Below the pieces are notes generated by a model, which saw only the letters and a list, made by a program, of their open reading frames with translations, searched no databases and was not told where the DNA came from. Made by a program: the position numbers and the translations under genes. Of a stretch of DNA of 64,000 nt, positions 1-64,000 are shown in pieces. Origin of the DNA: Gemmatimonadaceae bacterium. GTDB lineage: Bacteria > Gemmatimonadota > Gemmatimonadetes > Gemmatimonadales > Gemmatimonadaceae. Within the stretch, counting starts at the first letter, position 1; every line of letters starts with the position of its first letter. The DNA is taken from NCBI GenBank assembly GCA_025929535.1, contig JAICLZ010000001.1, positions 1 through 64,000 of the forward strand, written 5' to 3'.

Positions 1-14
1 ACAACAGTAAACGA

Positions 15-33
15 CAGGGCCAAAACGGCCCTG
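15..33 (-). terminator. Hairpin downstream of the nagX-like gene
   Basis: A perfect 7-bp inverted repeat (CAGGGCC / GGCCCTG) with a 5-nt loop. Read on the minus strand it is followed by a moderately T-rich tract (TCGTTTACTG), so it could end the transcript of the acyltransferase gene that stops at 208. The T-run is weak, so this may be only a 3' stabilising hairpin. Bases 34-207 hold nothing I can identify. Confidence 0.4.
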
Positions 34-207
34 GCGAGGAACGCAGGAGTGAGCCGCAAACGGAATTTCGGTGACAAGTGCAACGCCTGCATGGTGTTAA
101 GAGTGCGAATGCAACGACGGCGGGAGCGCTGCAAACTCTGGTGTAGCAGCGCTCAGGTCAACCCTTTCACAACGAGCCGAAGGCCGCTCCGTCACATATT
201 GGCCCGT

Positions 208-1365
208 TCAAACCTTGACGATGATTCCGCGGTGGTGCATCAGGCGGAGTCCCGCGTAGAACACCGCCAGATACAGGAGCGCGAAGAGCAGACTCGCGTC
301 GCGCGGATCGGCGAAGAGGGGAGCGAGCACCGAATCGTAGAACGCCCCCTGCACCGATACCAGCTCGCCATTCCTGGGCACTTTCACCAGCGTGTAGATG
401 AAGCGCGAGAAAAAGCCCGACGCCACGAAGGCGACGATTGGGTTGATCCCGAACGGGATGAAGGGCTTGGTCCACGCACGCCAGCCGCGCACGTCGACGA
501 GCCAGGCGCACGCCGCGATCGCAACGCAGGCCATTCCGGCCGTGAAGAGCACGTAGGAGCTCGTCCAGAGATTCTTCCCGATCGGGAACGACCATCCCCA
601 TACGAGTCCCGCCATCATGCCGAGTGAGCCCACCGCGAACAACCCGTTCAGCCGCTCGGCCAGCGGTTTCGGGTTGGCGAGCCATCGTCCCGCGATCACG
701 CCAAGAATCACGGTGGCCGTGGCGGGGATGCTCGAGAGAATGCCCTCGGGATCCCAGATGCCGCCGCCACCGATCCACATGTGGTGCGGACCCATGACCG
801 CTCGGTCGACGTATGCCGGCAGCGAGGCGCCCGGATCGGCGAGCAGCAGCGCGCCCATGCCACGCCCGGGCACCGGAATGAGCGTGAGCGCGAGCCAGTA
901 GCCGATGAGCAGTACGGCAGCGATCCAGATCTGCTGGCGCTCGCTCGTGTGCAGCGTGAGCAGCGCGCCCAGCAGATAGCACACGCCGATGCGCTGCAGC
1001 ACACCGGTCATGCGCCAGTGCGACACGTCGAGCGGAATGGTGGTGGAGTCGAACACCACGCCGCCGGGGAGATGGATGAAGAACTGATGGTACGGAAAGC
1101 CCGTCATCAGCAGTCCGAGCGCGAGGATCGTGAGCGCGCGCCGCGCGGTCTGGCGGATGATCGTGCGGTCGCTCTCTCCACGCGCGCGACGTGCCTCGCG
1201 CGAGAGGTGCGTGGTGACGCCGACGATGAAGAGAAAGAACGGGAAGATCAGATCGGTGGGCGTCCAGCCGAACCACGGTGCGTGCTCGAGCGGTTCGTAG
1301 ATCGATGCCCAGCTCCCCGGGTTGTTCACGAGGAGCATGCCGGCAACGGTGATCCCCCGGAACAC
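208..1365 (-). CDS. NagX-like membrane acyltransferase (HGSNAT/DUF5009 family)
   Basis: Integral membrane protein of about 385 residues with many hydrophobic segments. It resembles the bacterial relatives of heparan-alpha-glucosaminide N-acetyltransferase (NagX, DUF5009 family), shown by the N-terminal FRGITVAGMLLVNNPGSW signature, the FGWTPTDLIFPFFLFIVG block, and the later PFGINPIVAFVASGF segment. Such proteins are thought to acetylate amino sugars at the cytoplasmic membrane; the substrate here is unknown. The start is problematic. The first in-frame ATG/GTG/TTG is the GTG at 1365, but the conserved residues RLLSLD lie immediately upstream in the same open frame, so translation may begin at an unusual codon such as the CTG just upstream. 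It lies directly downstream of ctaF, 52 bp apart, and may be read through from the oxidase operon. Confidence 0.8.
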   Translation of the reverse strand: MFRGITVAGMLLVNNPGSWASIYEPLEHAPWFGWTPTDLIFPFFLFIVGVTTHLSREARRARGESDRTIIRQTARRALTILALGLLMTGFPYHQFFIHLPGGVVFDSTTIPLDVSHWRMTGVLQRIGVCYLLGALLTLHTSERQQIWIAAVLLIGYWLALTLIPVPGRGMGALLLADPGASLPAYVDRAVMGPHHMWIGGGGIWDPEGILSSIPATATVILGVIAGRWLANPKPLAERLNGLFAVGSLGMMAGLVWGWSFPIGKNLWTSSYVLFTAGMACVAIAACAWLVDVRGWRAWTKPFIPFGINPIVAFVASGFFSRFIYTLVKVPRNGELVSVQGAFYDSVLAPLFADPRDASLLFALLYLAVFYAGLRLMHHRGIIVKV

Positions 1366-1417
1366 GTCGAGCGACAGGAGCCGCTCGCGCGCGGGGGGTG
1401 TCGTTACCGCGGCGCCA

Positions 1418-1774
1418 TCAGAAACTGATCTTGAGATGACCGAAGAGGAAGAGCAATCCGACCAGCGTGAATGCCGCGAGTGTGAGCGGTCCGACGAACA
1501 GCGCGCGGAAGAGCTTCGCGTCGTACTTGAGATGCATGTAGAACATCACGACGATCGTGAACTTCACGGCCGAGAGAATGAGCAGCGTCGGGACGAACAG
1601 GTAGGTCTTGGTGAACGAGGGGATGTAGTAGATCCACACCTCCATCGCCGTGAGCACCGTCAGGATGAGCGCGACCCACTTGTAGGTGCCCCAGTCCGGA
1701 TGTGTGTGCTCGGGCGGGGAGACGTTGCCCTCAGCGTCGTGCGACAGCGTCGCGTGCGAGTGGTCGGCGGCCAT
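1418..1774 (-). CDS. ctaF: Cytochrome c oxidase subunit IV (CtaF/CoxD-like)
   Basis: A 118-residue protein with a short polar N-terminus and three hydrophobic helices (about 33-50, 60-78, 90-113). The central block TLLILSAVKFTIVVMFYMHL is typical of prokaryotic cytochrome c oxidase subunit IV, an accessory membrane subunit of aa3/caa3 oxidases. It is the last gene of the run ctaC-ctaD-ctaE-ctaF, 13 bp after ctaE, so it is almost certainly co-transcribed. A purine-rich GGGGA lies upstream of the ATG. Function rests on family and context; the subunit has no redox centre. Confidence 0.9.
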   Translation of the reverse strand: MAADHSHATLSHDAEGNVSPPEHTHPDWGTYKWVALILTVLTAMEVWIYYIPSFTKTYLFVPTLLILSAVKFTIVVMFYMHLKYDAKLFRALFVGPLTLAAFTLVGLLFLFGHLKISF

Positions 1775-1787
1775 CTGGATTCCCCTG

Positions 1788-2441
1788 TTACTTGATGAGG
1801 TAGACGAGAGTGAAGATCGCGATCCAGACCACGTCGACGAAGTGCCAGTAGAGCGCGCACACGTCCACGTTGATCGCCTCGTCCGGCGAGAAGCCGCGCT
1901 TGATGTCGATGAACAGGAGCGTCAGCAGCCAGATGACGCCCGCGGTGACGTGCGCGCCGTGGAAGCCGGTGAGAATGAAGAACGACGAGCCGAAGAGATT
2001 CGTGTGGATCGTGAGCCCCTCGTGCACGAACGAGGTGAACTCGTAGGCCTGGAAGCCGAGAAAGGTTGCGCCGAGGATTGCGGTGGAGGCGAGCCAGATC
2101 TTGGACGAACGCCGGTCGCCGCGCACGACGGCCGAATGCGCGAGCACCATCGCCAGCGAGGACATGAGCAGCACGAAGGTCGAGACCGACGTGACCGGAA
2201 TGTTCAGGATGGCCTTGAACACGTGTCCGGTGGCGGGGTCCGTCCACGCGTCGTGCGGAAACGGCCCGACCGGCGAGCGGCCGCGGTAGATCAGGTAGGT
2301 CGAGATCAGCGATGCGAAGAAGAAGCACTCCGATCCGATGAACGCCCAGATCGCGACCTTGGTGTTGTTGAGTCCCGTGCTGGTGGGCGGATGTTCTCCG
2401 CCCATGTGGGCATCGTGTGCGTCGATAGCGGCGGTGGCCAA
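1788..2441 (-). CDS. ctaE: Cytochrome c oxidase subunit III (CtaE)
   Basis: A 217-residue membrane protein with about five transmembrane helices. Subunit III motifs are plain: IGSECFFFASLISTYLIYR near the N-terminus, and LTGFHGAHVTAGVIWL and YWHFVDVVWIAIF in the C-terminal half. Subunit III stabilises the catalytic subunit and proton uptake in heme-copper oxidases. The five-helix length matches caa3/bo3-type subunit III rather than the seven-helix mitochondrial form. The start appears to be TTG (2441) preceded by GGAGAA; an ATG twelve codons later is an alternative. It lies between ctaD and ctaF in the oxidase operon. Confidence 0.93.
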   Translation of the reverse strand: MATAAIDAHDAHMGGEHPPTSTGLNNTKVAIWAFIGSECFFFASLISTYLIYRGRSPVGPFPHDAWTDPATGHVFKAILNIPVTSVSTFVLLMSSLAMVLAHSAVVRGDRRSSKIWLASTAILGATFLGFQAYEFTSFVHEGLTIHTNLFGSSFFILTGFHGAHVTAGVIWLLTLLFIDIKRGFSPDEAINVDVCALYWHFVDVVWIAIFTLVYLIK

Positions 2442-2505
2442 AGCGTTCTCCGAGGAGCGGTAGACGTGAAGCGGTAAAGTCGGTGAAGGCGGAGCTGGTG
2501 TCGAG

Positions 2506-4455
2506 CTAGTGGTGCTCGGGCTCGAGCGGCGTCAGGAGCCAGCTGTAGAGCGAGAGAACGAACAGGCCGGCGGCGATGAACATGATCGTCAGATTCCTGT
2601 GCGCGATCAGCCCCACGAACACGCAGCCGAGGAAGAACGCCGCGAGGAGCGGGCGAATCGTTGGCGTGGGCATGTTGATTCCAAGCTGCTTCGCGGATGG
2701 ATGCGCATTCGGGGCATTGAGCCTCGTGTCCGCCGGTGCGGGAGCCGTGCCGGTGGACTGGCCGGCGATTTTCACTTCCATCTTCTGCTCGTCGCGTGTG
2801 CCGTGCGGCACTTCGGAGGTGATCTGCGGCGACTTCCGATCCCAGAGCGGATATCGCGATGTCACCTGTGGAATGGTCGCGAAGTTGTAGTCGGGCGGCG
2901 GCGACGGGATGGCCCATTCGAGCGTGGCTCCGCCCCACGGATCGTTGCCTGCCACCGCGCCCTTGCGCATGCTCGCAAACCAGTTGTAGACGAAGAAGAC
3001 CGTCCCGATGATGATGAGAGCGGCGCCATACGATGCGAGGTGGTTGTTGTTCTCCCACCCCTGTCCCGCATCGTAGCTCGAGATGCGGCGCGGCATGCCG
3101 TCGAGCCCGAGGAAGTGCATTGGGAAGAAGGTCAGGTTCATGCCGATCGCGGTGAGCCAGAAGTGCCAGCTGCCGAGCTTCTCGTTCATGAGGCGGCCGG
3201 TGATCTTCGGATAGTAGAAGTAGAGGCCGGCGAAGAGTCCCATCAGCGAGCCGCCGAAGAGCACGTAGTGGAAGTGCGCGACGATGAAATAGCTGTCCGT
3301 CTGCTGCAGATCCGACGGCGGGGAGGAGTGCATGACTCCCGAGATGCCGCCGATCGTGAAGAGCGCGACGAGGGCGATCGCGAACTTCATCGCTGTGGTG
3401 AAGCGCAGGGAACCGCCCCACATCGTGCCAAGCCAGTTGAAGATCTTCACTCCCGTCGGGATCGCGATCAGCATCGTCGTGATGCTGAAGAACGAATCGG
3501 CGATGGGGCCCATGCCGACGGCGAACATGTGGTGCGCCCACACGCCGAAGCCGAGGAAGGCGATGAGGATGCCGGAGTACACCATCACCGGATATCCGAA
3601 GAGCGGCTTGCGCGAGAACACCGGGAGCACTTCGGACACGAGACCGAATGCCGGCAGGATGAGGATGTACACCTCCGGATGACCGAACAGCCAGAAGAGG
3701 TGCTGCCAGAGCAGCGGATCAGCGCCCGCCTGGATCTCGTAGAAGTTCGTGCCGAAAAAGCGGTCGAGCATGAGGAACGTCAGCGCGACGGTGAAGATCG
3801 GGAAGGCGAGGACGATCATGAATTGCGTGATGAACGCCATCCACGAGAAGATCGGCATGCGCATGAAGTGCATGCCGGGCGCGCGCATGTTGATGATCGT
3901 GGTGATGAAGTTGAACCCGGCGGCCAGCGAGGAGATGCCGAGGATCTGGAGTCCGAGCACCCAGAAGTCGATGTTGAGCCCGGGCGAGAACGGGCGCGTG
4001 GTGAGGGGTGCATAGCCGAACCAGCCGCCGTTCGGAGCCGCGTGCAGGAACCACGAGAAGTTGATGAACAGTCCGCCGAACAGAAAGATCCAGTAGCTGA
4101 ACGCGTTGAGGCGCGGGAAGGCGACATCTCGCGCGCCGATCTGCAGCGGGATCAGAAAGTTGAAGAACGCGGCGGAGAGCGGCATCACGACGAGGAAGAT
4201 CATCGTCGTGCCGTGCATCGTGAACAGCTCGTTGTACGTCTGGGCGGAGACCAGATGCTGGTTCGGTCCGTAGAGCTGCGTGCGGATGATTCCGGCCTCG
4301 ATGCCGCCGACCAGAAACCAGAAGAGTGATGTATAGAGGTAGAGCTGGCCGATGCGCTTGTGGTCCGTGGTCGCAAGCCAGCTCCAGACTCCGGACTCGT
4401 AGCGGTGGCTCGGCTCCCTGTGTGGAGTTGCCGGCAGTGAAACGGTCGTAGCCAT
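2506..4455 (-). CDS. ctaD: Cytochrome c oxidase subunit I, caa3 type (CtaD)
   Basis: The catalytic heme-copper subunit, which reduces O2 to water and pumps protons across the inner membrane. Visible signatures are WLFGHPEVYILILPAFG (CuB ligand and the Glu of A1-type oxidases), WAHHMFAVGM (CuB histidines), IAIPTGVKIFNWLGTMWGG (K-channel region) and VAHFHYVLFGG (heme ligand region). At 649 residues it exceeds the usual 530-560. After a Pro/Ala-rich linker near 560-590 the C-terminus adds two further hydrophobic helices and ends in EPEHH, as in caa3-type CtaD with extra helices. GGAG lies 6 nt upstream of the ATG. It follows ctaC by 12 bp. Confidence 0.96.
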   Translation of the reverse strand: MATTVSLPATPHREPSHRYESGVWSWLATTDHKRIGQLYLYTSLFWFLVGGIEAGIIRTQLYGPNQHLVSAQTYNELFTMHGTTMIFLVVMPLSAAFFNFLIPLQIGARDVAFPRLNAFSYWIFLFGGLFINFSWFLHAAPNGGWFGYAPLTTRPFSPGLNIDFWVLGLQILGISSLAAGFNFITTIINMRAPGMHFMRMPIFSWMAFITQFMIVLAFPIFTVALTFLMLDRFFGTNFYEIQAGADPLLWQHLFWLFGHPEVYILILPAFGLVSEVLPVFSRKPLFGYPVMVYSGILIAFLGFGVWAHHMFAVGMGPIADSFFSITTMLIAIPTGVKIFNWLGTMWGGSLRFTTAMKFAIALVALFTIGGISGVMHSSPPSDLQQTDSYFIVAHFHYVLFGGSLMGLFAGLYFYYPKITGRLMNEKLGSWHFWLTAIGMNLTFFPMHFLGLDGMPRRISSYDAGQGWENNNHLASYGAALIIIGTVFFVYNWFASMRKGAVAGNDPWGGATLEWAIPSPPPDYNFATIPQVTSRYPLWDRKSPQITSEVPHGTRDEQKMEVKIAGQSTGTAPAPADTRLNAPNAHPSAKQLGINMPTPTIRPLLAAFFLGCVFVGLIAHRNLTIMFIAAGLFVLSLYSWLLTPLEPEHH

Positions 4456-4467
4456 GTCGATCTCCGA

Positions 4468-5706
4468 TTACTTCAGTGACGAGAGGTACGCGGCGAGATC
4501 CGCGATCTGCTGGTCGGTGTAGACGCCCGGGGTGGCTCCCTTTTCGTTCTTGCCGAAAAGCGGCATCAAGCTGCCCGGCTTCATCTCCGGCGCATTCTTG
4601 ATCCAGAGCTGGAGATGCCTGAGATCGTTCGGGTACAGCCCGCCAGCGATCGTGGTTCGACTTCCCACGTGCGTCAGATTGGGTCCAATGATGCCCGCGG
4701 CCGTCGGAACACCCCGCACCGAGTGGCAGGCAATGCACGGCGCGGTCTTGAAGAGGGTGGCGCCGCGCGTGACGTTGCCCGTGACGGACTGGTCGAACGC
4801 GAGATGGGCGGGCGTCGGCGTCTTGGGTATCACCCACTCCGGCAGGTTCGCGCGCGGGAACGTTGCCGACATCGTGTCCGACACGTTCATCACCGGTGTC
4901 GGCGCGACCGCGGCCGGTGCCGGCGGTTGCGCGGCCTTGCCCGTATCCGCCTTGGCGATGGCAGGGGCGGGCAGGGCGCTGCCGATGGCATTCGTCTTCT
5001 GGTGCGCAACCCACGCATCGAACTCACTCGGCGGAACCGTGAACACCTTGAAGCGCATGTTCGCGTGCGACGTGCCGCAGTACTCTGCGCAGAAGCCGTT
5101 CCAGGCGTACGCGGAGTCGGGCGTGAACCAAATGTAATTCGTGTGATTCGAGATCAGGTCGCGCTTGCCGTTGAGCTTCGGCACCCAGAAGGAGTGGAGG
5201 ACGTCCTTCGTGGTGAGCGCGAAATTCGCCGTCCGGCCCACCGGCAGATAGAGCTCGTTCGCCGTGATGATACCGTACTGCGGATAACGAAACTCCCACC
5301 ACCATTGATGACCGATGACCTCCACCTGCAGGGCGCCGGGGGTGGCCTTTGCCTGCGTCTTGAAGATCGTCTTGATCGTCGGAACGGCGATGAAGGCGAG
5401 GATGACCGCCGGAATCAGCGTCCAGCCGATCTCGAGCGTCGAGTTGCCGTGGAACTGCTTGGCCTCGCGGTTGCCGTCGCGCTCCCGGTATCGCACCAGG
5501 ATGACGACCAGCAGCGTCTCGATGAGAACGAACACGACGAGGCCCGCATAGAGCAATCGGCGCGTGAGCACATCCACCGAGTGCCCGAATTCCGAATGAG
5601 CCCCGAAAATCGTATTCGGAGCGAATGAGCTGCAGGCTGAAAGCCCGACGGCGATTAGCAGCGCGAGTGCCGGCGTCAGCCAGCGCATGCGGAGATCACG
5701 GGTCAT
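4468..5706 (-). CDS. ctaC: Cytochrome c oxidase subunit II with fused cytochrome c domain (CtaC)
   Basis: A 412-residue lipoprotein: a signal peptide with lipobox LSAC, two transmembrane helices (about 40-110), then a periplasmic cupredoxin domain. The CuA site is visible as the upstream His in VLHSFW and the cluster FCAEYCGTSHANM (Cys-Glu-Cys-His-Met). A Pro/Ala linker (about 245-290) leads to a C-terminal class I cytochrome c domain with the heme motif CIACH and a probable axial Met in SLMPLFG. This fusion defines caa3 oxidases, which take electrons from soluble cytochrome c or directly from the bc1/ACIII complex. First gene of the operon; AAGGA sits upstream of the ATG. The 175 bp upstream (5707-5881) probably carry its promoter, but I cannot pin down boxes. 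Confidence 0.95.
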   Translation of the reverse strand: MTRDLRMRWLTPALALLIAVGLSACSSFAPNTIFGAHSEFGHSVDVLTRRLLYAGLVVFVLIETLLVVILVRYRERDGNREAKQFHGNSTLEIGWTLIPAVILAFIAVPTIKTIFKTQAKATPGALQVEVIGHQWWWEFRYPQYGIITANELYLPVGRTANFALTTKDVLHSFWVPKLNGKRDLISNHTNYIWFTPDSAYAWNGFCAEYCGTSHANMRFKVFTVPPSEFDAWVAHQKTNAIGSALPAPAIAKADTGKAAQPPAPAAVAPTPVMNVSDTMSATFPRANLPEWVIPKTPTPAHLAFDQSVTGNVTRGATLFKTAPCIACHSVRGVPTAAGIIGPNLTHVGSRTTIAGGLYPNDLRHLQLWIKNAPEMKPGSLMPLFGKNEKGATPGVYTDQQIADLAAYLSSLK

Positions 5707-5881
5707 CCCGAATCCTTGCCATGTCTATGGGCGGGCGCCACGAGAGCGCACCTGGTGAGCACTGAAGTGAAAGTAGGCCGATTGAGGGAACAATACAAGC
5801 AAAGCCGATCTTCGAATTCCGCCGCAATCGAGGAGTGCTGCTGCGGGAATTTGTGGAGGCAGCGGCGGTGCAATCGCAGCA

Positions 5882-6952
5882 TCATTCCACGCGCTCGAGT
5901 CTCGGATTCGCAATCACGCGGCGCCCTGCCTTGGACTGCGGTGTGCCATTGACCATGACGATGTCTGCCGTGAAATCGAATCTCCCCGAGAAAAGTGAGG
6001 AGCCGATTCCGTACGAATCCACCGGCACGCCGGCCTCCTCGAAGGCGCGGATCTTCTCCACGGTGAAGCCGCCGGAGACCACGATCTGCACCTCGGGAAA
6101 CCCCGCCTCGTCGAGCGCGCGTCGCACATTCCACACCAGCTGCGGGTTCACACCGGTGGGTCGAAAGGTGCCCATCTGCGGAATGATCGAGCTGTCCACG
6201 AGATTCTCGGAGGTGTCGAGCCGTACCGCCCACAGCCGGCCGTCCATCGCGCGCGCAACGTCCAGGCTGGTGCGCACGCAATCGTTGTCATAGTCCACGA
6301 GCGTGATGATCTGCACGGTGGGATCGATGTACTCGGCAAACTTCTTCGTCGCGAGCACCGTGTCGCCATCGTAGGCCGCGATGAGCGCGTGCGGCACCGT
6401 GCCGATGCCCGTCGATCCCCACCAGCTCGCCTGAGCATCGGTGGAGACGCCGATCGCGCCCGCGATGTGCGCCGCGTATCCGTCTCCCGTCTGCACGAGC
6501 CAGTGATCGTGGCGCGCGGGAAAGAACATGACGGTCTTCGGGTGCGCGGCGTCGACCACGAGCCTCGTGTTCGTGCCCACGCGCGTGCGACGTGCGAGCA
6601 CGCCAAGGTAGAGGGTCTCGAGATGGGCGAACATCTCGTACGGGCCTTCGATCGTCAGCACCGTTTCCCACGGCTCGATCAGCTCGCCGTCGTAGAGCGC
6701 GCGCACCGTGAGCGCGCTCCAGTCGTCGGAGCAGAGTTTGAGGATCGCGATCGCCTCATCCATGCCGCCCAGGTACGCCTGCGATTTTCCGAACACCTGC
6801 ATCGTGACGCTCGCCGCGCGATGATCGGCGAGAAGGATCTCGCGAGCGCGAACGAAATACTTGTCGGAGTAGTAGCCTTCCCGCATTCGCTCGACGGGAA
6901 GATGAAAGACGGATGGATCGAGCCGGGTGCGACGCGTCGTTGGCATCGGCAT
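5882..6952 (-). CDS. pncB: Nicotinate phosphoribosyltransferase
   Basis: Makes nicotinate mononucleotide from nicotinate and PRPP in the NAD salvage pathway, in the cytoplasm. The 356-residue protein shows the family blocks EGYYSDKYFVRAREIL at the N-terminus, VDYDNDCVRTSLDVA, AVRLDTSENL and the phosphate-binding region VVSGGFTVEKIRAF, and ends SYGIGSSLFSG. It belongs to the shorter NAPRTase lineage. The ORF track extends far upstream, but the conserved protein begins at ATG 6952, which leaves 60 bp to the divergent gene at 7013. A nicotinamidase gene lies 2.3 kb away (9240), giving two consecutive steps of salvage in one neighbourhood though on opposite strands. Confidence 0.93.
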   Translation of the reverse strand: MPMPTTRRTRLDPSVFHLPVERMREGYYSDKYFVRAREILLADHRAASVTMQVFGKSQAYLGGMDEAIAILKLCSDDWSALTVRALYDGELIEPWETVLTIEGPYEMFAHLETLYLGVLARRTRVGTNTRLVVDAAHPKTVMFFPARHDHWLVQTGDGYAAHIAGAIGVSTDAQASWWGSTGIGTVPHALIAAYDGDTVLATKKFAEYIDPTVQIITLVDYDNDCVRTSLDVARAMDGRLWAVRLDTSENLVDSSIIPQMGTFRPTGVNPQLVWNVRRALDEAGFPEVQIVVSGGFTVEKIRAFEEAGVPVDSYGIGSSLFSGRFDFTADIVMVNGTPQSKAGRRVIANPRLERVE

Positions 6953-7012
6953 GGAAGCTATTCGAAATCGCTCACTGGCGGCAACCGCCGCGGCGGGAGT
7001 ATTCTGACAGCG

Positions 7013-7894
7013 ATGGACATCCTCGAAGCGCATCTCATCTGTTGCGTGTTGGTCGTGATCGATCTGGTCACACGAGCGCTGCGCTTCCAGTGGTTGCTGG
7101 CAGGGCTGCGCGTGCCGGTGTCGTTTCGCGATGCGTTCGTGATGACCACGGTGGGCGACGCCGCCGCCGCGGCCACTCCCAACCGGCTCGGCGCAGAGCC
7201 CGCGCGGCTGGCGGCAGCAGCGTTCGCGGGTGTGCCGGTGACGGCAGCCGTCGTGGCGGTGACGTACGAGCTGATCATCACTGCTCCCGTGACTGCAGCT
7301 GCGGCGGGGTGGCTCGCGCTGATCTACGCGCCGCGATGGTGGCACAACGCGAGGCCGATGCTGGCCGAAACGGCGCACCGCACGTGGCCGGTGCTCGTCG
7401 TGCTGGTGGTCGCGGGCATCGTCGCGTGGTTCTTGTTGAGGCGCGCGATGCCGAAGGCCGAGCACGTGCTGCGCCGGAACACGCGCCGCGCCTGGGCGTA
7501 CGCGCGGCGAATGCCCGCGTGGCCGCTGCTCGCGAGCGTGCCGCTCACGCTCATGGGACTTGCCGCGCGCGTGGCGATTCTCCCCGTGCTCGCGCTCACG
7601 CTTCCATTTCCGCCCCCCATGGGCCCCCTCACCTTCGGCTCCTTCGCGCTGCTCTACGCGCAGATCCTGGTGCCGACGCCATCGGGTGCCGGGGTGATCG
7701 ATCTGGGTTTCGTGGGGGGTGCGGTGGGCGACCTGGGCGAGCACCACCGGCGATTGCTGCTCATCTGGCGCGTCTACACGACGGGGGCGGTGATCGCGAT
7801 CGGAGTGGTGGTCGCCCTGCGCGTGTACGGGACTGCGGCGCTCGCGGCACTGGCGAGGCGGCGGCTGCGGAGGGGCAACGTGAGCGAGGGTTAA
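7013..7894 (+). CDS. Flippase-like membrane protein (lysylphosphatidylglycerol synthase TM region family)
   Basis: A 293-residue polytopic protein resembling the UPF0104/AglD-type transmembrane region, also found in MprF lipid flippases. Supporting blocks are LRFQWLLAGLRVPVSFRDAF, TVGDAAAAATPNRLGAEPAR (the conserved loop with the GxEPAR-like end) and the C-terminal QILVPTPSGAGVIDLGF. About seven hydrophobic helices are visible. The family moves or binds lipids in the inner membrane; the substrate is unknown. The ATG at 7013 is chosen because conservation begins there; the ORF track start at 6389 lies antisense to pncB. Divergent from pncB with a 60-bp gap that must hold both promoters. Confidence 0.8.
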   Translation: MDILEAHLICCVLVVIDLVTRALRFQWLLAGLRVPVSFRDAFVMTTVGDAAAAATPNRLGAEPARLAAAAFAGVPVTAAVVAVTYELIITAPVTAAAAGWLALIYAPRWWHNARPMLAETAHRTWPVLVVLVVAGIVAWFLLRRAMPKAEHVLRRNTRRAWAYARRMPAWPLLASVPLTLMGLAARVAILPVLALTLPFPPPMGPLTFGSFALLYAQILVPTPSGAGVIDLGFVGGAVGDLGEHHRRLLLIWRVYTTGAVIAIGVVVALRVYGTAALAALARRRLRRGNVSEG

Positions 7895-7980
7895 CGGCCG
7901 ATCGGACATATTGATCCAACGGCACGAATCGATACGCTTTTCGTTTCGCTTGATGCAATCTGTGCGTCCCTCTACCGACG

Positions 7981-7998
7981 ACAGGCGCCTCCGCCTGT
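7981..7998. other. Perfect short hairpin in the ompA-like leader
   Basis: ACAGGCG-CCTC-CGCCTGT forms a perfect 7-bp stem with a tetraloop, about 48 bp upstream of the OmpA-family gene and within the 151-bp gap after the flippase gene. There is no T-run on either strand, so it is not an obvious terminator. It could be a structured 5' UTR or a protein site. I see nothing else certain in this gap. Confidence 0.4.
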
Positions 7999-8045
7999 AT
8001 CTCGCTGCACGGTATCGCGTGCGTTCTCAACGTCGATGAGGTTGT

Positions 8046-9116
8046 ATGCGCAGTGTATTGATCGCCGGGGCAGTCCTGGCGCTCGTATCCTCTCCGCTGC
8101 TGGCCCAGAGCCCTGATTCGTCGGGCCACTGGGAGCTCGGGCTCTACCCCACGGCCCGCAAGCTCACCTACGATCTCGCGGCCAAGCACGAGTGGGGAGG
8201 CGGTGGCACGGTGGGCATCGGCTACCGGTTTTCGCGCGTCGTCTCGCTCAACGCCGAGCTCGTGGGCGCGTGGATTCCCCAACTCAACACCGTGTCGCAG
8301 GGGCAGGTGAACGAGCTGCTCCCCACGCTGGCCCTGCAGCTCCAGATCCCCGGCAACCGCTTCCGCCCGTACGTCGTACTCGGCGGTGGGCACGAGAGCT
8401 TTCACTTCGAGGCGCCGGTGGTGCCGGGCACGCACAACCTGAAGTTCTGGACCGGGCACACCGGGGTGGGTTTCCGGCTCACGCTCGCACACTGGGCCGC
8501 GCTTCGCACGGAGGCGAATGCCCAGGTGAGCAGCCATCGGCCGTCGTGGGGCGCATTCTCGGGCGTCTCGTTCTATCCGGGCGCACGCAAGTCCGCACCG
8601 ATGGTGGTGGCCGCTCCGCCCGTCGTGCAGCACGACACCGTCACCGTACGGGAGCGCGTGACCGACACGGTGGTGAAGACGTTGGTAAAGGTCGACACGA
8701 TGCGTGTGAACACGCGCCTGCAGGTCACCACCAGCGATACGGTGACGAGGATGGTCAAGGGACAGGACGTGATCCTCGTGCTGCGCGACGCGAACTTCGA
8801 CCTGGGCAAGTCGGTGCTCCGGCCGCGGGCACGGGCCACGCTCGACTCGCTTGCGCTGCAGCTGAATGCGGCGGCCGCCCGCTCGCTGAAGATCACGATC
8901 ACGGGCTACACCGACAGCATCGGCAGCGAAGCGTACAACCTGACGCTCGGCATGGCGCGCGCCAACAGCGTGAAGAGCTACCTCGCATCGAAGGGCGTGG
9001 ACGCGTCGCGGATGATGGCGGACAGCAAGGGCGAAGCGGACCCGATCGCGCCGAATTCGACGCCGGAAGGGCGCCAACAGAACCGGCGGGTGGTGATCGG
9101 GAAGCAGGAGCAGTAG
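8046..9116 (+). CDS. OmpA-family outer-membrane protein
   Basis: A 356-residue exported protein. A signal peptide (to about residue 21, SPLLAQ) precedes an N-terminal region with alternating hydrophobic strands (HWELGLYPTARKLTY, GGGTVGIGYRFSRVVSLNAEL, FRPYVVLGGGHESF) consistent with an 8-strand beta-barrel. A Val/Thr-rich linker (DTVTVRERVTDTVVKTL) leads to a C-terminal OmpA peptidoglycan-binding domain: NFDLGKSVLRPRARATLDSL, ITGYTDSIGSEAYNLTLGMARANSVK and the final QNRRVVIGK. The domain anchors the outer membrane to peptidoglycan. It stands alone, upstream of pncA. Confidence 0.92.
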   Translation: MRSVLIAGAVLALVSSPLLAQSPDSSGHWELGLYPTARKLTYDLAAKHEWGGGGTVGIGYRFSRVVSLNAELVGAWIPQLNTVSQGQVNELLPTLALQLQIPGNRFRPYVVLGGGHESFHFEAPVVPGTHNLKFWTGHTGVGFRLTLAHWAALRTEANAQVSSHRPSWGAFSGVSFYPGARKSAPMVVAAPPVVQHDTVTVRERVTDTVVKTLVKVDTMRVNTRLQVTTSDTVTRMVKGQDVILVLRDANFDLGKSVLRPRARATLDSLALQLNAAAARSLKITITGYTDSIGSEAYNLTLGMARANSVKSYLASKGVDASRMMADSKGEADPIAPNSTPEGRQQNRRVVIGKQEQ

Positions 9117-9239
9117 ACACCGGCTGCGTTGCCGCGGGGAACGACGGACGGCGCGTGCGAGCTCTTCGCAGGCGCCGTTTTCGTTTTCCGAGAGTCCCTC
9201 CGGCGCTAGCTTTGAACAGCATCGCAAGGGAGCAACGAG

Positions 9240-9881
9240 ATGAAGCATCCGGTGATCTTCTGGGACGTCGATACGCAGCACGACTTCATGGATCCCGATG
9301 GCAAGCTGTACGTGAAGGACGCGGAGCTCATCAAGCCGAAGCTCGAGCAGCTCACGAGGTACGCGCACGCGCAGGGGATCCAGATCGTGGCCTCGTCCGA
9401 TGATCACGAGCTCGAGCACGCGGAGATCTCGGCCACTCCGGATTTTCGGGAGACGTTCCCGCCGCACTGCATGCGCGGAACGACGGGAGCGGAGAAGATT
9501 CCGGAGACGCGGCTCGACTCTCCACTGATCGTCGAGCCGGATCCGATTCCGCACGAAACGCTCGTCCGTCGCCTGGCAGCGCACGAGTCGGACGTGCTGC
9601 TGCGCAAGCACCGCTTCGACGTGTTCTCGAATCCGAACACGACCACGGTGATCGAGGCATGGGATCCCACCGAGATCGTGCTGTACGGCGTGACGCTCGA
9701 CTACTGCGTGCGGTATGCGCTCGACGGGCTGATCGATGTCGGCATCCCCGCGATTCACCTCGTGCTCGACGCCACGAAGCCGATTGTGCCCGAGGCCGTG
9801 GACGCGCTCGTGTCGAAATGGAGGAAGCAGGACGTGCGGATCGTGACCACCGACGACGTGGTGTGCGGACGGATCGTGTAG
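9240..9881 (+). CDS. pncA: Nicotinamidase-like isochorismatase-family cysteine hydrolase
   Basis: A 213-residue isochorismatase-fold hydrolase, most likely nicotinamidase (nicotinamide to nicotinate). The catalytic triad is visible: Asp11 in WDVDTQHDF, Lys123 in LLRKHRFDVF and nucleophile Cys156 in TLDYCVRYAL. Metal-site residues may come from DDHELEHAE rather than the classical DxHxxxH, so the exact substrate is less certain than the fold. GGGAG lies 8 nt before the ATG. Its product would feed the phosphoribosyltransferase encoded at 5882-6952. The 3' end overlaps the next gene by 19 bp. Confidence 0.82.
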   Translation: MKHPVIFWDVDTQHDFMDPDGKLYVKDAELIKPKLEQLTRYAHAQGIQIVASSDDHELEHAEISATPDFRETFPPHCMRGTTGAEKIPETRLDSPLIVEPDPIPHETLVRRLAAHESDVLLRKHRFDVFSNPNTTTVIEAWDPTEIVLYGVTLDYCVRYALDGLIDVGIPAIHLVLDATKPIVPEAVDALVSKWRKQDVRIVTTDDVVCGRIV

Positions 9882-10963
9882 GCGCGCGCTTCTTCGTACC
9901 CGGGCCCACGGCGGTGCGCCCGGCGATTCTGCGAACGATGACGCATCCGATGATCGCGCATCGGAGTCCCGAAATGCGCGCGCTCCTCGCGCGCGTGTAC
10001 GCGGCGCTTCCGCCGCTCTTCGGCACGACGAATCCCGTGTACGTGGGCTCCGGTGCAGCGACCGGGATGATGGAGTCCGCCATACGATGCGGAGCGCGGA
10101 GCCGGGTGCTGTCGCTGGTGTCGGGCGCGTTCGGCGAGCGATTCGCGCGGATCGCGGAGTCCTGCGGGCGTCGCGTGACGCGCCTCGTGGCAGCGCCGGG
10201 CGACACCGTGAGCGCGGGCGCGCTGTCCGACGCGCTCGAGCACGGCGACTACGACGCCGTCACTGCGGTGCACGTCGAGACCTCCACGGGCGTGCGGGCG
10301 GATGCCGCATCGTACGGGCGGGCGCTCGCCGGCTGGGATGACGTGCTGCTGCTCGTCGACGCGGTCTCCTCGGTGGGCGGGGTGGAGGTCGGGATGGACG
10401 CCACGCGCATGGACATCGTGCTCTCGGCCTCGCAGAAGGCGCTCGCGCTGCCGCCGGGGCTCTCGTTGATCGCGTGCTCGCCACGGGCGATGGCCCGCGC
10501 GCGGGCGCTGCCCGACCGGGGGATGTATCTCGACGTCGTGCGGATGGACGAGTATTGGCGGCAGGGCGGCACGGCGGGCACCCCCGCGATTCCGCAGCTC
10601 TTTGCGCTCGATGCGCAGCTCGAGGCAATCGCGCGCGAGGGATTGGCGAAGCGATTCGCGAGACACCGGGCGATGGCGGCAGCGGTACACGAATGGGCGG
10701 GCAGCACGGCGACGCGCGAGCGCGGCATCGGGATGCTGGCGGGTGAGTCGGTGCGCGCCCCCACGGTGTCGTGCCTGACCGTGCGCGGCGATGCGCCGCG
10801 TCTGCTACAGCTGCTCCGCGAACGCGGCTTCGAAGTGGGCGCAGGCTACGGGGAGCTGGCGCCGGACACGATCCGCATCGGGCACATGGGCGACCACACG
10901 GTGCGCGAGGTGAGGCAGCTGCTCCACGCGCTGGACGATGCGCTGGACGAGCTGGCAGCTTGA
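9863..10963 (+). CDS. Class V PLP-dependent aminotransferase
   Basis: A fold-type I aminotransferase of about 366 residues in the serine-pyruvate/alanine-glyoxylate class V family. Visible features are the N-terminal FVPGPTAVRPAIL and MIAHRSPEM, the substrate loop VHVETSTGVRAD, the PLP aspartate in LLVDAVSSVGGVEVGMD and the Schiff-base lysine in DIVLSASQKALALPPG. The C-terminal domain ends DTIRIGHMGDHTVREV. GTG 9863, inside the 3' end of pncA, is chosen because FVPGPT is conserved and no later start would keep it. The natural substrate cannot be told from sequence. Overlap with pncA implies co-translation. Confidence 0.88.
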   Translation: MRTDRVGARFFVPGPTAVRPAILRTMTHPMIAHRSPEMRALLARVYAALPPLFGTTNPVYVGSGAATGMMESAIRCGARSRVLSLVSGAFGERFARIAESCGRRVTRLVAAPGDTVSAGALSDALEHGDYDAVTAVHVETSTGVRADAASYGRALAGWDDVLLLVDAVSSVGGVEVGMDATRMDIVLSASQKALALPPGLSLIACSPRAMARARALPDRGMYLDVVRMDEYWRQGGTAGTPAIPQLFALDAQLEAIAREGLAKRFARHRAMAAAVHEWAGSTATRERGIGMLAGESVRAPTVSCLTVRGDAPRLLQLLRERGFEVGAGYGELAPDTIRIGHMGDHTVREVRQLLHALDDALDELAA

Positions 10964-11015
10964 GCATTGGCTGTGATGCGCCGTAGCTTCGGTTACCTCT
11001 GCCATCGGATCCCAC

Positions 11016-12221
11016 ATGCAGCGAAGCAGCAGCCTTTCTCTCCCTTTCCTGCTCGTGCTCGCATCCACTGCGCTCTCGCAGTCCGAGCCGCGTGCGCGCG
11101 ACCTCGGCGTGCCGTTCGAGGGGACGCCCGGGAAGTACAACGCGATCACCGATGTCGCGGGCGTCGAGGTGGGAGAGATCACGCTCATCAGCGGGAGCGG
11201 GAAGCGTGTGGTGGGCAAGGGCCCGGTGCGCACGGGCGTCACCGCGATCCTTCCGCGCGGGCACGCGCGCGGCGACACCGTGTTCGCCGGCTGGTTCACG
11301 CTCAACGGCAACGGCGAGATGACCGGCACCACGTGGGTGGACGAGTCGGGGATGCTCGAAGGGCCCGTGCTCATCACGAACACGTTCAGCGTCGGCACCG
11401 TGCGCGACGCGACGCTCGAATGGTCGATCACGCATGGACGCAACTACGACTACGAGCTCCCGGTCGTGGGTGAGACGCTGGACAACTCGCTCAACGATGT
11501 CGCCGGCTTTCATGTGACGAAGGAGAACGTCTTCGCTGCCCTGGACGGTGCGCGCGGCGGACCGGTGCCGGAGGGCAACGTGGGCGGCGGCACGGGGATG
11601 ATCTGCAGCGAGTTCAAAGGCGGCACCGGCACCGCATCACGGCAGCTCTCCGCCGCGAACGGCCGCTACACGGTTGGTGTGCTCGTGCAGTGCAACTACG
11701 GCATGCGGAAGCTGCTGCGCATAGCCGGCGTGCCCGTAGGGCAGGAGATCCCCGATCTCCTCCCGTGCTACGACACGCGCGACTCGCTTCCGCGCGGCGA
11801 GCGCTGGGGGCGCTGCGCGAATCCGCACGGGGCGACGAAGGACCAGGGCTCGATCATCATCGTCGTCGCGACGGATGCGCCGCTGCTGCCGCACCAGCTC
11901 AAGCGCATCGCGAAGCGCGCGTCGCTCGGGATTGCGCGAAACGGCGGCATCGGCGCCAACACTTCGGGCGACATCTTCATCGCGTTCTCCACCGCGAACG
12001 CCACCTTTCGCCCCGACTCCGTATCGCAAGTCTCGATGCTGTCGAACGACCTGATCTCCCCACTGTTCGAGGCGACCACGCAGGCCGTGGAAGAGGCGAT
12101 CGTCAACGCGCTCGTTGCCGCGCGGACCATGGAGGGTGCGGACAACCTGCGGGTGACGGCGCTGCCGCACGACCGCCTGCGCGCGGTGCTCGCAAAGTAC
12201 AACCGTCTCGCCAGGCCCTAG
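11016..12221 (+). CDS. P1-family peptidase (DmpA/BapA-type, self-cleaving N-terminal-nucleophile aminopeptidase)
   Basis: A 401-residue exported peptidase. A signal peptide (to about residue 22, TALSQ) is followed by the P1 start ARDLGVPFEGTPGKYNAITDVAGVEVG. Family enzymes are made as precursors that split at Gly-Ser; here the likely scissile bond and nucleophile are in DQGSIIIVVATDAPLL, about Ser279, with RNGGIGANTSGDI further on. DmpA-type enzymes release N-terminal D- or L-residues or beta-amino acids. It stands alone 52 bp after the aminotransferase and convergent with the YcxB-like gene, 0 bp apart. Confidence 0.92.
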   Translation: MQRSSSLSLPFLLVLASTALSQSEPRARDLGVPFEGTPGKYNAITDVAGVEVGEITLISGSGKRVVGKGPVRTGVTAILPRGHARGDTVFAGWFTLNGNGEMTGTTWVDESGMLEGPVLITNTFSVGTVRDATLEWSITHGRNYDYELPVVGETLDNSLNDVAGFHVTKENVFAALDGARGGPVPEGNVGGGTGMICSEFKGGTGTASRQLSAANGRYTVGVLVQCNYGMRKLLRIAGVPVGQEIPDLLPCYDTRDSLPRGERWGRCANPHGATKDQGSIIIVVATDAPLLPHQLKRIAKRASLGIARNGGIGANTSGDIFIAFSTANATFRPDSVSQVSMLSNDLISPLFEATTQAVEEAIVNALVAARTMEGADNLRVTALPHDRLRAVLAKYNRLARP

Positions 12222-12776
12222 CTATCGCACGTCGGCGCGCTCGCCCAGGTACTCGACCAGAAGATCGCGCACACCATCCAGTCGTTCCGGCCACTGGATG
12301 GCGCGCTTGGGCAGATAGAACGCCGACTTTCGCGTCACGAAGAGAAAGAACTCGTTCGTCTCGCGCACCACGATCAGCTTCGCCCAGTTCAGCTCCACGA
12401 GAAAGCTCTCGCCCTCGATGCGCAGCCCCGCCGCATCCAGCGTGTAGCTGCGCTCCTGATGCGTGCTCGGGTCATCGTCGAGCTGACGCTTCACCGCGCG
12501 TCGCATCGCCAGCGGGCGGGTGGCGGCGTAGATCCCCACGGCCAGCAACGGAACGGCGAACACCCACAGATACGCGATCGGCACGTGACGTGTCTCGCGC
12601 CAGCGCCGTCCGATCACCGCGATCGCGGTCAGCGCGAAGAGGCCGAGCGCGACGAGCCGGAGTTCCCGCCAGATGCGTCGCTCCTGCCGCGCGTGCTCGC
12701 TCCGGAGGGTGCGTATGGCGCGATAGTGCTCGTCAGACTGCACCCGCCAGCGCAGGATGGACGACGGGCGGGCCAT
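12222..12776 (-). CDS. YcxB-like two-helix membrane protein
   Basis: A 184-residue protein with a basic/coiled N-terminus, two close hydrophobic helices (about 40-58 and 70-88) and a soluble C-terminal domain with a YcxB/PH-like pattern (SYTLDAAGLRIEGESFLVELNWAKL, then NEFFLFVTRKSAFYLPKRAI). This is the usual shape of the YcxB family, whose role is unknown. Start ATG 12776 fits; the ORF track extends into the neighbouring gene. It begins 4 bp after the chemoreceptor stop codon, so the two are co-transcribed. It abuts the P1 peptidase stop on the opposite strand. Confidence 0.75.
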   Translation of the reverse strand: MARPSSILRWRVQSDEHYRAIRTLRSEHARQERRIWRELRLVALGLFALTAIAVIGRRWRETRHVPIAYLWVFAVPLLAVGIYAATRPLAMRRAVKRQLDDDPSTHQERSYTLDAAGLRIEGESFLVELNWAKLIVVRETNEFFLFVTRKSAFYLPKRAIQWPERLDGVRDLLVEYLGERADVR

Positions 12777-12780
12777 GCGC

Positions 12781-14133
12781 TCAGCCCTCGCCCACGCGAA
12801 ACGCCGACACACGTGCCTGCAGCGCCTGCGACGCGCCAGCCAGCGCCGCCGATGCCGCGGCAATCTCCTGGGCTCCGGCGCTCTGCTGCTCGGACCCCGC
12901 CGCCACCTGCTGCATTGCCGACGCGAACGACTCCGTTCCTCGTGCAAGCTCGGCCAGCCGCGCGTTGTTGCCCGCGAGGAGCGCCCCCGATTCCGCGGCT
13001 GCGTCGCCGATAGTGCGCAGCCACTGAACGCTTTCGTCGAGTGCACGCTCGATTCCCGCAAAGCTGCCGTGCGCCTCACGCTGCGCCCGCTGCACGATGC
13101 CGAGCGTGGTCACGGTCTCGCGACTGCTCTCGCGCGCGTCGTCCGCCCGCTCCAGCACAAGCTCCACGGCCGTCGCCGTGCGCTCCGCCGCTTCCGAGGC
13201 AGTGGTGGCGAGCGCACGCAGCTCGGATGCGACGACCCCGAAGCCCTCGCCATGCTCGCCCGCGCGTGCGGCTTCCATCGATGCGTTCAGCGAGAGCAGC
13301 TTCGCGCGACGCGCGATCCGTCGCACGAGCGTGACGAACGACCCGATCTCGTGCGCCGCTTGACTCACCGCCTCGGCCGACGTCGCGCTCGATTCCGCAA
13401 CGGTCGCGAGCGTCGACACTGCGCTGCTGCTGTCGTCGAGTCGCGCCCGGCTGTTCCGCGCCAGCTCGGCCAGCGAGTCGTTGCGAGCAACGCCATCGCG
13501 CGCGCCCGCATCGAGACGCGCGGAAACGCCGAGGAGCGTGTGGGAGTCGGCAGCGGTGAGCGTGATCGCCGAAGACATGCGCGATGCTTCCTGGCTGAGC
13601 TCACCCGCCGTGCGAGCGAACTCCGAGGCCGTGGCCGACATCTGCTCCGTGCCGGCGGTGATCTGCGCGGACATCGTCGCCGTCTCGTCGGAGGAGGAGC
13701 GCATCGCGTGCACGAGTCGCCGCAGCGCGCCGATCATCTCGTCGAGTGCGCGATTGAGGCGATGCACCTGCTCACCGTCCCTGGACGCATCGAACGCGAC
13801 CGTGAGATCGCCCGCCGCTGCACGCTCGGCGGTGTGCGCGAGCATGATGACCGGATCGATGGCGCGGCGCGCGATCATTGCCGAAACGGAGAGCATCGAG
13901 AGCACGATGATGGCGCCGAGTCCGGCCCCCGTGCCGATGATGTCGCGGTGCGCCCCCGCGCGCACATCCGGGAGTGCCGTGAGAGTCGAGTCCGCAAAGT
14001 GCCACGCCGCGACCGAGACGAGCACGATGGCGACGAGCGCAGGCCCACTCGCCACGAGCGCGGCGCGCCACGGCACGTCGCGCAGCAACGTCTCCTTCGG
14101 CTTGTCCAGCATGTGGGGAACGCTAGATTTCAT
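12781..14133 (-). CDS. Methyl-accepting chemotaxis protein without a periplasmic sensor domain
   Basis: About 450 residues. Two hydrophobic helices (about 20-42 and 64-86) are separated by only about 20 periplasmic residues, so there is no room for a usual ligand-binding domain. A HAMP-like segment follows (RRAIDPVIMLAHTAERAAAGDL), then a long heptad-rich signalling domain with the hairpin tip LLSLNASMEAARAGEHGEGFGVVASELRALA, which binds CheA/CheW. No C-terminal NWETF-type pentapeptide. Start is uncertain: ATG 14133, 14136 or 14112. No che genes are in the window. Divergent from leuS with about 49 bp between. Confidence 0.9.
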   Translation of the reverse strand: MKSSVPHMLDKPKETLLRDVPWRAALVASGPALVAIVLVSVAAWHFADSTLTALPDVRAGAHRDIIGTGAGLGAIIVLSMLSVSAMIARRAIDPVIMLAHTAERAAAGDLTVAFDASRDGEQVHRLNRALDEMIGALRRLVHAMRSSSDETATMSAQITAGTEQMSATASEFARTAGELSQEASRMSSAITLTAADSHTLLGVSARLDAGARDGVARNDSLAELARNSRARLDDSSSAVSTLATVAESSATSAEAVSQAAHEIGSFVTLVRRIARRAKLLSLNASMEAARAGEHGEGFGVVASELRALATTASEAAERTATAVELVLERADDARESSRETVTTLGIVQRAQREAHGSFAGIERALDESVQWLRTIGDAAAESGALLAGNNARLAELARGTESFASAMQQVAAGSEQQSAGAQEIAAASAALAGASQALQARVSAFRVGEG

Positions 14134-14182
14134 CATTGCCCCGCCGCTCCCGTGGGGAGCCGGCATCCAATTCCACAACACC

Positions 14183-16627
14183 GTGTCTATTCCGCATCCG
14201 GTCCCCGACGAGGGGACGAGCTACGATCCGATACCCGTCGAGCTCAAATGGCAGCGCCGCTGGCAGGAGCGCCGCACCAACGAGCCCGATCTGAAGGCGG
14301 CGACATCCCCGTTCTATCAGCTGATGATGTTTCCGTACCCGTCGGCCGAAGGGCTGCACGTCGGCAACGTCTTCGCGTTCACTGGCGCCGACATCCATGG
14401 ACGATTTCAGCGCCTGCAGGGGAACAGCGTCTTCGAGCCCATGGGCTTCGACGCCTTTGGCATCCACTCCGAGAACTATGCGCTGAAGACGGGCGGGCAC
14501 CCGATGCGGCTCATTCCGCAGAACATCGAGAACTTCCGCCGCCAGCTGCGCCGCGTGGGCCTCATGGTGGACTGGAAGCACGAGCTGTCGACCACGGACC
14601 CGACGTATTACAAGTGGACGCAGTGGATCTTCCTGCAGCTGTTCAAGAAAGGGCTCGCGTACAAGAAGACGGCGGCCGTCAACTGGTGCCCGAACGACAA
14701 GACCGTGCTCGCCAACGAGCAGGTCGAGAACGGGCTGTGCGAGCGCTGCGGTGCGCGCGTCGAGCAGCGCCTGCTCGAGCAGTGGTTCTTCCGGATCACG
14801 GACTATGCCGAGCGTCTGCTGCACAATCTCGAGTGGATCGACTGGTCGGAGTCCACGAAGAGCGCGCAGCGCAACTGGCTTGGCCGCTCCGAGGGCGCGG
14901 AGATCTCGTTCGCGATCGCCGGGAGTGACGCGCTGCCGATCGTCGTCTTCACGACGCGCCCCGACACGATCTTCGGCGCGACGTATCTCGTGCTCGCGCC
15001 CGAGCATCCGCAGGTTGGTGCGCTCACGACGGCCGAGCGGCGCGCCGAGATCGAGGCGTATCGCGAGCGGACGTCGCGCCAGGATGTCGTGTCGCGCAGG
15101 ATGGGGGAGAGCGCCGAGAAAACGGGAGCGTTCACCGGAGCGTACGCGCTCAATCCGGCGACGGGCGAGCGCATTCCCATCTGGATCGCAGACTACGTGC
15201 TGATGGAATACGGCACGGGCGCGATCATGGCGGTGCCGGGGCACGACGAGCGCGACTTTGCGTTCGCGAAGATCCACGGCTTGCCGATCGTTCGCGTCGT
15301 CGCGCCGGACGGGATCGATGCGCACGTGCCGCTCGCCGAGGCCTACACGGGCGACGGCCGGCTCGTGAGCTCGGGGGTGTTCGACGGTGTGCCGGCCGCG
15401 GAGGCGAAGTCGCGCGTCACCGCCTGGCTGGTGGGGCTCGCGGCCGCCAGGCCTGTCGTGAACTTCCGGCTCCACGACTGGACGATCTCGCGCCAGCGCT
15501 ACTGGGGGCCGCCGATTCCGATCATCTACTGCGATGCCTGTGGCGCGCAGCCCGTGCCCGAGGATCAGCTGCCGGTGATGCTCCCCGAGATCCAGGACTT
15601 TCGCCCGGACGACACGGGGATCTCGCCGCTTGCGCGGCACGAGGAGTGGTATCGCGTGTCGTGCCCGAAGTGCGGAAAGGCGGCGGTGCGCGAGACGGAT
15701 GTGTCGGACACCTTCCTCGACAGCGCGTGGTACTTCCTGCGCTATCCGAGCGCGAATCTGAACGATGTGCCCTTCGATCCGGAGATCACGCGCAAGTGGC
15801 TGCCGGTGAGCTCGTACATCGGCGGCAACGAGCACGCGGTGCTGCACCTGCTGTACTCGCGCTTCATCACGATGGTGCTTCACGACATGGGGTATCTGAG
15901 CTTCGAGGAGCCGTACACCCGCTTCCGCGCGCACGGACTGATCATCCGCGAGGGCGCGAAGATGTCGAAGACGAAGGGCAACGTCGTCAACCCCGATCAC
16001 TACATCGAGCGCTGGGGCGCGGACACCTTCCGCACCTACCTCATGTTCCTCGGCCCATTCGAGGAGGGCGGCGACTTTCGCGATGCAGGGATCAGCGGCG
16101 TCAAGCGCTTCCTCGACCGGCTGTGGAAGACGGCGCACGACGCGCACGAGAACGGCGAGCCCGACACCGCGGTGATGCGCAAGCTGCACCAGACCATCCG
16201 CAAGGTCGGCGAGGACACCTCACGCCTGAGCTACAACACCGCGATCGCGTCCATGATGGAGTACATGAACGTGCTCCGCGCATCGGAGCGGGTGGCGCAT
16301 CGCGCCGAGGCGGAGCCGCTCGTCCAGCTCGTGGCCCCGTTCGCGCCCCACATCGCGGAAGAGCTGTGGGAGCACTTCGGCCACGAGCGCGGGGTGTTCG
16401 AGTCGCGCTGGCCGAGCTGCGACCCGGCGCTCGCGACCGTGGACGAGATCGAGCTCGTGGTGCAGGTGAACGGCAAGGTGCGCGGCAAGATTCGCGTCGC
16501 GCGCGACATCGCGGAGGAGTCGGCCGTCTCGCTTGCACGCGCAGACGCAGGCATAGCGCGCTTCCTCAACGGGGAGCCGAAAAAGATCATCTTCGTGCCG
16601 GGCCGGCTGCTCAACATCGTGGTGTAG
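14183..16627 (+). CDS. leuS: Leucyl-tRNA synthetase
   Basis: Class I aminoacyl-tRNA synthetase charging tRNA-Leu; 814 residues, in the normal bacterial range. The HIGH-like motif is HVGN in FPYPSAEGLHVGNV (near 55), the CP1 editing domain spans roughly 220-410 (GTGAIMAVPGHDERDFAFA is a hallmark), and the KMSKS loop is GAKMSKTKGNVV near 590. The C-terminal anticodon-binding region ends ELVVQVNGKVRGKIRV and a LeuS-C tail. GTG 14183 is the only plausible start just ahead of the conserved YDPIPVELKWQRRW; the longer ORF in the track runs antisense to the chemoreceptor gene. Convergent with the D-aminoacylase gene. Confidence 0.96.
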   Translation: MSIPHPVPDEGTSYDPIPVELKWQRRWQERRTNEPDLKAATSPFYQLMMFPYPSAEGLHVGNVFAFTGADIHGRFQRLQGNSVFEPMGFDAFGIHSENYALKTGGHPMRLIPQNIENFRRQLRRVGLMVDWKHELSTTDPTYYKWTQWIFLQLFKKGLAYKKTAAVNWCPNDKTVLANEQVENGLCERCGARVEQRLLEQWFFRITDYAERLLHNLEWIDWSESTKSAQRNWLGRSEGAEISFAIAGSDALPIVVFTTRPDTIFGATYLVLAPEHPQVGALTTAERRAEIEAYRERTSRQDVVSRRMGESAEKTGAFTGAYALNPATGERIPIWIADYVLMEYGTGAIMAVPGHDERDFAFAKIHGLPIVRVVAPDGIDAHVPLAEAYTGDGRLVSSGVFDGVPAAEAKSRVTAWLVGLAAARPVVNFRLHDWTISRQRYWGPPIPIIYCDACGAQPVPEDQLPVMLPEIQDFRPDDTGISPLARHEEWYRVSCPKCGKAAVRETDVSDTFLDSAWYFLRYPSANLNDVPFDPEITRKWLPVSSYIGGNEHAVLHLLYSRFITMVLHDMGYLSFEEPYTRFRAHGLIIREGAKMSKTKGNVVNPDHYIERWGADTFRTYLMFLGPFEEGGDFRDAGISGVKRFLDRLWKTAHDAHENGEPDTAVMRKLHQTIRKVGEDTSRLSYNTAIASMMEYMNVLRASERVAHRAEAEPLVQLVAPFAPHIAEELWEHFGHERGVFESRWPSCDPALATVDEIELVVQVNGKVRGKIRVARDIAEESAVSLARADAGIARFLNGEPKKIIFVPGRLLNIVV

Positions 16628-16667
16628 TCATCCGCGCGCGATACGGAGCATCCAGCGCCCACCGTGC

Positions 16668-18236
16668 CTACTTCGCCGCCGTCACCATCACGCGTTTCAG
16701 CACCCGACCCGGCCGCGCGTCCGTGGTGTGCTCGTGCTCGTATACCGACGCGCCGTTCACCCACACGCGGCGAATGCCCGTGCTCACCAGGTGCGGCTCC
16801 TTGGGCGTGGCGCGATCAATGATCGTCTGCGGATCGAAGAGCACGAGGTCGGCGTAGCTCCCGACCGTGATCTGCCCGCGATCCTTGATCCCGACGTTCG
16901 CCGCCGCGAGCGAGGTCGCCTTCCGGATCGCCTCCTCGAGCGGCATCACGTGCTGGTCGCGCACGTACCGGCCCATGATGCGCGTGAACGTACCGTAGCC
17001 GCGCGGGTGCGTGCCATCGAGCTCGCCGTCCGTGCAGAAGTCCGCGTACGGCCACGCCAGCAGCTTCGCGACGTCGCCTTCCTCCATGCTCGTCGCGATG
17101 ATCGAGTTGTCCGAGTGCGCCGTGTCGCCGCTCGCCTCCGCGGCCTCCGATGCCTTCAGCAGCTCGATCAGCGCCGTCGTGTCGTCGATGCTCATGCTCT
17201 GCGCGACCTCGTGAAGCGTCTTCCCGTTGTACTCGGGCTTTGGCCCATAGCTCGCGAGAATCAGTCCGTCGGCCGGCACCACCTGGTCGAGCGCGAATGC
17301 GGCCGACTTGCGATTGTCGAAGTCGCGATGCGGAAAGAGCACCGACATCCCGGAGTGCCAGTACGTGTAGGGATAGATGTCCGCCGTCAGCTGCACGCCG
17401 CTCGCCCGCGCGCGATCGAGCACGTGGATCAGGCTGTCGCCCAATCCCCACGACGCCTTCATCGCGAGCTTGATGTGCGACACCTGCACGGGCATGTGGT
17501 TCTCGCGTCCGATGGTGATGAGCTCGTCGAGCGCCTTCCAGAACGCGAAGTCCTCGCTCCGCATGTGGCTGATGTAGCGGCCACCCATCGAGCCCGCCGT
17601 CTTCGCGAGCGCGAGCACCTCGCTCGGGTCCGAGTAGATGCCCGGATCGTATTCGAGCCCGCTCGAGAAGCCCAGCGCACCGGCGCGCATCTCCTGCTCG
17701 ACCAGCGCCTGCATCTTCAGCACTTCCGCCGGTGTCGCGACGCGCTTGTAGTCCTTGCCGAGCACGAGATCGCGAACGGTGCCGTGCCCGACGTACGACG
17801 CGACGTTGATCGTTGCCGGATCGCGCTGCACGTGCGCGAAGAAGTCGGCGAGCGGATACTCGGAGCCTCCATCCTGACCCACGACCACCGTCGTGATGCC
17901 CTGGCTCACGGCCGCGAGCGCGTCGCGATGCTCGAACAGCGCGCCATCAGCGTGGCTGTGCGTGTCGATGAAGCCCGGCGCGAGCACGAGTCCCGTGCCG
18001 ATCACCACCGTCTCGCCCTGCCGCTGGTGCAGGTCGTTGCCGATGTCCGCAATGCGATCGCCGATCACGCGCACGCTCGTGACGCGGCCCGGCGCGCCGG
18101 TGCCGTCGATCACGCGAGCGCCGACGATCAACACGTCCTTCGCGGTCGCGTCGGGAGTCGGCCCCGCCGACGGCTTTCCACAAGCCGCAGCGAGCACGAG
18201 TACGGCGAGCGAGACGGTGCGGGCTGACCGGATCAT
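16668..18236 (-). CDS. N-acyl-D-amino-acid deacylase (D-aminoacylase family amidohydrolase)
   Basis: A 522-residue exported lipoprotein (lipobox LAAAC) of the amidohydrolase superfamily. Family marks are IDGTGAPGRVTSVRVIGDRI, metal-site LAPGFIDTHSHAD, GITTVVVGQDGG, the SSGLEYDPGIYSD block, SHMRSE, QVSHIKLA and PHPRG-like GTHPRGYGTFTRIMG. D-aminoacylases hydrolyse N-acyl-D-amino acids, probably here in the periplasm during peptide or cell-wall salvage. Size matches the family (480-530). The 3' end faces leuS (40-bp gap); upstream lies the ferritin/VIT1 gene, 58 bp away on the same strand. Confidence 0.9.
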   Translation of the reverse strand: MIRSARTVSLAVLVLAAACGKPSAGPTPDATAKDVLIVGARVIDGTGAPGRVTSVRVIGDRIADIGNDLHQRQGETVVIGTGLVLAPGFIDTHSHADGALFEHRDALAAVSQGITTVVVGQDGGSEYPLADFFAHVQRDPATINVASYVGHGTVRDLVLGKDYKRVATPAEVLKMQALVEQEMRAGALGFSSGLEYDPGIYSDPSEVLALAKTAGSMGGRYISHMRSEDFAFWKALDELITIGRENHMPVQVSHIKLAMKASWGLGDSLIHVLDRARASGVQLTADIYPYTYWHSGMSVLFPHRDFDNRKSAAFALDQVVPADGLILASYGPKPEYNGKTLHEVAQSMSIDDTTALIELLKASEAAEASGDTAHSDNSIIATSMEEGDVAKLLAWPYADFCTDGELDGTHPRGYGTFTRIMGRYVRDQHVMPLEEAIRKATSLAAANVGIKDRGQITVGSYADLVLFDPQTIIDRATPKEPHLVSTGIRRVWVNGASVYEHEHTTDARPGRVLKRVMVTAAK

Positions 18237-18294
18237 GTAATTCTCGGGTTCGGGTGAAACGATCGGGACGGAGAACGTAGCACGCGGACCGGTG

Positions 18295-19431
18295 TTACAG
18301 CAGGCTCGCCACCCACTGTCCCACGTAGTAGCCGACGACGGCGACGCCGAGTCCGACGATGAACATGTCGAGCCCCGAGCGGAAGACGCCGCGCCCCGTG
18401 AAGATCGAGCGCGCCGCGCCGACGAGGAAGTGCGATGCCATGGCGAGTGTGAACGAGGTGATCATCGCGGCCGTGCCGGTGAGAAAGAAGAACGGGAACA
18501 CCGGAATCAGCGCGCCGATCGCCGTCGCGAATCCCGTGAGCCACGCCTCGCGCATCGGCGACGTATGCGCGTCCCCGATCTTGAGCTCCTCCTGCACCTG
18601 CTCCTCGAGCATGCGCTGCGGATCGGCCATGACCTCGGTCGCGAGCGCGTGCGCCGCATCGCGATGCATTCCCTTCGCCTCGTAGATGAGCGCGAGCTCG
18701 TCGCGCTCGACCTCCGGCATCAGCTCGATCTCCGTGCGCTCCATCGAGATCTCGTTCTGATAGACCTCCTGCTCGCTCTTCGCGGCGAGATAGCCACTCG
18801 AGCCCATCGACAGCGCATCGGCAATGAGTCCGGCCACGCCGGCGAGAACGATGGTCTGGTGCGCGGCCACCGCGCTCGCACCGATCATTCCTGCGACGAG
18901 GCCGAAGTTCGCCGTCAGCCCGTCGTTGAAACCGTAGACCACGTTGCGCAGGAAGCCGCCGCTCTCGGTGCGGTGCCACGGCTCGATTCCTCTCCCCGAG
19001 ATCTCGCCGAGCGTGCTCGCGTGCTCGGCGGACTCGCGCGCGAGCAGCAGCGCCTCGCCGCGTCCCGCGACTCCCTCCGGCGTGGCGCGATGCATGGTGA
19101 GATATCCGCGCACCTCGCGCCCCTCCTCCGCGAGGAGCATCGGAAGGAGCAGCTTGGGCCCGAACCATTTGCCGAGCAGGGCGAAGAGCCGCGCGCGGCC
19201 GCTGGGCTTGAATCGCTTTGGCGGACGCCCGCCCTCCGTGAGCAGCTTCCCCCAGATCTCGAGGTGCCGGTCCTCGACCTCCGCCAGACGCCGATACACA
19301 TCGCTCTTCGCCGCATCCTCCTCGGCCCCGGCGAGGATGCGATAGAGGAAGGCGGCGTCGGCCTCGTCTTGCCAGTGATGCTCGAAGGTATCGAGATCGG
19401 GCGCGCGTCTGCCCGTGTTCGTAGCTGTCAT
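18295..19431 (-). CDS. MbfA-like fusion of a ferritin-like domain to a VIT1/CCC1 iron/manganese transporter domain
   Basis: A 378-residue two-part protein. Residues about 10-150 form a rubrerythrin/ferritin-like helical domain with Glu/His ligands (FEHHWQDEADAAFLYRIL, AEVEDRHLEIW, SAEHAS). The C-terminal half is a VIT1/CCC1 membrane domain: GFNDGLTANFGLVAGMIGA, ADALSMGSSGYLAAKSE, and closing helices. The architecture matches MbfA of alphaproteobacteria, an inner-membrane ferritin reported to export iron under peroxide or iron stress; that role is inferred. Start ATG 19431 leads directly into the conserved domain; the in-frame extension upstream looks non-coding. Likely monocistronic. Confidence 0.88.
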   Translation of the reverse strand: MTATNTGRRAPDLDTFEHHWQDEADAAFLYRILAGAEEDAAKSDVYRRLAEVEDRHLEIWGKLLTEGGRPPKRFKPSGRARLFALLGKWFGPKLLLPMLLAEEGREVRGYLTMHRATPEGVAGRGEALLLARESAEHASTLGEISGRGIEPWHRTESGGFLRNVVYGFNDGLTANFGLVAGMIGASAVAAHQTIVLAGVAGLIADALSMGSSGYLAAKSEQEVYQNEISMERTEIELMPEVERDELALIYEAKGMHRDAAHALATEVMADPQRMLEEQVQEELKIGDAHTSPMREAWLTGFATAIGALIPVFPFFFLTGTAAMITSFTLAMASHFLVGAARSIFTGRGVFRSGLDMFIVGLGVAVVGYYVGQWVASLL

Positions 19432-19533
19432 GCGAGGTCGGTGAAGGCGGAGAATGACGCGCAGCGGGAAACGACGGCGCTCCGGGAAATTTAGCAAGAC
19501 CTCGAGCAGCGGGAGCGACCGGCAGTTGGCCCG

Positions 19534-20334
19534 CTACAGCTTGCCGATGTTCCAGGTGAGCCCCGCGTAGTACGCGTGCGGCTGAGGTCCGGCGAGAGGG
19601 AGGATGGCGCCCGCGTCGAGCACGATCCACTTCTCGACGGTCACGGTCGGGCCCGTGAGGAAGGCGGCAGTTCCCCGCTGGCCCGCGGCTCCCGTGGTGC
19701 CCGGGAAGCCGAAGAGCTCAGCCACCCAGCCCAGTGATTTGTAGACGGGCCCTCCGCTCGAAACGGTCCAGAGGGTCGCATCGCGTGGCGCCTGGCTTCC
19801 GTTTCCGCTTCTCCGCGTGTAGCCCGCGTTCAGGTCGAGCGCGTAGTCGCCCCAATCATGACTCGAGATCAGCAAGAGCCCCGCATCCGTCGTTCCGGTT
19901 CCCGTGCCGTGGAGCGCCGATCCGGATGGCAGCTTGAGCGACGGCTGCAACGCGAAATCCCCGATTACCGGCGCATGCTCGACCGCGCGCCACTTGAGCG
20001 CCGCACTCACGTCTCCGATGCCCGAGTAGTCCGGCGTTGTTCCCGACAGGTGCACGAAGGAGCTCGCGAGCTCGAGCTGCACGCGCGGGGCGATGCCGAG
20101 CTTGAGCACCGTAGGCGTGAGGAGCGTGTGCGCGCCGCGCAGATTGTCGCACTCCACACCCGTCTCGATCTCCAGCCATCCCGGCGCGACGGTGCCCGCG
20201 TGCGTCGCGACGGTTGGGCGCTCGGGCTGCGCCGCGTGCGGATCCTCGGGTGCTGGAGTGCGGTCCGATCCCTGTGCACGTGCGACGCTCGAGAGCACGA
20301 CGAGCGCGATCGCCGCACGCGAAACGACGCGCAC
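19534..20334 (-). CDS. Outer-membrane transporter-like protein (phenol MetA-pathway/DUF3187-like beta-barrel)
   Basis: A 266-residue exported protein. The signal peptide (RAAIALVVLSSVARAQ) is followed by a short Pro-rich stretch and a series of amphipathic beta strands (GWLEIETGVECDNL, LKLGIAPRVQLELASSFVHL, YSGIGDVSAALKWR) ending YYAGLTWNIGKL, a terminal pattern of outer-membrane barrels. It resembles the family annotated as transporter / MetA-pathway phenol degradation protein, of unknown substrate. GTG 20334 is chosen, 5 bp after the kup stop codon, so it is very probably translationally coupled to kup. Confidence 0.7.
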   Translation of the reverse strand: MRVVSRAAIALVVLSSVARAQGSDRTPAPEDPHAAQPERPTVATHAGTVAPGWLEIETGVECDNLRGAHTLLTPTVLKLGIAPRVQLELASSFVHLSGTTPDYSGIGDVSAALKWRAVEHAPVIGDFALQPSLKLPSGSALHGTGTGTTDAGLLLISSHDWGDYALDLNAGYTRRSGNGSQAPRDATLWTVSSGGPVYKSLGWVAELFGFPGTTGAAGQRGTAAFLTGPTVTVEKWIVLDAGAILPLAGPQPHAYYAGLTWNIGKL

Positions 20335-20339
20335 TCGCC

Positions 20340-22280
20340 TCAGAATTCTATCTGCGCGCCGAGCTCGACCACCCGATTCGGCGGGAGCCCGAAGAACTGC
20401 GTCGCCGATTGCGCGTTGCGCGACATGATCACGAAGAGCTTCTTCCGCCAGCGCGACATCTTCGAGCGCCCGGTGGGAATGAGCTGCTCGCGTCCCAGAT
20501 AATACGATGTCTCGTTCGGTCGCAGCTTCACTCCGAGCGGCGCGCATTGCGGAAAGATCGACGGCACGTTCGGCTGCTGCATGAAGCCGTAGCGTGCGAT
20601 CACGCGATAGAAGCCCTCGCCGAGCGAGTCCACGTGCACGCGCTCCGGAGCGGGGACCTCCGGTACGTCGTCGGTGACGACGGAGAGCAGAATCACCTGG
20701 TCGTGCAGCACCTTGTTGTGCTTGAGATGGTGCAACAGCACCACCGGTGCGCCACTCTCATCCGACGTCATGAAGACGGCGGTGCCCGGCACGCGCGGCG
20801 GCTGACGGCGCTTCACGTCATCGAGAAAGAGCGCGATCGGAAGACTGCCTTCGCGCAGCAGGGTGTGCAGCGCGCGCCGTCCGTGATTCCACGTGGTCAT
20901 CATGAGGTACACCGCAAGCGCGGCCGCGAGCGGGAACCAGCCGCCCGACTCGATCTTGATCACGTTCGCGACGAGGAATGCGCCGTCGATCGTGAGAAAG
21001 ACCGTGAGGAACAGAAACGCCTGAGAGCGATTCCATCCCCAGTGGCGACGCGCGATCTGCGTGAACAGAATCGTGGTGATCACCATGGTGCCCGTGACCG
21101 CGATGCCGTACGCGGAGGCGAGCGCGCTCGAGGACCCGAAGAAGATCACGAGCGCGATGCTGCCGACCATGAGCGCGCGATTCACCTGCGGAATGAAGAT
21201 CTGCCCGGCCTCCAGCTTCGACGTGTGCGTCACCGTGAGCCTGGGCGAATATCCCAGCTGCATCGCCTGGTGCGTGAGCGAGAAGGCGCCCGAGATGAGC
21301 GCCTGAGAGGCGATCACCGCCGCAGCCGTTGCGAGGATCAGCATCGGATAGATGAGCGCGCCCGGGATGAGCCGGTAGAACGGATTGAACGAGGCAGTGG
21401 GATCGCGCAGGAGCAGCGCTCCCTGCCCAAAATAGTTTAGGAGCAGGCAGGGGAACACATAGACGGCCCACGCGAGGCGGATCGGCAGCCGCCCGAAGTG
21501 CCCCATGTCCGCGTACAATGCCTCGGCTCCCGTAACGGCGAGCACGACGGAGCCGAGAATGAAGATGCCGTGCCATCCGTGGTTTCCGAAGAACTGAACC
21601 GCGTACCACGGATTCACCGCCTTGAGGATCGACGGCTCCTTCGCGATCTCCATCGCGCCGAAGAGCGCGATACTTCCGAACCAGAGCGTCATCACCGGGC
21701 CGAACACCCGGCCGATCTTCGTCGTGCCGCCGCGCTGGAAGAGAAACAGCACGAAGAGCACGATCACACTGATCGGCACGACGAGATGTTTCAGCGCCGG
21801 CGTCGCCACGTCGATGCCCTCCACGGCGCCGAGCACCGAGACCGCCGGCGTGATCACGCCATCGCCGTACAGCAGCGCGGCGCCGAAGAGTCCGAGCGCG
21901 CCGAGTATCATGAGCCGCACGGAATCGTGGTCGCGATGCAGGCGCTGCTGGATGAGTGCGAGCAGGGCGAGGATTCCGCCCTCGCCGTCATTGTCCGCGC
22001 GCATGATGAAGAAGATGTATTTGATCGTGACGACCATCGTGAGCGCCCACACGATCAGCGAGAGCACGCCGAAGACGTTCTCGGGAGTGGGAGGCACGGC
22101 TGCCCCTGCCGGACCGCCGGGCTCGACGCGGAAGCATTGCTTCATCGCGTAGAGCGGGCTCGTCCCGATGTCGCCGTAGACGACGCCGAGCGCGGTGAGC
22201 GAGAGTAGTGCGAGTCGCTTACCGGAGGGGTTCGGCTCGAGTACGGGCCGCTCGCGGGCGGCTGGGAAGGTGGCGGTCAC
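20340..22280 (-). CDS. kup: KUP-family potassium uptake protein
   Basis: A 646-residue K+/H+ symporter of the inner membrane. The N-terminus shows the family start ALGVVYGDIGTSPLYAMKQCF, then NDGEGGILALLALI, LGLFGAALLYGDGVITPAVSVLGAVEGI and GTVFLTSD-like GTAVFMTSDESGAPVVLLHHLKHNKVLH leading to the soluble C-terminal domain, with the ending MSRNAQSATQFFGLPPNRVVELGAQIEF. About twelve helices precede residue 460. No kdp or trk genes are near. The outer-membrane protein gene follows by 5 bp. No ligand-responsive leader was recognised in the 47 bp upstream. Confidence 0.96.
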   Translation of the reverse strand: MTATFPAARERPVLEPNPSGKRLALLSLTALGVVYGDIGTSPLYAMKQCFRVEPGGPAGAAVPPTPENVFGVLSLIVWALTMVVTIKYIFFIMRADNDGEGGILALLALIQQRLHRDHDSVRLMILGALGLFGAALLYGDGVITPAVSVLGAVEGIDVATPALKHLVVPISVIVLFVLFLFQRGGTTKIGRVFGPVMTLWFGSIALFGAMEIAKEPSILKAVNPWYAVQFFGNHGWHGIFILGSVVLAVTGAEALYADMGHFGRLPIRLAWAVYVFPCLLLNYFGQGALLLRDPTASFNPFYRLIPGALIYPMLILATAAAVIASQALISGAFSLTHQAMQLGYSPRLTVTHTSKLEAGQIFIPQVNRALMVGSIALVIFFGSSSALASAYGIAVTGTMVITTILFTQIARRHWGWNRSQAFLFLTVFLTIDGAFLVANVIKIESGGWFPLAAALAVYLMMTTWNHGRRALHTLLREGSLPIALFLDDVKRRQPPRVPGTAVFMTSDESGAPVVLLHHLKHNKVLHDQVILLSVVTDDVPEVPAPERVHVDSLGEGFYRVIARYGFMQQPNVPSIFPQCAPLGVKLRPNETSYYLGREQLIPTGRSKMSRWRKKLFVIMSRNAQSATQFFGLPPNRVVELGAQIEF

Positions 22281-22327
22281 GCGCGGCCTGCGTGCAAGAA
22301 GCGCGCGGAGCTACGGATGAGGAGGAT

Positions 22328-23341
22328 TCAGCGCTCCGGGTGTAGTCGCGCGTCGAGAAACGCGACGCTCTCGGTCCAGCTCTCGTGCGCCTGCTTCGTA
22401 TCGACGCGCGAAAACTCGTGTCCCCCGGGCGGATTGTGCCATTCCTTGTACGTGTAGAGGCCGGCGCTGTCCTTCCCCGCGACGTGCATCGAATCGCGAA
22501 GGTTGTGATTTTCCGGGATGAACACGTCCTGGTCGTTGTCGGCGGCGTGCACCAGCAGCGGTACCCGGAGCTCGCGTGCGTGCGTGATCGGCGACCGCTC
22601 GAGGTATGGCTTCGGATTCTGCTCGAACGTACCGCCGTATCCCTTCTGTGCGGCGAAGGTTCTGCGATAGTTCTCCGAGTGCATCTTCATGCGCGTGGGA
22701 AGATCCGCCACCGGCACGTGCGCGACGGCCACCTTGAACAGCTCCGGCCTGCGAAAGATCGCATGGAGCGTGATGAACCCGCCGTGGCTCCATCCCATGA
22801 TGCCCAGGCGGTCCAGATCCGCCCACGGCACGTACTCCGCCAGGTAGTCGCGGGCGCGAATGCAATCCTCGACTTCCTTTCCGCCGTAGTCGATCGCGTC
22901 GTAGTGCTCGCGTCCGTAGCCCGTGCTGCCGCGATACTCGGGAGCCACGATGACGTATCCGCGCGAGACCAGTGAGCGCACCTCTGGTATGTAGAGCGGC
23001 TCGAAGTCACCGTGCACGCCGCCGTGAACCATGATGATTGCAGGATGCTTTCGCGTGGTATCGCGAGGCATGAACACGTATGCCGGAATGATCATGTCGT
23101 CCGCGCCCGCATACATCACCTTGCGCACGAGCATCTCGCCGCCGAGCTGCAGCTGAAAATCAATGTCGCTGTACCGCTTGAAGAGCATCTGCTGCGTGTA
23201 GTCATCGATGCCGGACTCGGCGCCGACCATCGTGCGACTCGGTCCGGCATGTCCACTCGCGCAAGCCGAGGCCAGCAGGAGTGCAGCGATGAGACCGATC
23301 GTTTTCGCTCGTGCGGACCGGAGATGTGACAATCGAGACAT
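22328..23341 (-). CDS. Exported S9-type peptidase / alpha-beta hydrolase
   Basis: A 337-residue lipoprotein (lipobox ASAC) with a short unusual N-terminal segment and a prolyl-oligopeptidase-type alpha/beta-hydrolase domain. The oxyanion region is IIMVHGGVHGDFE, the nucleophile elbow GWSHGGF, the acid lies in AADNDQDVF and the base in GGHEFSR. The large beta-propeller of classical S9 enzymes is missing, so it resembles stand-alone S9 (PF00326) hydrolases. Substrate is unknown; small exported peptides or esters are possible. ATG 23341 is used because the signal peptide begins there. Confidence 0.85.
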   Translation of the reverse strand: MSRLSHLRSARAKTIGLIAALLLASACASGHAGPSRTMVGAESGIDDYTQQMLFKRYSDIDFQLQLGGEMLVRKVMYAGADDMIIPAYVFMPRDTTRKHPAIIMVHGGVHGDFEPLYIPEVRSLVSRGYVIVAPEYRGSTGYGREHYDAIDYGGKEVEDCIRARDYLAEYVPWADLDRLGIMGWSHGGFITLHAIFRRPELFKVAVAHVPVADLPTRMKMHSENYRRTFAAQKGYGGTFEQNPKPYLERSPITHARELRVPLLVHAADNDQDVFIPENHNLRDSMHVAGKDSAGLYTYKEWHNPPGGHEFSRVDTKQAHESWTESVAFLDARLHPER

Positions 23342-23581
23342 GAGGAGCGAAGAAGGTTGAGCAGGGCACCAGAGCGCCAGTTGAAAGGTGGGTACCGGCG
23401 CCGGCATTCGCGAGTACTCCACCTGCGCGATCCGTTTTTGCAGCCGGGATGAAAGACCGCTCGGCCGTCCGACACCGCCAGGCGCACTCAACGTTCGGCA
23501 CGTGGATTGCCCTTGTTGAGGTCAACGGACTGCCGCGTTCAGGCAACCGGACGTCAACGCTTCAACGTATAGAGGTGCTCC

Positions 23582-23833
23582 ATGGACAAGAACAACAACA
23601 TGGCCGACAAGGGCATGGCCAACGAGATCAAGGGCAACGTCAAGGAGACCGTCGGAAAGGTTCGCGGCGACCTCGGCGATGCCGTCGACGATAGCAGCGA
23701 GCATCTGAAGGGGCGTGCTCAGCAGGCCAAGGGAAACATCCAGAAGAACGTCGGCAAGGCGGAGCAGAAGATCGACGAGCACGTCAATCGCTCGAGCTCG
23801 GATCACGACGACGACGGCGCGAAGAAGTACTGA
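23582..23833 (+). CDS. CsbD-family stress-response protein
   Basis: An 83-residue, strongly charged, predicted helical or disordered protein. The family signature is NEIKGNVKETVGKVRGDLGDA, followed by a second similar segment HLKGRAQQAKGNIQKNVGKAEQ, giving two tandem CsbD-like repeats, and a His/Asp-rich tail. CsbD proteins are small general-stress proteins (sigma-B regulon in Bacillus); molecular role unknown. GAGG sits 8 nt before the ATG; an internal ATG six codons later is an alternative. The 240 bp upstream (23342-23581) are shared with the divergent S9 gene; I see no confident promoter boxes there. Confidence 0.88.
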   Translation: MDKNNNMADKGMANEIKGNVKETVGKVRGDLGDAVDDSSEHLKGRAQQAKGNIQKNVGKAEQKIDEHVNRSSSDHDDDGAKKY

Positions 23834-23868
23834 CCGCAGCCGCAGGCCAGCAGTCGCATTCTGAAACG

Positions 23869-23904
23869 AGCCGGCCCGGAGCACTCGCTCCGGGCCGGCT
23901 TTTC
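23869..23904. terminator. Strong shared (bidirectional) intrinsic terminator
   Basis: AGCCGGCCCGGAGC and GCTCCGGGCCGGCT form a perfect 14-bp stem with a 4-nt loop, followed by TTTT on the plus strand. It sits between the convergent csbD-like gene (ends 23833) and the periplasmic sensor gene (stop at 23903), whose stop codon overlaps the T-run. On the minus strand the stem is followed by CGTTTCAG, so it could also end the long efflux/sigma transcript. Confidence 0.92.
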
Positions 23905-24271
23905 ACTTCTGCTTGGAGTCGTCCTTCTTCGATTCGTCCACCCAGTCCTGAAAGCGCTGCTGCTGCGCGGGATCGAGGAGCCGCTTGATCTGCACACGCG
24001 TGGCCTCACGCACCGAATCGAGCTGCGGGCGAACCGGGGCGACGATCCTGCTCAGCTCGCGATGCCGAATATCGAGCAGGCTGTCCACCTGCGCGCGCTG
24101 GAGCGGGGTGAGCTGCAGCTTCGAGGCCATGTACGCACGCACCGCCTCCCGGTCCGTGTTGGCGTCGCACGCGGGGCGCGTGAGCACGCGATCCAGCGAG
24201 AATCCAAGAGCGCCTCCACACAGGAGGGTGCCGAGAAGAAAGCCCACGGCCATCGACTTCGATTTCCTCAT
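23903..24271 (-). CDS. Periplasmic Spy/CpxP/CnrX-like protein (metal-resistance or LTxxQ type)
   Basis: A 122-residue protein with an N-terminal membrane anchor or signal (SMAVGFLLGTLLCGGALGF) and a helical periplasmic domain containing the LTPLQRAQVDSLLDIRHRELS repeat-like helix and LLDPAQQQRFQDWVDES. This is the pattern of Spy/CpxP chaperones and of the CnrX-type metal sensors. It lies 13 bp after a single-helix anti-sigma gene and downstream of an ECF sigma gene, the same trio type as CnrYXH. The known CnrX metal ligands are not clearly present (a single obvious His), so what it senses, if anything, is open. It is the last gene of the chain, ending in a strong terminator. Confidence 0.75.
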   Translation of the reverse strand: MRKSKSMAVGFLLGTLLCGGALGFSLDRVLTRPACDANTDREAVRAYMASKLQLTPLQRAQVDSLLDIRHRELSRIVAPVRPQLDSVREATRVQIKRLLDPAQQQRFQDWVDESKKDDSKQK

Positions 24272-24284
24272 CGCAAACTCCGGC

Positions 24285-24656
24285 TCATGGACCCATCACG
24301 TAGCGAAGCGTGACATCCCGCGACGCTTCGCGCTCCGTCTCGCTCGCCACCTGTACCGGAGCGACGCGGCTCGACTCGATCTCCCGGTATGCCGCGAGCG
24401 AGCGCGCATGGTTGGAATGCTGCGCGACCAGCGCCGCCATGACCAATGCTGCGGCACCGGCAATCGCGAGCCCGTGACGCCACCGGGACAGCTGCCGCCA
24501 CCAGCTATCTTCCTCGTTCGCGCTCACTCGCGCGAGAATGCGACGCTCCAGCCCTTCCCAGAACGCCTCGCCACCCGGGGGCGCATGGATGGCCCGCAGC
24601 GCGCGCGTCAATTCGTCATCCCGTCCGTCGGGTCCGATTCGCGGCTCCATCTTCAT
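24285..24656 (-). CDS. Probable anti-sigma factor, single membrane helix
   Basis: A 123-residue protein: an acidic/charged cytoplasmic N-terminus of about 55 residues (ELTRALRAIHAPPGGEAFWEGLERRILARV), one transmembrane helix (GLAIAGAAALVMAALVA) and a roughly 40-residue periplasmic tail. No zinc-binding HxxxCxxC motif. Its ATG overlaps the stop of the ECF sigma gene (ATGA), the classic arrangement of sigma/anti-sigma pairs. The role is inferred from layout and topology, since the sequence has no recognised domain. The small periplasmic sensor follows 13 bp later. Confidence 0.75.
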   Translation of the reverse strand: MKMEPRIGPDGRDDELTRALRAIHAPPGGEAFWEGLERRILARVSANEEDSWWRQLSRWRHGLAIAGAAALVMAALVAQHSNHARSLAAYREIESSRVAPVQVASETEREASRDVTLRYVMGP

Positions 24657-25279
24657 CGCTCACTCCAGAGGTCGCGCAGCTGTTCTCGCAGCGACGCGCG
24701 CGCATGGTGAAGGTCCGATCGTGCCGTCCCCTCGGGAATTCCCAGCATCGTTCCGATCTCGCCGTGCGTGTAGCCCTCGACGTCGTGCAGCACCAACACC
24801 GATCGCTGCCGGCCGGGAAGTACCTCGAGTGCCACAGTGAGCCTTCCCCGAAGCTCGGATCGCTCCGAGGGGTCGAACTGGGGCATGGACAGCGTTTCCG
24901 GCAACGAATCCGCGTCCCGCACCTTTCTGCGCCTGCCGATGTCCAGCGCCGCATTGGCGACGATGCGGTTGAGCCACGCGGCGAACGCCTGCTCCGGCCG
25001 AAAACGCTCCAATGCCCTGTACGCGTGCAGAAAGCCGTCCTGCACCGCATCCTCGGCGTCCTCGTGCGTGGCGCAGATCGCCCGCGCCACTGCGTACGCG
25101 CGGCGCATGTGCGTGTGGACGAGCATCGCGAACGCCGTTTCGCTCCCGCCCTGGGCCTCGTGCACGAGTGCACGTTCGCTGTCCGGCTGAGCGGACTCAG
25201 CCGTGGGCGCAGCCAACGGACGATCGAATATGTGGAGCGGAAGAGCGGTCATATCGGATGATCGTGACGACTCGATCAT
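24653..25279 (-). CDS. ECF-type RNA polymerase sigma factor
   Basis: Extracytoplasmic-function sigma factor. Region 2 is seen in EAQGGSETAFAMLVHTHMRRAYAVARAI, EDAEDAVQDGFLHAYRALERFRPEQAFAAWLNRIVANAALD, and region 4 in LEVLPGRQRSVLVLHDVEGYTHGEIGTMLGIPEGTARSDLHHARASLRE. No extra C-terminal domain. Start is uncertain: ATG 25279 is used, ATG 25252 is also possible, and a GTG at 25318 overlaps the stop of the HD gene (GTGA), which would couple the two. It overlaps the anti-sigma gene by ATGA. The target promoters are unknown, but the operon itself is a natural candidate. Confidence 0.92.
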   Translation of the reverse strand: MIESSRSSDMTALPLHIFDRPLAAPTAESAQPDSERALVHEAQGGSETAFAMLVHTHMRRAYAVARAICATHEDAEDAVQDGFLHAYRALERFRPEQAFAAWLNRIVANAALDIGRRRKVRDADSLPETLSMPQFDPSERSELRGRLTVALEVLPGRQRSVLVLHDVEGYTHGEIGTMLGIPEGTARSDLHHARASLREQLRDLWSER

Positions 25280-25314
25280 ACGCACCGCGGCGGCACAGCG
25301 TTGACCATGCCGGC

Positions 25315-25935
25315 TCACCCGGCAACGGCTGATCCCTTGAGCCCGATCGAGTCCGCGACCGGCCGCAACGCCTCGATCACGAACTGAATGTGCTCATCCA
25401 GCTCCACTCCCAGCTCGGAGGCGCCCAGGAGCACATCCTCGCGGCTCACGCCACGCGCGAACCCCTTGTCCTTCATTTTCTTACGCACCGAGCGGCAATC
25501 CAGATCGAGCACGCTCTTCGATGGACGCACGAGCGCCGAGGCGGTGATCAGCCCCGTGAGCTCATCCACCGCGAAGAGCGCCTTGGCCATCGTCGTCTCC
25601 CGCGCCACGCCGCAATAGGTGGCGTGCCCCAGGATGGCCTGGAGCATGTCCTCCGGGTAGCGGTGCTCGCGAAGGATCCGCACGCCCTGCGCAGGATGCT
25701 CCTCGGTGGCGGAGTGCGCGTTGTTGGGAAAGCGCTCGTAGTCGAAGTCGTGGAGCAGCCCCGTGAGCCCCCATCGCTCCGGGTCCTCTCCGAAGCGCGC
25801 CGCGTACGCGCGCATCGCCGCCTCCACGGAGAGCATGTGCGCGCGCAGGGATTCGCTGTCGGTGTACTCGTGCACGAGCGCGAGAGCATCCTCGCGCGAG
25901 GGCAACGTCGTTCCTGGAGCAGACGCAGTGCTCAT
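25315..25935 (-). CDS. HD-domain hydrolase (HDIG-like phosphohydrolase)
   Basis: A 206-residue cytoplasmic HD-superfamily protein. The metal ligands are recognisable: His in LRAHMLSVEAAMRAYA, the HD pair in TGLLHDFDYERFP, and a later His in ILGHATYCGV, with VDELTGLITASALVRP after that. Such HD proteins (YfbR/HDIG type) hydrolyse phosphates from nucleotides or other small molecules; substrate unknown. The ATG shares its A with the HlyD stop (TGATG), and its stop overlaps a possible sigma GTG start. So it is embedded between an efflux adaptor and a sigma factor, an unusual place for a housekeeping HD enzyme. Confidence 0.82.
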   Translation of the reverse strand: MSTASAPGTTLPSREDALALVHEYTDSESLRAHMLSVEAAMRAYAARFGEDPERWGLTGLLHDFDYERFPNNAHSATEEHPAQGVRILREHRYPEDMLQAILGHATYCGVARETTMAKALFAVDELTGLITASALVRPSKSVLDLDCRSVRKKMKDKGFARGVSREDVLLGASELGVELDEHIQFVIEALRPVADSIGLKGSAVAG

Positions 25936-27065
25936 CACTTCCTGATGTCCGTGTGTGCGACGACCGACATGCCCGGGCGCAGCGGATGCGTGGCGCCGCA
26001 TCCCTTCGTGATGGCGATGCGCACCGGCAGGCGCTGCACCACCTTCGTGAAATTGCCTGTCGCATTGTCCGGAGGCAACAGCGCGAACCGCGCCCCCGTC
26101 GCTCCACTCAGACTCTGTATCTTCCCCTCGGCCTCGCATCCCGGATACGCATCTACCTCGAGGGCGACCGGCTGACCCACGTGCATCCGGTTGAGCTGGG
26201 TCTCCTTGAAGTTTGCAGTCACCCAGGTGCCCGTGTCGGCAACGATCGACATCAGCGTCTGCCCGGGCTGTACCAGCTGTCCGACCTCCACCTGCTTCTT
26301 CGAGATCGTTCCCGTTTCGGGTGCCGTGACGTTCGTGTAGCTCAGCTGAAGCTTCGCGTTTTCGAGCGACGCCTGCGCCGCCTCCAGTCTCGCCTGCGCG
26401 AGACGCACGCCGGCCTGTGCGTTCTGCACGGTGCCGCCCGCGGCAGCCGCCTGGCGCTGCAGCGCCTCGACGTCCGCCGAGGCGGCCGCGGCCGCGGCCT
26501 GCGCTGCGTCGAGCTGCTGCGCCGACACGATCTGCTTCGACACGAGATCGCGCATGCGCGCGAGATCGGCGTTCGCCTTTTGCTGGTTTGCGAGCGCCGC
26601 CTGGATCTGCGCGTCAAGAGCCGAGCGCTGTCCCGAGGCCGTGGCCACGGCGGCTTGCGATTGGCCCGTGAACTGCCGCCCGCCGGCCGCCGACTGCGCC
26701 GCGGCGAGATCCGCATCCGCCTGTGCGACCTTCACCCTGTATTCGGCATCATCGATGCGCACGAGCGCCTGCCCATTCCGCACCGAGTCGTTGTCCTGCA
26801 CGAGGACCGCCGTCACGTAGCCGCCGACCTTCGCGAGCACGGGCACGATGTGTCCGTCGACCTGCGCGTTGTCGGTGGTCTCGTGTGCGCGCGAGTAGAT
26901 GAACGTCTTGATCGCCCAGGTGAGCGCGATCGCTGCGGCAACCACCACGACACCGATGATGATCTTCTTGCGCGTCGTGCGTTTCGCGGGCGGTGTCACG
27001 ACGGGCTCACGCGGCGGCGTCGTCGTTGGCGATGGCTTGCTCATTTGCTCGGTGGTCGTCCCCAT
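25935..27065 (-). CDS. HlyD/EmrA-family membrane fusion (periplasmic adaptor) protein
   Basis: A 376-residue adaptor: cytoplasmic N-terminus rich in Pro/Thr, one transmembrane helix (IIIGVVVVAAAIALTWAI, about 34-52), the lipoyl half DNAQVDGHIVPVLAKVGGYVTAVLV, a long Ala/Gln-rich coiled coil (about 100-210), the second lipoyl half SYTNVTAPETGTISKKQVEVGQLVQPGQ and a beta-barrel (DTGTWVTANFKETQLNRMHVGQPVALEVDAYPG). The EmrA type normally works with an MFS pump EmrB and TolC. A TolC gene lies 75 bp upstream but no pump gene is present. Its stop overlaps the HD gene start (TGATG). Confidence 0.93.
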   Translation of the reverse strand: MGTTTEQMSKPSPTTTPPREPVVTPPAKRTTRKKIIIGVVVVAAAIALTWAIKTFIYSRAHETTDNAQVDGHIVPVLAKVGGYVTAVLVQDNDSVRNGQALVRIDDAEYRVKVAQADADLAAAQSAAGGRQFTGQSQAAVATASGQRSALDAQIQAALANQQKANADLARMRDLVSKQIVSAQQLDAAQAAAAAASADVEALQRQAAAAGGTVQNAQAGVRLAQARLEAAQASLENAKLQLSYTNVTAPETGTISKKQVEVGQLVQPGQTLMSIVADTGTWVTANFKETQLNRMHVGQPVALEVDAYPGCEAEGKIQSLSGATGARFALLPPDNATGNFTKVVQRLPVRIAITKGCGATHPLRPGMSVVAHTDIRK

Positions 27066-27140
27066 GTTGCTGATCCTCAGTGTCGTATGACGGTCGTTCG
27101 TCGTCGAGCTCAGTGAAGCGTGTGCGTCGTGCGTGTCGGG

Positions 27141-28490
27141 CTAGGGAAGCGTCGTGACGGAGCCCACCGCCCGTGCCAATGCCACTTTCGCGCCCTGATA
27201 GCTCGCCAGTGCATCCACGGCCTGCGTGCGCGCGGTGTTGAGCGCGAGCGACGCGGTGATCACGTCCGCATTGCCGGCGACGCCCGCCCGGAAACGCTCC
27301 TGCGCCTGCGCGACTTCCTGCTGCGCCAGCCTCAACGCCTCGCGAACCGCGTCCGCCTCCTGGCGCGCCGACGCGAGATCGAGCAGCGCACCACGGACCT
27401 CGATCGCCACCTGCTGTCGCAGGTCGCGCCGGCGAACATCGATCTCGTTCGCCATCGCTTTCGCTTCCTCGATCCGGCCTTCGCGGTGCAGGCCGTCGAA
27501 GATCGGAATGGACAGCTGGATTCCCCAGTCGTAGGTGCCGAGGTAGCGCTGGTCTCCGATGTAGCCGTAGTCGCCGAAGGCCGAGAGCGACGGGAGTCGC
27601 TCGGCCTTGATCGCCGTGACGTGCTGTTGGGCCGCACGGATCTGTTCGTCAGCCGCCCGCAGATCGGGACGCGCGTGCATTGCAGCCTCGATCGCGCCTG
27701 CCTCGTCGATCGTGGTGTCGCGGACATCGAGCTTGGTGAGGCTGTCGGCGAGCGTGACGTTGGCGGTGAGCGGCTCGCCCAACGCGCGCAGCAGATCGAG
27801 ACGGGCGCGATCGCGCTCGTTGCGGGCGACGATCAGCTGCGCGCGCACGGACGCGAACTGCGACTGCGCCCGCGTGACATCGAGCGCAACGCCGACTCCG
27901 GCGCGCAGCTCCTCGCGCGAGATCCCGAGCAGCGAGTCGGCCAGCACCGAATCCGCCTGGCGCGCCCCGAGCTGGGCGTCGGCCCGCTGCGCGCGCAGAT
28001 ATGCGCTCGCGGCGTTCTGTGCGGAGATCTCCGCTTCGTTCTCCGCCGTCGCGCCAAACGCGCGCGCCGTCGTGCGCGCGCTCTTCACCCGCTGCAGCGC
28101 GGCGAAGTCGAGGAAGTTCTCGGAAATCTTCCCGCGCACATCGAAGAGGTTCACCGGGCCGATCACCTGGCCTCGCGGATCGAAGCCGGGGAACGGAATT
28201 CCGAACGTGGCCGTGTTGAACGAGCGGCCGTTCTCCTCCGCGTATCCCGAGACCGAGGGCAGCAGATCGGAGCGGCTCTGCATGATGCGCGCACTCGCCT
28301 GCTCGGCGCGATAGCGCGCCTGAATCGCCGATGCGTTCTGCCGGGCGGCGAGGCGCGCCGCGTCGCCCAGGGTGAGCGGGTGCGTAATGGCGGAGTCTTG
28401 CGCGCGGGCGGGTGCTGCGAATGCGAGCAGGAGAATCGCGGACAGGATGCGAGAACCAAAGGTCATCCTCGCGGTCATGCTGATGGTCAT
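27141..28490 (-). CDS. TolC-family outer-membrane efflux protein
   Basis: A 449-residue exported TolC homologue. Signal peptide to about residue 31 (AAPARAQ), then two OEP repeats rich in Ala/Arg/Gln helices: TLGDAARLAARQNASAIQARYRAEQASARI, LGISREELRAGVGVALDVTRAQSQF, GIQLSIPIFDGLHREGRIEEAKAM and EALRLAQQEVAQAQERFRAGVAGNADVITASLALNTA. Forms the trimeric outer-membrane channel of multidrug efflux or type I secretion. Its start overlaps the TetR stop (ATGA at 28487-28490), so the two are co-translated. HlyD follows 75 bp later. Confidence 0.93.
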   Translation of the reverse strand: MTISMTARMTFGSRILSAILLLAFAAPARAQDSAITHPLTLGDAARLAARQNASAIQARYRAEQASARIMQSRSDLLPSVSGYAEENGRSFNTATFGIPFPGFDPRGQVIGPVNLFDVRGKISENFLDFAALQRVKSARTTARAFGATAENEAEISAQNAASAYLRAQRADAQLGARQADSVLADSLLGISREELRAGVGVALDVTRAQSQFASVRAQLIVARNERDRARLDLLRALGEPLTANVTLADSLTKLDVRDTTIDEAGAIEAAMHARPDLRAADEQIRAAQQHVTAIKAERLPSLSAFGDYGYIGDQRYLGTYDWGIQLSIPIFDGLHREGRIEEAKAMANEIDVRRRDLRQQVAIEVRGALLDLASARQEADAVREALRLAQQEVAQAQERFRAGVAGNADVITASLALNTARTQAVDALASYQGAKVALARAVGSVTTLP

Positions 28491-29155
28491 GTATGCACGT
28501 GTGATGCGGTGGGCGCTGGAGCCTGGCCGATCGCGTGCAGACAGAAGTCCACGAGCTGATCGAGCACCTGGTTGTCGGACAGATCGCGCATGAAGGGAAT
28601 CCGTGCGCGTTTCGCGGCCCACACGCCGTGCACGAAGAGCACGGAGTGGAGCATGCGACCGGCGGCGAGAGGATCGATCTCGCGGAACTCTCCGGACTCG
28701 ATACCGCGCGTGACGATGCCGGCGAGAATGCGCATGGAGCGCATGGGCACCTCCTCGATGAACTGCTCGTACAGATCGGGGAAGTGGTGCAGCTCGCTCA
28801 GAATGAGGCGGTAGAGAATCTCGAACGGCGGCGTGCGGACGTAGTCCCAGGAGTTGCGCAGATACGCCCGGAGCTGTTCGCGCGCGGTGGCGCTCTCCGA
28901 GATCATGGCCTCGACGGATGCGATGTGCCGCGATGGAATCTCGCGAATCATCTCGCAGAAGAGCGCTTCCTTATTGGGGAAGTAGAGATAGATGGTGCCC
29001 TTGGAGACCCCGGCCGAGCGGGCGATGTCTTCCAGCCGAGCCGCGGCGAGCCCGCGCTCACCAAAGACCTCGAGCGCTGCGTCGAGGATCTGGCGCGGGC
29101 GTTCGCCGGGAAGGCGCCGCCAGCGCGGTGAGTTGGCGTGTGTGGACTCAGACAT
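28487..29155 (-). CDS. TetR/AcrR-family transcriptional regulator
   Basis: A 222-residue TetR-type regulator. The N-terminal DNA-binding helix-turn-helix is clear: RQILDAALEVFGERGLAAARLEDIARSAGVSKGTIYLYFPNKEALF. The rest is an all-helical ligand and dimerisation domain without a distinctive signature. It heads the efflux chain and probably represses its own promoter and hence tolC/hlyD and the sigma trio. A near-palindromic site lies 78 bp upstream of the start. A loss of ligand-free repression by a toxic compound would be the expected inducer, but no compound can be named. Confidence 0.93.
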   Translation of the reverse strand: MSESTHANSPRWRRLPGERPRQILDAALEVFGERGLAAARLEDIARSAGVSKGTIYLYFPNKEALFCEMIREIPSRHIASVEAMISESATAREQLRAYLRNSWDYVRTPPFEILYRLILSELHHFPDLYEQFIEEVPMRSMRILAGIVTRGIESGEFREIDPLAAGRMLHSVLFVHGVWAAKRARIPFMRDLSDNQVLDQLVDFCLHAIGQAPAPTASHVHT

Positions 29156-29181
29156 CCGGGTGGTGTGGTTGCACGAGAGTA

Positions 29182-29250
29182 ACTAAACGGCTCGTCAGTA
29201 GAGTTGTTCCCAAGGAGCAGAGGGCAACGATTACTGACTCATAAGTAAGT
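29182..29250 (-). promoter_or_regulatory. Putative TetR operator region upstream of the efflux chain
   Basis: In the 202-bp gap upstream of the TetR gene, 29233-29250 reads ACTGACTCATAAGTAAGT; its two 9-bp halves match as an inverted repeat at 7 of 9 positions. A second, weaker site of the same size with a similar ACT...AGT frame (5 of 9) lies at 29182-29199, 51 bp away. TetR-family repressors that control their own efflux operon usually bind such sites near the promoter. Location and symmetry are seen; binding is inferred. Confidence 0.45.
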
Positions 29251-29302
29251 TACTCTGGCGCGCGCTCACGAACAACCCGGCCGCTGGGCCCGCTTTACGG
29301 TG

Positions 29303-29334
29303 TGAAAAGAGGGCGGGCACATCTGCGCCCGCCC
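29303..29334 (-). terminator. Intrinsic terminator after the cyclophilin / 49-residue protein genes
   Basis: GGGCGGGC and GCCCGCCC make a perfect 8-bp GC stem with an 8-nt loop. On the minus strand the stem is followed by TCTTTTC, and it lies 24 bp past the stop codon of the small membrane protein gene, so it probably ends that transcript. Confidence 0.82.
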
Positions 29335-29357
29335 CTCAGCTCCGCCGCGCCGCTTCC

Positions 29358-29507
29358 CTACTTCGTTTCAGCGGCCGCGGGCGCTTCCTTCGCGTAGTGA
29401 AGGTTGGTGAAGTGCACGATGGTCGTCATCGCGGCGAGCAGCAGCAATCCGCCGATGATCATCCCGGTGACGCCAGCCTTCAGATCTCCTTCCTTTGGTG
29501 CGGTCAT
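29358..29507 (-). CDS. Small (49-residue) single-helix membrane protein
   Basis: An ORF too short for the supplied track, reading MTAPKEGDLKAGV, then one hydrophobic helix (GMIIGGLLLLAAMTTIVHFT), then NLHYAKEAPAAAETK. GAGGAA lies 4 nt ahead of the ATG and a good intrinsic terminator follows the stop. It starts 22 bp after the cyclophilin gene, on the same strand, so the pair is probably co-transcribed. No known family is recognised. Topology suggests an inner-membrane microprotein with a short acidic/basic N-terminus and an Ala/Glu-rich C-terminal tail. Confidence 0.72.
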   Translation of the reverse strand: MTAPKEGDLKAGVTGMIIGGLLLLAAMTTIVHFTNLHYAKEAPAAAETK

Positions 29508-29529
29508 TGGTTCCTCGTTATGCAGGGTG

Positions 29530-29991
29530 CTACGAAACCCGGACTTTGGTCATCATGTCGTTCTGCGCGATCTTCTTCAGCACGTCCAGCCCGGACGTGA
29601 TCTTCCCGAACACCGTGTGTACACCGTTGAGATGGCGCGTGTTGTTCTCATCCAGGACCATGAAGAACTGGCTGCCGCCGGTGTCCTTGCCGGCATGCGC
29701 CATCGACAGCGCGCCGACATCGTGCTTGTTCGGATTGCCCTTCGTCTCGCACTTGATGGTGTAGCCCGGACCGCCCGTGCCGATGCGGCGGTCGCCCGCC
29801 GGCAGATCGCGCGACAACGGATCGCCGCCCTGCACCATGAAGTCCTTGATCACGCGGTGGAACTTCACACCGTCGTAGAAGCCGCTGTTGGCGAGCTTCT
29901 CGAAGTTGCCGACCGCGAGCGGTGCATCCTTTTCAAAAAGCTCCGCGACAATGGTGCCGCGATTGGTCTCGATCGTAGCCTGCTTCGCCAT
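29530..29991 (-). CDS. Cyclophilin-type peptidyl-prolyl cis-trans isomerase
   Basis: A 153-residue cyclophilin without signal peptide, so cytoplasmic. Catalytic landmarks: [31 protein letters not shown] (catalytic Arg in FHRV), [23 protein letters not shown] and [12 protein letters not shown]. It speeds prolyl isomerisation during folding. Length is typical of the compact bacterial PpiB group. It sits between nth (102 bp upstream) and the 49-residue membrane protein gene. Confidence 0.95.
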
Positions 29992-30093
29992 GTGGGAACC
30001 AGCCGTGGAAGAAAGTCGAAGTGGAGGAGCAGGGGGAAGTTAACCGGGCCAGCCGCGCTTCGCATCAACGCGCGCGATCGCTCGTGCTCGCCC

Positions 30094-30840
30094 TCACACC
30101 CGCGATGACGGACAGATGTCGTTGAGCGGGCACACCTCGCAGCGGGGCGTGCGCGCAATGCAGATCTGGCGCCCGTGCTCGATCAAGAGGTGCGAGAGCA
30201 TCGTCCACTGCTCCGGTGGAAAGAGCGGCATCAGATCCTCCTCGATCTTCACGGCGTCGGTCTCGCGCGTGAGACCGAGCCGGTTGGAGAGACGCGTCAC
30301 GTGCGTATCGACCACGATTCCGACGTTCTTGCCGAAGGCGTTGCCGAGAATGACGTTGGCGGTCTTGCGCCCGACACCGGGAAGGTGCGTGAGCTCCTCC
30401 ATCGAGCTCGGGATCTCTCCACCGTGGCGCTCGACCACCGCGCGCGCCATCCCGAGCAGGCTCTTCGTCTTGTTCCGAAAGAAGCCGGTGCTCCGGATCG
30501 CGTCCTCGAGCTCGTCCGGCTCCGCATCCGCGAGCGCATCCGGAGCGGCGTAGCGCTCGAACAGATCCGGTGTGACCATGTTCACGCGCTTGTCCGTGCA
30601 CTGCGCGCTCAGGATGGTGGCCACGAGAAGCTGATACGGATTCTCGTGAGCGAGCGCGCACTGCGCATCCGGATACATCGCCCGGAGTCTGCGATAGTAC
30701 TCGGCCGCGCGCGCCTTTCGCTCCTGCCCGTTGCGCGGCCACCGCTCGCGCAGATGCGGAAGCGCGGGCGCCTTCGATGCGGATCTCTTCGGCGCAGGCT
30801 TCTTCTTCACCACCTTCTTCGCCACACCCTTCGCTTTCAT
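30094..30840 (-). CDS. nth: Endonuclease III (DNA glycosylase/AP lyase)
   Basis: Base-excision repair enzyme removing oxidised pyrimidines. The HhH motif with catalytic Lys is LPGVGRKTANV, the catalytic Asp is in VVDTHVTRL, and the C-terminal 4Fe-4S cluster ligands are spaced C-6-C-2-C-5-C (CIARTPRCEVCPLNDIC). A Lys/Pro/Ala-rich N-terminal tail of about 40 residues precedes the domain, giving 248 residues in place of the usual 210-215. Its ATG overlaps the polX stop (ATGA at 30837-30840), so repair polymerase and glycosylase are translated together. Confidence 0.96.
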   Translation of the reverse strand: MKAKGVAKKVVKKKPAPKRSASKAPALPHLRERWPRNGQERKARAAEYYRRLRAMYPDAQCALAHENPYQLLVATILSAQCTDKRVNMVTPDLFERYAAPDALADAEPDELEDAIRSTGFFRNKTKSLLGMARAVVERHGGEIPSSMEELTHLPGVGRKTANVILGNAFGKNVGIVVDTHVTRLSNRLGLTRETDAVKIEEDLMPLFPPEQWTMLSHLLIEHGRQICIARTPRCEVCPLNDICPSSRV

Positions 30841-32567
30841 GACCGTCTCCGTGAACGTAGGCGCCCTTCGATCTCTTCCGCGCTCAGCGCGTTGATCACA
30901 TCCGAAGCTTCAAGCCACCCCTTGCGCGCGACCCCGACTCCGAAGCGCATGTTCGCGAGCCCGCGCGTGGAGTGCGCGTCCGGACCGATCTCGAACGAGC
31001 AGCCGAGCGATTTCGCGAGCTGGCAATGCCGCCAGTCGAGGTCCAGCCGGTGCGGATCCGCATTGATCTCCACCGCCACTCCCTTGTCCGCCGCCTTCTC
31101 CAGCACCGCCTCGATGTCGATCGCGTACGCCTCGCGGCTCAGCAGCAGCCTGCCCGTCGGATGGCCGAGAATCGTGACGTGCGGGTCATCGAGTGCGCGC
31201 AGCACCCGCTGCGTCATGGTCTCGCGATCCATGGAGAAGCGGGAGTGCACGGACGCGATCACGTAATCGAACCGATCGAGAAGCTCCTGATCGTAGTCGA
31301 TCCGTCCGTCGGCGAGAATGTCGGCTTCGACACCCTTGAGCACCAGCATTCCGGGATCGCTTGAATTCAAGCGATCTATCTCTTCGTGCTGCGCGAGCAC
31401 CGCGTCGGGCTTGAGGCCGCCGGCGTAGAACGCCGACTGCGAGTGGTCACTGATCCCGATGTACGTCCAGCCGAGCGCGCGCGCCGCGTCCACCATCTCG
31501 GCGATCGTGGCCTTTCCGTCGGAGTAGTCGGAGTGGCAGTGGAGCACACCCTTGATGTCAGTGGGCTCCATCAATACCGGCAGCGTTCGCGCGAGCGCCG
31601 CGGCGATCTCGCCCCGCCCCTCGCGCAACTCGGGCTCGACGTAGGCGAGATCGAGCGCATCGTAGAGCGCGCGCTCGCTCGCAATGGGGATGCGCGCGCC
31701 GCTCGCATCGCGCAGCTCGTCGTCGACGAAGGACAACCCGAGCGATTCGGCGCGCGCGATCATCTCGCGCTCGTGCGCGCCGCTTCCCGTCGCGCGCCAG
31801 AGTGCTGCGGCGAAGCTCTCGGCCGTCACGCAGTGCAGGTCGAGCACCGTACCGTCCACGAACCGGATCGCGACTGCGCCGCCGCCCCTGTCTTGCGCGT
31901 CGCTCACCCCAGGCGTGCGCGCGAGATCAGCCGCCACGCGATCGGGAGGCTCGCGGCACGACGCCACGACATCGATGTCGCGCACGATCTCGTTGCATCG
32001 GCGCAGCGAGCCCGCGAGCATCGCGCTCTCGACCCCGGGATGCGCCCGCACCGCCGCGAGCGCGAGCTCCGACTCGGACAGCGCGCGTGGATAGAGCATG
32101 TATGCGCTGTTCTCGCGAAGGTACGCGATCCCCTTGAGGATCTTCGCCGACGTGCCGGCGCCGAAGCGCGGCAGCTTCGCGAGGCGGCCATCGCGCGCAG
32201 CCTCCTCGAGCTCGGCGAGCGAGGACACGCCGAGCGCCTCGTGAATCTTCTGGATCTTGGCGGTGCCCAGCCCCGGCACGCGCAGCATCTCGAGCAGACC
32301 TTCGGGAATCTCGCTGCGCAGCTGCTCGAGGTAGCGAGACTCTCCGCTCTCGATCAGCTCGCGAATCGTGGCGAGCGTTGCCGGACCGATTCCCTTCAGC
32401 TCCGCGAGCGCGCCCGACGCGAGCGCCGGAGCGAGATCGTCGGTCTGAATCGCCAGCAGGGCGCGAGCCGCGTTACGGTACGCGGCGCTCTTGAATCGGT
32501 TCTCGCCCTTGAGCTCGAGAAAGTCGGCGATCTGCGAGAGCGCATGCCCGACCGAGCGTGGATCCAT
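30837..32567 (-). CDS. polX: Bacterial family X DNA polymerase / 3'-5' exonuclease (PolX)
   Basis: A 576-residue gap-filling repair polymerase. Domains in order: helix-hairpin-helix N-terminal part (IADFLELKGENRFKSAAYRNAARAL, IREL, MLRVPGLGTAKIQKIH), polymerase X palm with the metal aspartates in RDIDVVAS and GTVLDLHCV, and a C-terminal PHP phosphoesterase domain with LHCHSDYSDGKATIAEMVDAARALGWTYIGISDHS and VEINADPHRLDLDW. The PHP domain provides the 3'-5' exonuclease. Normal length for bacterial PolX (about 570). Overlaps nth downstream; an unknown gene precedes it by 3 bp. Confidence 0.96.
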   Translation of the reverse strand: MDPRSVGHALSQIADFLELKGENRFKSAAYRNAARALLAIQTDDLAPALASGALAELKGIGPATLATIRELIESGESRYLEQLRSEIPEGLLEMLRVPGLGTAKIQKIHEALGVSSLAELEEAARDGRLAKLPRFGAGTSAKILKGIAYLRENSAYMLYPRALSESELALAAVRAHPGVESAMLAGSLRRCNEIVRDIDVVASCREPPDRVAADLARTPGVSDAQDRGGGAVAIRFVDGTVLDLHCVTAESFAAALWRATGSGAHEREMIARAESLGLSFVDDELRDASGARIPIASERALYDALDLAYVEPELREGRGEIAAALARTLPVLMEPTDIKGVLHCHSDYSDGKATIAEMVDAARALGWTYIGISDHSQSAFYAGGLKPDAVLAQHEEIDRLNSSDPGMLVLKGVEADILADGRIDYDQELLDRFDYVIASVHSRFSMDRETMTQRVLRALDDPHVTILGHPTGRLLLSREAYAIDIEAVLEKAADKGVAVEINADPHRLDLDWRHCQLAKSLGCSFEIGPDAHSTRGLANMRFGVGVARKGWLEASDVINALSAEEIEGRLRSRRRS

Positions 32568-32570
32568 CGT

Positions 32571-33344
32571 TCACAGCACGCGAACGTACGGCAGGCGAGT
32601 CGCGTCCTCGCCGGCAACGTCGGTCACGCGCTCGAGCCGGTCGGGATGGGTGTCGAGGTAGTGGAAGGCGCGTATCACGAGCGCCTCGAGCTCGCTCGTG
32701 GTCGCGAGGGTGCGATAGCCCATGCGCTCGCCGCCCGGAATCGCGTTCGCGTAGGCAACGCCCTCCGCGCGCCACGGCCGAGTCGCGCGCGCAGCGACCT
32801 TCGCCGGATCGAGATCATCGCGGTACGAGACGAGCGACACGCCGGGGCGGTCGGAACGAAGTCCGAGCACCATCTGCACGCGCACGTGCACGCCGGAGTC
32901 CGCCCGCTCCTCGGTGTTCGCGGCAACCGCGAACACGCCGTCGAGCGGCTCGTAGGGCGCATCCGCGGACACGCGCGCCCACAACTTCTGATAGGGGAAC
33001 TGCAGATAGCTCGCCGGCGGCGCCGCGAAAATCCAGTCGCCCAACTCGTACTCGGGCTCGGTGAGCAGCGCCGTGACGGAGCTCTCGAAGGAATACAGCC
33101 GCCGGCCGTACGCCCAGAACTGATAGCCTTCGTAGAGCAGCTCGCCATATTCGTCGAGGCTCTCCGGATCCGCACTCTCCGGCACGATCTCGTCGAGTGT
33201 GGCCCCGGCGTGGCCGAGCAGGAGGAACTGATCGCGCCGATGCACGTCGGATCCCCGCTGCTCGCCTTCCGCCCGTATCGCGGGGAAGTCTTCGCGCTCG
33301 AGCGGCTCGAGAATCAGCTCGTACGGTGTGAGTCGAGCAGGCAC
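32571..33344 (-). CDS. Conserved-looking hypothetical protein, 257 residues
   Basis: I do not recognise a family. The protein is soluble with mixed alpha/beta pattern and several aromatic blocks: LYEGYQFWAYGRRLYSFESSVTALLTEP, LGDWIFAAPPASYLQFPYQKLWARVS. There is no signal peptide or membrane helix, and no obvious catalytic motif. It begins 20 bp after the 153-residue hypothetical gene and ends 3 bp before the polX start, so it belongs to the hydrolase-polX-nth chain. Its aromatic patches could bind a ligand or a partner, which is speculation. The codon and GC style is like its neighbours, so there is no sign of recent transfer. Confidence 0.65.
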   Translation of the reverse strand: MPARLTPYELILEPLEREDFPAIRAEGEQRGSDVHRRDQFLLLGHAGATLDEIVPESADPESLDEYGELLYEGYQFWAYGRRLYSFESSVTALLTEPEYELGDWIFAAPPASYLQFPYQKLWARVSADAPYEPLDGVFAVAANTEERADSGVHVRVQMVLGLRSDRPGVSLVSYRDDLDPAKVAARATRPWRAEGVAYANAIPGGERMGYRTLATTSELEALVIRAFHYLDTHPDRLERVTDVAGEDATRLPYVRVL

Positions 33345-33364
33345 GACTGGCGAGTTCGCAGGAA

Positions 33365-33826
33365 TCAGGCCCGGCCCTCGACGCCGGCGGCATCCCGGAG
33401 CTGGGCTACGAGCTCATGGAGTTGATGCTCGGTGAAATCGATCTCGGTGGCCGCGCCGTCGAGATCGACGAGCCCCGCGCGCATCGAGACCGCAACCTGA
33501 TTGAGATAGCGCACCTTTTGCAGGATCTCGTCGGTGACCGCGCGCAGCGACAGATAGCGGCGCTTGTTCACCGCGGCGCGCTGATGACGGGCGACCAGCT
33601 CCGGCTCCGTGAGCGCGCGTGCGGAGGCGATCACCTCATCGGTCGATCGCCCCGAAATCACGCCGCGATCGGGGATGCCCTGATCCTCCCACTCCTCTTC
33701 GGCGAACCAGAGGCGACCCACGTGCTCGATGCCATCGTAGGAGACGATGAGTGACACGTTGAGCCGCCGGTCGTTCGCGCGAATCGTCGTGATGTCGCGT
33801 TCGATCGAATCGTCTGCTGGCATCAT
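33365..33826 (-). CDS. Hypothetical protein, 153 residues
   Basis: Unrecognised soluble protein. The first half looks like a small beta domain (LNVSLIVSYDGIEHVGRLWFAEEEWEDQGIPDRGVISG), the second is helical and charged (TEPELVARHQRAAVNKRRYLSLRAVTDEILQKVRYLNQVAVSMRAG). No signal peptide or membrane helix. Its ATG overlaps the stop of the upstream alpha/beta hydrolase gene (ATGA), so it is translated with it. No function can be given; the context places it in a hydrolase/repair transcript. Confidence 0.68.
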   Translation of the reverse strand: MMPADDSIERDITTIRANDRRLNVSLIVSYDGIEHVGRLWFAEEEWEDQGIPDRGVISGRSTDEVIASARALTEPELVARHQRAAVNKRRYLSLRAVTDEILQKVRYLNQVAVSMRAGLVDLDGAATEIDFTEHQLHELVAQLRDAAGVEGRA

Positions 33827-34695
33827 GACTGGTCTCGCGTGCGCTGAAGAAATTCGCGAACCGCAGCGAAGAAGGCCGCCTGTCCTTCAACGTAAGGGAC
33901 ATGGGCGCTTTCGTCGAGCACCACGAGCTCTCCCCGTGGCAGCGCGCTCGCGATCAGCCGCGACGAGGCGAGGGGGATCGCGTCGTGCGCGCCGTGCAGT
34001 ACGAGCGTCGGCGCGGTGATGAGGGGAAGCCGGCTCGTAAGGTCGTAGCCCGCGAGGCTCTCCCACACGGACTGCTGCACGCGTCCGATCACCCGAAACG
34101 GGGTGAGCTCGTGCGCGCGTGCGGGATCGGCGAAGTAGCCGGCGACGCCGAGCTCGAAAATGCGCTTCGCGAAAGCGGCCGGGTCGCGCTCGCGCAGCCC
34201 CGACGCGGCGATCGCTGCGCGCTCCTTCTGGATCCACGGGGCGCGCTGGCGACGCGCGAGCTCCTCGCTGAACTGCGCGCGAAAGGCGGTGGTGGCGGGA
34301 GCGGGACAGATGAGCACCATGCGTGACGGCGCGGGTGCGTCGTCGACCGCGGCGGAGAACGGGATGCCCTGGTCGCGAAAGCCGCCCGCAACGGTGATCG
34401 AGTACAACAGCGCGAGCAGCCCGCCCCACGAGTAGCCGACGAGCGTGAGCGGCTCGAGGGAGAGCTCACGCACGAGCGTCGCGAGATCCTCGACGTGTGT
34501 CTGCCAGGTGACGGGCGAGCGATCCTCGCCTCGCGATCGCCCTCCGCCGCGCTGGTCGTAGAAGATCAGCCGGCAGTCGCTCGCAAGCTCGAGCATTTGC
34601 GGCAGGAGGTAGTCGTGCGACGCCCCCGGGCCGCCGTGCAGCACGAGCAGCCGGGGCGCGTCTTCCGGACCGTACGCGGTGTGAAACAGCTCCAC
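33823..34695 (-). CDS. Alpha/beta hydrolase, prolyl-aminopeptidase-like
   Basis: A 290-residue serine hydrolase of the proline iminopeptidase type. Oxyanion loop VLHGGPGASHDYLLPQM, DQRGGGRSRG, nucleophile elbow GYSWGG, acid in HGAHDAIP and base in SAHVPYVE are all present. HGGPG is the signature of prolyl aminopeptidases and related hydrolases. Start is uncertain: GTG 34695 sits 11 bp after the amidohydrolase stop, but has no visible ribosome site; the longer ORF overlaps that gene. Cytoplasmic, no signal peptide. Confidence 0.82.
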   Translation of the reverse strand: MELFHTAYGPEDAPRLLVLHGGPGASHDYLLPQMLELASDCRLIFYDQRGGGRSRGEDRSPVTWQTHVEDLATLVRELSLEPLTLVGYSWGGLLALLYSITVAGGFRDQGIPFSAAVDDAPAPSRMVLICPAPATTAFRAQFSEELARRQRAPWIQKERAAIAASGLRERDPAAFAKRIFELGVAGYFADPARAHELTPFRVIGRVQQSVWESLAGYDLTSRLPLITAPTLVLHGAHDAIPLASSRLIASALPRGELVVLDESAHVPYVEGQAAFFAAVREFLQRTRDQS

Positions 34696-34706
34696 GCGCG
34701 AACCGA

Positions 34707-36044
34707 CTACGGGTGCAACGCCACCGCCGGCGTCTTGTAGATCGCTCCGCCCTTCATCACGAACATCGCGTGCTCCATGTGGGTGATGTCCTTGAGCGGA
34801 TCGCCCGGCACCGCCACGATGTCCGCCCACTTGCCCGCCGTGAGCGATCCCACGTGCTCGTCCCAACCGAGCAGCCTGGCCGCGCTCGACGTGCCGGCGA
34901 CGATCGACTCCATTGGCGTGAGCCCTCCCCAGGTGGTCATGAGGGTGAACTCGTGCGCGTTCGTGCCGTGCTTGCCTACCCCGGCATCCGTGCCGAGCGC
35001 GATCTTCACACCCGCGGCCTTCGCGATCTTGACGGAGTTTCGCATCGCCTTGGCGGCGTCGAGTGCCTTCTGTCGCCGCAACCCTTTGAGCACGCCGTTG
35101 TTCGCGGCTTTCTCCACCGCCTCGCCCGCGCTCAGCGTCGGCACGAGATACGTTCCCTTCGCCGCCATCATCTTCGCGCCCTCCTCGTCGAGAAACGAGC
35201 CGTGCTCGATCGAGCTCACGCCGGCGCGCACCGCGGTCTTGATGCCCTCGGTGCCGTGCGCGTGCGCGGCGACCTTGCGCCCGAGCTTGGTCGCTTCGTC
35301 CACCATCGCCTTGAGCTCTTCGTAGGTGTACTGCGATGCGCCAACCGCATCACCCTCGGAGAGCACGCCGCCAGTCGCGCACGTCTTGATCACATCGGCG
35401 CCTTCCTTGACCATGTAGCGCACCGCGGCGCGCACCTGATCGGGTCCATCGGCTATCCCCGTCTTGATGCTGCCGTCGAACAACCCCGGCTTGTACGCGT
35501 TGTCGTCGCAGTGGCCGCCCGTGATGCCAATGGCATAGCCCGCGTTCTCCATGCGCGGTCCCCAGATCTGGTTCGCGTTGATCGCCTTGCGCAGCGCCAT
35601 GTCGTCGAAGTTCGGCGCGCCCACGTTGCGCACGCTCGTGAAGCCGTCGAGGAGCGTGCTCTTGGCGTGATTGACTCCCAGAATCGCGCTGTACTGATCG
35701 TAGTCGTGCACCGCCGCTTCTTCCTGCTCCGGATCACCGAGCTCGCGGCCGGCGAGATGCACGTGCGCATCGATGAAGCCGGGAAGGAGGGTGGCGTCGC
35801 CGAAGTCGATGGTGCGCGCGCCCGCCGGTGCCTTCACGTTCGCGGCGGGTCCCACCCACGTGATGCTGTCGCCGACGATCACGACGGCCGCGTTCTGTAT
35901 CTCGGGCGAGCCGGTGCCGTCGATCAGGTGCGCGGCGCGAAGGACGAAGGTGCCGGGCGCCGCGAGGGTGGAGTCCTGCGCGGCGAGCGGAACCGACGAG
36001 AGCGTGGCGATCGCGATCAGAGCAGAGAACACGCGACGATGCAT
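34707..36044 (-). CDS. Exported amidohydrolase (imidazolonepropionase / Xaa-Pro dipeptidase-like)
   Basis: A 445-residue exported metal hydrolase with signal peptide (FSALIAIATLSSVPLAAQ). Metal and active-site blocks are LPGFIDAHVHLAGREL, GGHCDDNAYKPG, AAHAHGTEGIKTAVRAGVSSIEHGSFL and LGTDAGVGKHGTNAHEF. Close relatives are annotated as imidazolonepropionase-like or prolidase amidohydrolases, and act on dipeptides or small cyclic amides; the substrate here is unknown. It follows the M28 peptidase gene by 18 bp, suggesting joint handling of peptides outside the cytoplasm. Confidence 0.88.
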   Translation of the reverse strand: MHRRVFSALIAIATLSSVPLAAQDSTLAAPGTFVLRAAHLIDGTGSPEIQNAAVVIVGDSITWVGPAANVKAPAGARTIDFGDATLLPGFIDAHVHLAGRELGDPEQEEAAVHDYDQYSAILGVNHAKSTLLDGFTSVRNVGAPNFDDMALRKAINANQIWGPRMENAGYAIGITGGHCDDNAYKPGLFDGSIKTGIADGPDQVRAAVRYMVKEGADVIKTCATGGVLSEGDAVGASQYTYEELKAMVDEATKLGRKVAAHAHGTEGIKTAVRAGVSSIEHGSFLDEEGAKMMAAKGTYLVPTLSAGEAVEKAANNGVLKGLRRQKALDAAKAMRNSVKIAKAAGVKIALGTDAGVGKHGTNAHEFTLMTTWGGLTPMESIVAGTSSAARLLGWDEHVGSLTAGKWADIVAVPGDPLKDITHMEHAMFVMKGGAIYKTPAVALHP

Positions 36045-36062
36045 CAGGCGCCTCCGAATGGT

Positions 36063-37421
36063 TCAGGAGCCACGCTTCCCGAGCGTGGCGGTGAGCGCGA
36101 GCCGTGTGCCCGCGCGCAAAACGACGACGGTGACGACGTCGCCGGGTTTGTGAGCACCGATGGCATCGGTGTACTCGTAGATGTCCTTCACGGGCTTTCC
36201 GCCGAACTCGACGATGATGTCTCCGGCCTGCACGCCGGCCTTGTCGGCGGGGCTGCCGGCGGTCACGCCCGCGAGCTTCACGCCCGGCTCATCTGCGGTG
36301 CTCATGTCGGGGACGGAACCGAACCACGTGCCGTTTCCGGAGCCCATGGACATGCGGGGCGGGGGCTCCGAGCTGCGCACGTACGTCAGGCGCGCAGGGC
36401 GATTCGCAATCGATCGCGCGACCCGCTCCGCATAGTCGATCACGCGCGCTTCGCCCGGCACGTTGATCTTGCTCGCGACGTCCGTGGCCTTGTGATAGTC
36501 CTCGTGCATGTCCGTGAAGAACTGCAACACGGGAATGTTCTTGCCGTAGAACGACGCGTGATCGGAGGGGCCGAATCCGTCCCCGAGCGCGGTGATGGCG
36601 AGCGGTGGCTGCACGGCGTTCGCGCTGTCCACGATGCCGCGCATCTCCGTGGCCGTGGTCACGCCGTACACGATCAGCTTGTCGTTTCTGAGCCGGCCGA
36701 CCATGTCGAAGTTGAGCATGGCGGCGATGCTGTCGAGCGGCACCGGCGGGTTGTCGACGAAGTATTCGGAGCCCAGGTCGCCGAGCTCCTCTCCGCTGAA
36801 GTTCACGAAGATGATCGAGCGCCGCGCAGGCACGGCGTGAAAGCGGCGCGCGAGCTCGAGCACCGCCGCGGTGCCGGACGCATTGTCGTCCGCACCGTGC
36901 CGGATCGCGTTCTTCGCTTCGGGATCCAGCGCGTCGAAGGTGGAGCGGCCCAGATGATCGTAGTGGGCGCCGATGACCACGTACTGTCTGCGGAGCGCCG
37001 CATCGGTGCCGGGCTGCATCGCGATCACGTTCTGCGTCGGAAGCTCGCCGGGAAGGCCCGCGTGCGCCGCGGCGGCGGAGCGTGCGGAGAAGAGCTGCAG
37101 GTACGACGCACGCCCCACCACGCACTCGCGCACGCCGGCGCGCATCTCAGGGCACGATGCAGCGCGCTCGATCTTTTGCAGGCCAAGGCGCGCGTACTCG
37201 CGCGCGAGATACGCGGCTGCGCTGTCGTTCCCCGGCGTTCCGGTGCCGCGCCCCTCCAGCGCATCGCTCGCGAGATAGACGATGTCGGCGCGAATGCGCG
37301 CGGTGTCGCCGAGAGCGGAGCCGGACGCCGATTCGGGAGCGACACGCGCGCCGTGATGACAGCCGAATAGAGCGACGGCCGCGCTGGCGAACGCCGCGCG
37401 GCGAACAAATGCGGAAGACAT
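36063..37421 (-). CDS. M28-family zinc aminopeptidase with C-terminal PDZ domain
   Basis: A 452-residue exported lipoprotein (LFGC). The M28 domain shows zinc and catalytic residues: IGAHYDHLG, HGADDNASGTAAVLELA, VNFSGEELGDLGSEYFV, FNFDMVGRL-like NFDMVGRLRND, and FGPSDHASFY. A PA-like insertion may lie near residues 80-130. The last 90 residues are a PDZ domain (PGVKLAGVTAGSPADKAGVQAGDIIVEFGGKPVKDIYEYTDAI). Releases N-terminal residues from peptides in the periplasm. Heads the seven-gene chain reaching nth; divergent from the ECF S-component, 53 bp apart. Confidence 0.93.
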   Translation of the reverse strand: MSSAFVRRAAFASAAVALFGCHHGARVAPESASGSALGDTARIRADIVYLASDALEGRGTGTPGNDSAAAYLAREYARLGLQKIERAASCPEMRAGVRECVVGRASYLQLFSARSAAAAHAGLPGELPTQNVIAMQPGTDAALRRQYVVIGAHYDHLGRSTFDALDPEAKNAIRHGADDNASGTAAVLELARRFHAVPARRSIIFVNFSGEELGDLGSEYFVDNPPVPLDSIAAMLNFDMVGRLRNDKLIVYGVTTATEMRGIVDSANAVQPPLAITALGDGFGPSDHASFYGKNIPVLQFFTDMHEDYHKATDVASKINVPGEARVIDYAERVARSIANRPARLTYVRSSEPPPRMSMGSGNGTWFGSVPDMSTADEPGVKLAGVTAGSPADKAGVQAGDIIVEFGGKPVKDIYEYTDAIGAHKPGDVVTVVVLRAGTRLALTATLGKRGS

Positions 37422-37474
37422 GCCTGGCGTTGGGTGTGGTGAGAAGCGCGCTACGAGTAGTATGTTATCCGCCG

Positions 37475-38059
37475 GTGCCCCTTCCTGCCAGACGTACGCT
37501 CCCCACGCTCGCGCTCGCGCTGATTCCGCGCGCGGTCGCGCTCAACCTCGCGCTGGGCGCCGTCGTCGGCGCGCTCAAGCTTCCGGTGTACCTCGATTCG
37601 GTGGGCACCATTCTCGTTGCGGTCCTCGCGGGTCCGTGGGCTGGAGTCATCACCGGCATCGTGTCGAACAGCGTCCTCGGACTGCTCGTGTCGCCGGCGT
37701 TGTTCGCGTTCATCCCCGTTGCGATCGTGATCGGATGGTTGGCGGGAATCGCAGGGCGCGCCGGTGCGTTCGCCTCGCTCGCGGGCGCGATCGCGGCGGG
37801 GCTCGTGATCGGCGTCGCGGCCGCGCTCGCATCGGCGGTGATCGTGATTGCGCTCATGGGCGGACTCACCGCGAGCGGCACCGGGATTCTGACGATCGCG
37901 ATCCGCGCGACCCTGGGCGTGAGCGTGGACAGCGCTGCGAAGATCGCGGCGATCGCGACGGATGCGCTCGACAAGCCGCTCTCGTGCGTGCTCGTGTACC
38001 TCGTGCTCGAGCGGCTGCCGCGCCGCCTCAGCGCTCGCTTCCGGCGCGCGACGGCATGA
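37475..38059 (+). CDS. ECF transporter substrate-binding (S) component
   Basis: A 194-residue integral membrane protein with six hydrophobic helices and the S-component pattern VALNLALGAVVGALKLPVYLDSVGTILVAVLAGPWAGVITGIVSNSVLGLL. S components capture a vitamin or precursor in group II or group I energy-coupling-factor transporters. Followed by T and A components with ATGA and GTGA overlaps, so this is a dedicated (group I) set. Start: GTG 37475; another GTG pair lies upstream in frame. No riboswitch in the 53-bp leader, so the vitamin cannot be named. Divergent from the M28 gene. Confidence 0.82.
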   Translation: MPLPARRTLPTLALALIPRAVALNLALGAVVGALKLPVYLDSVGTILVAVLAGPWAGVITGIVSNSVLGLLVSPALFAFIPVAIVIGWLAGIAGRAGAFASLAGAIAAGLVIGVAAALASAVIVIALMGGLTASGTGILTIAIRATLGVSVDSAAKIAAIATDALDKPLSCVLVYLVLERLPRRLSARFRRATA

Positions 38060-38817
38060 CGAGCGCGCTCGATCGCTGGAATCCACTCACCCCGCTCGCC
38101 GCTGCGGTGGCGATGGTGCTCGCGGCCTTCGCGGGCCCGCAGCCGTATGCGCCGGTGCTCGTGCTCGCGGTCGCATTGCTCGTTGCCATAGCGAGCGGGA
38201 TCGGCTTCAAGGTCACCGCGCTCACGGCGCTCGTCGTGCTGCCGGCGTTCGCGCTGCTCGTGCTGCTCGCCGCGGCATTCCCCGATGCCGCTACCGCGCA
38301 GCGGCAATGGGTTCCCTCGAGGGCGGCCGTTCTCGATGCACTCGCCGTCTCGCTTCGCCTCGGCGCCGCCATCGCCGCGCTCGGCGTCGTCGTCGTGGGC
38401 GTTGCGCCGCGGCGGCTCACGCGAGCGCTGGCGGCGCGCGGGCTTCCCGCCTGGGCCGCGTATCTCGTGATCGCGTCGCTCGAGGCGGTGCCGGATGCGC
38501 GCCGTCGCGCGGACGATGTGATCGATGCGCAGCGGTGCCGAGGCGTTCCCGTGGGGAAGGGCACGGGCATGCGCGGACGACTGCGTGCGCTTCCCGCGCT
38601 CGCCGGCCCGCTCATCGTCGGCCTCGTGACGGAATCCGAAGAGCGTGCGCTCGCGCTCGACGCGCGTGCGTTCGATCCGCGCGCATCGCGCACCGCACTC
38701 GCACCGATTGCCGATCCGTCGGCCGAGCGGTGGGCGCGCCGCGTGATCTGGCTCGCGCTCGCGGCGGTGATCGCGTGGCGCCTCCGGGAATTCGCGCAGT
38801 CGCTGACCATCACGTGA
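38056..38817 (+). CDS. ECF transporter transmembrane (T) component
   Basis: A 253-residue CbiQ/EcfT-type integral membrane protein. N-terminal helices LTPLAAAVAMVLAAF and following form the transmembrane part; the coupling-helix region includes LPAWAAYLVIASLEAVPDARRRADDVIDAQRCRGV, whose A-R-R-R...AQ.CRG pattern matches the conserved ARG-type motif contacting the ATPases. A second motif-like block is ESEERALALDARAF. Overlaps the S component (ATGA) and the ATPase (GTGA), so the three are tightly coupled. Confidence 0.85.
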   Translation: MTSALDRWNPLTPLAAAVAMVLAAFAGPQPYAPVLVLAVALLVAIASGIGFKVTALTALVVLPAFALLVLLAAAFPDAATAQRQWVPSRAAVLDALAVSLRLGAAIAALGVVVVGVAPRRLTRALAARGLPAWAAYLVIASLEAVPDARRRADDVIDAQRCRGVPVGKGTGMRGRLRALPALAGPLIVGLVTESEERALALDARAFDPRASRTALAPIADPSAERWARRVIWLALAAVIAWRLREFAQSLTIT

Positions 38818-40262
38818 GCACCGAGCCGCTCGCGCTTTCGATGCGGGTGCGCACGATTGCGTACGAGGACCGTATCGCGCTGCGGAATGTCGCGCTCGAC
38901 ATCGCGCGCGGCGAGATCGTTGGGGTGGCGGGCCACGTGGGCGCCGGAAAGAGCACGCTCGCGCTGGCCGCCGCGGGGCTGCTCGGGCGTTCGGTTCCCG
39001 CGACGATCGCGGGCGCGATCGAACACCCGCTGGGCGGCCGCCCTCCCGCGGCATTCGTCTTCGCGAATCCGTCCACGCAACTCACGGAGCTCGGGGAAAC
39101 GGTGGAGGAGGAAGTCGCAGTCGGTCCCGAAAATCAGGCGCTCGCATCGGCGGCGATTCGCGCTCGTGTGGACGACGCGCTCGCCCAGGCGAATGCCACG
39201 GCGCTCGCGCTGCGCATCCCGCGCGAGCTCTCGGGGGGAGAGCTGCAGCGCGTGGCACTCGCCTCCGCGCTCGCGCTCGAGGCGCCGCTGCTCGTGCTGG
39301 ACGAGCCGACCGCGCAGCTCGATCCTGAAACTGCCGTGCGATTCGCAGGCGCGGTGCGCGGGCTTCGCGACCGCGGGGCGGCGGTGCTGCTGGTCGAGCA
39401 GAATCTGGAGCTGCTCGCCTCGCTCGCGGATCGCGTGATCCTGCTCGCGGATGGCGCCGTGCTCGCGACCGGCGCGCCGCGCGATGTGCTCGGCCGCGAT
39501 CCGCCGCTCGATGCGCGGCTCGGAGGTCTTCGCACTCGTCGCGATCCGCCGCCGGCGAGCGCGCGCGCGGAGCACCCTTCGTTGCTCACGATCGAGGGAG
39601 TGAGTGCCGGCTACGGAGATCGCGAAGTGCTGCGCGATCTGTCGCTCACGATCGGAACGGGCGAGGTCGTCGCCTGGACCGGCAGGAACGGGGCTGGCAA
39701 GAGCACCCTTGCGCGAACGATCATGGGGCTGGTGGAGGCACGCACCGGCCGCATACGGCTGGGGCAACGGGACATCACTGCGTTACCCGTGCACGAACGG
39801 GCGCGCCTGATCGGCCTGGTGTTCCAGGATCCCCGTCGCCAGCTCTTTTCCCGCACGGTGCTCGAGGAAACCATGTTCGGCCCGCGCACGCTTGGCCTCT
39901 CGCGCGCCGCGGCGCTCGGCCACGCGCGAGAGGCCCTGGCGGTGGTCGAGCTGCACGCGCGCGAGGCCGAGCATCCCGGCGATCTCGCGCCGCAATTGCA
40001 GCGGCGGTTGGCGATCGCGTCCGCGCTCGCCTCGCGACCACAATTGCTCATGCTCGACGAGCCCACGGCGGGACAGGATGCCGAGGGCCGCTGGCTCATT
40101 CGAGCGGCGCTCGAGCTGCAGCGCTCGCGCGGCGCCGCGGCCGTCATAACGCACGACCTCGGATTCGCGCAAGACGCGTGTGATCATAATGTTACGATCT
40201 CCCATGGTCATGTGTCGCATATCGGGAGAATATCCCTCGAAAGAGACTCGTTCCGGCGCTGA
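38814..40262 (+). CDS. ECF transporter ATPase, two ABC domains fused (EcfA-like)
   Basis: A 482-residue cytoplasmic ATPase with two nucleotide-binding domains. Domain 1: Walker A GHVGAGKST, signature LSGGELQRVALA, Walker B LLVLDEPTAQLD, and VEQN at the H-loop position. Domain 2: Walker A GRNGAGKST, Q-loop VFQDPRRQLF, degenerate signature APQLQRRLAIA, Walker B LLMLDEPTAGQD, then the H-loop VITHD. So domain 1 has the proper signature but no H-loop His, and domain 2 has the His but not the signature. GTG start overlaps the T-component stop. The fusion with unlike halves is common in ECF ATPases; see findings for the pairing. Confidence 0.88.
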   Translation: MSTEPLALSMRVRTIAYEDRIALRNVALDIARGEIVGVAGHVGAGKSTLALAAAGLLGRSVPATIAGAIEHPLGGRPPAAFVFANPSTQLTELGETVEEEVAVGPENQALASAAIRARVDDALAQANATALALRIPRELSGGELQRVALASALALEAPLLVLDEPTAQLDPETAVRFAGAVRGLRDRGAAVLLVEQNLELLASLADRVILLADGAVLATGAPRDVLGRDPPLDARLGGLRTRRDPPPASARAEHPSLLTIEGVSAGYGDREVLRDLSLTIGTGEVVAWTGRNGAGKSTLARTIMGLVEARTGRIRLGQRDITALPVHERARLIGLVFQDPRRQLFSRTVLEETMFGPRTLGLSRAAALGHAREALAVVELHAREAEHPGDLAPQLQRRLAIASALASRPQLLMLDEPTAGQDAEGRWLIRAALELQRSRGAAAVITHDLGFAQDACDHNVTISHGHVSHIGRISLERDSFRR

Positions 40263-40283
40263 GGAGGACCGCTTCAGGCATCG

Positions 40284-41951
40284 ATGTCATACGCTCTGAC
40301 CTTCGCCCGTCACTTCGCCCGTCTCGTGCAATTGCTGCTCATCGAAGGGAATGCCTTCGAGAAGCAGCTCGCCACGCTGCGGTCGCTCGTGACGATATCG
40401 GAGCAGGGCCCCGTGAAGCTCGTTCTCCACGACCTGCAGCTCATTTCGGTGAACGCCGAAGTCGTACCCTCGCGCTTCGACGGCGTGGAGGATCTCCTGG
40501 CGCAGCTCATCGGCCACTCCATCATCGAGATCGAATTTCAGCAGCATGCATCGCTCGCGGACCTGCTGCTCGCCGCAAAGCTGCTCTCGGTGGCGGCGAC
40601 GCCCGGCAACGGAGGTGAAGTCGCTCTCGCGCGCGCGCGCGCGCTCGACGCGCAGACGATTACGCTGAAGGTCGAAGCGCCGATCGCATCGCAGCCATCC
40701 GCTGCAGCGCTTGCGAATTCGAAGCTCGGCAACATCAGCACGGGCTTCGTGCGCAACAGCATGATGATGTTCATGCCGGCAGCCGAGCAGTTCGAGGGAG
40801 CTCAGGCGGGCGGCGCCGAGGTGGGCGATGGCGAGGCGCTCGGGGCGGAGGACATCGTGCGCGAGCAGGATCCCGACGCGATGTTCTCGGCCTTCGCAAC
40901 CTCGTCGACTCCCAAGGGCTCGATGGCGCGACTCTACGAGCAGCTCGACAATGCGCTCGAGGCGACCGTGGTGGGCGAGCATCTCGACACGCTCGTGAAG
41001 CTCGCGGCCGATTCCTCGGGCAAGGATCGCATCGACATCGTCGCCGACGTGTTCTACGGCCTCGTGAAGCGCGAGGGCGGCATCGAGGACAAGATGTCGA
41101 AGCGCCAGTACGCGCTCGCGATCCGGCGTCTGTGCGTTCCGCGCGTGCTCAAGTGCATCGTCGAGCTGCTGCCCCGCCGTCGCGAGAACTACGAGCAGTA
41201 CATGGCGATCTTCATGCGGGCGGAGGAGGATGGGGTGGAGGCGCTGGTGGAGGCGCTCATTTCGGCGCCCTCGATCACCGACCGCCGCATCTACTACGAC
41301 TCCCTCCTGCGTTTGCGCACCGGCGTGCGCACGCTCGTGCACATGCTCGGCGATCCACGGTGGTTCGTCGTGCGCAACGCGATCGAGCTGCTGGGGGAGA
41401 TGCGCGTGGCAGAGGCGGACGAGGAGCTCGAGAAGATGCTCGAGCATCGCGATGACCGGGTGCGCACGGCGGCGGCCACCGCCCTCGCGAAGCTGGGACC
41501 GGGCGTGGCGGCGAAGGGGCTGCGCGGCGCGTTGCGCGACGCGCCCGAAGAGGTGCGCGAGCGCGCGGCGGAGGCGATGGCGATGCAGCGCAGCGGCTCG
41601 GTAGACTCGCTCGTGCGCGCACTGGACAGGGAGGACGACAATCGTGTGCAGATGGCCATGGTCACCGCACTTGGCCAGCTCGGTTCACCGCACGCGGTCG
41701 AGAAGCTGATGGACATCGCGCGCACGGACAAAGGGCTGCTCAACAAGCGGCGGCCTACACCCATGCGAGTGGCCGCCGTCCACGCGCTCGGCGAGGTGAA
41801 GACGTCGAGCGCGCTCGCCGCGCTGCAGACGCTGCTGCGCGACAAGGAGAAGGCGGTGCGCGGCGCGGCGTCCTGGGTGATGATGGGCCGCAAGCGCGAG
41901 AGCGGCAAGTTCCCCACGCCAGCCGACACGGCGCACATCGAAGAGGAGTAG
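40284..41951 (+). CDS. HEAT-repeat protein
   Basis: A 555-residue cytoplasmic protein. The N-terminal 110 residues (FARLVQLLLIEGNAFEKQLATLRSLVTI, VVPSRFDGVEDLLAQLIGHSIIEIEF) form an unrecognised helical/mixed region, followed by a low-complexity Ala/Gly stretch (about 115-195) and, from about 250, helical hairpin repeats. HEAT repeats are obvious near the C-terminus: LGDPRWFVVRNAIELLGEMRVAEADEELEKML, HRDDRVRTAAATALAKLG and AVHALGEVKTSSALAALQTLLRDKEKAVRGAA. Such repeats bind partners; which one is unknown. It follows the ECF ATPase gene by 21 bp. GGAGG lies about 15 nt before the ATG, longer than usual. Confidence 0.82.
   Translation: MSYALTFARHFARLVQLLLIEGNAFEKQLATLRSLVTISEQGPVKLVLHDLQLISVNAEVVPSRFDGVEDLLAQLIGHSIIEIEFQQHASLADLLLAAKLLSVAATPGNGGEVALARARALDAQTITLKVEAPIASQPSAAALANSKLGNISTGFVRNSMMMFMPAAEQFEGAQAGGAEVGDGEALGAEDIVREQDPDAMFSAFATSSTPKGSMARLYEQLDNALEATVVGEHLDTLVKLAADSSGKDRIDIVADVFYGLVKREGGIEDKMSKRQYALAIRRLCVPRVLKCIVELLPRRRENYEQYMAIFMRAEEDGVEALVEALISAPSITDRRIYYDSLLRLRTGVRTLVHMLGDPRWFVVRNAIELLGEMRVAEADEELEKMLEHRDDRVRTAAATALAKLGPGVAAKGLRGALRDAPEEVRERAAEAMAMQRSGSVDSLVRALDREDDNRVQMAMVTALGQLGSPHAVEKLMDIARTDKGLLNKRRPTPMRVAAVHALGEVKTSSALAALQTLLRDKEKAVRGAASWVMMGRKRESGKFPTPADTAHIEEE
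40628..40642. repeat. Alternating CG dinucleotide tract inside the HEAT gene
   Basis: A 15-base run of uninterrupted CG alternation inside the low-complexity linker of the HEAT-repeat gene (coding for ARARA). Such tracts can slip or adopt left-handed form, but in a GC-rich genome with Ala/Arg codons it is easily explained by composition. Confidence 0.5.
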
Positions 41952-41975
41952 CGCACGCGGCGGGAGTGACGAAAG

Positions 41976-42008
41976 GTCCCCACCTGCGCGACGCGCGCGG
42001 GTGGGGAC
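41976..42008. terminator. Shared hairpin between the convergent HEAT and MerR genes
   Basis: GTCCCCACC and GGTGGGGAC form a perfect 9-bp stem around a 15-nt GC-rich loop, inside the 62-bp gap between the convergent HEAT gene (ends 41951) and the MerR gene (ends 42014). T-runs are short on both strands (TTC; CTTTC), so it is a moderate bidirectional terminator candidate. Confidence 0.68.
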
Positions 42009-42013
42009 TTCGA

Positions 42014-42790
42014 TCATCGAGACGACTGCTCGAGAGCGGCGAAGGCCCTGCCCATGTAGGCGAACATGTCCGGCGTCGGTACCTCGCCGAGCTGTTGCTG
42101 CAGGGTTGGTCCCTCGTGCTCGTACATCGTCCTCACGGCCTGCGCGATCTTCGGATCGCCGCCCGTGAACTCCTCCACGAGTGCCTTCCATCGGCGCGCG
42201 ATCGCGATAATCTCCGGCGATGCCGGATCGACGCCGTCCGTGATCGCCTTGCGCACCTTCGGGATGATCTCGTTCCACTCGTCGCGCACCTCGTGCATGT
42301 GCGCATCGCCGATCGACGTTCGTCGCTCGCGGAGCACCTCGAGCTGCTCCGTCGTAAAGTATTTCTCCATGGCGATCGTCACCTGAATGATTTGGCAGAG
42401 GTCATCGATCGATGCGCTCTCCACCATGTCCAAATGTGTCGCGAGCGCTTGCAGGCGCTCGGCCAGGCGATTCTGCAGAGCGAGCTGCTCGTGCAGCCTG
42501 GCGAGATGCAGGTCGATCACTTCGCGAGGCGACATGGCCGCTCCGTCGAGCAGCTGCTTCACCTCCTCCAGCGGAATCCCCATCAGACGCAGCGACTGGA
42601 TCTGCTGCAGCCGAGCGATGTCCGCCTGCTGGTACAGGCGATGACCCGAGGGCGTGCGCAGCGATGGCGAGAGGAGCCCGATCTCGTCGTAGTGGTGGAG
42701 CGCGCGCACCGACATGCCGGTCCGGCTCGCGAGCTCCCCGACCTTCCACGGAGGAAGTGTCATCGTCTGGGGAAGCGTGTCAGTGGCCAC
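42014..42790 (-). CDS. MerR-family regulator with a TipAS-like effector domain
   Basis: A 258-residue regulator. The N-terminal MerR winged helix is clear: WKVGELASRTGMSVRALHHYDEIGLLSPSLRTPSGHRLYQQADIARLQQIQSLRLMGIPLEEVKQLL, followed by a dimerisation coiled coil and a C-terminal TipAS-type helical domain (YFTTEQLEVLRERR, WKALVEEFTGGDPKIAQAVRTMYEHEG, FAYMGRAFAALEQ). TipAS domains in actinomycetes bind thiopeptide antibiotics. Start is either GTG 42790 or ATG 42763; its promoter predicts transcription from close to 42790, which favours ATG 42763 or a leaderless GTG. A matching operator sits in the promoter. It is likely a self-regulating sensor of a small compound. Confidence 0.92.
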   Translation of the reverse strand: MATDTLPQTMTLPPWKVGELASRTGMSVRALHHYDEIGLLSPSLRTPSGHRLYQQADIARLQQIQSLRLMGIPLEEVKQLLDGAAMSPREVIDLHLARLHEQLALQNRLAERLQALATHLDMVESASIDDLCQIIQVTIAMEKYFTTEQLEVLRERRTSIGDAHMHEVRDEWNEIIPKVRKAITDGVDPASPEIIAIARRWKALVEEFTGGDPKIAQAVRTMYEHEGPTLQQQLGEVPTPDMFAYMGRAFAALEQSSR

Positions 42791-42796
42791 GGGAGC

Positions 42797-42827
42797 AGTG
42801 TAACTCCTCACGTTGCGTGAGGTGCAA
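42797..42827 (-). promoter_or_regulatory. MerR-type promoter with 19-bp spacer and internal operator
   Basis: On the minus strand a -35 TTGCAC (42822-42827) and a -10 TACACT (42797-42802) are separated by 19 bp, the over-long spacing typical of MerR-activated promoters. The spacer holds the palindrome CCTCACG-CAA-CGTGAGG (42806-42822; read on the plus strand with centre TTG), i.e. 7-bp perfect arms, the type of site MerR/TipA proteins bind to twist the promoter. It lies directly upstream of the regulator's own start, so autoregulation is expected. Confidence 0.85.
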
Positions 42828-42917
42828 GAGGCGCTCGAAAAAAGTTCGAGGCTGACGAGGCGGCGTTGCCGACATGGCGAGCTCCGCGCACACGCGCGCA
42901 ACCACCCTCATACGAAA

Positions 42918-43985
42918 TTACCGCGCGGTGAAGTCCGTCTGCTGATCCACCCGGCGACACGCCTCGGCCAGCAGCGTTGCGGCACGATCGACGTCCTCGA
43001 GGCTCACGAGCTCGTTCGGCGAATGCATGTAGCGATTCGGGACGGAGACGAGCGCCGTCGCGATTCCCTGCGCCGCGACGTGAATCGCGTCCGCATCCGT
43101 GGAGGTGTCGCGCCCTGAGGCCTGCAGTGTGTAGGGCATCTGAAGCTCGTCCGCCGCGCCGCGCAAAATGCGGAAGACCACCGGGCTGATGATCGATCCA
43201 CGCGTGAGCACCGGCCCGCTGCCGATCGCGTGCTCACCGAGCTCCTTCTTTTCGACGCCGGGATGATCGGTGGCGAAGGTGACGTCGACGACGATCGCCA
43301 TCTGCGCGCCGATGCACGACGCGCACACGCCGGCGCCCCCACCGCGGAACGCGATCTCCTCCTGTGTGGTTGCCGCCGCAACCACCTTCGCCTTGCCGGG
43401 CTTCTCGCTGTAGCGGCGCAGCGCCTCGAGCACCACGAACGCGCCGATGCGATCATCGACGGAGCGGGAAACGATGCGACCGTTCGGCAGCAGCACACTT
43501 TTCGAGTCGATCACGCCCGCGTCGCCCACACTCAGCCGCGCGCTCGCCTCGGACCGGCTCGACGCACCGATGTCCACCCAGAGGTCGGTCATCTTCGACG
43601 CCTTGTCGCGGTCCTCGGCCTTCATGAGATGGATCGGCTTCTTGCCCACGATGCCGATGACGTCGCCGCTGGTGCCGAGAAAGCGGATGCGCTGCGCGAC
43701 GAGCACCTGCGGGTCCCAGCCGCCGATCCCGGCGATGTGGATGTACCCATCCTCATCGATGTGCTGGATGATGACGCCGATCTCGTCAATGTGGCCGGCG
43801 AGCATGATGACGGGCCGGCCATCGGGATTGATGGTTGCCATGCTGTTGCCGTGTACGTCCGACTGCACGGCCGCGAACTTCGCCGCCTCCTCGCGCCAGA
43901 CCCGGGCGGGCGCCGACTCGAACCCGGAAGGCCCGGGGGTATCGAGCAGCCGCTCGAGGAAGGTGATCGACGTATCGCTCAGCAT
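42918..43985 (-). CDS. M42-family metallopeptidase (glutamyl aminopeptidase / endoglucanase-like)
   Basis: A 355-residue cytosolic tetrahedral aminopeptidase family member. Metal and catalytic blocks: TPGPSGFE, LAGHIDEIGVIIQHI, GIGGWDPQVLVAQRI, DDRIGAFVVLEAL, AATTQEEIAFRGG and VDVTFATDHPG. The family digests short peptides released by the proteasome or other proteases, often needing Co/Zn. Length matches (340-370). It stands alone downstream of the BtuF-like gene (86-bp gap). Confidence 0.93.
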   Translation of the reverse strand: MLSDTSITFLERLLDTPGPSGFESAPARVWREEAAKFAAVQSDVHGNSMATINPDGRPVIMLAGHIDEIGVIIQHIDEDGYIHIAGIGGWDPQVLVAQRIRFLGTSGDVIGIVGKKPIHLMKAEDRDKASKMTDLWVDIGASSRSEASARLSVGDAGVIDSKSVLLPNGRIVSRSVDDRIGAFVVLEALRRYSEKPGKAKVVAAATTQEEIAFRGGGAGVCASCIGAQMAIVVDVTFATDHPGVEKKELGEHAIGSGPVLTRGSIISPVVFRILRGAADELQMPYTLQASGRDTSTDADAIHVAAQGIATALVSVPNRYMHSPNELVSLEDVDRAATLLAEACRRVDQQTDFTAR

Positions 43986-44071
43986 GGTTATGGAAGTGGT
44001 GAAAGGGTGACGGGCGTCCGGTGGCAGGAAATGATAACCGCTACCGTCAGCGAAACGTCAGTGACACGCGC

Positions 44072-44989
44072 TCAGGCGATGTGGAGCTCGATGGCGCGCG
44101 TGCGGGATGGGCGTGGAAACACCGTTGGATGAAATATTTCGGCCAGCGTCTCGACTCCATCAACGAGGCGTGGCCCGGGCCGGCTGAACAGCCCTCCGGA
44201 ATCCACTGCCCACGTCCGCCGATGGGCGAGCCAGGCCCATTCCTTCTTTTTCGCCTGCATCTCGCCTTCCGCGGCTGCGCGCACGACGCCGTAGCCGCAT
44301 GGCGCAAAGATTATCGTATCCGCATTTGCGGCAGCGAGCTCGTCCATCGTCACCTTCCGCGACCGCTCCCCCGCCTTGGCGAGCACCTCGATTCCTCCTG
44401 CGCGCCGCACCATCTGCGGCACCCAGTGCCCGGCGTTGTAAATGGGATCCGTCCACTCGAGCACCGCTACTCGCGGTCGCGGGACTGTGGCCGCGACCAA
44501 TCGATGATGCACTTTGCTCAAGCGCGCCTCCAACCCGTCGACCAGCACCTCCGATATCGGCGATAGTTCGATGATGGAGGCCACGCGATGGATGTCGTTG
44601 AACATCTCCTCGAGCGAGTTGGCGGACAGCGCGAGCACGATCGGAGGCTCGCGAAGGCTCTCCGCAATGATGCGCACGTCTCCTTCGCGGATCGCGCACA
44701 CATCGCAGATCCCCTGGGTGATGATGACGTCCGGCTCGAGGTCGGCGATCGCCTGCGCATCGAGCACGTGCAGCGATTCGCCCAGCGTGTCGGCCACGCG
44801 CACCATCCGGTCGATCTCGGCGGGTGCTGCGCGCTCATCGAGCGTCGTGCGAGTGACTCGCGGAATTCCCGAATCCAGGAGCTCCGTCGGATAATCGCTG
44901 TCGTGCGAGATGCCGACGAGCGAGCTCGCGGCTCCCAGCGCGCACACCATCTCGGTGGCGGCCGGGAAGAGCGAGATGATTCGCATCAC
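44072..44989 (-). CDS. Cobalamin-binding-like (BtuF / helical-backbone receptor fold) protein without export signal
   Basis: A 305-residue member of the BtuF/FepB-type periplasmic-binding fold. The start is MMRIISLFPAATEMVCALGAASSLVGISHDSDYP, which begins straight in the folded domain and shows no signal peptide or lipobox, so it is predicted cytosolic. Motif ITQGICDVCAIREGD and the second lobe VAVLEWTDPIYNAGHWVPQMVRRAGG match a family annotated as cobalamin-binding. Its ATG overlaps the stop of the OPT transporter gene (ATGA), so it is co-translated with it. B12 binding is only family inference; the window does contain a B12-dependent MetH. Confidence 0.8.
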   Translation of the reverse strand: MMRIISLFPAATEMVCALGAASSLVGISHDSDYPTELLDSGIPRVTRTTLDERAAPAEIDRMVRVADTLGESLHVLDAQAIADLEPDVIITQGICDVCAIREGDVRIIAESLREPPIVLALSANSLEEMFNDIHRVASIIELSPISEVLVDGLEARLSKVHHRLVAATVPRPRVAVLEWTDPIYNAGHWVPQMVRRAGGIEVLAKAGERSRKVTMDELAAANADTIIFAPCGYGVVRAAAEGEMQAKKKEWAWLAHRRTWAVDSGGLFSRPGPRLVDGVETLAEIFHPTVFPRPSRTRAIELHIA

Positions 44990-47214
44990 TCCTCGCGGCC
45001 GCCGCCCGCGCGCCCGACGCGGTACAATGGCACCGCGAGGAAGAGCACGTAGAGGATGATCGCCGCCGCGGCGCTCGCGCCCACGAAGCCGACGTTCTTC
45101 GAGAAGTCGATCATGTCCGCAACGGTGCGGCTGTCGGAGAGCTTCCAGATCGCGAGCACCGACAGCACGACGCCCATGATTGCGCCGCCCGCGATCAGCC
45201 CCGATGAGAACAGCACGCCCGGTCCCGAATCAGCTTTTGCCCCAACACGCTCTTCGGCCGGCAGCCGCTGCTCGACGAGCCAGCGCACGACGCCTCCCAT
45301 GAACATCGTCGCCGATGTGGAGATCGGGAGATACACGCCCACGGCCACGGGCAACGACGGAATACCGAGGATCTCGATCGCGATCGCGAGGAACGCGCCG
45401 ATGAGGATGAGCCCCCACGGCAGCTTCTGCGTGAGAATTCCGTCGACGACGAGCGCCATGATCTGCGCCTTTGGCGAGTCGAGCTTCTCGACGGTGCGCC
45501 CGCTCACGTCCTGCGGATAGCGGCCGGCGATTCCGGGATCCACGAGGTAGTGGATGGTATGCTGTGCATCCACGAGATACTTGCCGGCCGGTGCACCGCC
45601 CTGCGTTTCGTAGAGATGACCAACCTGGTACGCGACACCCTTCACGGTCTCCGTTGCCCCAGCGTCGATCGTCGACACGACGACGCCCGGGTAGCTCTTC
45701 TCGACGATCGTGCGATGCGCGCTGTTGAGCAACGCGATCATCCCGCCAATGAGCAGCGCCGACGTCGTCACGCCGAAGAGGAGGCCGATCTGCTGCCGCG
45801 CGGGCGTTGCGCCGACGATGAATCCGGTCTTGAGATCCTGCGACGTCGCGCCGGCCACGGCTGCCGCCACGCAGACCACGCCGCCGATCGTGAGCGCGAG
45901 CACGCGGTGCTCGACACCGGTCCATCCGATCGCGAGAAAGATCAGCGCCGTGAGCAGCACGGTGGCGACGGTCATTCCGGAGATCGGATTGGACGACGCG
46001 CCGATCTGCCCGGTGATGCGGCTCGAGACGGTGACGAACAGGAAGGCGAAGCCGACGGCCAGTACCGCCGCGAAGATGTTGATCGAGATCTGCGGCAGCG
46101 CGATCATCCCGATCGCGCACGCGAGAACTCCCAGGAGCACCACGCTCATCGGCATGTCCCGAGCGGTGCGCGGTTGCGCGGTGCTGCTCGAGCGATCGCC
46201 CGACGAGCGGCGAAAGCCGCCCGCGAGTGCCGAGACGATCGTGGGCATGGAGCGCAGCAGGCTGATGATTCCTGCCGCCGTGACCGCGCCGGCGCCGATG
46301 TAGTACACGTAGTTCGCGCGCACCGCGGTCGCGTCCATGTCGCTGATGAGCCCCGTGCCTGGCGGAATGATTGTCGTGAGCCCGGCGCCGAAGAGCTTGA
46401 TCGTGGGAATGAGCACGAAATAGGAGAGGCAGCCGCCCGCGAACAGGTAGCCCGCGATCCGCGGGCCGATGATGTACCCCACGCCCGTGAGCTCAGGGCT
46501 GATCTCCGCGCGAATCTCGCCGAACAGCTCGATTCTGCCGCTCGGTGCGATCCGCTGGAATACGTAGCGGGGAACCTCCTGCCAGAGATGCAGCCCGCTC
46601 ACCACAAACTTGTACAGCGCCGCGAGCCCGAATCCCAGAAACACCGTGCGCGCCTGCACGCCCCGCTCCTCGCCGACGATCAGCACCTCGGCCGCAGCGG
46701 TTCCCTCGGGATACTTGAGTGTCTTTCGCTCCTTCACGATCAGCGCGTTGCGCAGCGGGATCATGAGGAAGACGCCGAGCAGTCCGCCAACGACTGCCAC
46801 GGCCGCGACCTTCGTCCACGGCAGGTTGTAGCCGAGCAAGAGGAGAGCGGGCAGCGTGAACACGATTCCCGCGGCGACCGACTCGCCTGCGGATCCCGTG
46901 GTCTGCACCATGTTGTTCTGCAGAATCGTTGCGGGCTTCGCGCCGAACGACTTCGAGATGTATCGGAAGATCGTGATCGAGAGCACCGAGATCGGAATCG
47001 ATGCGCTGACCGTCAGTCCCACCTTGAGCGCGAGATAGACGCTGGAAAGCGCGAAGACGAGCCCGAGCACGATGCCGAGCGCGATCGCGCCGGGTGTGAG
47101 CTCCGCGAGATTCCTGTCAGGCGAGACATATGGAACGTGCTCGCCGTCGAAATCGGCGGCGAGCGGGATCTTGTCTGCCTCCGCGTCGAGCGGTGGCTGG
47201 GTGATGATCGACAT
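44986..47214 (-). CDS. OPT-family oligopeptide/metal-chelate transporter
   Basis: A 742-residue integral membrane protein with about 14-16 helices. Supporting blocks: LTPGAIALGIVLGLVFALSSVYLALKVGLTVSASIPISVL, GAKPATILQNNMVQTTGSAGESVAAGIVFTLPALLLLGY, FVSGLHLWQEVPR and GASSNPISGMTVATVLLTALIFL. A globular insertion lies between helices around residues 530-590. OPT proteins import peptides or metal chelates. ATG 47214 is preceded by GAGGAG at 4 nt, so the longer ORF is not used. Overlaps the BtuF-like gene. Confidence 0.93.
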   Translation of the reverse strand: MSIITQPPLDAEADKIPLAADFDGEHVPYVSPDRNLAELTPGAIALGIVLGLVFALSSVYLALKVGLTVSASIPISVLSITIFRYISKSFGAKPATILQNNMVQTTGSAGESVAAGIVFTLPALLLLGYNLPWTKVAAVAVVGGLLGVFLMIPLRNALIVKERKTLKYPEGTAAAEVLIVGEERGVQARTVFLGFGLAALYKFVVSGLHLWQEVPRYVFQRIAPSGRIELFGEIRAEISPELTGVGYIIGPRIAGYLFAGGCLSYFVLIPTIKLFGAGLTTIIPPGTGLISDMDATAVRANYVYYIGAGAVTAAGIISLLRSMPTIVSALAGGFRRSSGDRSSSTAQPRTARDMPMSVVLLGVLACAIGMIALPQISINIFAAVLAVGFAFLFVTVSSRITGQIGASSNPISGMTVATVLLTALIFLAIGWTGVEHRVLALTIGGVVCVAAAVAGATSQDLKTGFIVGATPARQQIGLLFGVTTSALLIGGMIALLNSAHRTIVEKSYPGVVVSTIDAGATETVKGVAYQVGHLYETQGGAPAGKYLVDAQHTIHYLVDPGIAGRYPQDVSGRTVEKLDSPKAQIMALVVDGILTQKLPWGLILIGAFLAIAIEILGIPSLPVAVGVYLPISTSATMFMGGVVRWLVEQRLPAEERVGAKADSGPGVLFSSGLIAGGAIMGVVLSVLAIWKLSDSRTVADMIDFSKNVGFVGASAAAAIILYVLFLAVPLYRVGRAGGGREE

Positions 47215-47306
47215 GTGCTCCTCGTCGAGTGACCGGGCAATATGGCCGTCCGGCATCGGCTCGGGGAAGAGACGGGTGATTCCCGAGTGCACGGCGCGTG
47301 CGCATG

Positions 47307-48251
47307 CTACGGCAGGGCCCGTGTCCGCGCCTCGGCCTTGGCCACTGCGCTCCGGCGCGCGCGCCACGCGAGCCAACCCACAGCCGCCACTATGGCGCCG
47401 AGCGGGAGCAGCGTTCCCATGGCCGCGATCACGCCTGCAGCGAAGGCGATGAAGTTCCGCCACGACTGGCGGAATGCTTCCCCGAGCACGCCCCAGCTTC
47501 CCGTGCCGGCGACGACCGGGAGCTTTTCGTGAACGGTGACCGCGAGGGTGCTCATCGCGGCGCGCCTGCGGAGATAGCGCATGCGCCCTTCCTGCCGCTC
47601 GATCTCCTCGCGCACGCGCGCGAGCTCGCGCTCCACGGCGAGCACGTCGCTGAGCTTCCCGGTGCGCGTACCCAGGATGCCGATCAGGCGCTGCTCCAGC
47701 TTGCGCCCGTTCTCCGCGCGCGCGGCGACGTCGACGAACTCCTCACCCACATCCTCCGCACTCACGTTCACGGATTCGAGATGGCCGATCGGCTGAAGGC
47801 CGTTGACCGCCTCGTCGAAGCGCCCGGAAGGGATCTTGATCTCGAGCGTTGCCGCGTGCGACTGGTCGGTGCCGGCCACGATCGAGCTGTTCGCGATGTA
47901 GCCTCCAACGCGCACCGCGAGGGCGCGCACCGCGCGAACGCCCTGCTGCAGCGAGTCGACCTCCACGCTCGCCTGACCCGTGCGAATGATCATCGAGCTG
48001 ACGACGGAATCGCTCGTGGTGTGAGCTCCGGGAATCTGAATCGCTGCGGCGTCGAGCGCTGCCGGCGACTCCGGCTTCGGCGCGCCGGCAGCGTTCCCCG
48101 CACTTTCCTTGAGCGCGGGTGCGTCGCTTCGTCCGAGCGCCATGGACTGCGAGACTTCATCGCGCGAGCGTCTCTCGGCGGGAGTTGCAGTGCCGCGATT
48201 GCAGGCGGCGAGCAGCGCGGCGATGCCCAGCAGAACGGATGTACTCCGCAT
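47307..48251 (-). CDS. DUF4349-domain lipoprotein
   Basis: A 314-residue exported lipoprotein (lipobox LLAAC). After a Pro/Ala linker the DUF4349 body is seen: SMIIRTGQASVEVDSLQQGVRAVRALAVRVGGYIANSS, VSAEDVGEEFVDVAARAENGRKLEQRLIGIL, a coiled coil (LSDVLAVERELARVREEIERQEGRMRYLRRRAAMSTLAVTV), and one C-terminal transmembrane helix (FIAFAAGVIAAMGTLLPLGAIVAAVGWLAW). Function of the domain is unknown. It lies between the histidine kinase and the OPT gene on the same strand, each with about 100-bp gaps. Confidence 0.88.
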   Translation of the reverse strand: MRSTSVLLGIAALLAACNRGTATPAERRSRDEVSQSMALGRSDAPALKESAGNAAGAPKPESPAALDAAAIQIPGAHTTSDSVVSSMIIRTGQASVEVDSLQQGVRAVRALAVRVGGYIANSSIVAGTDQSHAATLEIKIPSGRFDEAVNGLQPIGHLESVNVSAEDVGEEFVDVAARAENGRKLEQRLIGILGTRTGKLSDVLAVERELARVREEIERQEGRMRYLRRRAAMSTLAVTVHEKLPVVAGTGSWGVLGEAFRQSWRNFIAFAAGVIAAMGTLLPLGAIVAAVGWLAWRARRSAVAKAEARTRALP

Positions 48252-48351
48252 GTCGTCCTCGATGTGAGCGGCGGGCCGACGTGGCCCGCACACTCATGAG
48301 ACGTTGCCGACAAGCGGTCTTGCACACGCCGGGCGGCGGTGGCGCGCCCGG

Positions 48352-50286
48352 CTAGCTCTCGATGGTTGCGCCCAGCGCGGTGAGCGCGCCTCGAAGATCG
48401 TTGAGCAGCGCCTCGGGATGCTCGTGCCCTTCGTACACCACCTCTGCTGCCACGCGCCGCATCCATTCCTGCTGATCGCCGGTGCCATCGCTGCGCGTGA
48501 TCACGACCGTGCGCACGTTCTCCAACCGGTGGTCGTCGGACACGAAGTCGAGCACGCGCTTCACATCGGGCTCCGGCATGGTCACGTCCAGAAAGAGAAG
48601 ATCCGACGGCTCCTTTTCCAGCGCCGCGATGCATGCACTGCCCGTGTCGCACGTGCGCACGCGCACGCCGAGCGAGCGGAGCAGATCCGCCAGCAGCGTG
48701 CGCGCGTCGTAGTCGTCGTCCACCACGAGCGCGCTGTGCATCGTCTTCCGCTCGCGAAGACGCTCCAGCACATCGATCAGCACCCGGCGGTCGACGGGCT
48801 TGACCAGATAGTCCGCGACGCCGAGCGAGAAGCCGAGCGAGCGCTCGGAAACGATCGACATGACGATCACCGGCGTGCGGCAGAGCTCCGGATCATTTTT
48901 TATCTCGCGCAGCACCTGCCAGCCGTCCTTCTCCGGCATCATGATGTCCAGCGTGATGGCGAACGGCTTCAGGATGCGCGCGAGCTCCATCCCACGGTCG
49001 CCGTTGAGTGCCCCGACCACGCGAAAGTGCGCCGGCGCGAGCGAGTCGCGAAGCAGCGAAATGACCTCCGGATCGTCGTCGATGGCGACGATGATCGGAT
49101 CGTTCGAGAGCATGGCTTCATCCGGGATGTCGCCCTGCTCGCCCACGAGCGCCTCGCCGAGCGGCCGGATGGGAAAGCGCATGGAGAACGAGGTGCCGTG
49201 TCCCGGCTCGCTCTTCACGCTCACGGTGCCGCCGAGCAGCTCGACGGTGCGCTTCACGATCGCGAGTCCCAGCCCGATGCCCTGAAAGCGGCGCGTGGTA
49301 CCGGACTCGATCTGGTGAAAGTCGTCGAAGATGTAGCCGATGTTCTCGGGGGCGATGCCGATGCCGGTATCGCGTACGTGGGTAACCATCGTGTCGCCCT
49401 CATCCTCTTCGACGGACAGCTCCACCTCACCGCCCTCGGGAGTGAACTTCACCGCGTTCGAGGCGAGGTTGAGCACCACCTGCTTGTACTTGGCACGATC
49501 GAGCCGCACGCGGCGCTTGATACGCGTGCGCACCGAGACGCGCAGATTCTTGTCGCGCGCGAAGGAGGCGGTCGCATCCTTGACTTCGGCGAGCACCGCG
49601 CTCGGATCGAACTCGTCGACGCGCAGCTCGGCGCGTCCCGACTCGATCTTCGCGAGATCGAGCACGTCGTCGATGAGCAGCTGGAGGTCCTTCGCACGCC
49701 GGACGATCGACTGCACCGCGCGCTCCTGCTGCGCGCTCACCGCTCCATAGACGCCATCGCGCAGCAATCCTGCGTAGCCCAGCACGGCGTTCAGCGGCGT
49801 GCGGAGCTCGTGCGACATCGTGGCGAGAAAGCGAGCCTTGGCCTCGCCCGCCTCGACGAGCGCGCGCGCTCGCAGCGCCAGCTGCTCGTTCGCGGCGAGG
49901 AGCTCCTGGCTGATCCGCGCATACTCGTCCGTCTGCGCTTCGGCGCGCTCGTGCGCGCGCTCCAGGGCAACGCGCTGCTCATCGAACTCGGCCGGCTGCC
50001 CCACGAGCCATCGGGTGTCGTCCTCGGCGATGACATAGAACGTGCGTGGCTTGGGATCACCGGCGCCCGTGAACGTGAGCTGCACCACCGGCTTTTCCAG
50101 CTCACCTCTGCCCAGAATTCGGTCTACCAGATCGCCGGCATCCTTTTCGACGGATTCGGCAAGCGAGCGGCCCTCCAGAGAATGGTCGAGCCCGAGCTCG
50201 CGCTCGAGCGCACCGTTGCTCTCGCAGAAGTTTCCTTGCGTGTCGAGCCCGAGTACCGGGAAAGGGAGAAGCGAAATGAGGCTCAC
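48352..50286 (-). CDS. Soluble hybrid histidine kinase with two receiver domains
   Basis: A 644-residue cytoplasmic sensor kinase. PAS-like domain (about 1-105: FPVLGLDTQGNFCESNGALERELGL), a coiled linker, HisKA with phospho-acceptor His159 in MSHELRTPLNAVLGYA, a HATPase domain (NLASNAVKFTPEGGEVEL, DTGIGIAPENIGYIFDDFHQ, GIGLGLAIVKRTVELLGG), then receiver 1 (DDDPEVISL, LDIMMPEKDGW, DYLVKPV) and receiver 2 (DDDYDAR, FLDVTMPEPDV). Receiver 2 lacks the usual Lys after VITRSDGT, so it is probably not normally phosphorylated. No transmembrane segment. Divergent from the M61 gene; 157 bp between. Confidence 0.93.
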   Translation of the reverse strand: MSLISLLPFPVLGLDTQGNFCESNGALERELGLDHSLEGRSLAESVEKDAGDLVDRILGRGELEKPVVQLTFTGAGDPKPRTFYVIAEDDTRWLVGQPAEFDEQRVALERAHERAEAQTDEYARISQELLAANEQLALRARALVEAGEAKARFLATMSHELRTPLNAVLGYAGLLRDGVYGAVSAQQERAVQSIVRRAKDLQLLIDDVLDLAKIESGRAELRVDEFDPSAVLAEVKDATASFARDKNLRVSVRTRIKRRVRLDRAKYKQVVLNLASNAVKFTPEGGEVELSVEEDEGDTMVTHVRDTGIGIAPENIGYIFDDFHQIESGTTRRFQGIGLGLAIVKRTVELLGGTVSVKSEPGHGTSFSMRFPIRPLGEALVGEQGDIPDEAMLSNDPIIVAIDDDPEVISLLRDSLAPAHFRVVGALNGDRGMELARILKPFAITLDIMMPEKDGWQVLREIKNDPELCRTPVIVMSIVSERSLGFSLGVADYLVKPVDRRVLIDVLERLRERKTMHSALVVDDDYDARTLLADLLRSLGVRVRTCDTGSACIAALEKEPSDLLFLDVTMPEPDVKRVLDFVSDDHRLENVRTVVITRSDGTGDQQEWMRRVAAEVVYEGHEHPEALLNDLRGALTALGATIES

Positions 50287-50455
50287 GGAAGTCGAGGAAT
50301 TTGAATCGAAGCGCGTATCTCGTTGTGTAGTATCGTGTTCGCCAACTATGGCCGTTAATGCAATTCATACGCCCATGGCACGTTGGGATGCTCCTCTCAG
50401 GCGTTAGTTTGCCCCAACCTCGAAACCAACCCCAATCCACCACGTGAGGCGTAAC

Positions 50456-52273
50456 GTGATCGAGCGAGCTCTGCTATGGACGGCGCTGGCCTTTGCGGCT
50501 ACCGGAAACGCACGCGCACAGACTCCGGCCTCCTCTGTAGGGATTTCGGCCGCGATCTCCGGTATCGGCTACCACATCACGATCGATAGTGCGGACGCCG
50601 CACAGCGAAGAATTCGCGTCGCGATGACGTTTACCGCGGCTTCCGCGGATCCGGTGCTGCTCGCACTCCCGGCATGGACGCCCGGCTCGTATGAGCTCAC
50701 CTATTGGGCCAGGAACGTCTCGGCCTTCGTGGCAGCGAGCGGCGGACGCCAGCTGAGCTGGGACAAGGCGGACTACCAGACGTGGCGGGTGCGCCCGTCG
50801 GCTGCCGGACCGGTGTCCGTGTCCTTCGAGTACCGCAACGACTCGCTCGACAACTCGAACTCCTGGAGCCAGCGCGATTTCGCGCTGCTCAACGGCGCCA
50901 CCCTCTTTCTGTATCCGGCGGGTCGCCCGTTCGATTTCGCGAGCACGGTCGAGCTGCGCCTCCCTTCGAGCTGGCGAGTGGCCACCGGAATGCCAGCTAC
51001 TGGCCGCAACACGTTCAACGCGAGCAACTATCACGATCTGGTCGACTTTCCGATCATGGCGGGCCGCTTCGACTTCGACAGCACGCGCGTCGGCAGCGGG
51101 TGGCTTCGATTCGCGAGCTACCCCGCGTCCGTGGAGACGGCTGCACGCCGCGCCACCACACTCTCCGAGCTATCGAAGATCATCCCCGTCGAGTCCGCGG
51201 TGTTCGGTGAGACGCCGTGGACCACGTACACGGTCATGCAGATCGCCGACTCGGCCTTTGCCGCGATCGTAGGGCTCGAGCACCAGAACTCGCACGTCGA
51301 TCTCACGAACGTGCTCGCGATCGGACAGCCGGTGCTCACGTCGGTGTACGCGCACGAGATCTTCCACGCATGGAACGTGAAGCGGCTGCGTCCTGTGGAT
51401 TTGTGGCCGTATCAGTACGCGCACGAGCAGCCGACGAGCTGGCTGTGGGTGAGCGAGGGGGTGACGGACTACTATGCCGATCTCGCGCTCGTGCGCAGTG
51501 GCGTGAGTGACAGCAGCGCGTTCTTCGCAACGACCGCGGGAAAGATCCGCGAGATTGCCGATCTGCCGCCATTCGGACTCGATGACGCGTCGCTCTCCGC
51601 CTGGATTCATCCCACCGATGGCACCGCGGACGCGTACTACCCGAAAGGCTCACTCGCCGGGCTGCTGCTCGACATCCTGATCCGCGATGCGAGCGACAAC
51701 AAGCACTCGCTGGACGAGGTGATGCGCCAGCTCTATCGCCAGGACTACAAGGCGGGGAAGGGGTTCACGGGCGCCGACTGGTGGAACGCGGTGCAGGGCG
51801 CAGCCGGCGGAAAGTCGTTCACCGACTTCAATGCGCGCTACATCGATGGACGCGACCCATATCCCTGGCAGACGGTGCTTCCGCTGGCCGCGCTCGAGCT
51901 CCGCTCCGATTCCACGCGCGTGCCCGTGCTCGGCGTGACGATGTCGCAGGAGGACAACGGGTCGCGCGTCACCGGTGTTGCACCCGGATCCACGGCGGAG
52001 CTGGCAGGCGTACAACCCGGCGACGACCTCGTGTCGGTGGGAGACATCCCGGGCAGCGCCGCCGCACTCTCGGAGCATCTGCGCGCGAAGTACGGGAATG
52101 CCGCGAACGGCACCATCATCCCGATCACGATCGTGCGCGATGGAAGGCAAAGCTCCCTCGCGGGCCCGCTGCAGTTCACGTGGCGGGTGGATCTGCGCAT
52201 CGCGACGATGCCGGGAGCTTCGCCGAAAGCCGTGCGCGTGCGCAGCGGGATTCTGCACGGAACGACGGGGTGA
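50456..52273 (+). CDS. M61-family metalloaminopeptidase with PDZ domain
   Basis: A 605-residue exported protease. Signal peptide (ALLWTALAFAATGNARAQ) followed by an N-terminal beta domain, the catalytic domain with the zinc motif HEIFHAWNVKR and the distal Glu of EGVTDYYADL, and a C-terminal PDZ domain (VTGVAPGSTAELAGVQPGDDLVSVGDIPG). M61 enzymes (glycyl aminopeptidase) release N-terminal Gly/Ala. GTG 50456 is preferred over GTG 50444 because a GAGG lies 7 nt upstream. Convergent with the broken peptidase gene, 9 bp apart. Confidence 0.93.
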   Translation: MIERALLWTALAFAATGNARAQTPASSVGISAAISGIGYHITIDSADAAQRRIRVAMTFTAASADPVLLALPAWTPGSYELTYWARNVSAFVAASGGRQLSWDKADYQTWRVRPSAAGPVSVSFEYRNDSLDNSNSWSQRDFALLNGATLFLYPAGRPFDFASTVELRLPSSWRVATGMPATGRNTFNASNYHDLVDFPIMAGRFDFDSTRVGSGWLRFASYPASVETAARRATTLSELSKIIPVESAVFGETPWTTYTVMQIADSAFAAIVGLEHQNSHVDLTNVLAIGQPVLTSVYAHEIFHAWNVKRLRPVDLWPYQYAHEQPTSWLWVSEGVTDYYADLALVRSGVSDSSAFFATTAGKIREIADLPPFGLDDASLSAWIHPTDGTADAYYPKGSLAGLLLDILIRDASDNKHSLDEVMRQLYRQDYKAGKGFTGADWWNAVQGAAGGKSFTDFNARYIDGRDPYPWQTVLPLAALELRSDSTRVPVLGVTMSQEDNGSRVTGVAPGSTAELAGVQPGDDLVSVGDIPGSAAALSEHLRAKYGNAANGTIIPITIVRDGRQSSLAGPLQFTWRVDLRIATMPGASPKAVRVRSGILHGTTG

Positions 52274-52282
52274 GCGTGGCGC

Positions 52283-52694
52283 CTACGGCTTCGGCGCGGT
52301 CTGGCGGTACCAGTCGATGACCGAGGAATCGTGCGGGGCCAGCACCGGCGCGCGGGCGCGCATCAGCTGCTCGATCTTGCTCGACTCGCGAGGGCCCCGC
52401 GAGATCCACTCCACTCCGCTGCTGGTGGCGAAGTAGTCATCCTCGATGCGCACGCCGATGTTCGCGTAGCGCTGCACGGCGGCGCGCAGCGTCATCGTGG
52501 CCGTGCCGCCGCGTTTCACCAGAACGAGCGCCGCCCGGGGCTCGGTGATACCGGTCAGGTAATAAAACGAGGGAACCGGATAGAAGCTGAGATAATCCTC
52601 CGCGGGCTCGTGACCGCCGCGCGGCGAACTCGGCGCGCGGAACCTGGGCCGCGAGGGGCATCCCGGCGAGTGCGCAAAACAGCGCGATGAGCAT
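52283..52694 (-). pseudogene. Collapsed remnant of an exported aminopeptidase P (Xaa-Pro aminopeptidase)
   Basis: A signal peptide MLIALFCALAGMPLAAQ followed by VPRAEFAARR is in one frame; the next recognisable block, HEPAEDYLSFYPVPSFYYLTGITEPRAALVLV, is the N-terminal (AMP_N) domain of aminopeptidase P but in another frame. It then jumps directly to RYANIGVRIEDDYFATSSGVEW, the C-terminal end of the catalytic domain. The metal-binding pita-bread core (hundreds of residues) is missing. So one out-of-frame and one in-frame internal deletion have occurred. The predicted 147-residue ORF cannot be an active enzyme. The piece may still be transcribed. Confidence 0.83.
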
Positions 52695-52837
52695 GCCGCG
52701 CCCGAACACGATGGTCGGCCTGGCATTCGAAGGGGAAGTCGGCAGATGCACGCGGTCGGGATTTCGAAAGGGGTACTGGCGAGACTGGGTGCTCTCGTGA
52801 ATCATAGTTGCAGTCTCTTTCCGCGTGGAGCAAGCTC

Positions 52838-53563
52838 GTGACCGTGCCAGCGAATACGTCCGCCGCGCCCCAGGCATCGCTCTGGGAAGACTTCATCGAC
52901 ATCATCACCTCGCCGTCGGCGGTGTTCCGGCGTCGCGAGAATTCCGGATTCGGCCTGCAGCTCCTGATCGTCACGGTGCTCTTCGCCATCATCCTGCTTG
53001 GCACGAAGTCGCTCATCCAGCCCGTGTTCGACGCGGAGATGTCGCGACAGACCGCGCAGATTCTGAAAGCGCATCCGGAGATCACGGCGGACAAGATCCA
53101 GGGGCAGATGGCGTTCGGCCAGAAGATCGCGCCATTCCTCATCATCGTGACGATCCCGATCTCGATCATGCTGACCGGGCTGGTGCTCTGGGTGGTGGGA
53201 AAGATCTTCGAGTCGAAGCAGATGGCGCGAGCCGCGTTCATGGTCGCGACGTATGCCTTCGTTCCCCGGATCATCGGCACCGTGGTGGGAGCCGTGATCG
53301 CGTATTTCTCGAGTCCCGAACGGCTCACCGGTGCGGCGCGCATCACCGTCTCACTCGGCGCGCTTCTCGATCCCGACACGGCATCGCCCGTGCTCATGGC
53401 GCTGCTCACACGCGTGGACCTGTTCACGCTCTGGCAGACCGTGCTGCTCGCGATCGGGCTGCAGGTCACGGGAAAGGTCTCGAAGTCGAGCTCCTACATC
53501 GCGGCGGCGCTCGTCTGGTTGATCGGTGCGCTCCCTACCGTGATCGGCGCACTGCGACGCTGA
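52838..53563 (+). CDS. YIP1-family membrane protein
   Basis: A 241-residue protein with about five hydrophobic helices (LLIVTVLFAIILLG, FLIIVTIPISIMLTGLVLWVVGKIF, FMVATYAFVPRIIGTVVGAVIAYF, TLWQTVLLAIGLQV, AAALVWLIGALPTVIGAL) and the short cytoplasmic N-terminal region SLWEDFIDIITSPSAVFRRRE typical of bacterial Yip1-domain proteins, whose role is not known. GTG 52838 is chosen because GGAG lies 7 nt upstream; the track start (TTG 52808) lacks this. Divergent from the aminopeptidase P remnant, convergent with the acyl-CoA dehydrogenase. Confidence 0.82.
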   Translation: MTVPANTSAAPQASLWEDFIDIITSPSAVFRRRENSGFGLQLLIVTVLFAIILLGTKSLIQPVFDAEMSRQTAQILKAHPEITADKIQGQMAFGQKIAPFLIIVTIPISIMLTGLVLWVVGKIFESKQMARAAFMVATYAFVPRIIGTVVGAVIAYFSSPERLTGAARITVSLGALLDPDTASPVLMALLTRVDLFTLWQTVLLAIGLQVTGKVSKSSSYIAAALVWLIGALPTVIGALRR

Positions 53564-53576
53564 TTCGCCTGCAGCG

Positions 53577-54743
53577 CTATTTGAGCAGCAGCTTCGCGAT
53601 CGTCTGGAGCTGCATGTTGGACGTTCCTTCGTAGATGGTGCCAATCTTGGCGTCGCGATAGAACTTCTCGACCGGATAGTCCTTCGTGTAGCCGTAGCCG
53701 CCGTGCAGCTCGACGCAGAGTGACGTGACGCGCTCGCACACCTGTGACGCGAACAGCTTCGCCGATGCCGCTTCGCGCGTGAACGGCTGCCCGCCGTCCT
53801 TGAGCCGCGCGGCGTTGTAAACGAGGAGTCGCGCGGCCTCCAGCTCGGTTGCCACCTGCGCGAGCTGAAACTGGATCGCCTGAAAATCCGCCAGCCGCGT
53901 ACCGAACTGCCTGCGCTCCTTCACGTACGCGATCGTCGTCTCGAGGGCCCCGCGGGCGATGCCGAGCATCTGCGCGCCGATGCCGATCCGACCCTCGTTG
54001 AGCGTCTCGATCGCGATCTTGTAGCCCTGGCCCACCTCGCCCAGCACGTTCGCGTCGGGAACGAGGCAGCCGTCGAAGAGGAGCTCCGTCGTGCTCGAGG
54101 CGCGAATGCCGAGCTTGTCCTCTTTCTTGCCGACGGTGAAGCCCGGCGTGTCCCGCTCCACGATGAACGCCGTGATTCCCTTGTAGCCGGCGGATGGATT
54201 CGCGTTCGCGAACACGACGAAAATGCCGGCGTCCGCTCCGTTGGTGATCCAGAGCTTCCGGCCCGTGAGCGACCAGCCATCGCCCTGCTTCTCGGCACGC
54301 GTGGCCAGGCCGAACGCATCCGAGCCGGAGCCGGCTTCGGAGAGCGCGTAGGCACCGATCGTCCGTGAGGTGAGGCGCCGCAGAAACATCTCGCGCTGCG
54401 CGTCAGTGCCGTAGCGCGCGATCGGATAATTCACGAGCGTGTTCTGCACGTCGACCATGATGGCAGCGGAGGCGTCGACGCGGCTGATCTCTTCGACGGC
54501 GAGCGTCACCATCATGAGCGATCCGGCGGCGCCGCCATACGTCTCCGCGACCTCGATGCCCATGAGGCCGAGCTCGAACAGCGCCGGGATCAGGGCGGGA
54601 TCGATGCGCGCGGCACGCTCCATCTCCTGCACGCGCGGCCGAACTTCCTGCTCCGCAAACGCCGCCACTGCATCGCGGAAGGCGCTCTCCTCCTCGGACA
54701 GTGTGGTGAGCGCCGGGTGCGAGACCGAAATGTCGGTAGTCAT
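53577..54743 (-). CDS. Acyl-CoA dehydrogenase
   Basis: A 388-residue flavoenzyme oxidising acyl-CoA to enoyl-CoA and passing electrons to ETF. Signatures: YALSEAGSGSDAFGL, LTGRKLWITNGADA, RRQFGTRLADFQAIQFQLA, LHGGYGYTKDYPVEKFYRDAKIGTIYEGTSNMQ with the catalytic Glu in YEGTS. Length and motifs fit short/branched-chain types; chain-length preference is unclear. It begins 42 bp after the CbiX-like gene on the same strand. No other fatty-acid genes are in the window. Confidence 0.95.
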   Translation of the reverse strand: MTTDISVSHPALTTLSEEESAFRDAVAAFAEQEVRPRVQEMERAARIDPALIPALFELGLMGIEVAETYGGAAGSLMMVTLAVEEISRVDASAAIMVDVQNTLVNYPIARYGTDAQREMFLRRLTSRTIGAYALSEAGSGSDAFGLATRAEKQGDGWSLTGRKLWITNGADAGIFVVFANANPSAGYKGITAFIVERDTPGFTVGKKEDKLGIRASSTTELLFDGCLVPDANVLGEVGQGYKIAIETLNEGRIGIGAQMLGIARGALETTIAYVKERRQFGTRLADFQAIQFQLAQVATELEAARLLVYNAARLKDGGQPFTREAASAKLFASQVCERVTSLCVELHGGYGYTKDYPVEKFYRDAKIGTIYEGTSNMQLQTIAKLLLK

Positions 54744-54785
54744 GCTGACAATCTTACGTCGGGGACATCACGCGCGCAGCGCCGG

Positions 54786-55274
54786 CTAATGCGCGATGCT
54801 TTCTCCCACGCGTGCGTTTGCCGCCGAACTCGCCTCCGCGCAGCCCGCGCCGCAGTAGCGCGGCGGCGTGCCCGCGGGGCGCGCACATCGATGCGACTCC
54901 ACACATTCGACGGCCGGCACCCCCGAGCGAGAGAGCACGACGGCCGCGAGCTGCTCGCTCACGCCGAATGCCGCCGTCACCTGCACCGGAATTCCCGGAT
55001 GAGCGGCCGCGATCTCCGCCACCATGCGAGGGATGTCGCGCGTGGAATGTTTGCCCGGGGAGAGCATGTACGGAAAGACCACGATCTCCGTCGCGCCGGC
55101 AGCGATGCACGCATCGAATCCGTCCGCGATCGTGGGGGCGGCGAGCTCCATGTGGGCGACGCGCACGAGGACGCGCTCGCCCGCCATGCGCTGCACGAGC
55201 TCGCCCACGCATTCGAGCATGTGATTCGCCTCTTCTTTCACCGAGCCGTGATCGATGATCAGGATTCCCTTCAC
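54786..55274 (-). CDS. CbiX/SirB-like sirohydrochlorin chelatase (single domain) with Cys-rich tail
   Basis: A 162-residue chelatase of the class II family. Active-site His in LIIDHGS and a second conserved His in PGKHSTRDIP, with the intervening FPYMLSPG loop. Such enzymes insert Co2+ or Fe2+ into sirohydrochlorin for cobalamin or siroheme. The C-terminus is a Cys-rich tail (VECVESHRCARP...YCGAGC), four Cys in about 30 residues, reminiscent of the metal/FeS tails of some CbiX proteins. GTG 55274 is preceded by GAGGAG. It lies 53 bp after the bhmT-metF gene, which fits a cobalamin link. A TATATT box lies in that gap. Confidence 0.8.
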   Translation of the reverse strand: MKGILIIDHGSVKEEANHMLECVGELVQRMAGERVLVRVAHMELAAPTIADGFDACIAAGATEIVVFPYMLSPGKHSTRDIPRMVAEIAAAHPGIPVQVTAAFGVSEQLAAVVLSRSGVPAVECVESHRCARPAGTPPRYCGAGCAEASSAANARVGESIAH

Positions 55275-55327
55275 GTGTGCTCCTCGCTGGACCGGTCCCC
55301 CAATATACCGTGGCTTTCCGCCGCCGC

Positions 55328-57238
55328 TCAGCTCTCGAGCACCCGCACCGCGAGCTCGACCTTGCCGAATGGCGCGGACACCTGCGCGCCCTGCACGGCG
55401 CCGCGCACGCGCTCGAGCATCTCGCGGGCGATCGCGATCCCTTCGGCCACTGCATGCTCCTTCGAGCTTTCGCTCGCCGCCCGCATGCGTGCGAGCACCG
55501 ATTCCGGCACCACCACTCCGGGCACCTCGTTGGCCAGAAACTCGGCGTTTCGCGCGGACACGAGCGGCCAGATCCCCGCGACAATCGGAATGCGCACGTG
55601 CGCGATCGACTCGAGAAAGCGCTCGAGCTGCTCGACATCGAACACGGGCTGCGTGATCGCGTACTCCGCGCCGGCGTCCACCTTCCACTCGAATCGCCGC
55701 AGCTCGTATGCCGGATCGAGCGCCGCGGGATTCACGCCCACACCGACCGTGAACGCCGTCGGCCGGCCGATCGCGTTGCCGCCGGGGTCGAGGCCCTTGT
55801 TCAAGCGGCTCACGAGATTCGTGAGGCCGATCGAATCGATGTCGAACACCGCGGTGGCATCGGGGTAGGGCCCCATCTTCGGCGGATCACCCGTGATGAT
55901 GAGGAGATTCCGCAGCCCCATCGCGGAGGCGCCGAGCAGGTCGCTCAGCATGCCGAGAAGATTCCGGTCGCGGCAACAGTAGTGCGTCACCGTCTCCATC
56001 CCGATGCGCTGCTCGATGAGGAGACTCGTCATGAGCGCACCCATGCGACTCTGCGCGCGCGGTCCATCGGGAACGTTCACCGCGTCCACGCCGGCCACCT
56101 TGAGCGCGGAGACGCCCTCCAGCATCGCGGTCGCATCGACGCCGCGGGGCGGCACGATCTCCACCGACGTGACGAACTCGTTGCGCGCGATCTTTCCCGC
56201 CCAGCGTGAGCGCCGCGCGAACGGCATCGCCTCCACGCCTGTCGCGCTCGCGGGCTCCGCGCCCGGCTCGTCGGCGCCGAGCGTGTGCGGCATCTGGTAG
56301 CGCACGCTCGGGCGCCGCTGGTTGCGCGGCACGAGCGGTCGAATGCCGTCCACGAGCGACTTGATGTGATCGGGCGTCGTTCCGCAACAGCCGCCGATCA
56401 GCTTTGCGCCCGCCTGGATGAAGTGGCGCGCGTAGCTCGCCATGTACTCGGGGCTCGCCATGTACATCGTGCGTCCCGAAACGTCGCGAGGCATGCCGGC
56501 GTTCGGCTGCGCGCTCAGCTTCCGCTTCGTGACCGCGGCCATCCGCTCGATGGCTTCGAGAATCGCCTGCGGTCCCACCGAGCAGTTGAGCCCAATGACG
56601 TCCGCGCCCCACTCGTCGAGTGTGCGCGCGACGTCTTCCGGCGTCGCCCCGAACGGCGTGAGCCCGTCCTGTCCGATCGTCATCTGCGCGATCACCGGCG
56701 TCCCCAGCGAGAGCTCGCGCGCGGCCGCGAGCGCCTGCTCGATCTCGCCGAGGTCGCTGAAGGTCTCGAGCAGAAAGCAGTCCGCGCCGCCTTCGAGCAG
56801 CGCGTGCATCTGCTCGCGGAAATGTCCGCGCGCCTCCTCGCGGCTCGTGGCGCCGAACGGCTCGATGCGAACGCCGAGTGGCCCAACGGCACCCGCCACG
56901 AGCACGTTCGCGCCCGCCGCCTCGCGCGCGATCTCCGCCGCACGGCGATTGAACTCGGCCACGTGATTCTCGAGTCCGTACTGCGCGAGCTTGAGCCTGT
57001 TCGCGCCGAAGCTGTTCGTCTCGAGCAGCTCGGCGCCCGCCTTCACGTACGCGCGATGCACATCGAGCACGAGCTCGGGGGAGCGCACGTTGAGCTCATC
57101 GTAGCATTGGTTGATGAACACGCCGCGCGAGTAGAGCATCGTGCCCATCGCTCCATCCGCCACCATGATGCGCTCCGGATCCACGATCCCGCGCACATCG
57201 GGACGCGCCTGTGCGCGATTGTCCGCCACGGTGCTCAT
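55328..57238 (-). CDS. Bifunctional homocysteine S-methyltransferase / methylenetetrahydrofolate reductase
   Basis: A 636-residue two-domain enzyme. Domain 1 (about 20-310): zinc-dependent homocysteine methyltransferase with VADGAMGTMLYSRG, Cys ligands in GLNCSVGP and GGCCGTTPDH. Domain 2 (about 345-636): FAD-dependent MetF-type reductase with TSVEIVPPRGVDATA, HYCCRDRN, LLIITGDPPKMG and AITQPVFDVEQLERFL. This fusion occurs in several bacterial lineages. It starts by overlapping the metH stop (ATGA), so it is made in the same transcript as MetH and would supply its 5-methyl-THF. It keeps its own methyltransferase domain although MetH is intact. Confidence 0.93.
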   Translation of the reverse strand: MSTVADNRAQARPDVRGIVDPERIMVADGAMGTMLYSRGVFINQCYDELNVRSPELVLDVHRAYVKAGAELLETNSFGANRLKLAQYGLENHVAEFNRRAAEIAREAAGANVLVAGAVGPLGVRIEPFGATSREEARGHFREQMHALLEGGADCFLLETFSDLGEIEQALAAARELSLGTPVIAQMTIGQDGLTPFGATPEDVARTLDEWGADVIGLNCSVGPQAILEAIERMAAVTKRKLSAQPNAGMPRDVSGRTMYMASPEYMASYARHFIQAGAKLIGGCCGTTPDHIKSLVDGIRPLVPRNQRRPSVRYQMPHTLGADEPGAEPASATGVEAMPFARRSRWAGKIARNEFVTSVEIVPPRGVDATAMLEGVSALKVAGVDAVNVPDGPRAQSRMGALMTSLLIEQRIGMETVTHYCCRDRNLLGMLSDLLGASAMGLRNLLIITGDPPKMGPYPDATAVFDIDSIGLTNLVSRLNKGLDPGGNAIGRPTAFTVGVGVNPAALDPAYELRRFEWKVDAGAEYAITQPVFDVEQLERFLESIAHVRIPIVAGIWPLVSARNAEFLANEVPGVVVPESVLARMRAASESSKEHAVAEGIAIAREMLERVRGAVQGAQVSAPFGKVELAVRVLES

Positions 57239-60200
57239 GCCGCTTCCGGCTCCGCTGCCGCGCCCCGCACCGCGTAGTACTTCGCCTGCGGATGGTGCAC
57301 GACGATCGCCGCCGTCGACTGCTCGGGCATCAGCTGGAAGGCCGACGTGAGCTCGATGCCGAGCGCGTCGCTCGCCGGAAGCAGCTTGAAGAGCTGCGCG
57401 TGCCCTTCCAGATCGGGACACGCGGGATAGCCCCACGAGTAGCGCTTGCCCTGGCTTCCCGGAATCCCGAGCTCGCGCCGAATCATCTGATGCACCCACT
57501 CCGCCGTCGCTTCCGCGGCTTCGACGCCAATGCCGTGCAGGTAGTACGCCTCCGAGAACTCTCCCTTTTCCTGCAGCTCGGCAAAGCGTCGCGTGGCCTC
57601 GTCGCCCACGGTCACGATCTGGAACGCGGCGACGTCCACGTCTCCGGACTCCACCGAACGGAAGTAGTCGGCGAGACAGAGGTGCTCGCGTCCTTCCTGT
57701 CGCGGGAACGAGAAGCGCGTGAGCTCGCGCATCGAGCCGCCATCGCTCTGCATCGCGGCAGGGTCGTAGACGATGAGATCGTTGCCGCTCGACTGCACGG
57801 GGAAATACCCGTACACCGCCTGTGGCGTGAGCCAACCCTCGCGCGCCGCGCTCTCCGACAGGCGCTCGAGCGTCGGGCGGAACTCCTCGCGCACGGCCTT
57901 CTCCCATGCGGCCCCCGAGCCGCGACCGCCCCACTGCAGGCGGAAGAGCTCATCGATGTCGAGCAGATCGAGCACTTCGCCAAGCGGGATCTCGCGGCGC
58001 ACCTGCGCGCCCCAGAACGGAGGCTTGGGGAGCGGATTGTCCGCGGCAACCGCGCTGCGCACGCCCGCGCTGTCCCCGTGCGAGATGTCCTTGCCCACTG
58101 CGGTTCGAAGAAAGACATCCTTGCGCGCGCTCTCCACCAGCTCGAGCAGCATCGGGCCGCGCTTCTCCTCGTCGATGAGCGACTCCATGGTGTCGAGCCC
58201 CTCGAACGCATCCTTGCAGTAGAACACGCCGGGCGCGTACGGCCTTTCGTTCTCGACGAACATCGCTCGGCGACCGAAGCGCCGATTGATCGCTGCGCCC
58301 CCGATCAGCACGGGGAAGTAGAGCCCGCGGCGATCGAGCTCCTGCACGCAGATCGGCATCTGCTTCGACGTCGACACGAGCAGCGCCGAGAGGCCGATCG
58401 CCGTCGCTCCCACCTCGACGGCCTTGTCGATGATCGTGTTCACCGGCACCTGTTTGCCGAGGTCGAACACCGTGTAGCCGTTGTTCGAGAGAATCGTGTT
58501 GACGAGCGACTTGCCGATGTCGTGCACATCGCCGTACACGGTGGCGAGCACGACCTTCCCCTTCGTGTAGCCTTCCTTGCGCTCGAGAAACTTCTCAAGA
58601 TGCGCCACTGCTTTCTTCATCACCTCGGCGCTCTGCAGCACGAAGGGAAGAATCAGATCGCCGGCGCCGAAGCGATCGCCGACCTCCTTCATCGCGGGCA
58701 GCAGCACCTCGTTGAGCACCCGCACGGGGCTCTCGCGCACACCCGCGGCATCGAGCGCCGACTCGATACCATCCTTCTTCCGAAAGAGCACGTGCCAGCG
58801 CACGCGCTCATCAGGCTCCATCGCGGTCGCATCCGCGGCCCCACTCGCCGCATCGGACGCCGCATTCGGCCCACGCGCGGCGAAGTGCTCGATGAAGCGC
58901 TGCAGCGAATCGGGGCGCCTGTTGAACACCATGTCGTCCGCGAGCGCCCGCTCCTCCTTCGGAATCTCCGCGTACGGCGTGACGTGCGCCGGATTCACGA
59001 TCGCCATGTCGAGTCCCGCGGTCACGCAGTGATGCAGGAACACCGAGTTGAGCACCGCGCGCGCGTGCTGGTCGAGCCCGAAGCTGACGTTGCTCACACC
59101 GAGACTCGTGAACACGCCTGGCAGCTCGCGCTTGATCAGTTTGATCCCCTCGATCGTCTCGTGCGCCGAGTCGAGCCACTCCGCCTCGCCGGTGGCGAGC
59201 GTGAAGGTGAGCGCGTCGAAGATGATGTCCTCGGGCGCGAGCCCGTACTCCTTCGTCGCAATCTCGTGAATGCGGCGCGCGATCTCGAGCTTCCGCGCGG
59301 CCGTCTTCGCCATCCCGACCTCGTCGATCGTGAGCGCGACCACTGCGGCGCCATTCGCCTTCACCACCGGCACCACGCTGTCGATGCGCGTGCGCCCGTT
59401 CTCCATGTTGATCGAGTTCACGATCGCGCGGCCGGGAATGTGCTCGAGCGCCGCCTTGACCACATCGAGCTCGGTGGAGTCGATCATGATCGGCGACTCC
59501 ACGGACATCGAGAGCAGCTTCACGACCTCGGCCATCTGCACCGCTTCGTCGGCGCGCTCGGTGACCGCCACGCACACGTCGAGCACGTGGGCGCCCGCAT
59601 CCACCTGCTCGCGCGCCACCTGCACGATCCCCTCGTAATCCTCGGCGAGGAGCAGCCGCTTCACCTTGCGCGAGCCCTGCGCGTTCACGCGCTCGCCGAT
59701 GAGCAGCGGCGGCGGATCCTGATGCAGCGTGATCGCGCGCATCGCGGACGAAACGCGCGGGACGTGCGTCGCCTTGCCGTCCGTCCGTCCGTCGCTCGCA
59801 CCGACCGCGCTCACCGCCGCAACGATCGCGCTCAGATGCTCGGGCGTGGTTCCACAGCATCCGCCGACGATGCGAACTCCGAAATCGCGCACGAACTCCG
59901 CGAGCGCCGCCGCCATCGGCGCCGGCGCCAGGGGATAAACCGCTTCGCCCACGCCGGTGTTGAGCGGCAGCCCCGCATTCGGAATGCACGAGATGGGCAG
60001 CCGCGCGTGCTCGCCGAGGTAGCGGATGGGCTCACGCATGTGCTCGGGACCGGTGGAGCAATTGAGCCCGATCACGTCCACGCCAAGCGATTCCAGCGTC
60101 GTCATCGCGCTCGCGATGTCGGTGCCGAGGAGCATGCGCCCGCTCGTGTCGAGCGTGACCTGCGCCTGCAGCGCAATGCGCCGCCCGAGCTCCGCGAACA

Positions 60201-60762
60201 GCCGCTCGATGCCCGCGATCGCCGCCTTTACCTCGAGGATGTCCTGCGAGGTCTCGATGAGTAGAACATCTACACCTCCCTCGACCAGCCCTTTCGCCTG
60301 GCTGTAATAGTTCTCGGCGAGCTCCGCAAAGGTGATGGCGGAGAGGGTCGCGTCGGCGCTCGACGGGAGCATGCCCGTGGGCCCCATCGATCCGGCGACG
60401 AAGCGCGGTCGTTCGGGACTGGCAAACTTGTCGCATGCGGCGCGCGCGAGCCGAGCCGCGCCAACGTTGATCGCGTCGACCTTGTCGCCCAGCCCCCATT
60501 CGGTGAGTCGTCGCGGCGTGCTCTGAAAGGTGCACGTCTCGACGACGTCACAGCCAACGGCGAGGAACGACTCGTGAATCGACTGGATGATGTCGGGGCG
60601 CGTGAGCACCAGGTGGTCGTTGCACCCTTCGAGCGACGGTCCGCCAAAGTCGGCGGCCGAGAGTCCGGCGCGCTGAATGTTCGTCCCCATGGCGCCGTCG
60701 TAGATGAGCACGCGGCGATCGAGGGCATCCAGGTACGCGGAGGGAAAGCGGGGTTGTGGCAT
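57235..60762 (-). CDS. metH: Cobalamin-dependent methionine synthase
   Basis: A complete 1175-residue MetH, all four modules: homocysteine-binding domain (YDGAMGTNIQRAGL, GLNCSTGPEHM, GGCCGTTPEHL), pterin-binding domain (LLIGERVNAQGSRKVKRLLL, MIDSTELDVVKAAL), cobalamin-binding domain with VYGDVHDIGKSLVNTIL (DxHxxG ligand) and LSALLVSTSKQMP, and the SAM-dependent activation domain (WGYPACPDLEGHAQLFKLL, LTSAFQLMPEQSTAAIVVHHPQAKYY). Makes methionine from homocysteine. ATG 60762 is the start, directly at the conserved domain. A SAM-II-like aptamer and terminator precede it. It overlaps bhmT-metF downstream. Confidence 0.97.
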   Translation of the reverse strand: MPQPRFPSAYLDALDRRVLIYDGAMGTNIQRAGLSAADFGGPSLEGCNDHLVLTRPDIIQSIHESFLAVGCDVVETCTFQSTPRRLTEWGLGDKVDAINVGAARLARAACDKFASPERPRFVAGSMGPTGMLPSSADATLSAITFAELAENYYSQAKGLVEGGVDVLLIETSQDILEVKAAIAGIERLFAELGRRIALQAQVTLDTSGRMLLGTDIASAMTTLESLGVDVIGLNCSTGPEHMREPIRYLGEHARLPISCIPNAGLPLNTGVGEAVYPLAPAPMAAALAEFVRDFGVRIVGGCCGTTPEHLSAIVAAVSAVGASDGRTDGKATHVPRVSSAMRAITLHQDPPPLLIGERVNAQGSRKVKRLLLAEDYEGIVQVAREQVDAGAHVLDVCVAVTERADEAVQMAEVVKLLSMSVESPIMIDSTELDVVKAALEHIPGRAIVNSINMENGRTRIDSVVPVVKANGAAVVALTIDEVGMAKTAARKLEIARRIHEIATKEYGLAPEDIIFDALTFTLATGEAEWLDSAHETIEGIKLIKRELPGVFTSLGVSNVSFGLDQHARAVLNSVFLHHCVTAGLDMAIVNPAHVTPYAEIPKEERALADDMVFNRRPDSLQRFIEHFAARGPNAASDAASGAADATAMEPDERVRWHVLFRKKDGIESALDAAGVRESPVRVLNEVLLPAMKEVGDRFGAGDLILPFVLQSAEVMKKAVAHLEKFLERKEGYTKGKVVLATVYGDVHDIGKSLVNTILSNNGYTVFDLGKQVPVNTIIDKAVEVGATAIGLSALLVSTSKQMPICVQELDRRGLYFPVLIGGAAINRRFGRRAMFVENERPYAPGVFYCKDAFEGLDTMESLIDEEKRGPMLLELVESARKDVFLRTAVGKDISHGDSAGVRSAVAADNPLPKPPFWGAQVRREIPLGEVLDLLDIDELFRLQWGGRGSGAAWEKAVREEFRPTLERLSESAAREGWLTPQAVYGYFPVQSSGNDLIVYDPAAMQSDGGSMRELTRFSFPRQEGREHLCLADYFRSVESGDVDVAAFQIVTVGDEATRRFAELQEKGEFSEAYYLHGIGVEAAEATAEWVHQMIRRELGIPGSQGKRYSWGYPACPDLEGHAQLFKLLPASDALGIELTSAFQLMPEQSTAAIVVHHPQAKYYAVRGAAAEPEAA
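59777..59793. repeat. Tetranucleotide CCGT repeat within metH
   Basis: Four tandem CCGT units (17 nt with the partial unit) encode the linker DGRTDGKA between the homocysteine-binding and pterin-binding domains. A 4-nt change would frameshift metH, so it is a slippage-prone point in principle; nothing shows that it varies. Confidence 0.5.
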
Positions 60763-60807
60763 ATCGTTGGCTCGAGACGCCGCCGGAGCAGTGCGACGCG
60801 CAAAAGC

Positions 60808-60834
60808 AAAAAATGCCCAGTGCACGCGCGGGCA
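60808..60834 (-). terminator. Intrinsic terminator in the metH leader
   Basis: On the minus strand TGCCC ... GGGCA forms a 5-bp GC-rich stem around an 11-nt inner stretch and is followed by six Ts (60808-60813). The same bases can form an alternative hairpin CAGTGC/GCACTG (60818-60837). It lies after the aptamer and before the metH start, so it can act as a regulated transcription stop. Confidence 0.7.
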
Positions 60835-60842
60835 CTGAGCCG

Positions 60843-60894
60843 GCGCTTTAGCGGAATGTTTTACGTGGCCGCAATTTGCCGTAAATCGCCACGA
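60843..60894 (-). promoter_or_regulatory. SAM-II-like riboswitch aptamer upstream of metH
   Basis: On the minus strand the leader reads, in order, P1 strand GTGGC, the conserved GATTTA, a short loop, TTGC, the P1 closing strand GCCAC, then GTAAAACATT and GCTAAAGC. SAM-II aptamers share exactly this order: P1, GAUUUA, UUGC, P1', an A-rich GUxAxAAA segment and GCUAAA, forming an H-type pseudoknot. It sits about 80 nt upstream of metH, the first gene of the methionine operon. I infer repression by SAM. It would need a covariance-model search to confirm, and SAM-V shares the core. Confidence 0.75.
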
Positions 60895-60969
60895 TTCAAT
60901 TGATCTGCAAGGTAGCGGAGAGCCCCGGGCGCTTCAAGCGCAGTGCCGCTCGCGCGGCCGATGCGGCAC

Positions 60970-61563
60970 TCAGCCGAAGATGGAGCGCATGGCCGCGATC
61001 TCGACGATGTAGATGAGAACGTAGGCGACGAGTGGTGAGAAATCGATCATGCCGAAGGACGGCAGGGCGCGAGCGATCGGCTTGACGATCCAGTCGGTGA
61101 GCGTGTGCGACAGGCGTGCCCACCAGGAGTAGCGCATCCCGATCCACGAGACGATCACGCGCACGATCAGGGCGAGCTTGAGCAGCTCGAACACCCATTG
61201 CAGCAGGAGCGCCGCGATTCCCGTTCCGCCCTGGGTGGCCGCGAACGAAAAGGAGAGCGCGGTCGCGCGAACCCACTGGAGAAGCACGATCAGCATCACC
61301 CCGATCACGACGACGGCGGCCAGTCCCCACCACGGAGCCTGGGTGGGCACCCCGCCCGCGCGCACCACGCGCGCCTCGATCGGCGCGAGCACCGGATCGA
61401 TCACTCGCCGGCAAAATCGCGCAACGGCGGAAAACGGATTGATCTGCCGCGTGCGAACGGCCCAATCCACCACCGCGATCGCGAGAAACACGGCGCCGAG
61501 CACGAGCAGCGCGATGCGCAGCACGGAGATGGCGGAGTCGATGATCGGCATGAGGGTGTTCAC
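60970..61563 (-). CDS. YggT-family membrane protein
   Basis: A 197-residue protein with two YggT (YGGT/DUF2) repeats, each with the RxxxPF.. or R.vxD. pattern: INPFSAVARFCRRVIDPVLAPIEARV in the first, and VRVIVSWIGMRYSWWARLSHTLTDWIVKPIARALPSFGMIDFSPLVAYVLI in the second. Four hydrophobic helices in all. YggT proteins are inner-membrane proteins linked to osmotic stress and cell-shape/division in some bacteria; the role here is unknown. It begins 7 bp after the prolyl oligopeptidase stop, so it is co-transcribed with it. Confidence 0.9.
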   Translation of the reverse strand: MNTLMPIIDSAISVLRIALLVLGAVFLAIAVVDWAVRTRQINPFSAVARFCRRVIDPVLAPIEARVVRAGGVPTQAPWWGLAAVVVIGVMLIVLLQWVRATALSFSFAATQGGTGIAALLLQWVFELLKLALIVRVIVSWIGMRYSWWARLSHTLTDWIVKPIARALPSFGMIDFSPLVAYVLIYIVEIAAMRSIFG

Positions 61564-61570
61564 GCCCGCG

Positions 61571-63739
61571 CTATGGCGTGGGTGTCTGCGACATCCCGAG
61601 ATTCTTCACGGTGAACGCAAGCTCATCGGTGGCGAGATCGATCTGCTTCGACGTCGGCTTGCCGCCGCCGTGTCCCGCCTTCGTGTCGATGCGAATCAGG
61701 ATCGGCGCGGGTCCCGCCTGCGCACGCTGCAGCGTTGCCGCGAACTTGAACGAGTGGCCCGGCACCACGCGATCATCGTGATCCGCCGTCGTGATCAGCG
61801 TCGCGGGATAGGATGTCCCCGGCTTGATGTTGTGCAGCGGCGAATACGCGTAGAGCGTCTTGAACTGCGCCGAGTCGTCCGACGTGCCGTACTCGGGCGC
61901 CCACGCACCGCCGATCGTGAACTTCTGGTAGCGGAGCATGTCCATCACGCCAACTGCCGGCAGCGCAACGGCCGCCAGATCGGGACGCTGCGTTTCCACC
62001 GCGCCGATGAGAAGGCCGCCATTCGAGCCACCGCGAATTGCGAGCTTCTTCGACGACGTGTATTTCTGCGAGATGAGGTACTCCGCGCTCGCGATGAAGT
62101 CGTCGAAGACGTTCTGCTTCTTCGCGAGCATCCCCGCCTCGTGCCACGCCCGTCCATACTCGCCGCCTCCGCGAATCACCGCGACTGCGTACACGCCGCC
62201 CATCGTCACCCACTGCAGCATTGCCGGCGAGAACGCAGGCGTCATGTTGATGTCGAATCCGCCGTAGGCGTAGAGGATCGTCGGATGCGATCCGTCGAGC
62301 GTCAGCCCTTTCTTCGCAGTCACGAAGATCGGGAGCTTCGTGCCGTCCTTGCCGATCGCGAACAGCTGCTTCGTCTCGTACGCGGTGCTGTCCACCGGCG
62401 GCGTCGCGACCAGGACCGGCGACTCCGTCCGCTTCTCGATGTCGTACCGGTAGATGGAGGCGGGCTCCAGGTACGACGCGTACGAATAGAACATCTCCCA
62501 CTCGTTCGGCTTTCCGGAGACGGCCGTGATCGTCCCGATTCCCGGCAGGCTCACGCGCCCCACGCGATTCCCGCGCAGTCCGTAAATTTCCAGCACCGAG
62601 TGCGCATCCTGGAGCGTGTGCACGACGAAGTGGCCGCCGATGAGCTCCACGTTCTCCATCTCGTTCCCGAGCTCGGGGATGAGCGTGCGCCAGTACTTCT
62701 TCGCCGGCTTGTTGATGTCGACGGCGACCACGCGACCCAGCGGCGCATCCTGCGTGGTCTGCAGGAAGAAGACATCGCCCGCGTTGTCGATCACGCGGTT
62801 CTGCGATTCCTCATCGTCGACCAGCGTCACCAGCGGATTGTTGATCTTGGGCTTTCCGGGATTGCTGACGTCGATGAAGAAGACGCGATTGTTGGGATTC
62901 GTCCCATCGGAGACGTAGATGATGACGTACTCGCCATCATCGCTCACGGTCGCGGTGATCCCCCACTGTGGGTGATCCGGGCGCTCGTAGATGAGGCGGT
63001 CCTTCGCCTGCGGCTCACCCACATAATGGTAGTAGAGCTTCTGGCCCGTGTTCTTCGCGAGCAGCGCATTCTCGCTCTTCGGTTCCTCGAAGCGCGAGTA
63101 GAAGAAGCCCTTGTGATCCTTCGTCCACGCGATGTTGGAGAACTTCACCCACTTGAGGGTGTCGGAGAGATCGGCGCCCTTCTCGACATCGCGCACGCGA
63201 ATCTCTTCCCAATCCGATCCCGCCGTTGCCACGGCGTAGGCGAGATACTTCCCGTTCTCGGTGGCGTCCCAGACTCCGAGCGCGACGGTTCCGTCGGCCG
63301 AGAGCGTGTTCGGATCGAGCACCATCTTCCGGACACCCTTGAGACCGTGCTGCACGTAGAGCACGGCCTGGTTCTGCAGGCCGCTGTTCTCCGTGAAAAA
63401 ATAGTCCTTGCCCCGCTTCGTCGGCACGGTGTACTTCGGATAATTCCAGATGCGCGTGAGCTGGTCCTTGATGGTCGCGCGCTCGGGAATCGATGCGAGG
63501 TACTGAAAGGTCAGCGCGTTCTCCGCCTCGATCCACTGCTTCGTCTCGGGCGAATCCGTGTTCTCGAGCCATCGATACGGATCTGCGACCGTAGTGCCGA
63601 AGTACGTGTCCGACTGGTCGCTCTTGCGCGCAATCGGATAGTGCAGGGGCGACTGTGCGATGAGCTGCGTGGCGGCGAAGGCGGAGGACAACGCGAGGGC
63701 GCAGAGTGCCACCGCGCAAGCGGACGGAGAAACGCGCAT
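61571..63739 (-). CDS. Prolyl oligopeptidase (S9A), exported
   Basis: A 722-residue exported enzyme. Signal peptide (ALCALALSSAFAATQLIAQ), N-terminal propeller domain starting PYRWLENTDSPETKQWIEAEN, then the catalytic alpha/beta-hydrolase domain with the nucleophile Ser in AIRGGSNGGLLIGAVETQRPDL, Asp in TTADHDDRVVPGHS and His in KAGHGGGKPTSKQ. Cleaves after proline in short peptides. Length is normal for S9A. ATG 63739 begins the signal peptide; the in-frame extension upstream is unlikely. Transcribed with YggT. Confidence 0.96.
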   Translation of the reverse strand: MRVSPSACAVALCALALSSAFAATQLIAQSPLHYPIARKSDQSDTYFGTTVADPYRWLENTDSPETKQWIEAENALTFQYLASIPERATIKDQLTRIWNYPKYTVPTKRGKDYFFTENSGLQNQAVLYVQHGLKGVRKMVLDPNTLSADGTVALGVWDATENGKYLAYAVATAGSDWEEIRVRDVEKGADLSDTLKWVKFSNIAWTKDHKGFFYSRFEEPKSENALLAKNTGQKLYYHYVGEPQAKDRLIYERPDHPQWGITATVSDDGEYVIIYVSDGTNPNNRVFFIDVSNPGKPKINNPLVTLVDDEESQNRVIDNAGDVFFLQTTQDAPLGRVVAVDINKPAKKYWRTLIPELGNEMENVELIGGHFVVHTLQDAHSVLEIYGLRGNRVGRVSLPGIGTITAVSGKPNEWEMFYSYASYLEPASIYRYDIEKRTESPVLVATPPVDSTAYETKQLFAIGKDGTKLPIFVTAKKGLTLDGSHPTILYAYGGFDINMTPAFSPAMLQWVTMGGVYAVAVIRGGGEYGRAWHEAGMLAKKQNVFDDFIASAEYLISQKYTSSKKLAIRGGSNGGLLIGAVETQRPDLAAVALPAVGVMDMLRYQKFTIGGAWAPEYGTSDDSAQFKTLYAYSPLHNIKPGTSYPATLITTADHDDRVVPGHSFKFAATLQRAQAGPAPILIRIDTKAGHGGGKPTSKQIDLATDELAFTVKNLGMSQTPTP

Positions 63740-63830
63740 TGGAGTATGGAAAGGGAAACGCGACAATGCACGCCTGGCGCTCGGCGTGCGCTCGACCACG
63801 TCAATGTAACCCCAGTGCCCGCGCCGAGGT

Positions 63831-64000
63831 TCAGCGCGGAGGGCTCGCCCGTGATCCGTCGCGGCCGATCAGCACTCCGATGCACGCGCCGAGGGCGAGC
63901 GCGAGCCACTCCCACCACACCGTCCCGTGGACGCCAGTCGCAACTGGGATCAACAGTAGCGACGCTGCCAGTGCCGCTCCCACCGCCAGAAGTATCTTCG
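63831..64000 (-). CDS. Partial small membrane protein at the window edge
   Basis: An open frame runs in from the window end (minus strand) and stops at 63831-63833, giving at least 56 residues: ILLAVGAALAASLLLIPVATG, then WWEWLALALGACIGVLIG and a short polar tail RDGSRASPPR. Two hydrophobic helices and a polar end indicate a small integral membrane protein. The start lies outside the window, so the family cannot be told. Confidence 0.5.
   Translation of the reverse strand, partial: KILLAVGAALAASLLLIPVATGVHGTVWWEWLALALGACIGVLIGRDGSRASPPR

Follow-up and report, generated by a model that had tools for sequence, protein, structure and literature searches.

A predicted SAM-II riboswitch with an adjoining terminator upstream of metH in Gemmatimonadota

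The window analyzed here is the whole 64,000-nucleotide stretch of contig JAICLZ010000001.1 from a Gemmatimonadaceae bacterium, and its minus strand carries a methionine operon with a structured leader (table 1). The operon begins with metH, which encodes a cobalamin-dependent methionine synthase and is followed by a bifunctional bhmT-metF gene; both names come from NCBIfam models that were matched above cut-off. The stop codon of metH and the start codon of bhmT-metF overlap as ATGA (57238-57235), the coupling that had been noted when this locus was first described. The third open frame contains a putative CbiX-like chelatase, and the true start of this gene probably lies inside the frame given. 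The nearest MetH proteins, at 92% and 91%, come from one Gemmatimonadetes and one Gemmatimonadaceae metagenome assembly. A 16S identification gave nothing, since the assembly contains no rRNA that we could find. Ahead of metH lie a candidate promoter, an aptamer consisting of a P1 hairpin and a P2 pseudoknot, and an intrinsic terminator. The metH ATG is at 60762, about 80 nt beyond the end of the aptamer, which is the distance originally predicted.

Table 1. Features of the metH operon and its leader in the window.
Feature	Positions	Strand	Basis or detail
Candidate sigma-70 promoter	60909..60937	-	TTGAAG (60937-60932), 17-nt spacer, TACCTT (60914-60909)
Rfam RF00521 aptamer span	60828..60902	-	covariance model
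P1 hairpin	60864..60893	-	CGTGGC (60893-60888) with GCCACG (60869-60864)
GATTTA	60887-60882	-	direct reading
CGGCAAA	60881-60875	-	direct reading; then TTGC, G, P1 3' strand
TAAAACATTCC	60863-60853	-	direct reading
GCTAAAGC	60852-60845	-	direct reading
P2 pseudoknot	60841..60881	-	strands of P2a and of P2b are complementary
P2a	60881-60878 and 60844-60841	-	CGGC with GCCG
P2b	60874-60871 and 60852-60849	-	TTGC with GCTA; includes the U-U of the SAM site
Candidate antiterminator hairpin	60826..60846	-	-11.8 kcal/mol; GCGC (60846-60843) with GCGC (60829-60826), GGC (60841-60839) with GCC (60833-60831)
Intrinsic terminator	60808..60840	-	9-bp stem, 60840-60832 with 60823-60815; six Ts 60813-60808
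metH, cobalamin-dependent methionine synthase, 1175 aa	57235..60762	-	TIGR02082, 1110 bits (cut-off 1011)
bhmT-metF, bifunctional homocysteine S-methyltransferase/methylenetetrahydrofolate reductase	55328..57238	-	NF006396, 748 bits (cut-off 453)
Open frame containing putative CbiX-like chelatase	54786..55688	-	ORF list

When the 64-kb window was scanned with 4227 Rfam families (cmscan), the sole match at gathering level was SAM_alpha (RF00521, SAM-II) on the minus strand at 60902-60828, with 39.9 bits, a modest margin over the gathering cut-off of 36, and E=1.6e-5. The E-value falls to 7.5e-8 when the scan is limited to the 301 bases of 60700-61000, and over the same bases the models for SAM-V (RF01826), SAM-SAH and other riboswitches gave no match at E<=10. 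The comparison of SAM-II and SAM-V models in Infernal, proposed together with the original prediction, therefore agrees with SAM-II, and an identity with SAM-V was dropped. Direct reading of the minus strand recovers all of the SAM-II elements that had been described, in the order described, and they are spaced as the SAM-II model requires. GATTTA, CGGCAAA and TTGC are contained in the loop of the P1 hairpin, and the conserved SAM-II core GATTT / TTGC / AAA / GCTAAA is exact both by direct reading and in the model alignment. The interval first assigned to the element, 60843-60894, covers the aptamer and misses the last P2a bases, at 60842 and 60841, as well as the terminator, which had gone unmentioned. 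Plain folding of the aptamer, a method that is blind to the pseudoknot, gave a stability no greater than that of shuffles. Judged by its sequence, the metH leader element is a genuine and ordinary SAM-II riboswitch that is well conserved and for which SAM binding is predicted.

Four species of the genus share one identical block from P1 through the T-tract, terminator loop included, and both flanks of this block have strongly diverged. We gathered 152 distinct leaders by motif with a search pattern that required most of the conserved core, so that the invariance of the core and of P2b among them does not constitute independent evidence. In a 40-sequence alignment 91.7% of the cells are paired, compared with 19-57% when the structure is slid, and the covariation score is higher than in all 500 shuffles, with double changes at only one pair, which is in P2a. 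The second P2a pair occurs in relatives as G-C, C-G, A-U and G-U. P1 is paired in 100% of the 40 relatives, yet it is nearly invariant; its covariation thus cannot test the structure, and the P2a pair is the informative one. Covariation of P1 was accordingly abandoned as a structural test. Of the compensatory changes that had been anticipated in the leaders of relatives, those in the pseudoknot were found, in P2a, and those in P1 were not.

SAM-II was detected in 262 of 395 Gemmatimonadota genomes, 221 of them above the curated cut-off, and in none of the 14 control genomes. It is present in all 5 genomes of the genus and lies above gathering at 10 of the 15 named metH loci that were scanned. 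A metH cluster is found downstream of 95 of the 149 leaders that have a readable downstream frame, followed by metF (11), a class I aminotransferase (6), panB and O-acetylhomoserine sulfhydrylase (5 each), threonine synthase (4), metX-like genes and homoserine dehydrogenase (3 each), and a RimK-like ATP-grasp gene (2), proportions that are not a census because the leaders were drawn from the best-scoring matches and from a metH-based search. Some of the targets seen only once are probably wrong reading frames. The genes downstream belong overwhelmingly to methionine and one-carbon metabolism. By these matches, SAM-II is widespread in Gemmatimonadota, with metH as its main predicted target.

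SAM-II was listed from proteobacteria and Bacteroidetes by Corbino et al. 2005 (PMC1273637) and by Barrick and Breaker 2007 (PMC2258182), and among proteobacteria SAM_alpha was reported only in Rhizobiales and Rhodobacterales, with metY as the core target (Leyn et al. 2014, PMC4239095). The Gemmatimonadaceae host lies outside these groups, as the original prediction had allowed for in suggesting an extension of the SAM-II range. Among the papers covered by our literature search, which included few subscription journals, none names SAM-II together with Gemmatimonadetes or Gemmatimonadota; other papers or the Rfam species lists may mention it. The metH leader belongs to a known family, of which we found no earlier report from this phylum. 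The element is common throughout this phylum, and any Rfam scan would detect a SAM-II of this kind. These matches extend a classic riboswitch class across the greater part of a large soil phylum, where its main target is shifted to metH.

The terminator begins at the base that adjoins P2a (60840, next to 60841). Strict terminators were found in 83 of the 152 leaders of the phylum set, compared with 6.2 in dinucleotide shuffles, and in 2 of 149 upstream control stretches. The candidate promoter matches the consensus at 7 of 12 positions and is weak alone; its TTG and TAn-TT are conserved within the genus, and across the phylum promoter-like sites with at least 9 of 12 matches occur at this place in 40 of 149 leaders, compared with 3 in shuffles.

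The candidate antiterminator hairpin occupies the 3' strand of P2a together with the 5' arm and the loop of the terminator. In folding, the stretch 60846-60808 prefers the antiterminator (-16.2 kcal/mol) and, once the P2a strand is left out, forms the terminator (-15.6 kcal/mol), the two energies being close. Compared with shuffled loops, the terminator loops of metH leaders pair more strongly with the GCTAAA strand, the gap and the 5' arm (mean -1.85, se 0.31 kcal/mol; p<=0.1 in 19 of 56). Over all leaders the mean is -1.04 kcal/mol, and only 54% lie below the shuffle mean. A test in which partners were swapped between leaders was marginal for the P2a part of L1 (199 of 10000 permutations) and for the 3' strand (400 of 10000) and was not significant for all of L1; with swap tests this marginal, a general antiterminator across leaders was not retained. 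In equilibrium folding of the whole leader, the terminator forms at 0.94 both with the aptamer constrained to its bound form and with it unconstrained. This yields no switch in the window, and the same model gave small gains in other leaders, exceeding 0.2 in 10 of 84 metH leaders. An equilibrium switch was consequently rejected for the window, and any switch would have to be kinetic. The hairpin energies fit a kinetic antiterminator that would be removed once SAM locks P2a. Based on these models, an antiterminator at 60846-60826 is plausible, and we infer that the terminator could be read through without SAM.

We propose that this SAM-II element is, very probably, an OFF switch acting on transcription of the metH / bhmT-metF operon, perhaps including the cbiX-like gene. 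Transcription would start a few nucleotides ahead of P1. Abundant SAM would bind the P1/P2 pseudoknot and lock both strands of P2a, upon which the adjoining terminator would form and RNA polymerase would halt ahead of metH. At low SAM, the 3' strand of P2a would be free, and its pairing with the terminator's loop and upper 5' arm (60846-60826) would let the polymerase read through. Binding of SAM, the site where transcription starts, the antiterminator and the regulatory direction are all inferred; the OFF direction is assigned because of the SAM-II precedent and the position of the terminator, and the presence of that terminator suggests transcriptional rather than translational control. Repression of the metH operon by an H-type SAM-II pseudoknot, which the original prediction had put forward, is supported by the covariance model match, the covariation in P2a of the pseudoknot, the methionine genes that consistently lie downstream, and the terminator next to the aptamer.

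The leader shares with the alphaproteobacterial SAM-II (metA motif, RF00521) the covariance match, the P1 and P2 pseudoknot, the conserved core, a promoter (here a candidate) just before P1, a terminator between P2 and the gene, and methionine genes downstream. It differs in the phylum of its host, here Gemmatimonadota, and in its target, which is mainly metH, whereas the core target of proteobacterial SAM-II is metY and metH is not listed (PMC4239095). SAM-V (RF01826) likewise has an H-type pseudoknot and a nearly superimposable SAM site (PMC6061858), but its model finds no match here at E<=10, and SAM-V acts translationally with a short P2a. In the metZ and metA leaders of Sinorhizobium meliloti, SAM-II is also followed by an intrinsic terminator (PMC9373788), although the genes and the phylum are others. 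The metZ leader is predicted to terminate upon SAM binding, and for metA the reported effects of SAM concern the stability of the RNA, the activity of the promoter, or translation (PMC9373788). The metA terminator lies between two start codons, whereas the terminator described here lies before the only likely ATG.

The S. meliloti metA leader is the model for an unlikely reading of the window, in which a SAM-II aptamer is accompanied by a constitutive terminator that sets a low basal level and releases a short leader RNA, with SAM acting at the other levels named above for metA. The metA terminator has no predictable riboswitch-driven antiterminator (PMC9373788), and the indifference of the terminator in the window to the bound-state constraint fits this reading as well. 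However, the terminator abuts P2a directly, its loop shows no variation within the genus, and in metH leaders this loop has a tendency to pair with the strand of the aptamer. Furthermore, with the ATG 80 nt downstream the pseudoknot would leave the ribosome-binding site uncovered.

An altered ligand preference, for example for SAH or a precursor in place of SAM, is very improbable. Proteobacterial methionine synthase genes are also under SAH-responsive systems (PMC4239095), but the known SAM-II family rejects SAH (PMC1273637), and GATTT, TTGC, AAA and GCTAAA are exact in the window and in the collected leaders, although most of these motifs were themselves part of the search pattern. We give still less credence to a chance resemblance or a decayed, functionless element. 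The modest margin of the score and the lack of covariation in P1 speak for it, yet the E-value in the 64-kb window, the genus-wide identity between diverged flanks, the methionine genes downstream across the phylum, and the distribution of SAM-II in phylum and genus all contradict it. A broader proposal, toward which we are somewhat more doubtful than inclined, is that SAM-II has become the main metH regulator in Gemmatimonadota through a pseudoknot strand that, in the absence of SAM, pairs with the loop of the terminator, and that one lineage splits the methionine pathway between the two classes in one cell, with metH under SAM-II and a metX-like and a Cys/Met-metabolism gene under SAM-I.

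At least six related metH leaders (L008, L009, L012, L015, L017 and L125) have no terminator, and their ATG lies 8 nt past GCTAAA, next to P2a. These are apparently translational SAM-II switches, unlike the terminator type of the window, and the phylum has transcriptional and probably also translational SAM-II platforms. The many natural leader variants, with terminator or start-codon platforms, are useful for studying SAM-II termination control.

Several further leaders deserve mention for their targets. The genome of the window has a second SAM-II (C42:8516-8586; 36.6 bits) with a terminator and with AATTTG instead of GATTTG, which precedes a class I aminotransferase-like gene; a GTG-initiated frame crosses the terminator. 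In several Gemmatimonadaceae (L003, L023, L026, L030 and L122), SAM-II and a terminator precede panB (ketopantoate hydroxymethyltransferase, TIGR00222), an unexpected SAM-II target that lies outside methionine synthesis; L003 has a second SAM-II in the opposite orientation before a RimK-like ATP-grasp gene. At L202:2-1399 (-) a SAM-II aptamer lies upstream of a gene for a TonB-dependent receptor plug-domain protein, which may serve in uptake and be controlled by SAM.

In 2007, SAM-I and SAM-II were not known to occur together in any species (PMC2258182). At least 15 Gemmatimonadota genomes carry both SAM-II and a SAM-I above its cut-off, and contamination is unlikely because 12 of these are species of one genus. 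In one coexistence genome (G072; loci L224, L225 and L151), SAM-II precedes metH, and SAM-I is found ahead of both a metX-like gene and a gene resembling Cys/Met PLP enzymes; a further SAM-I is oriented away from the first.
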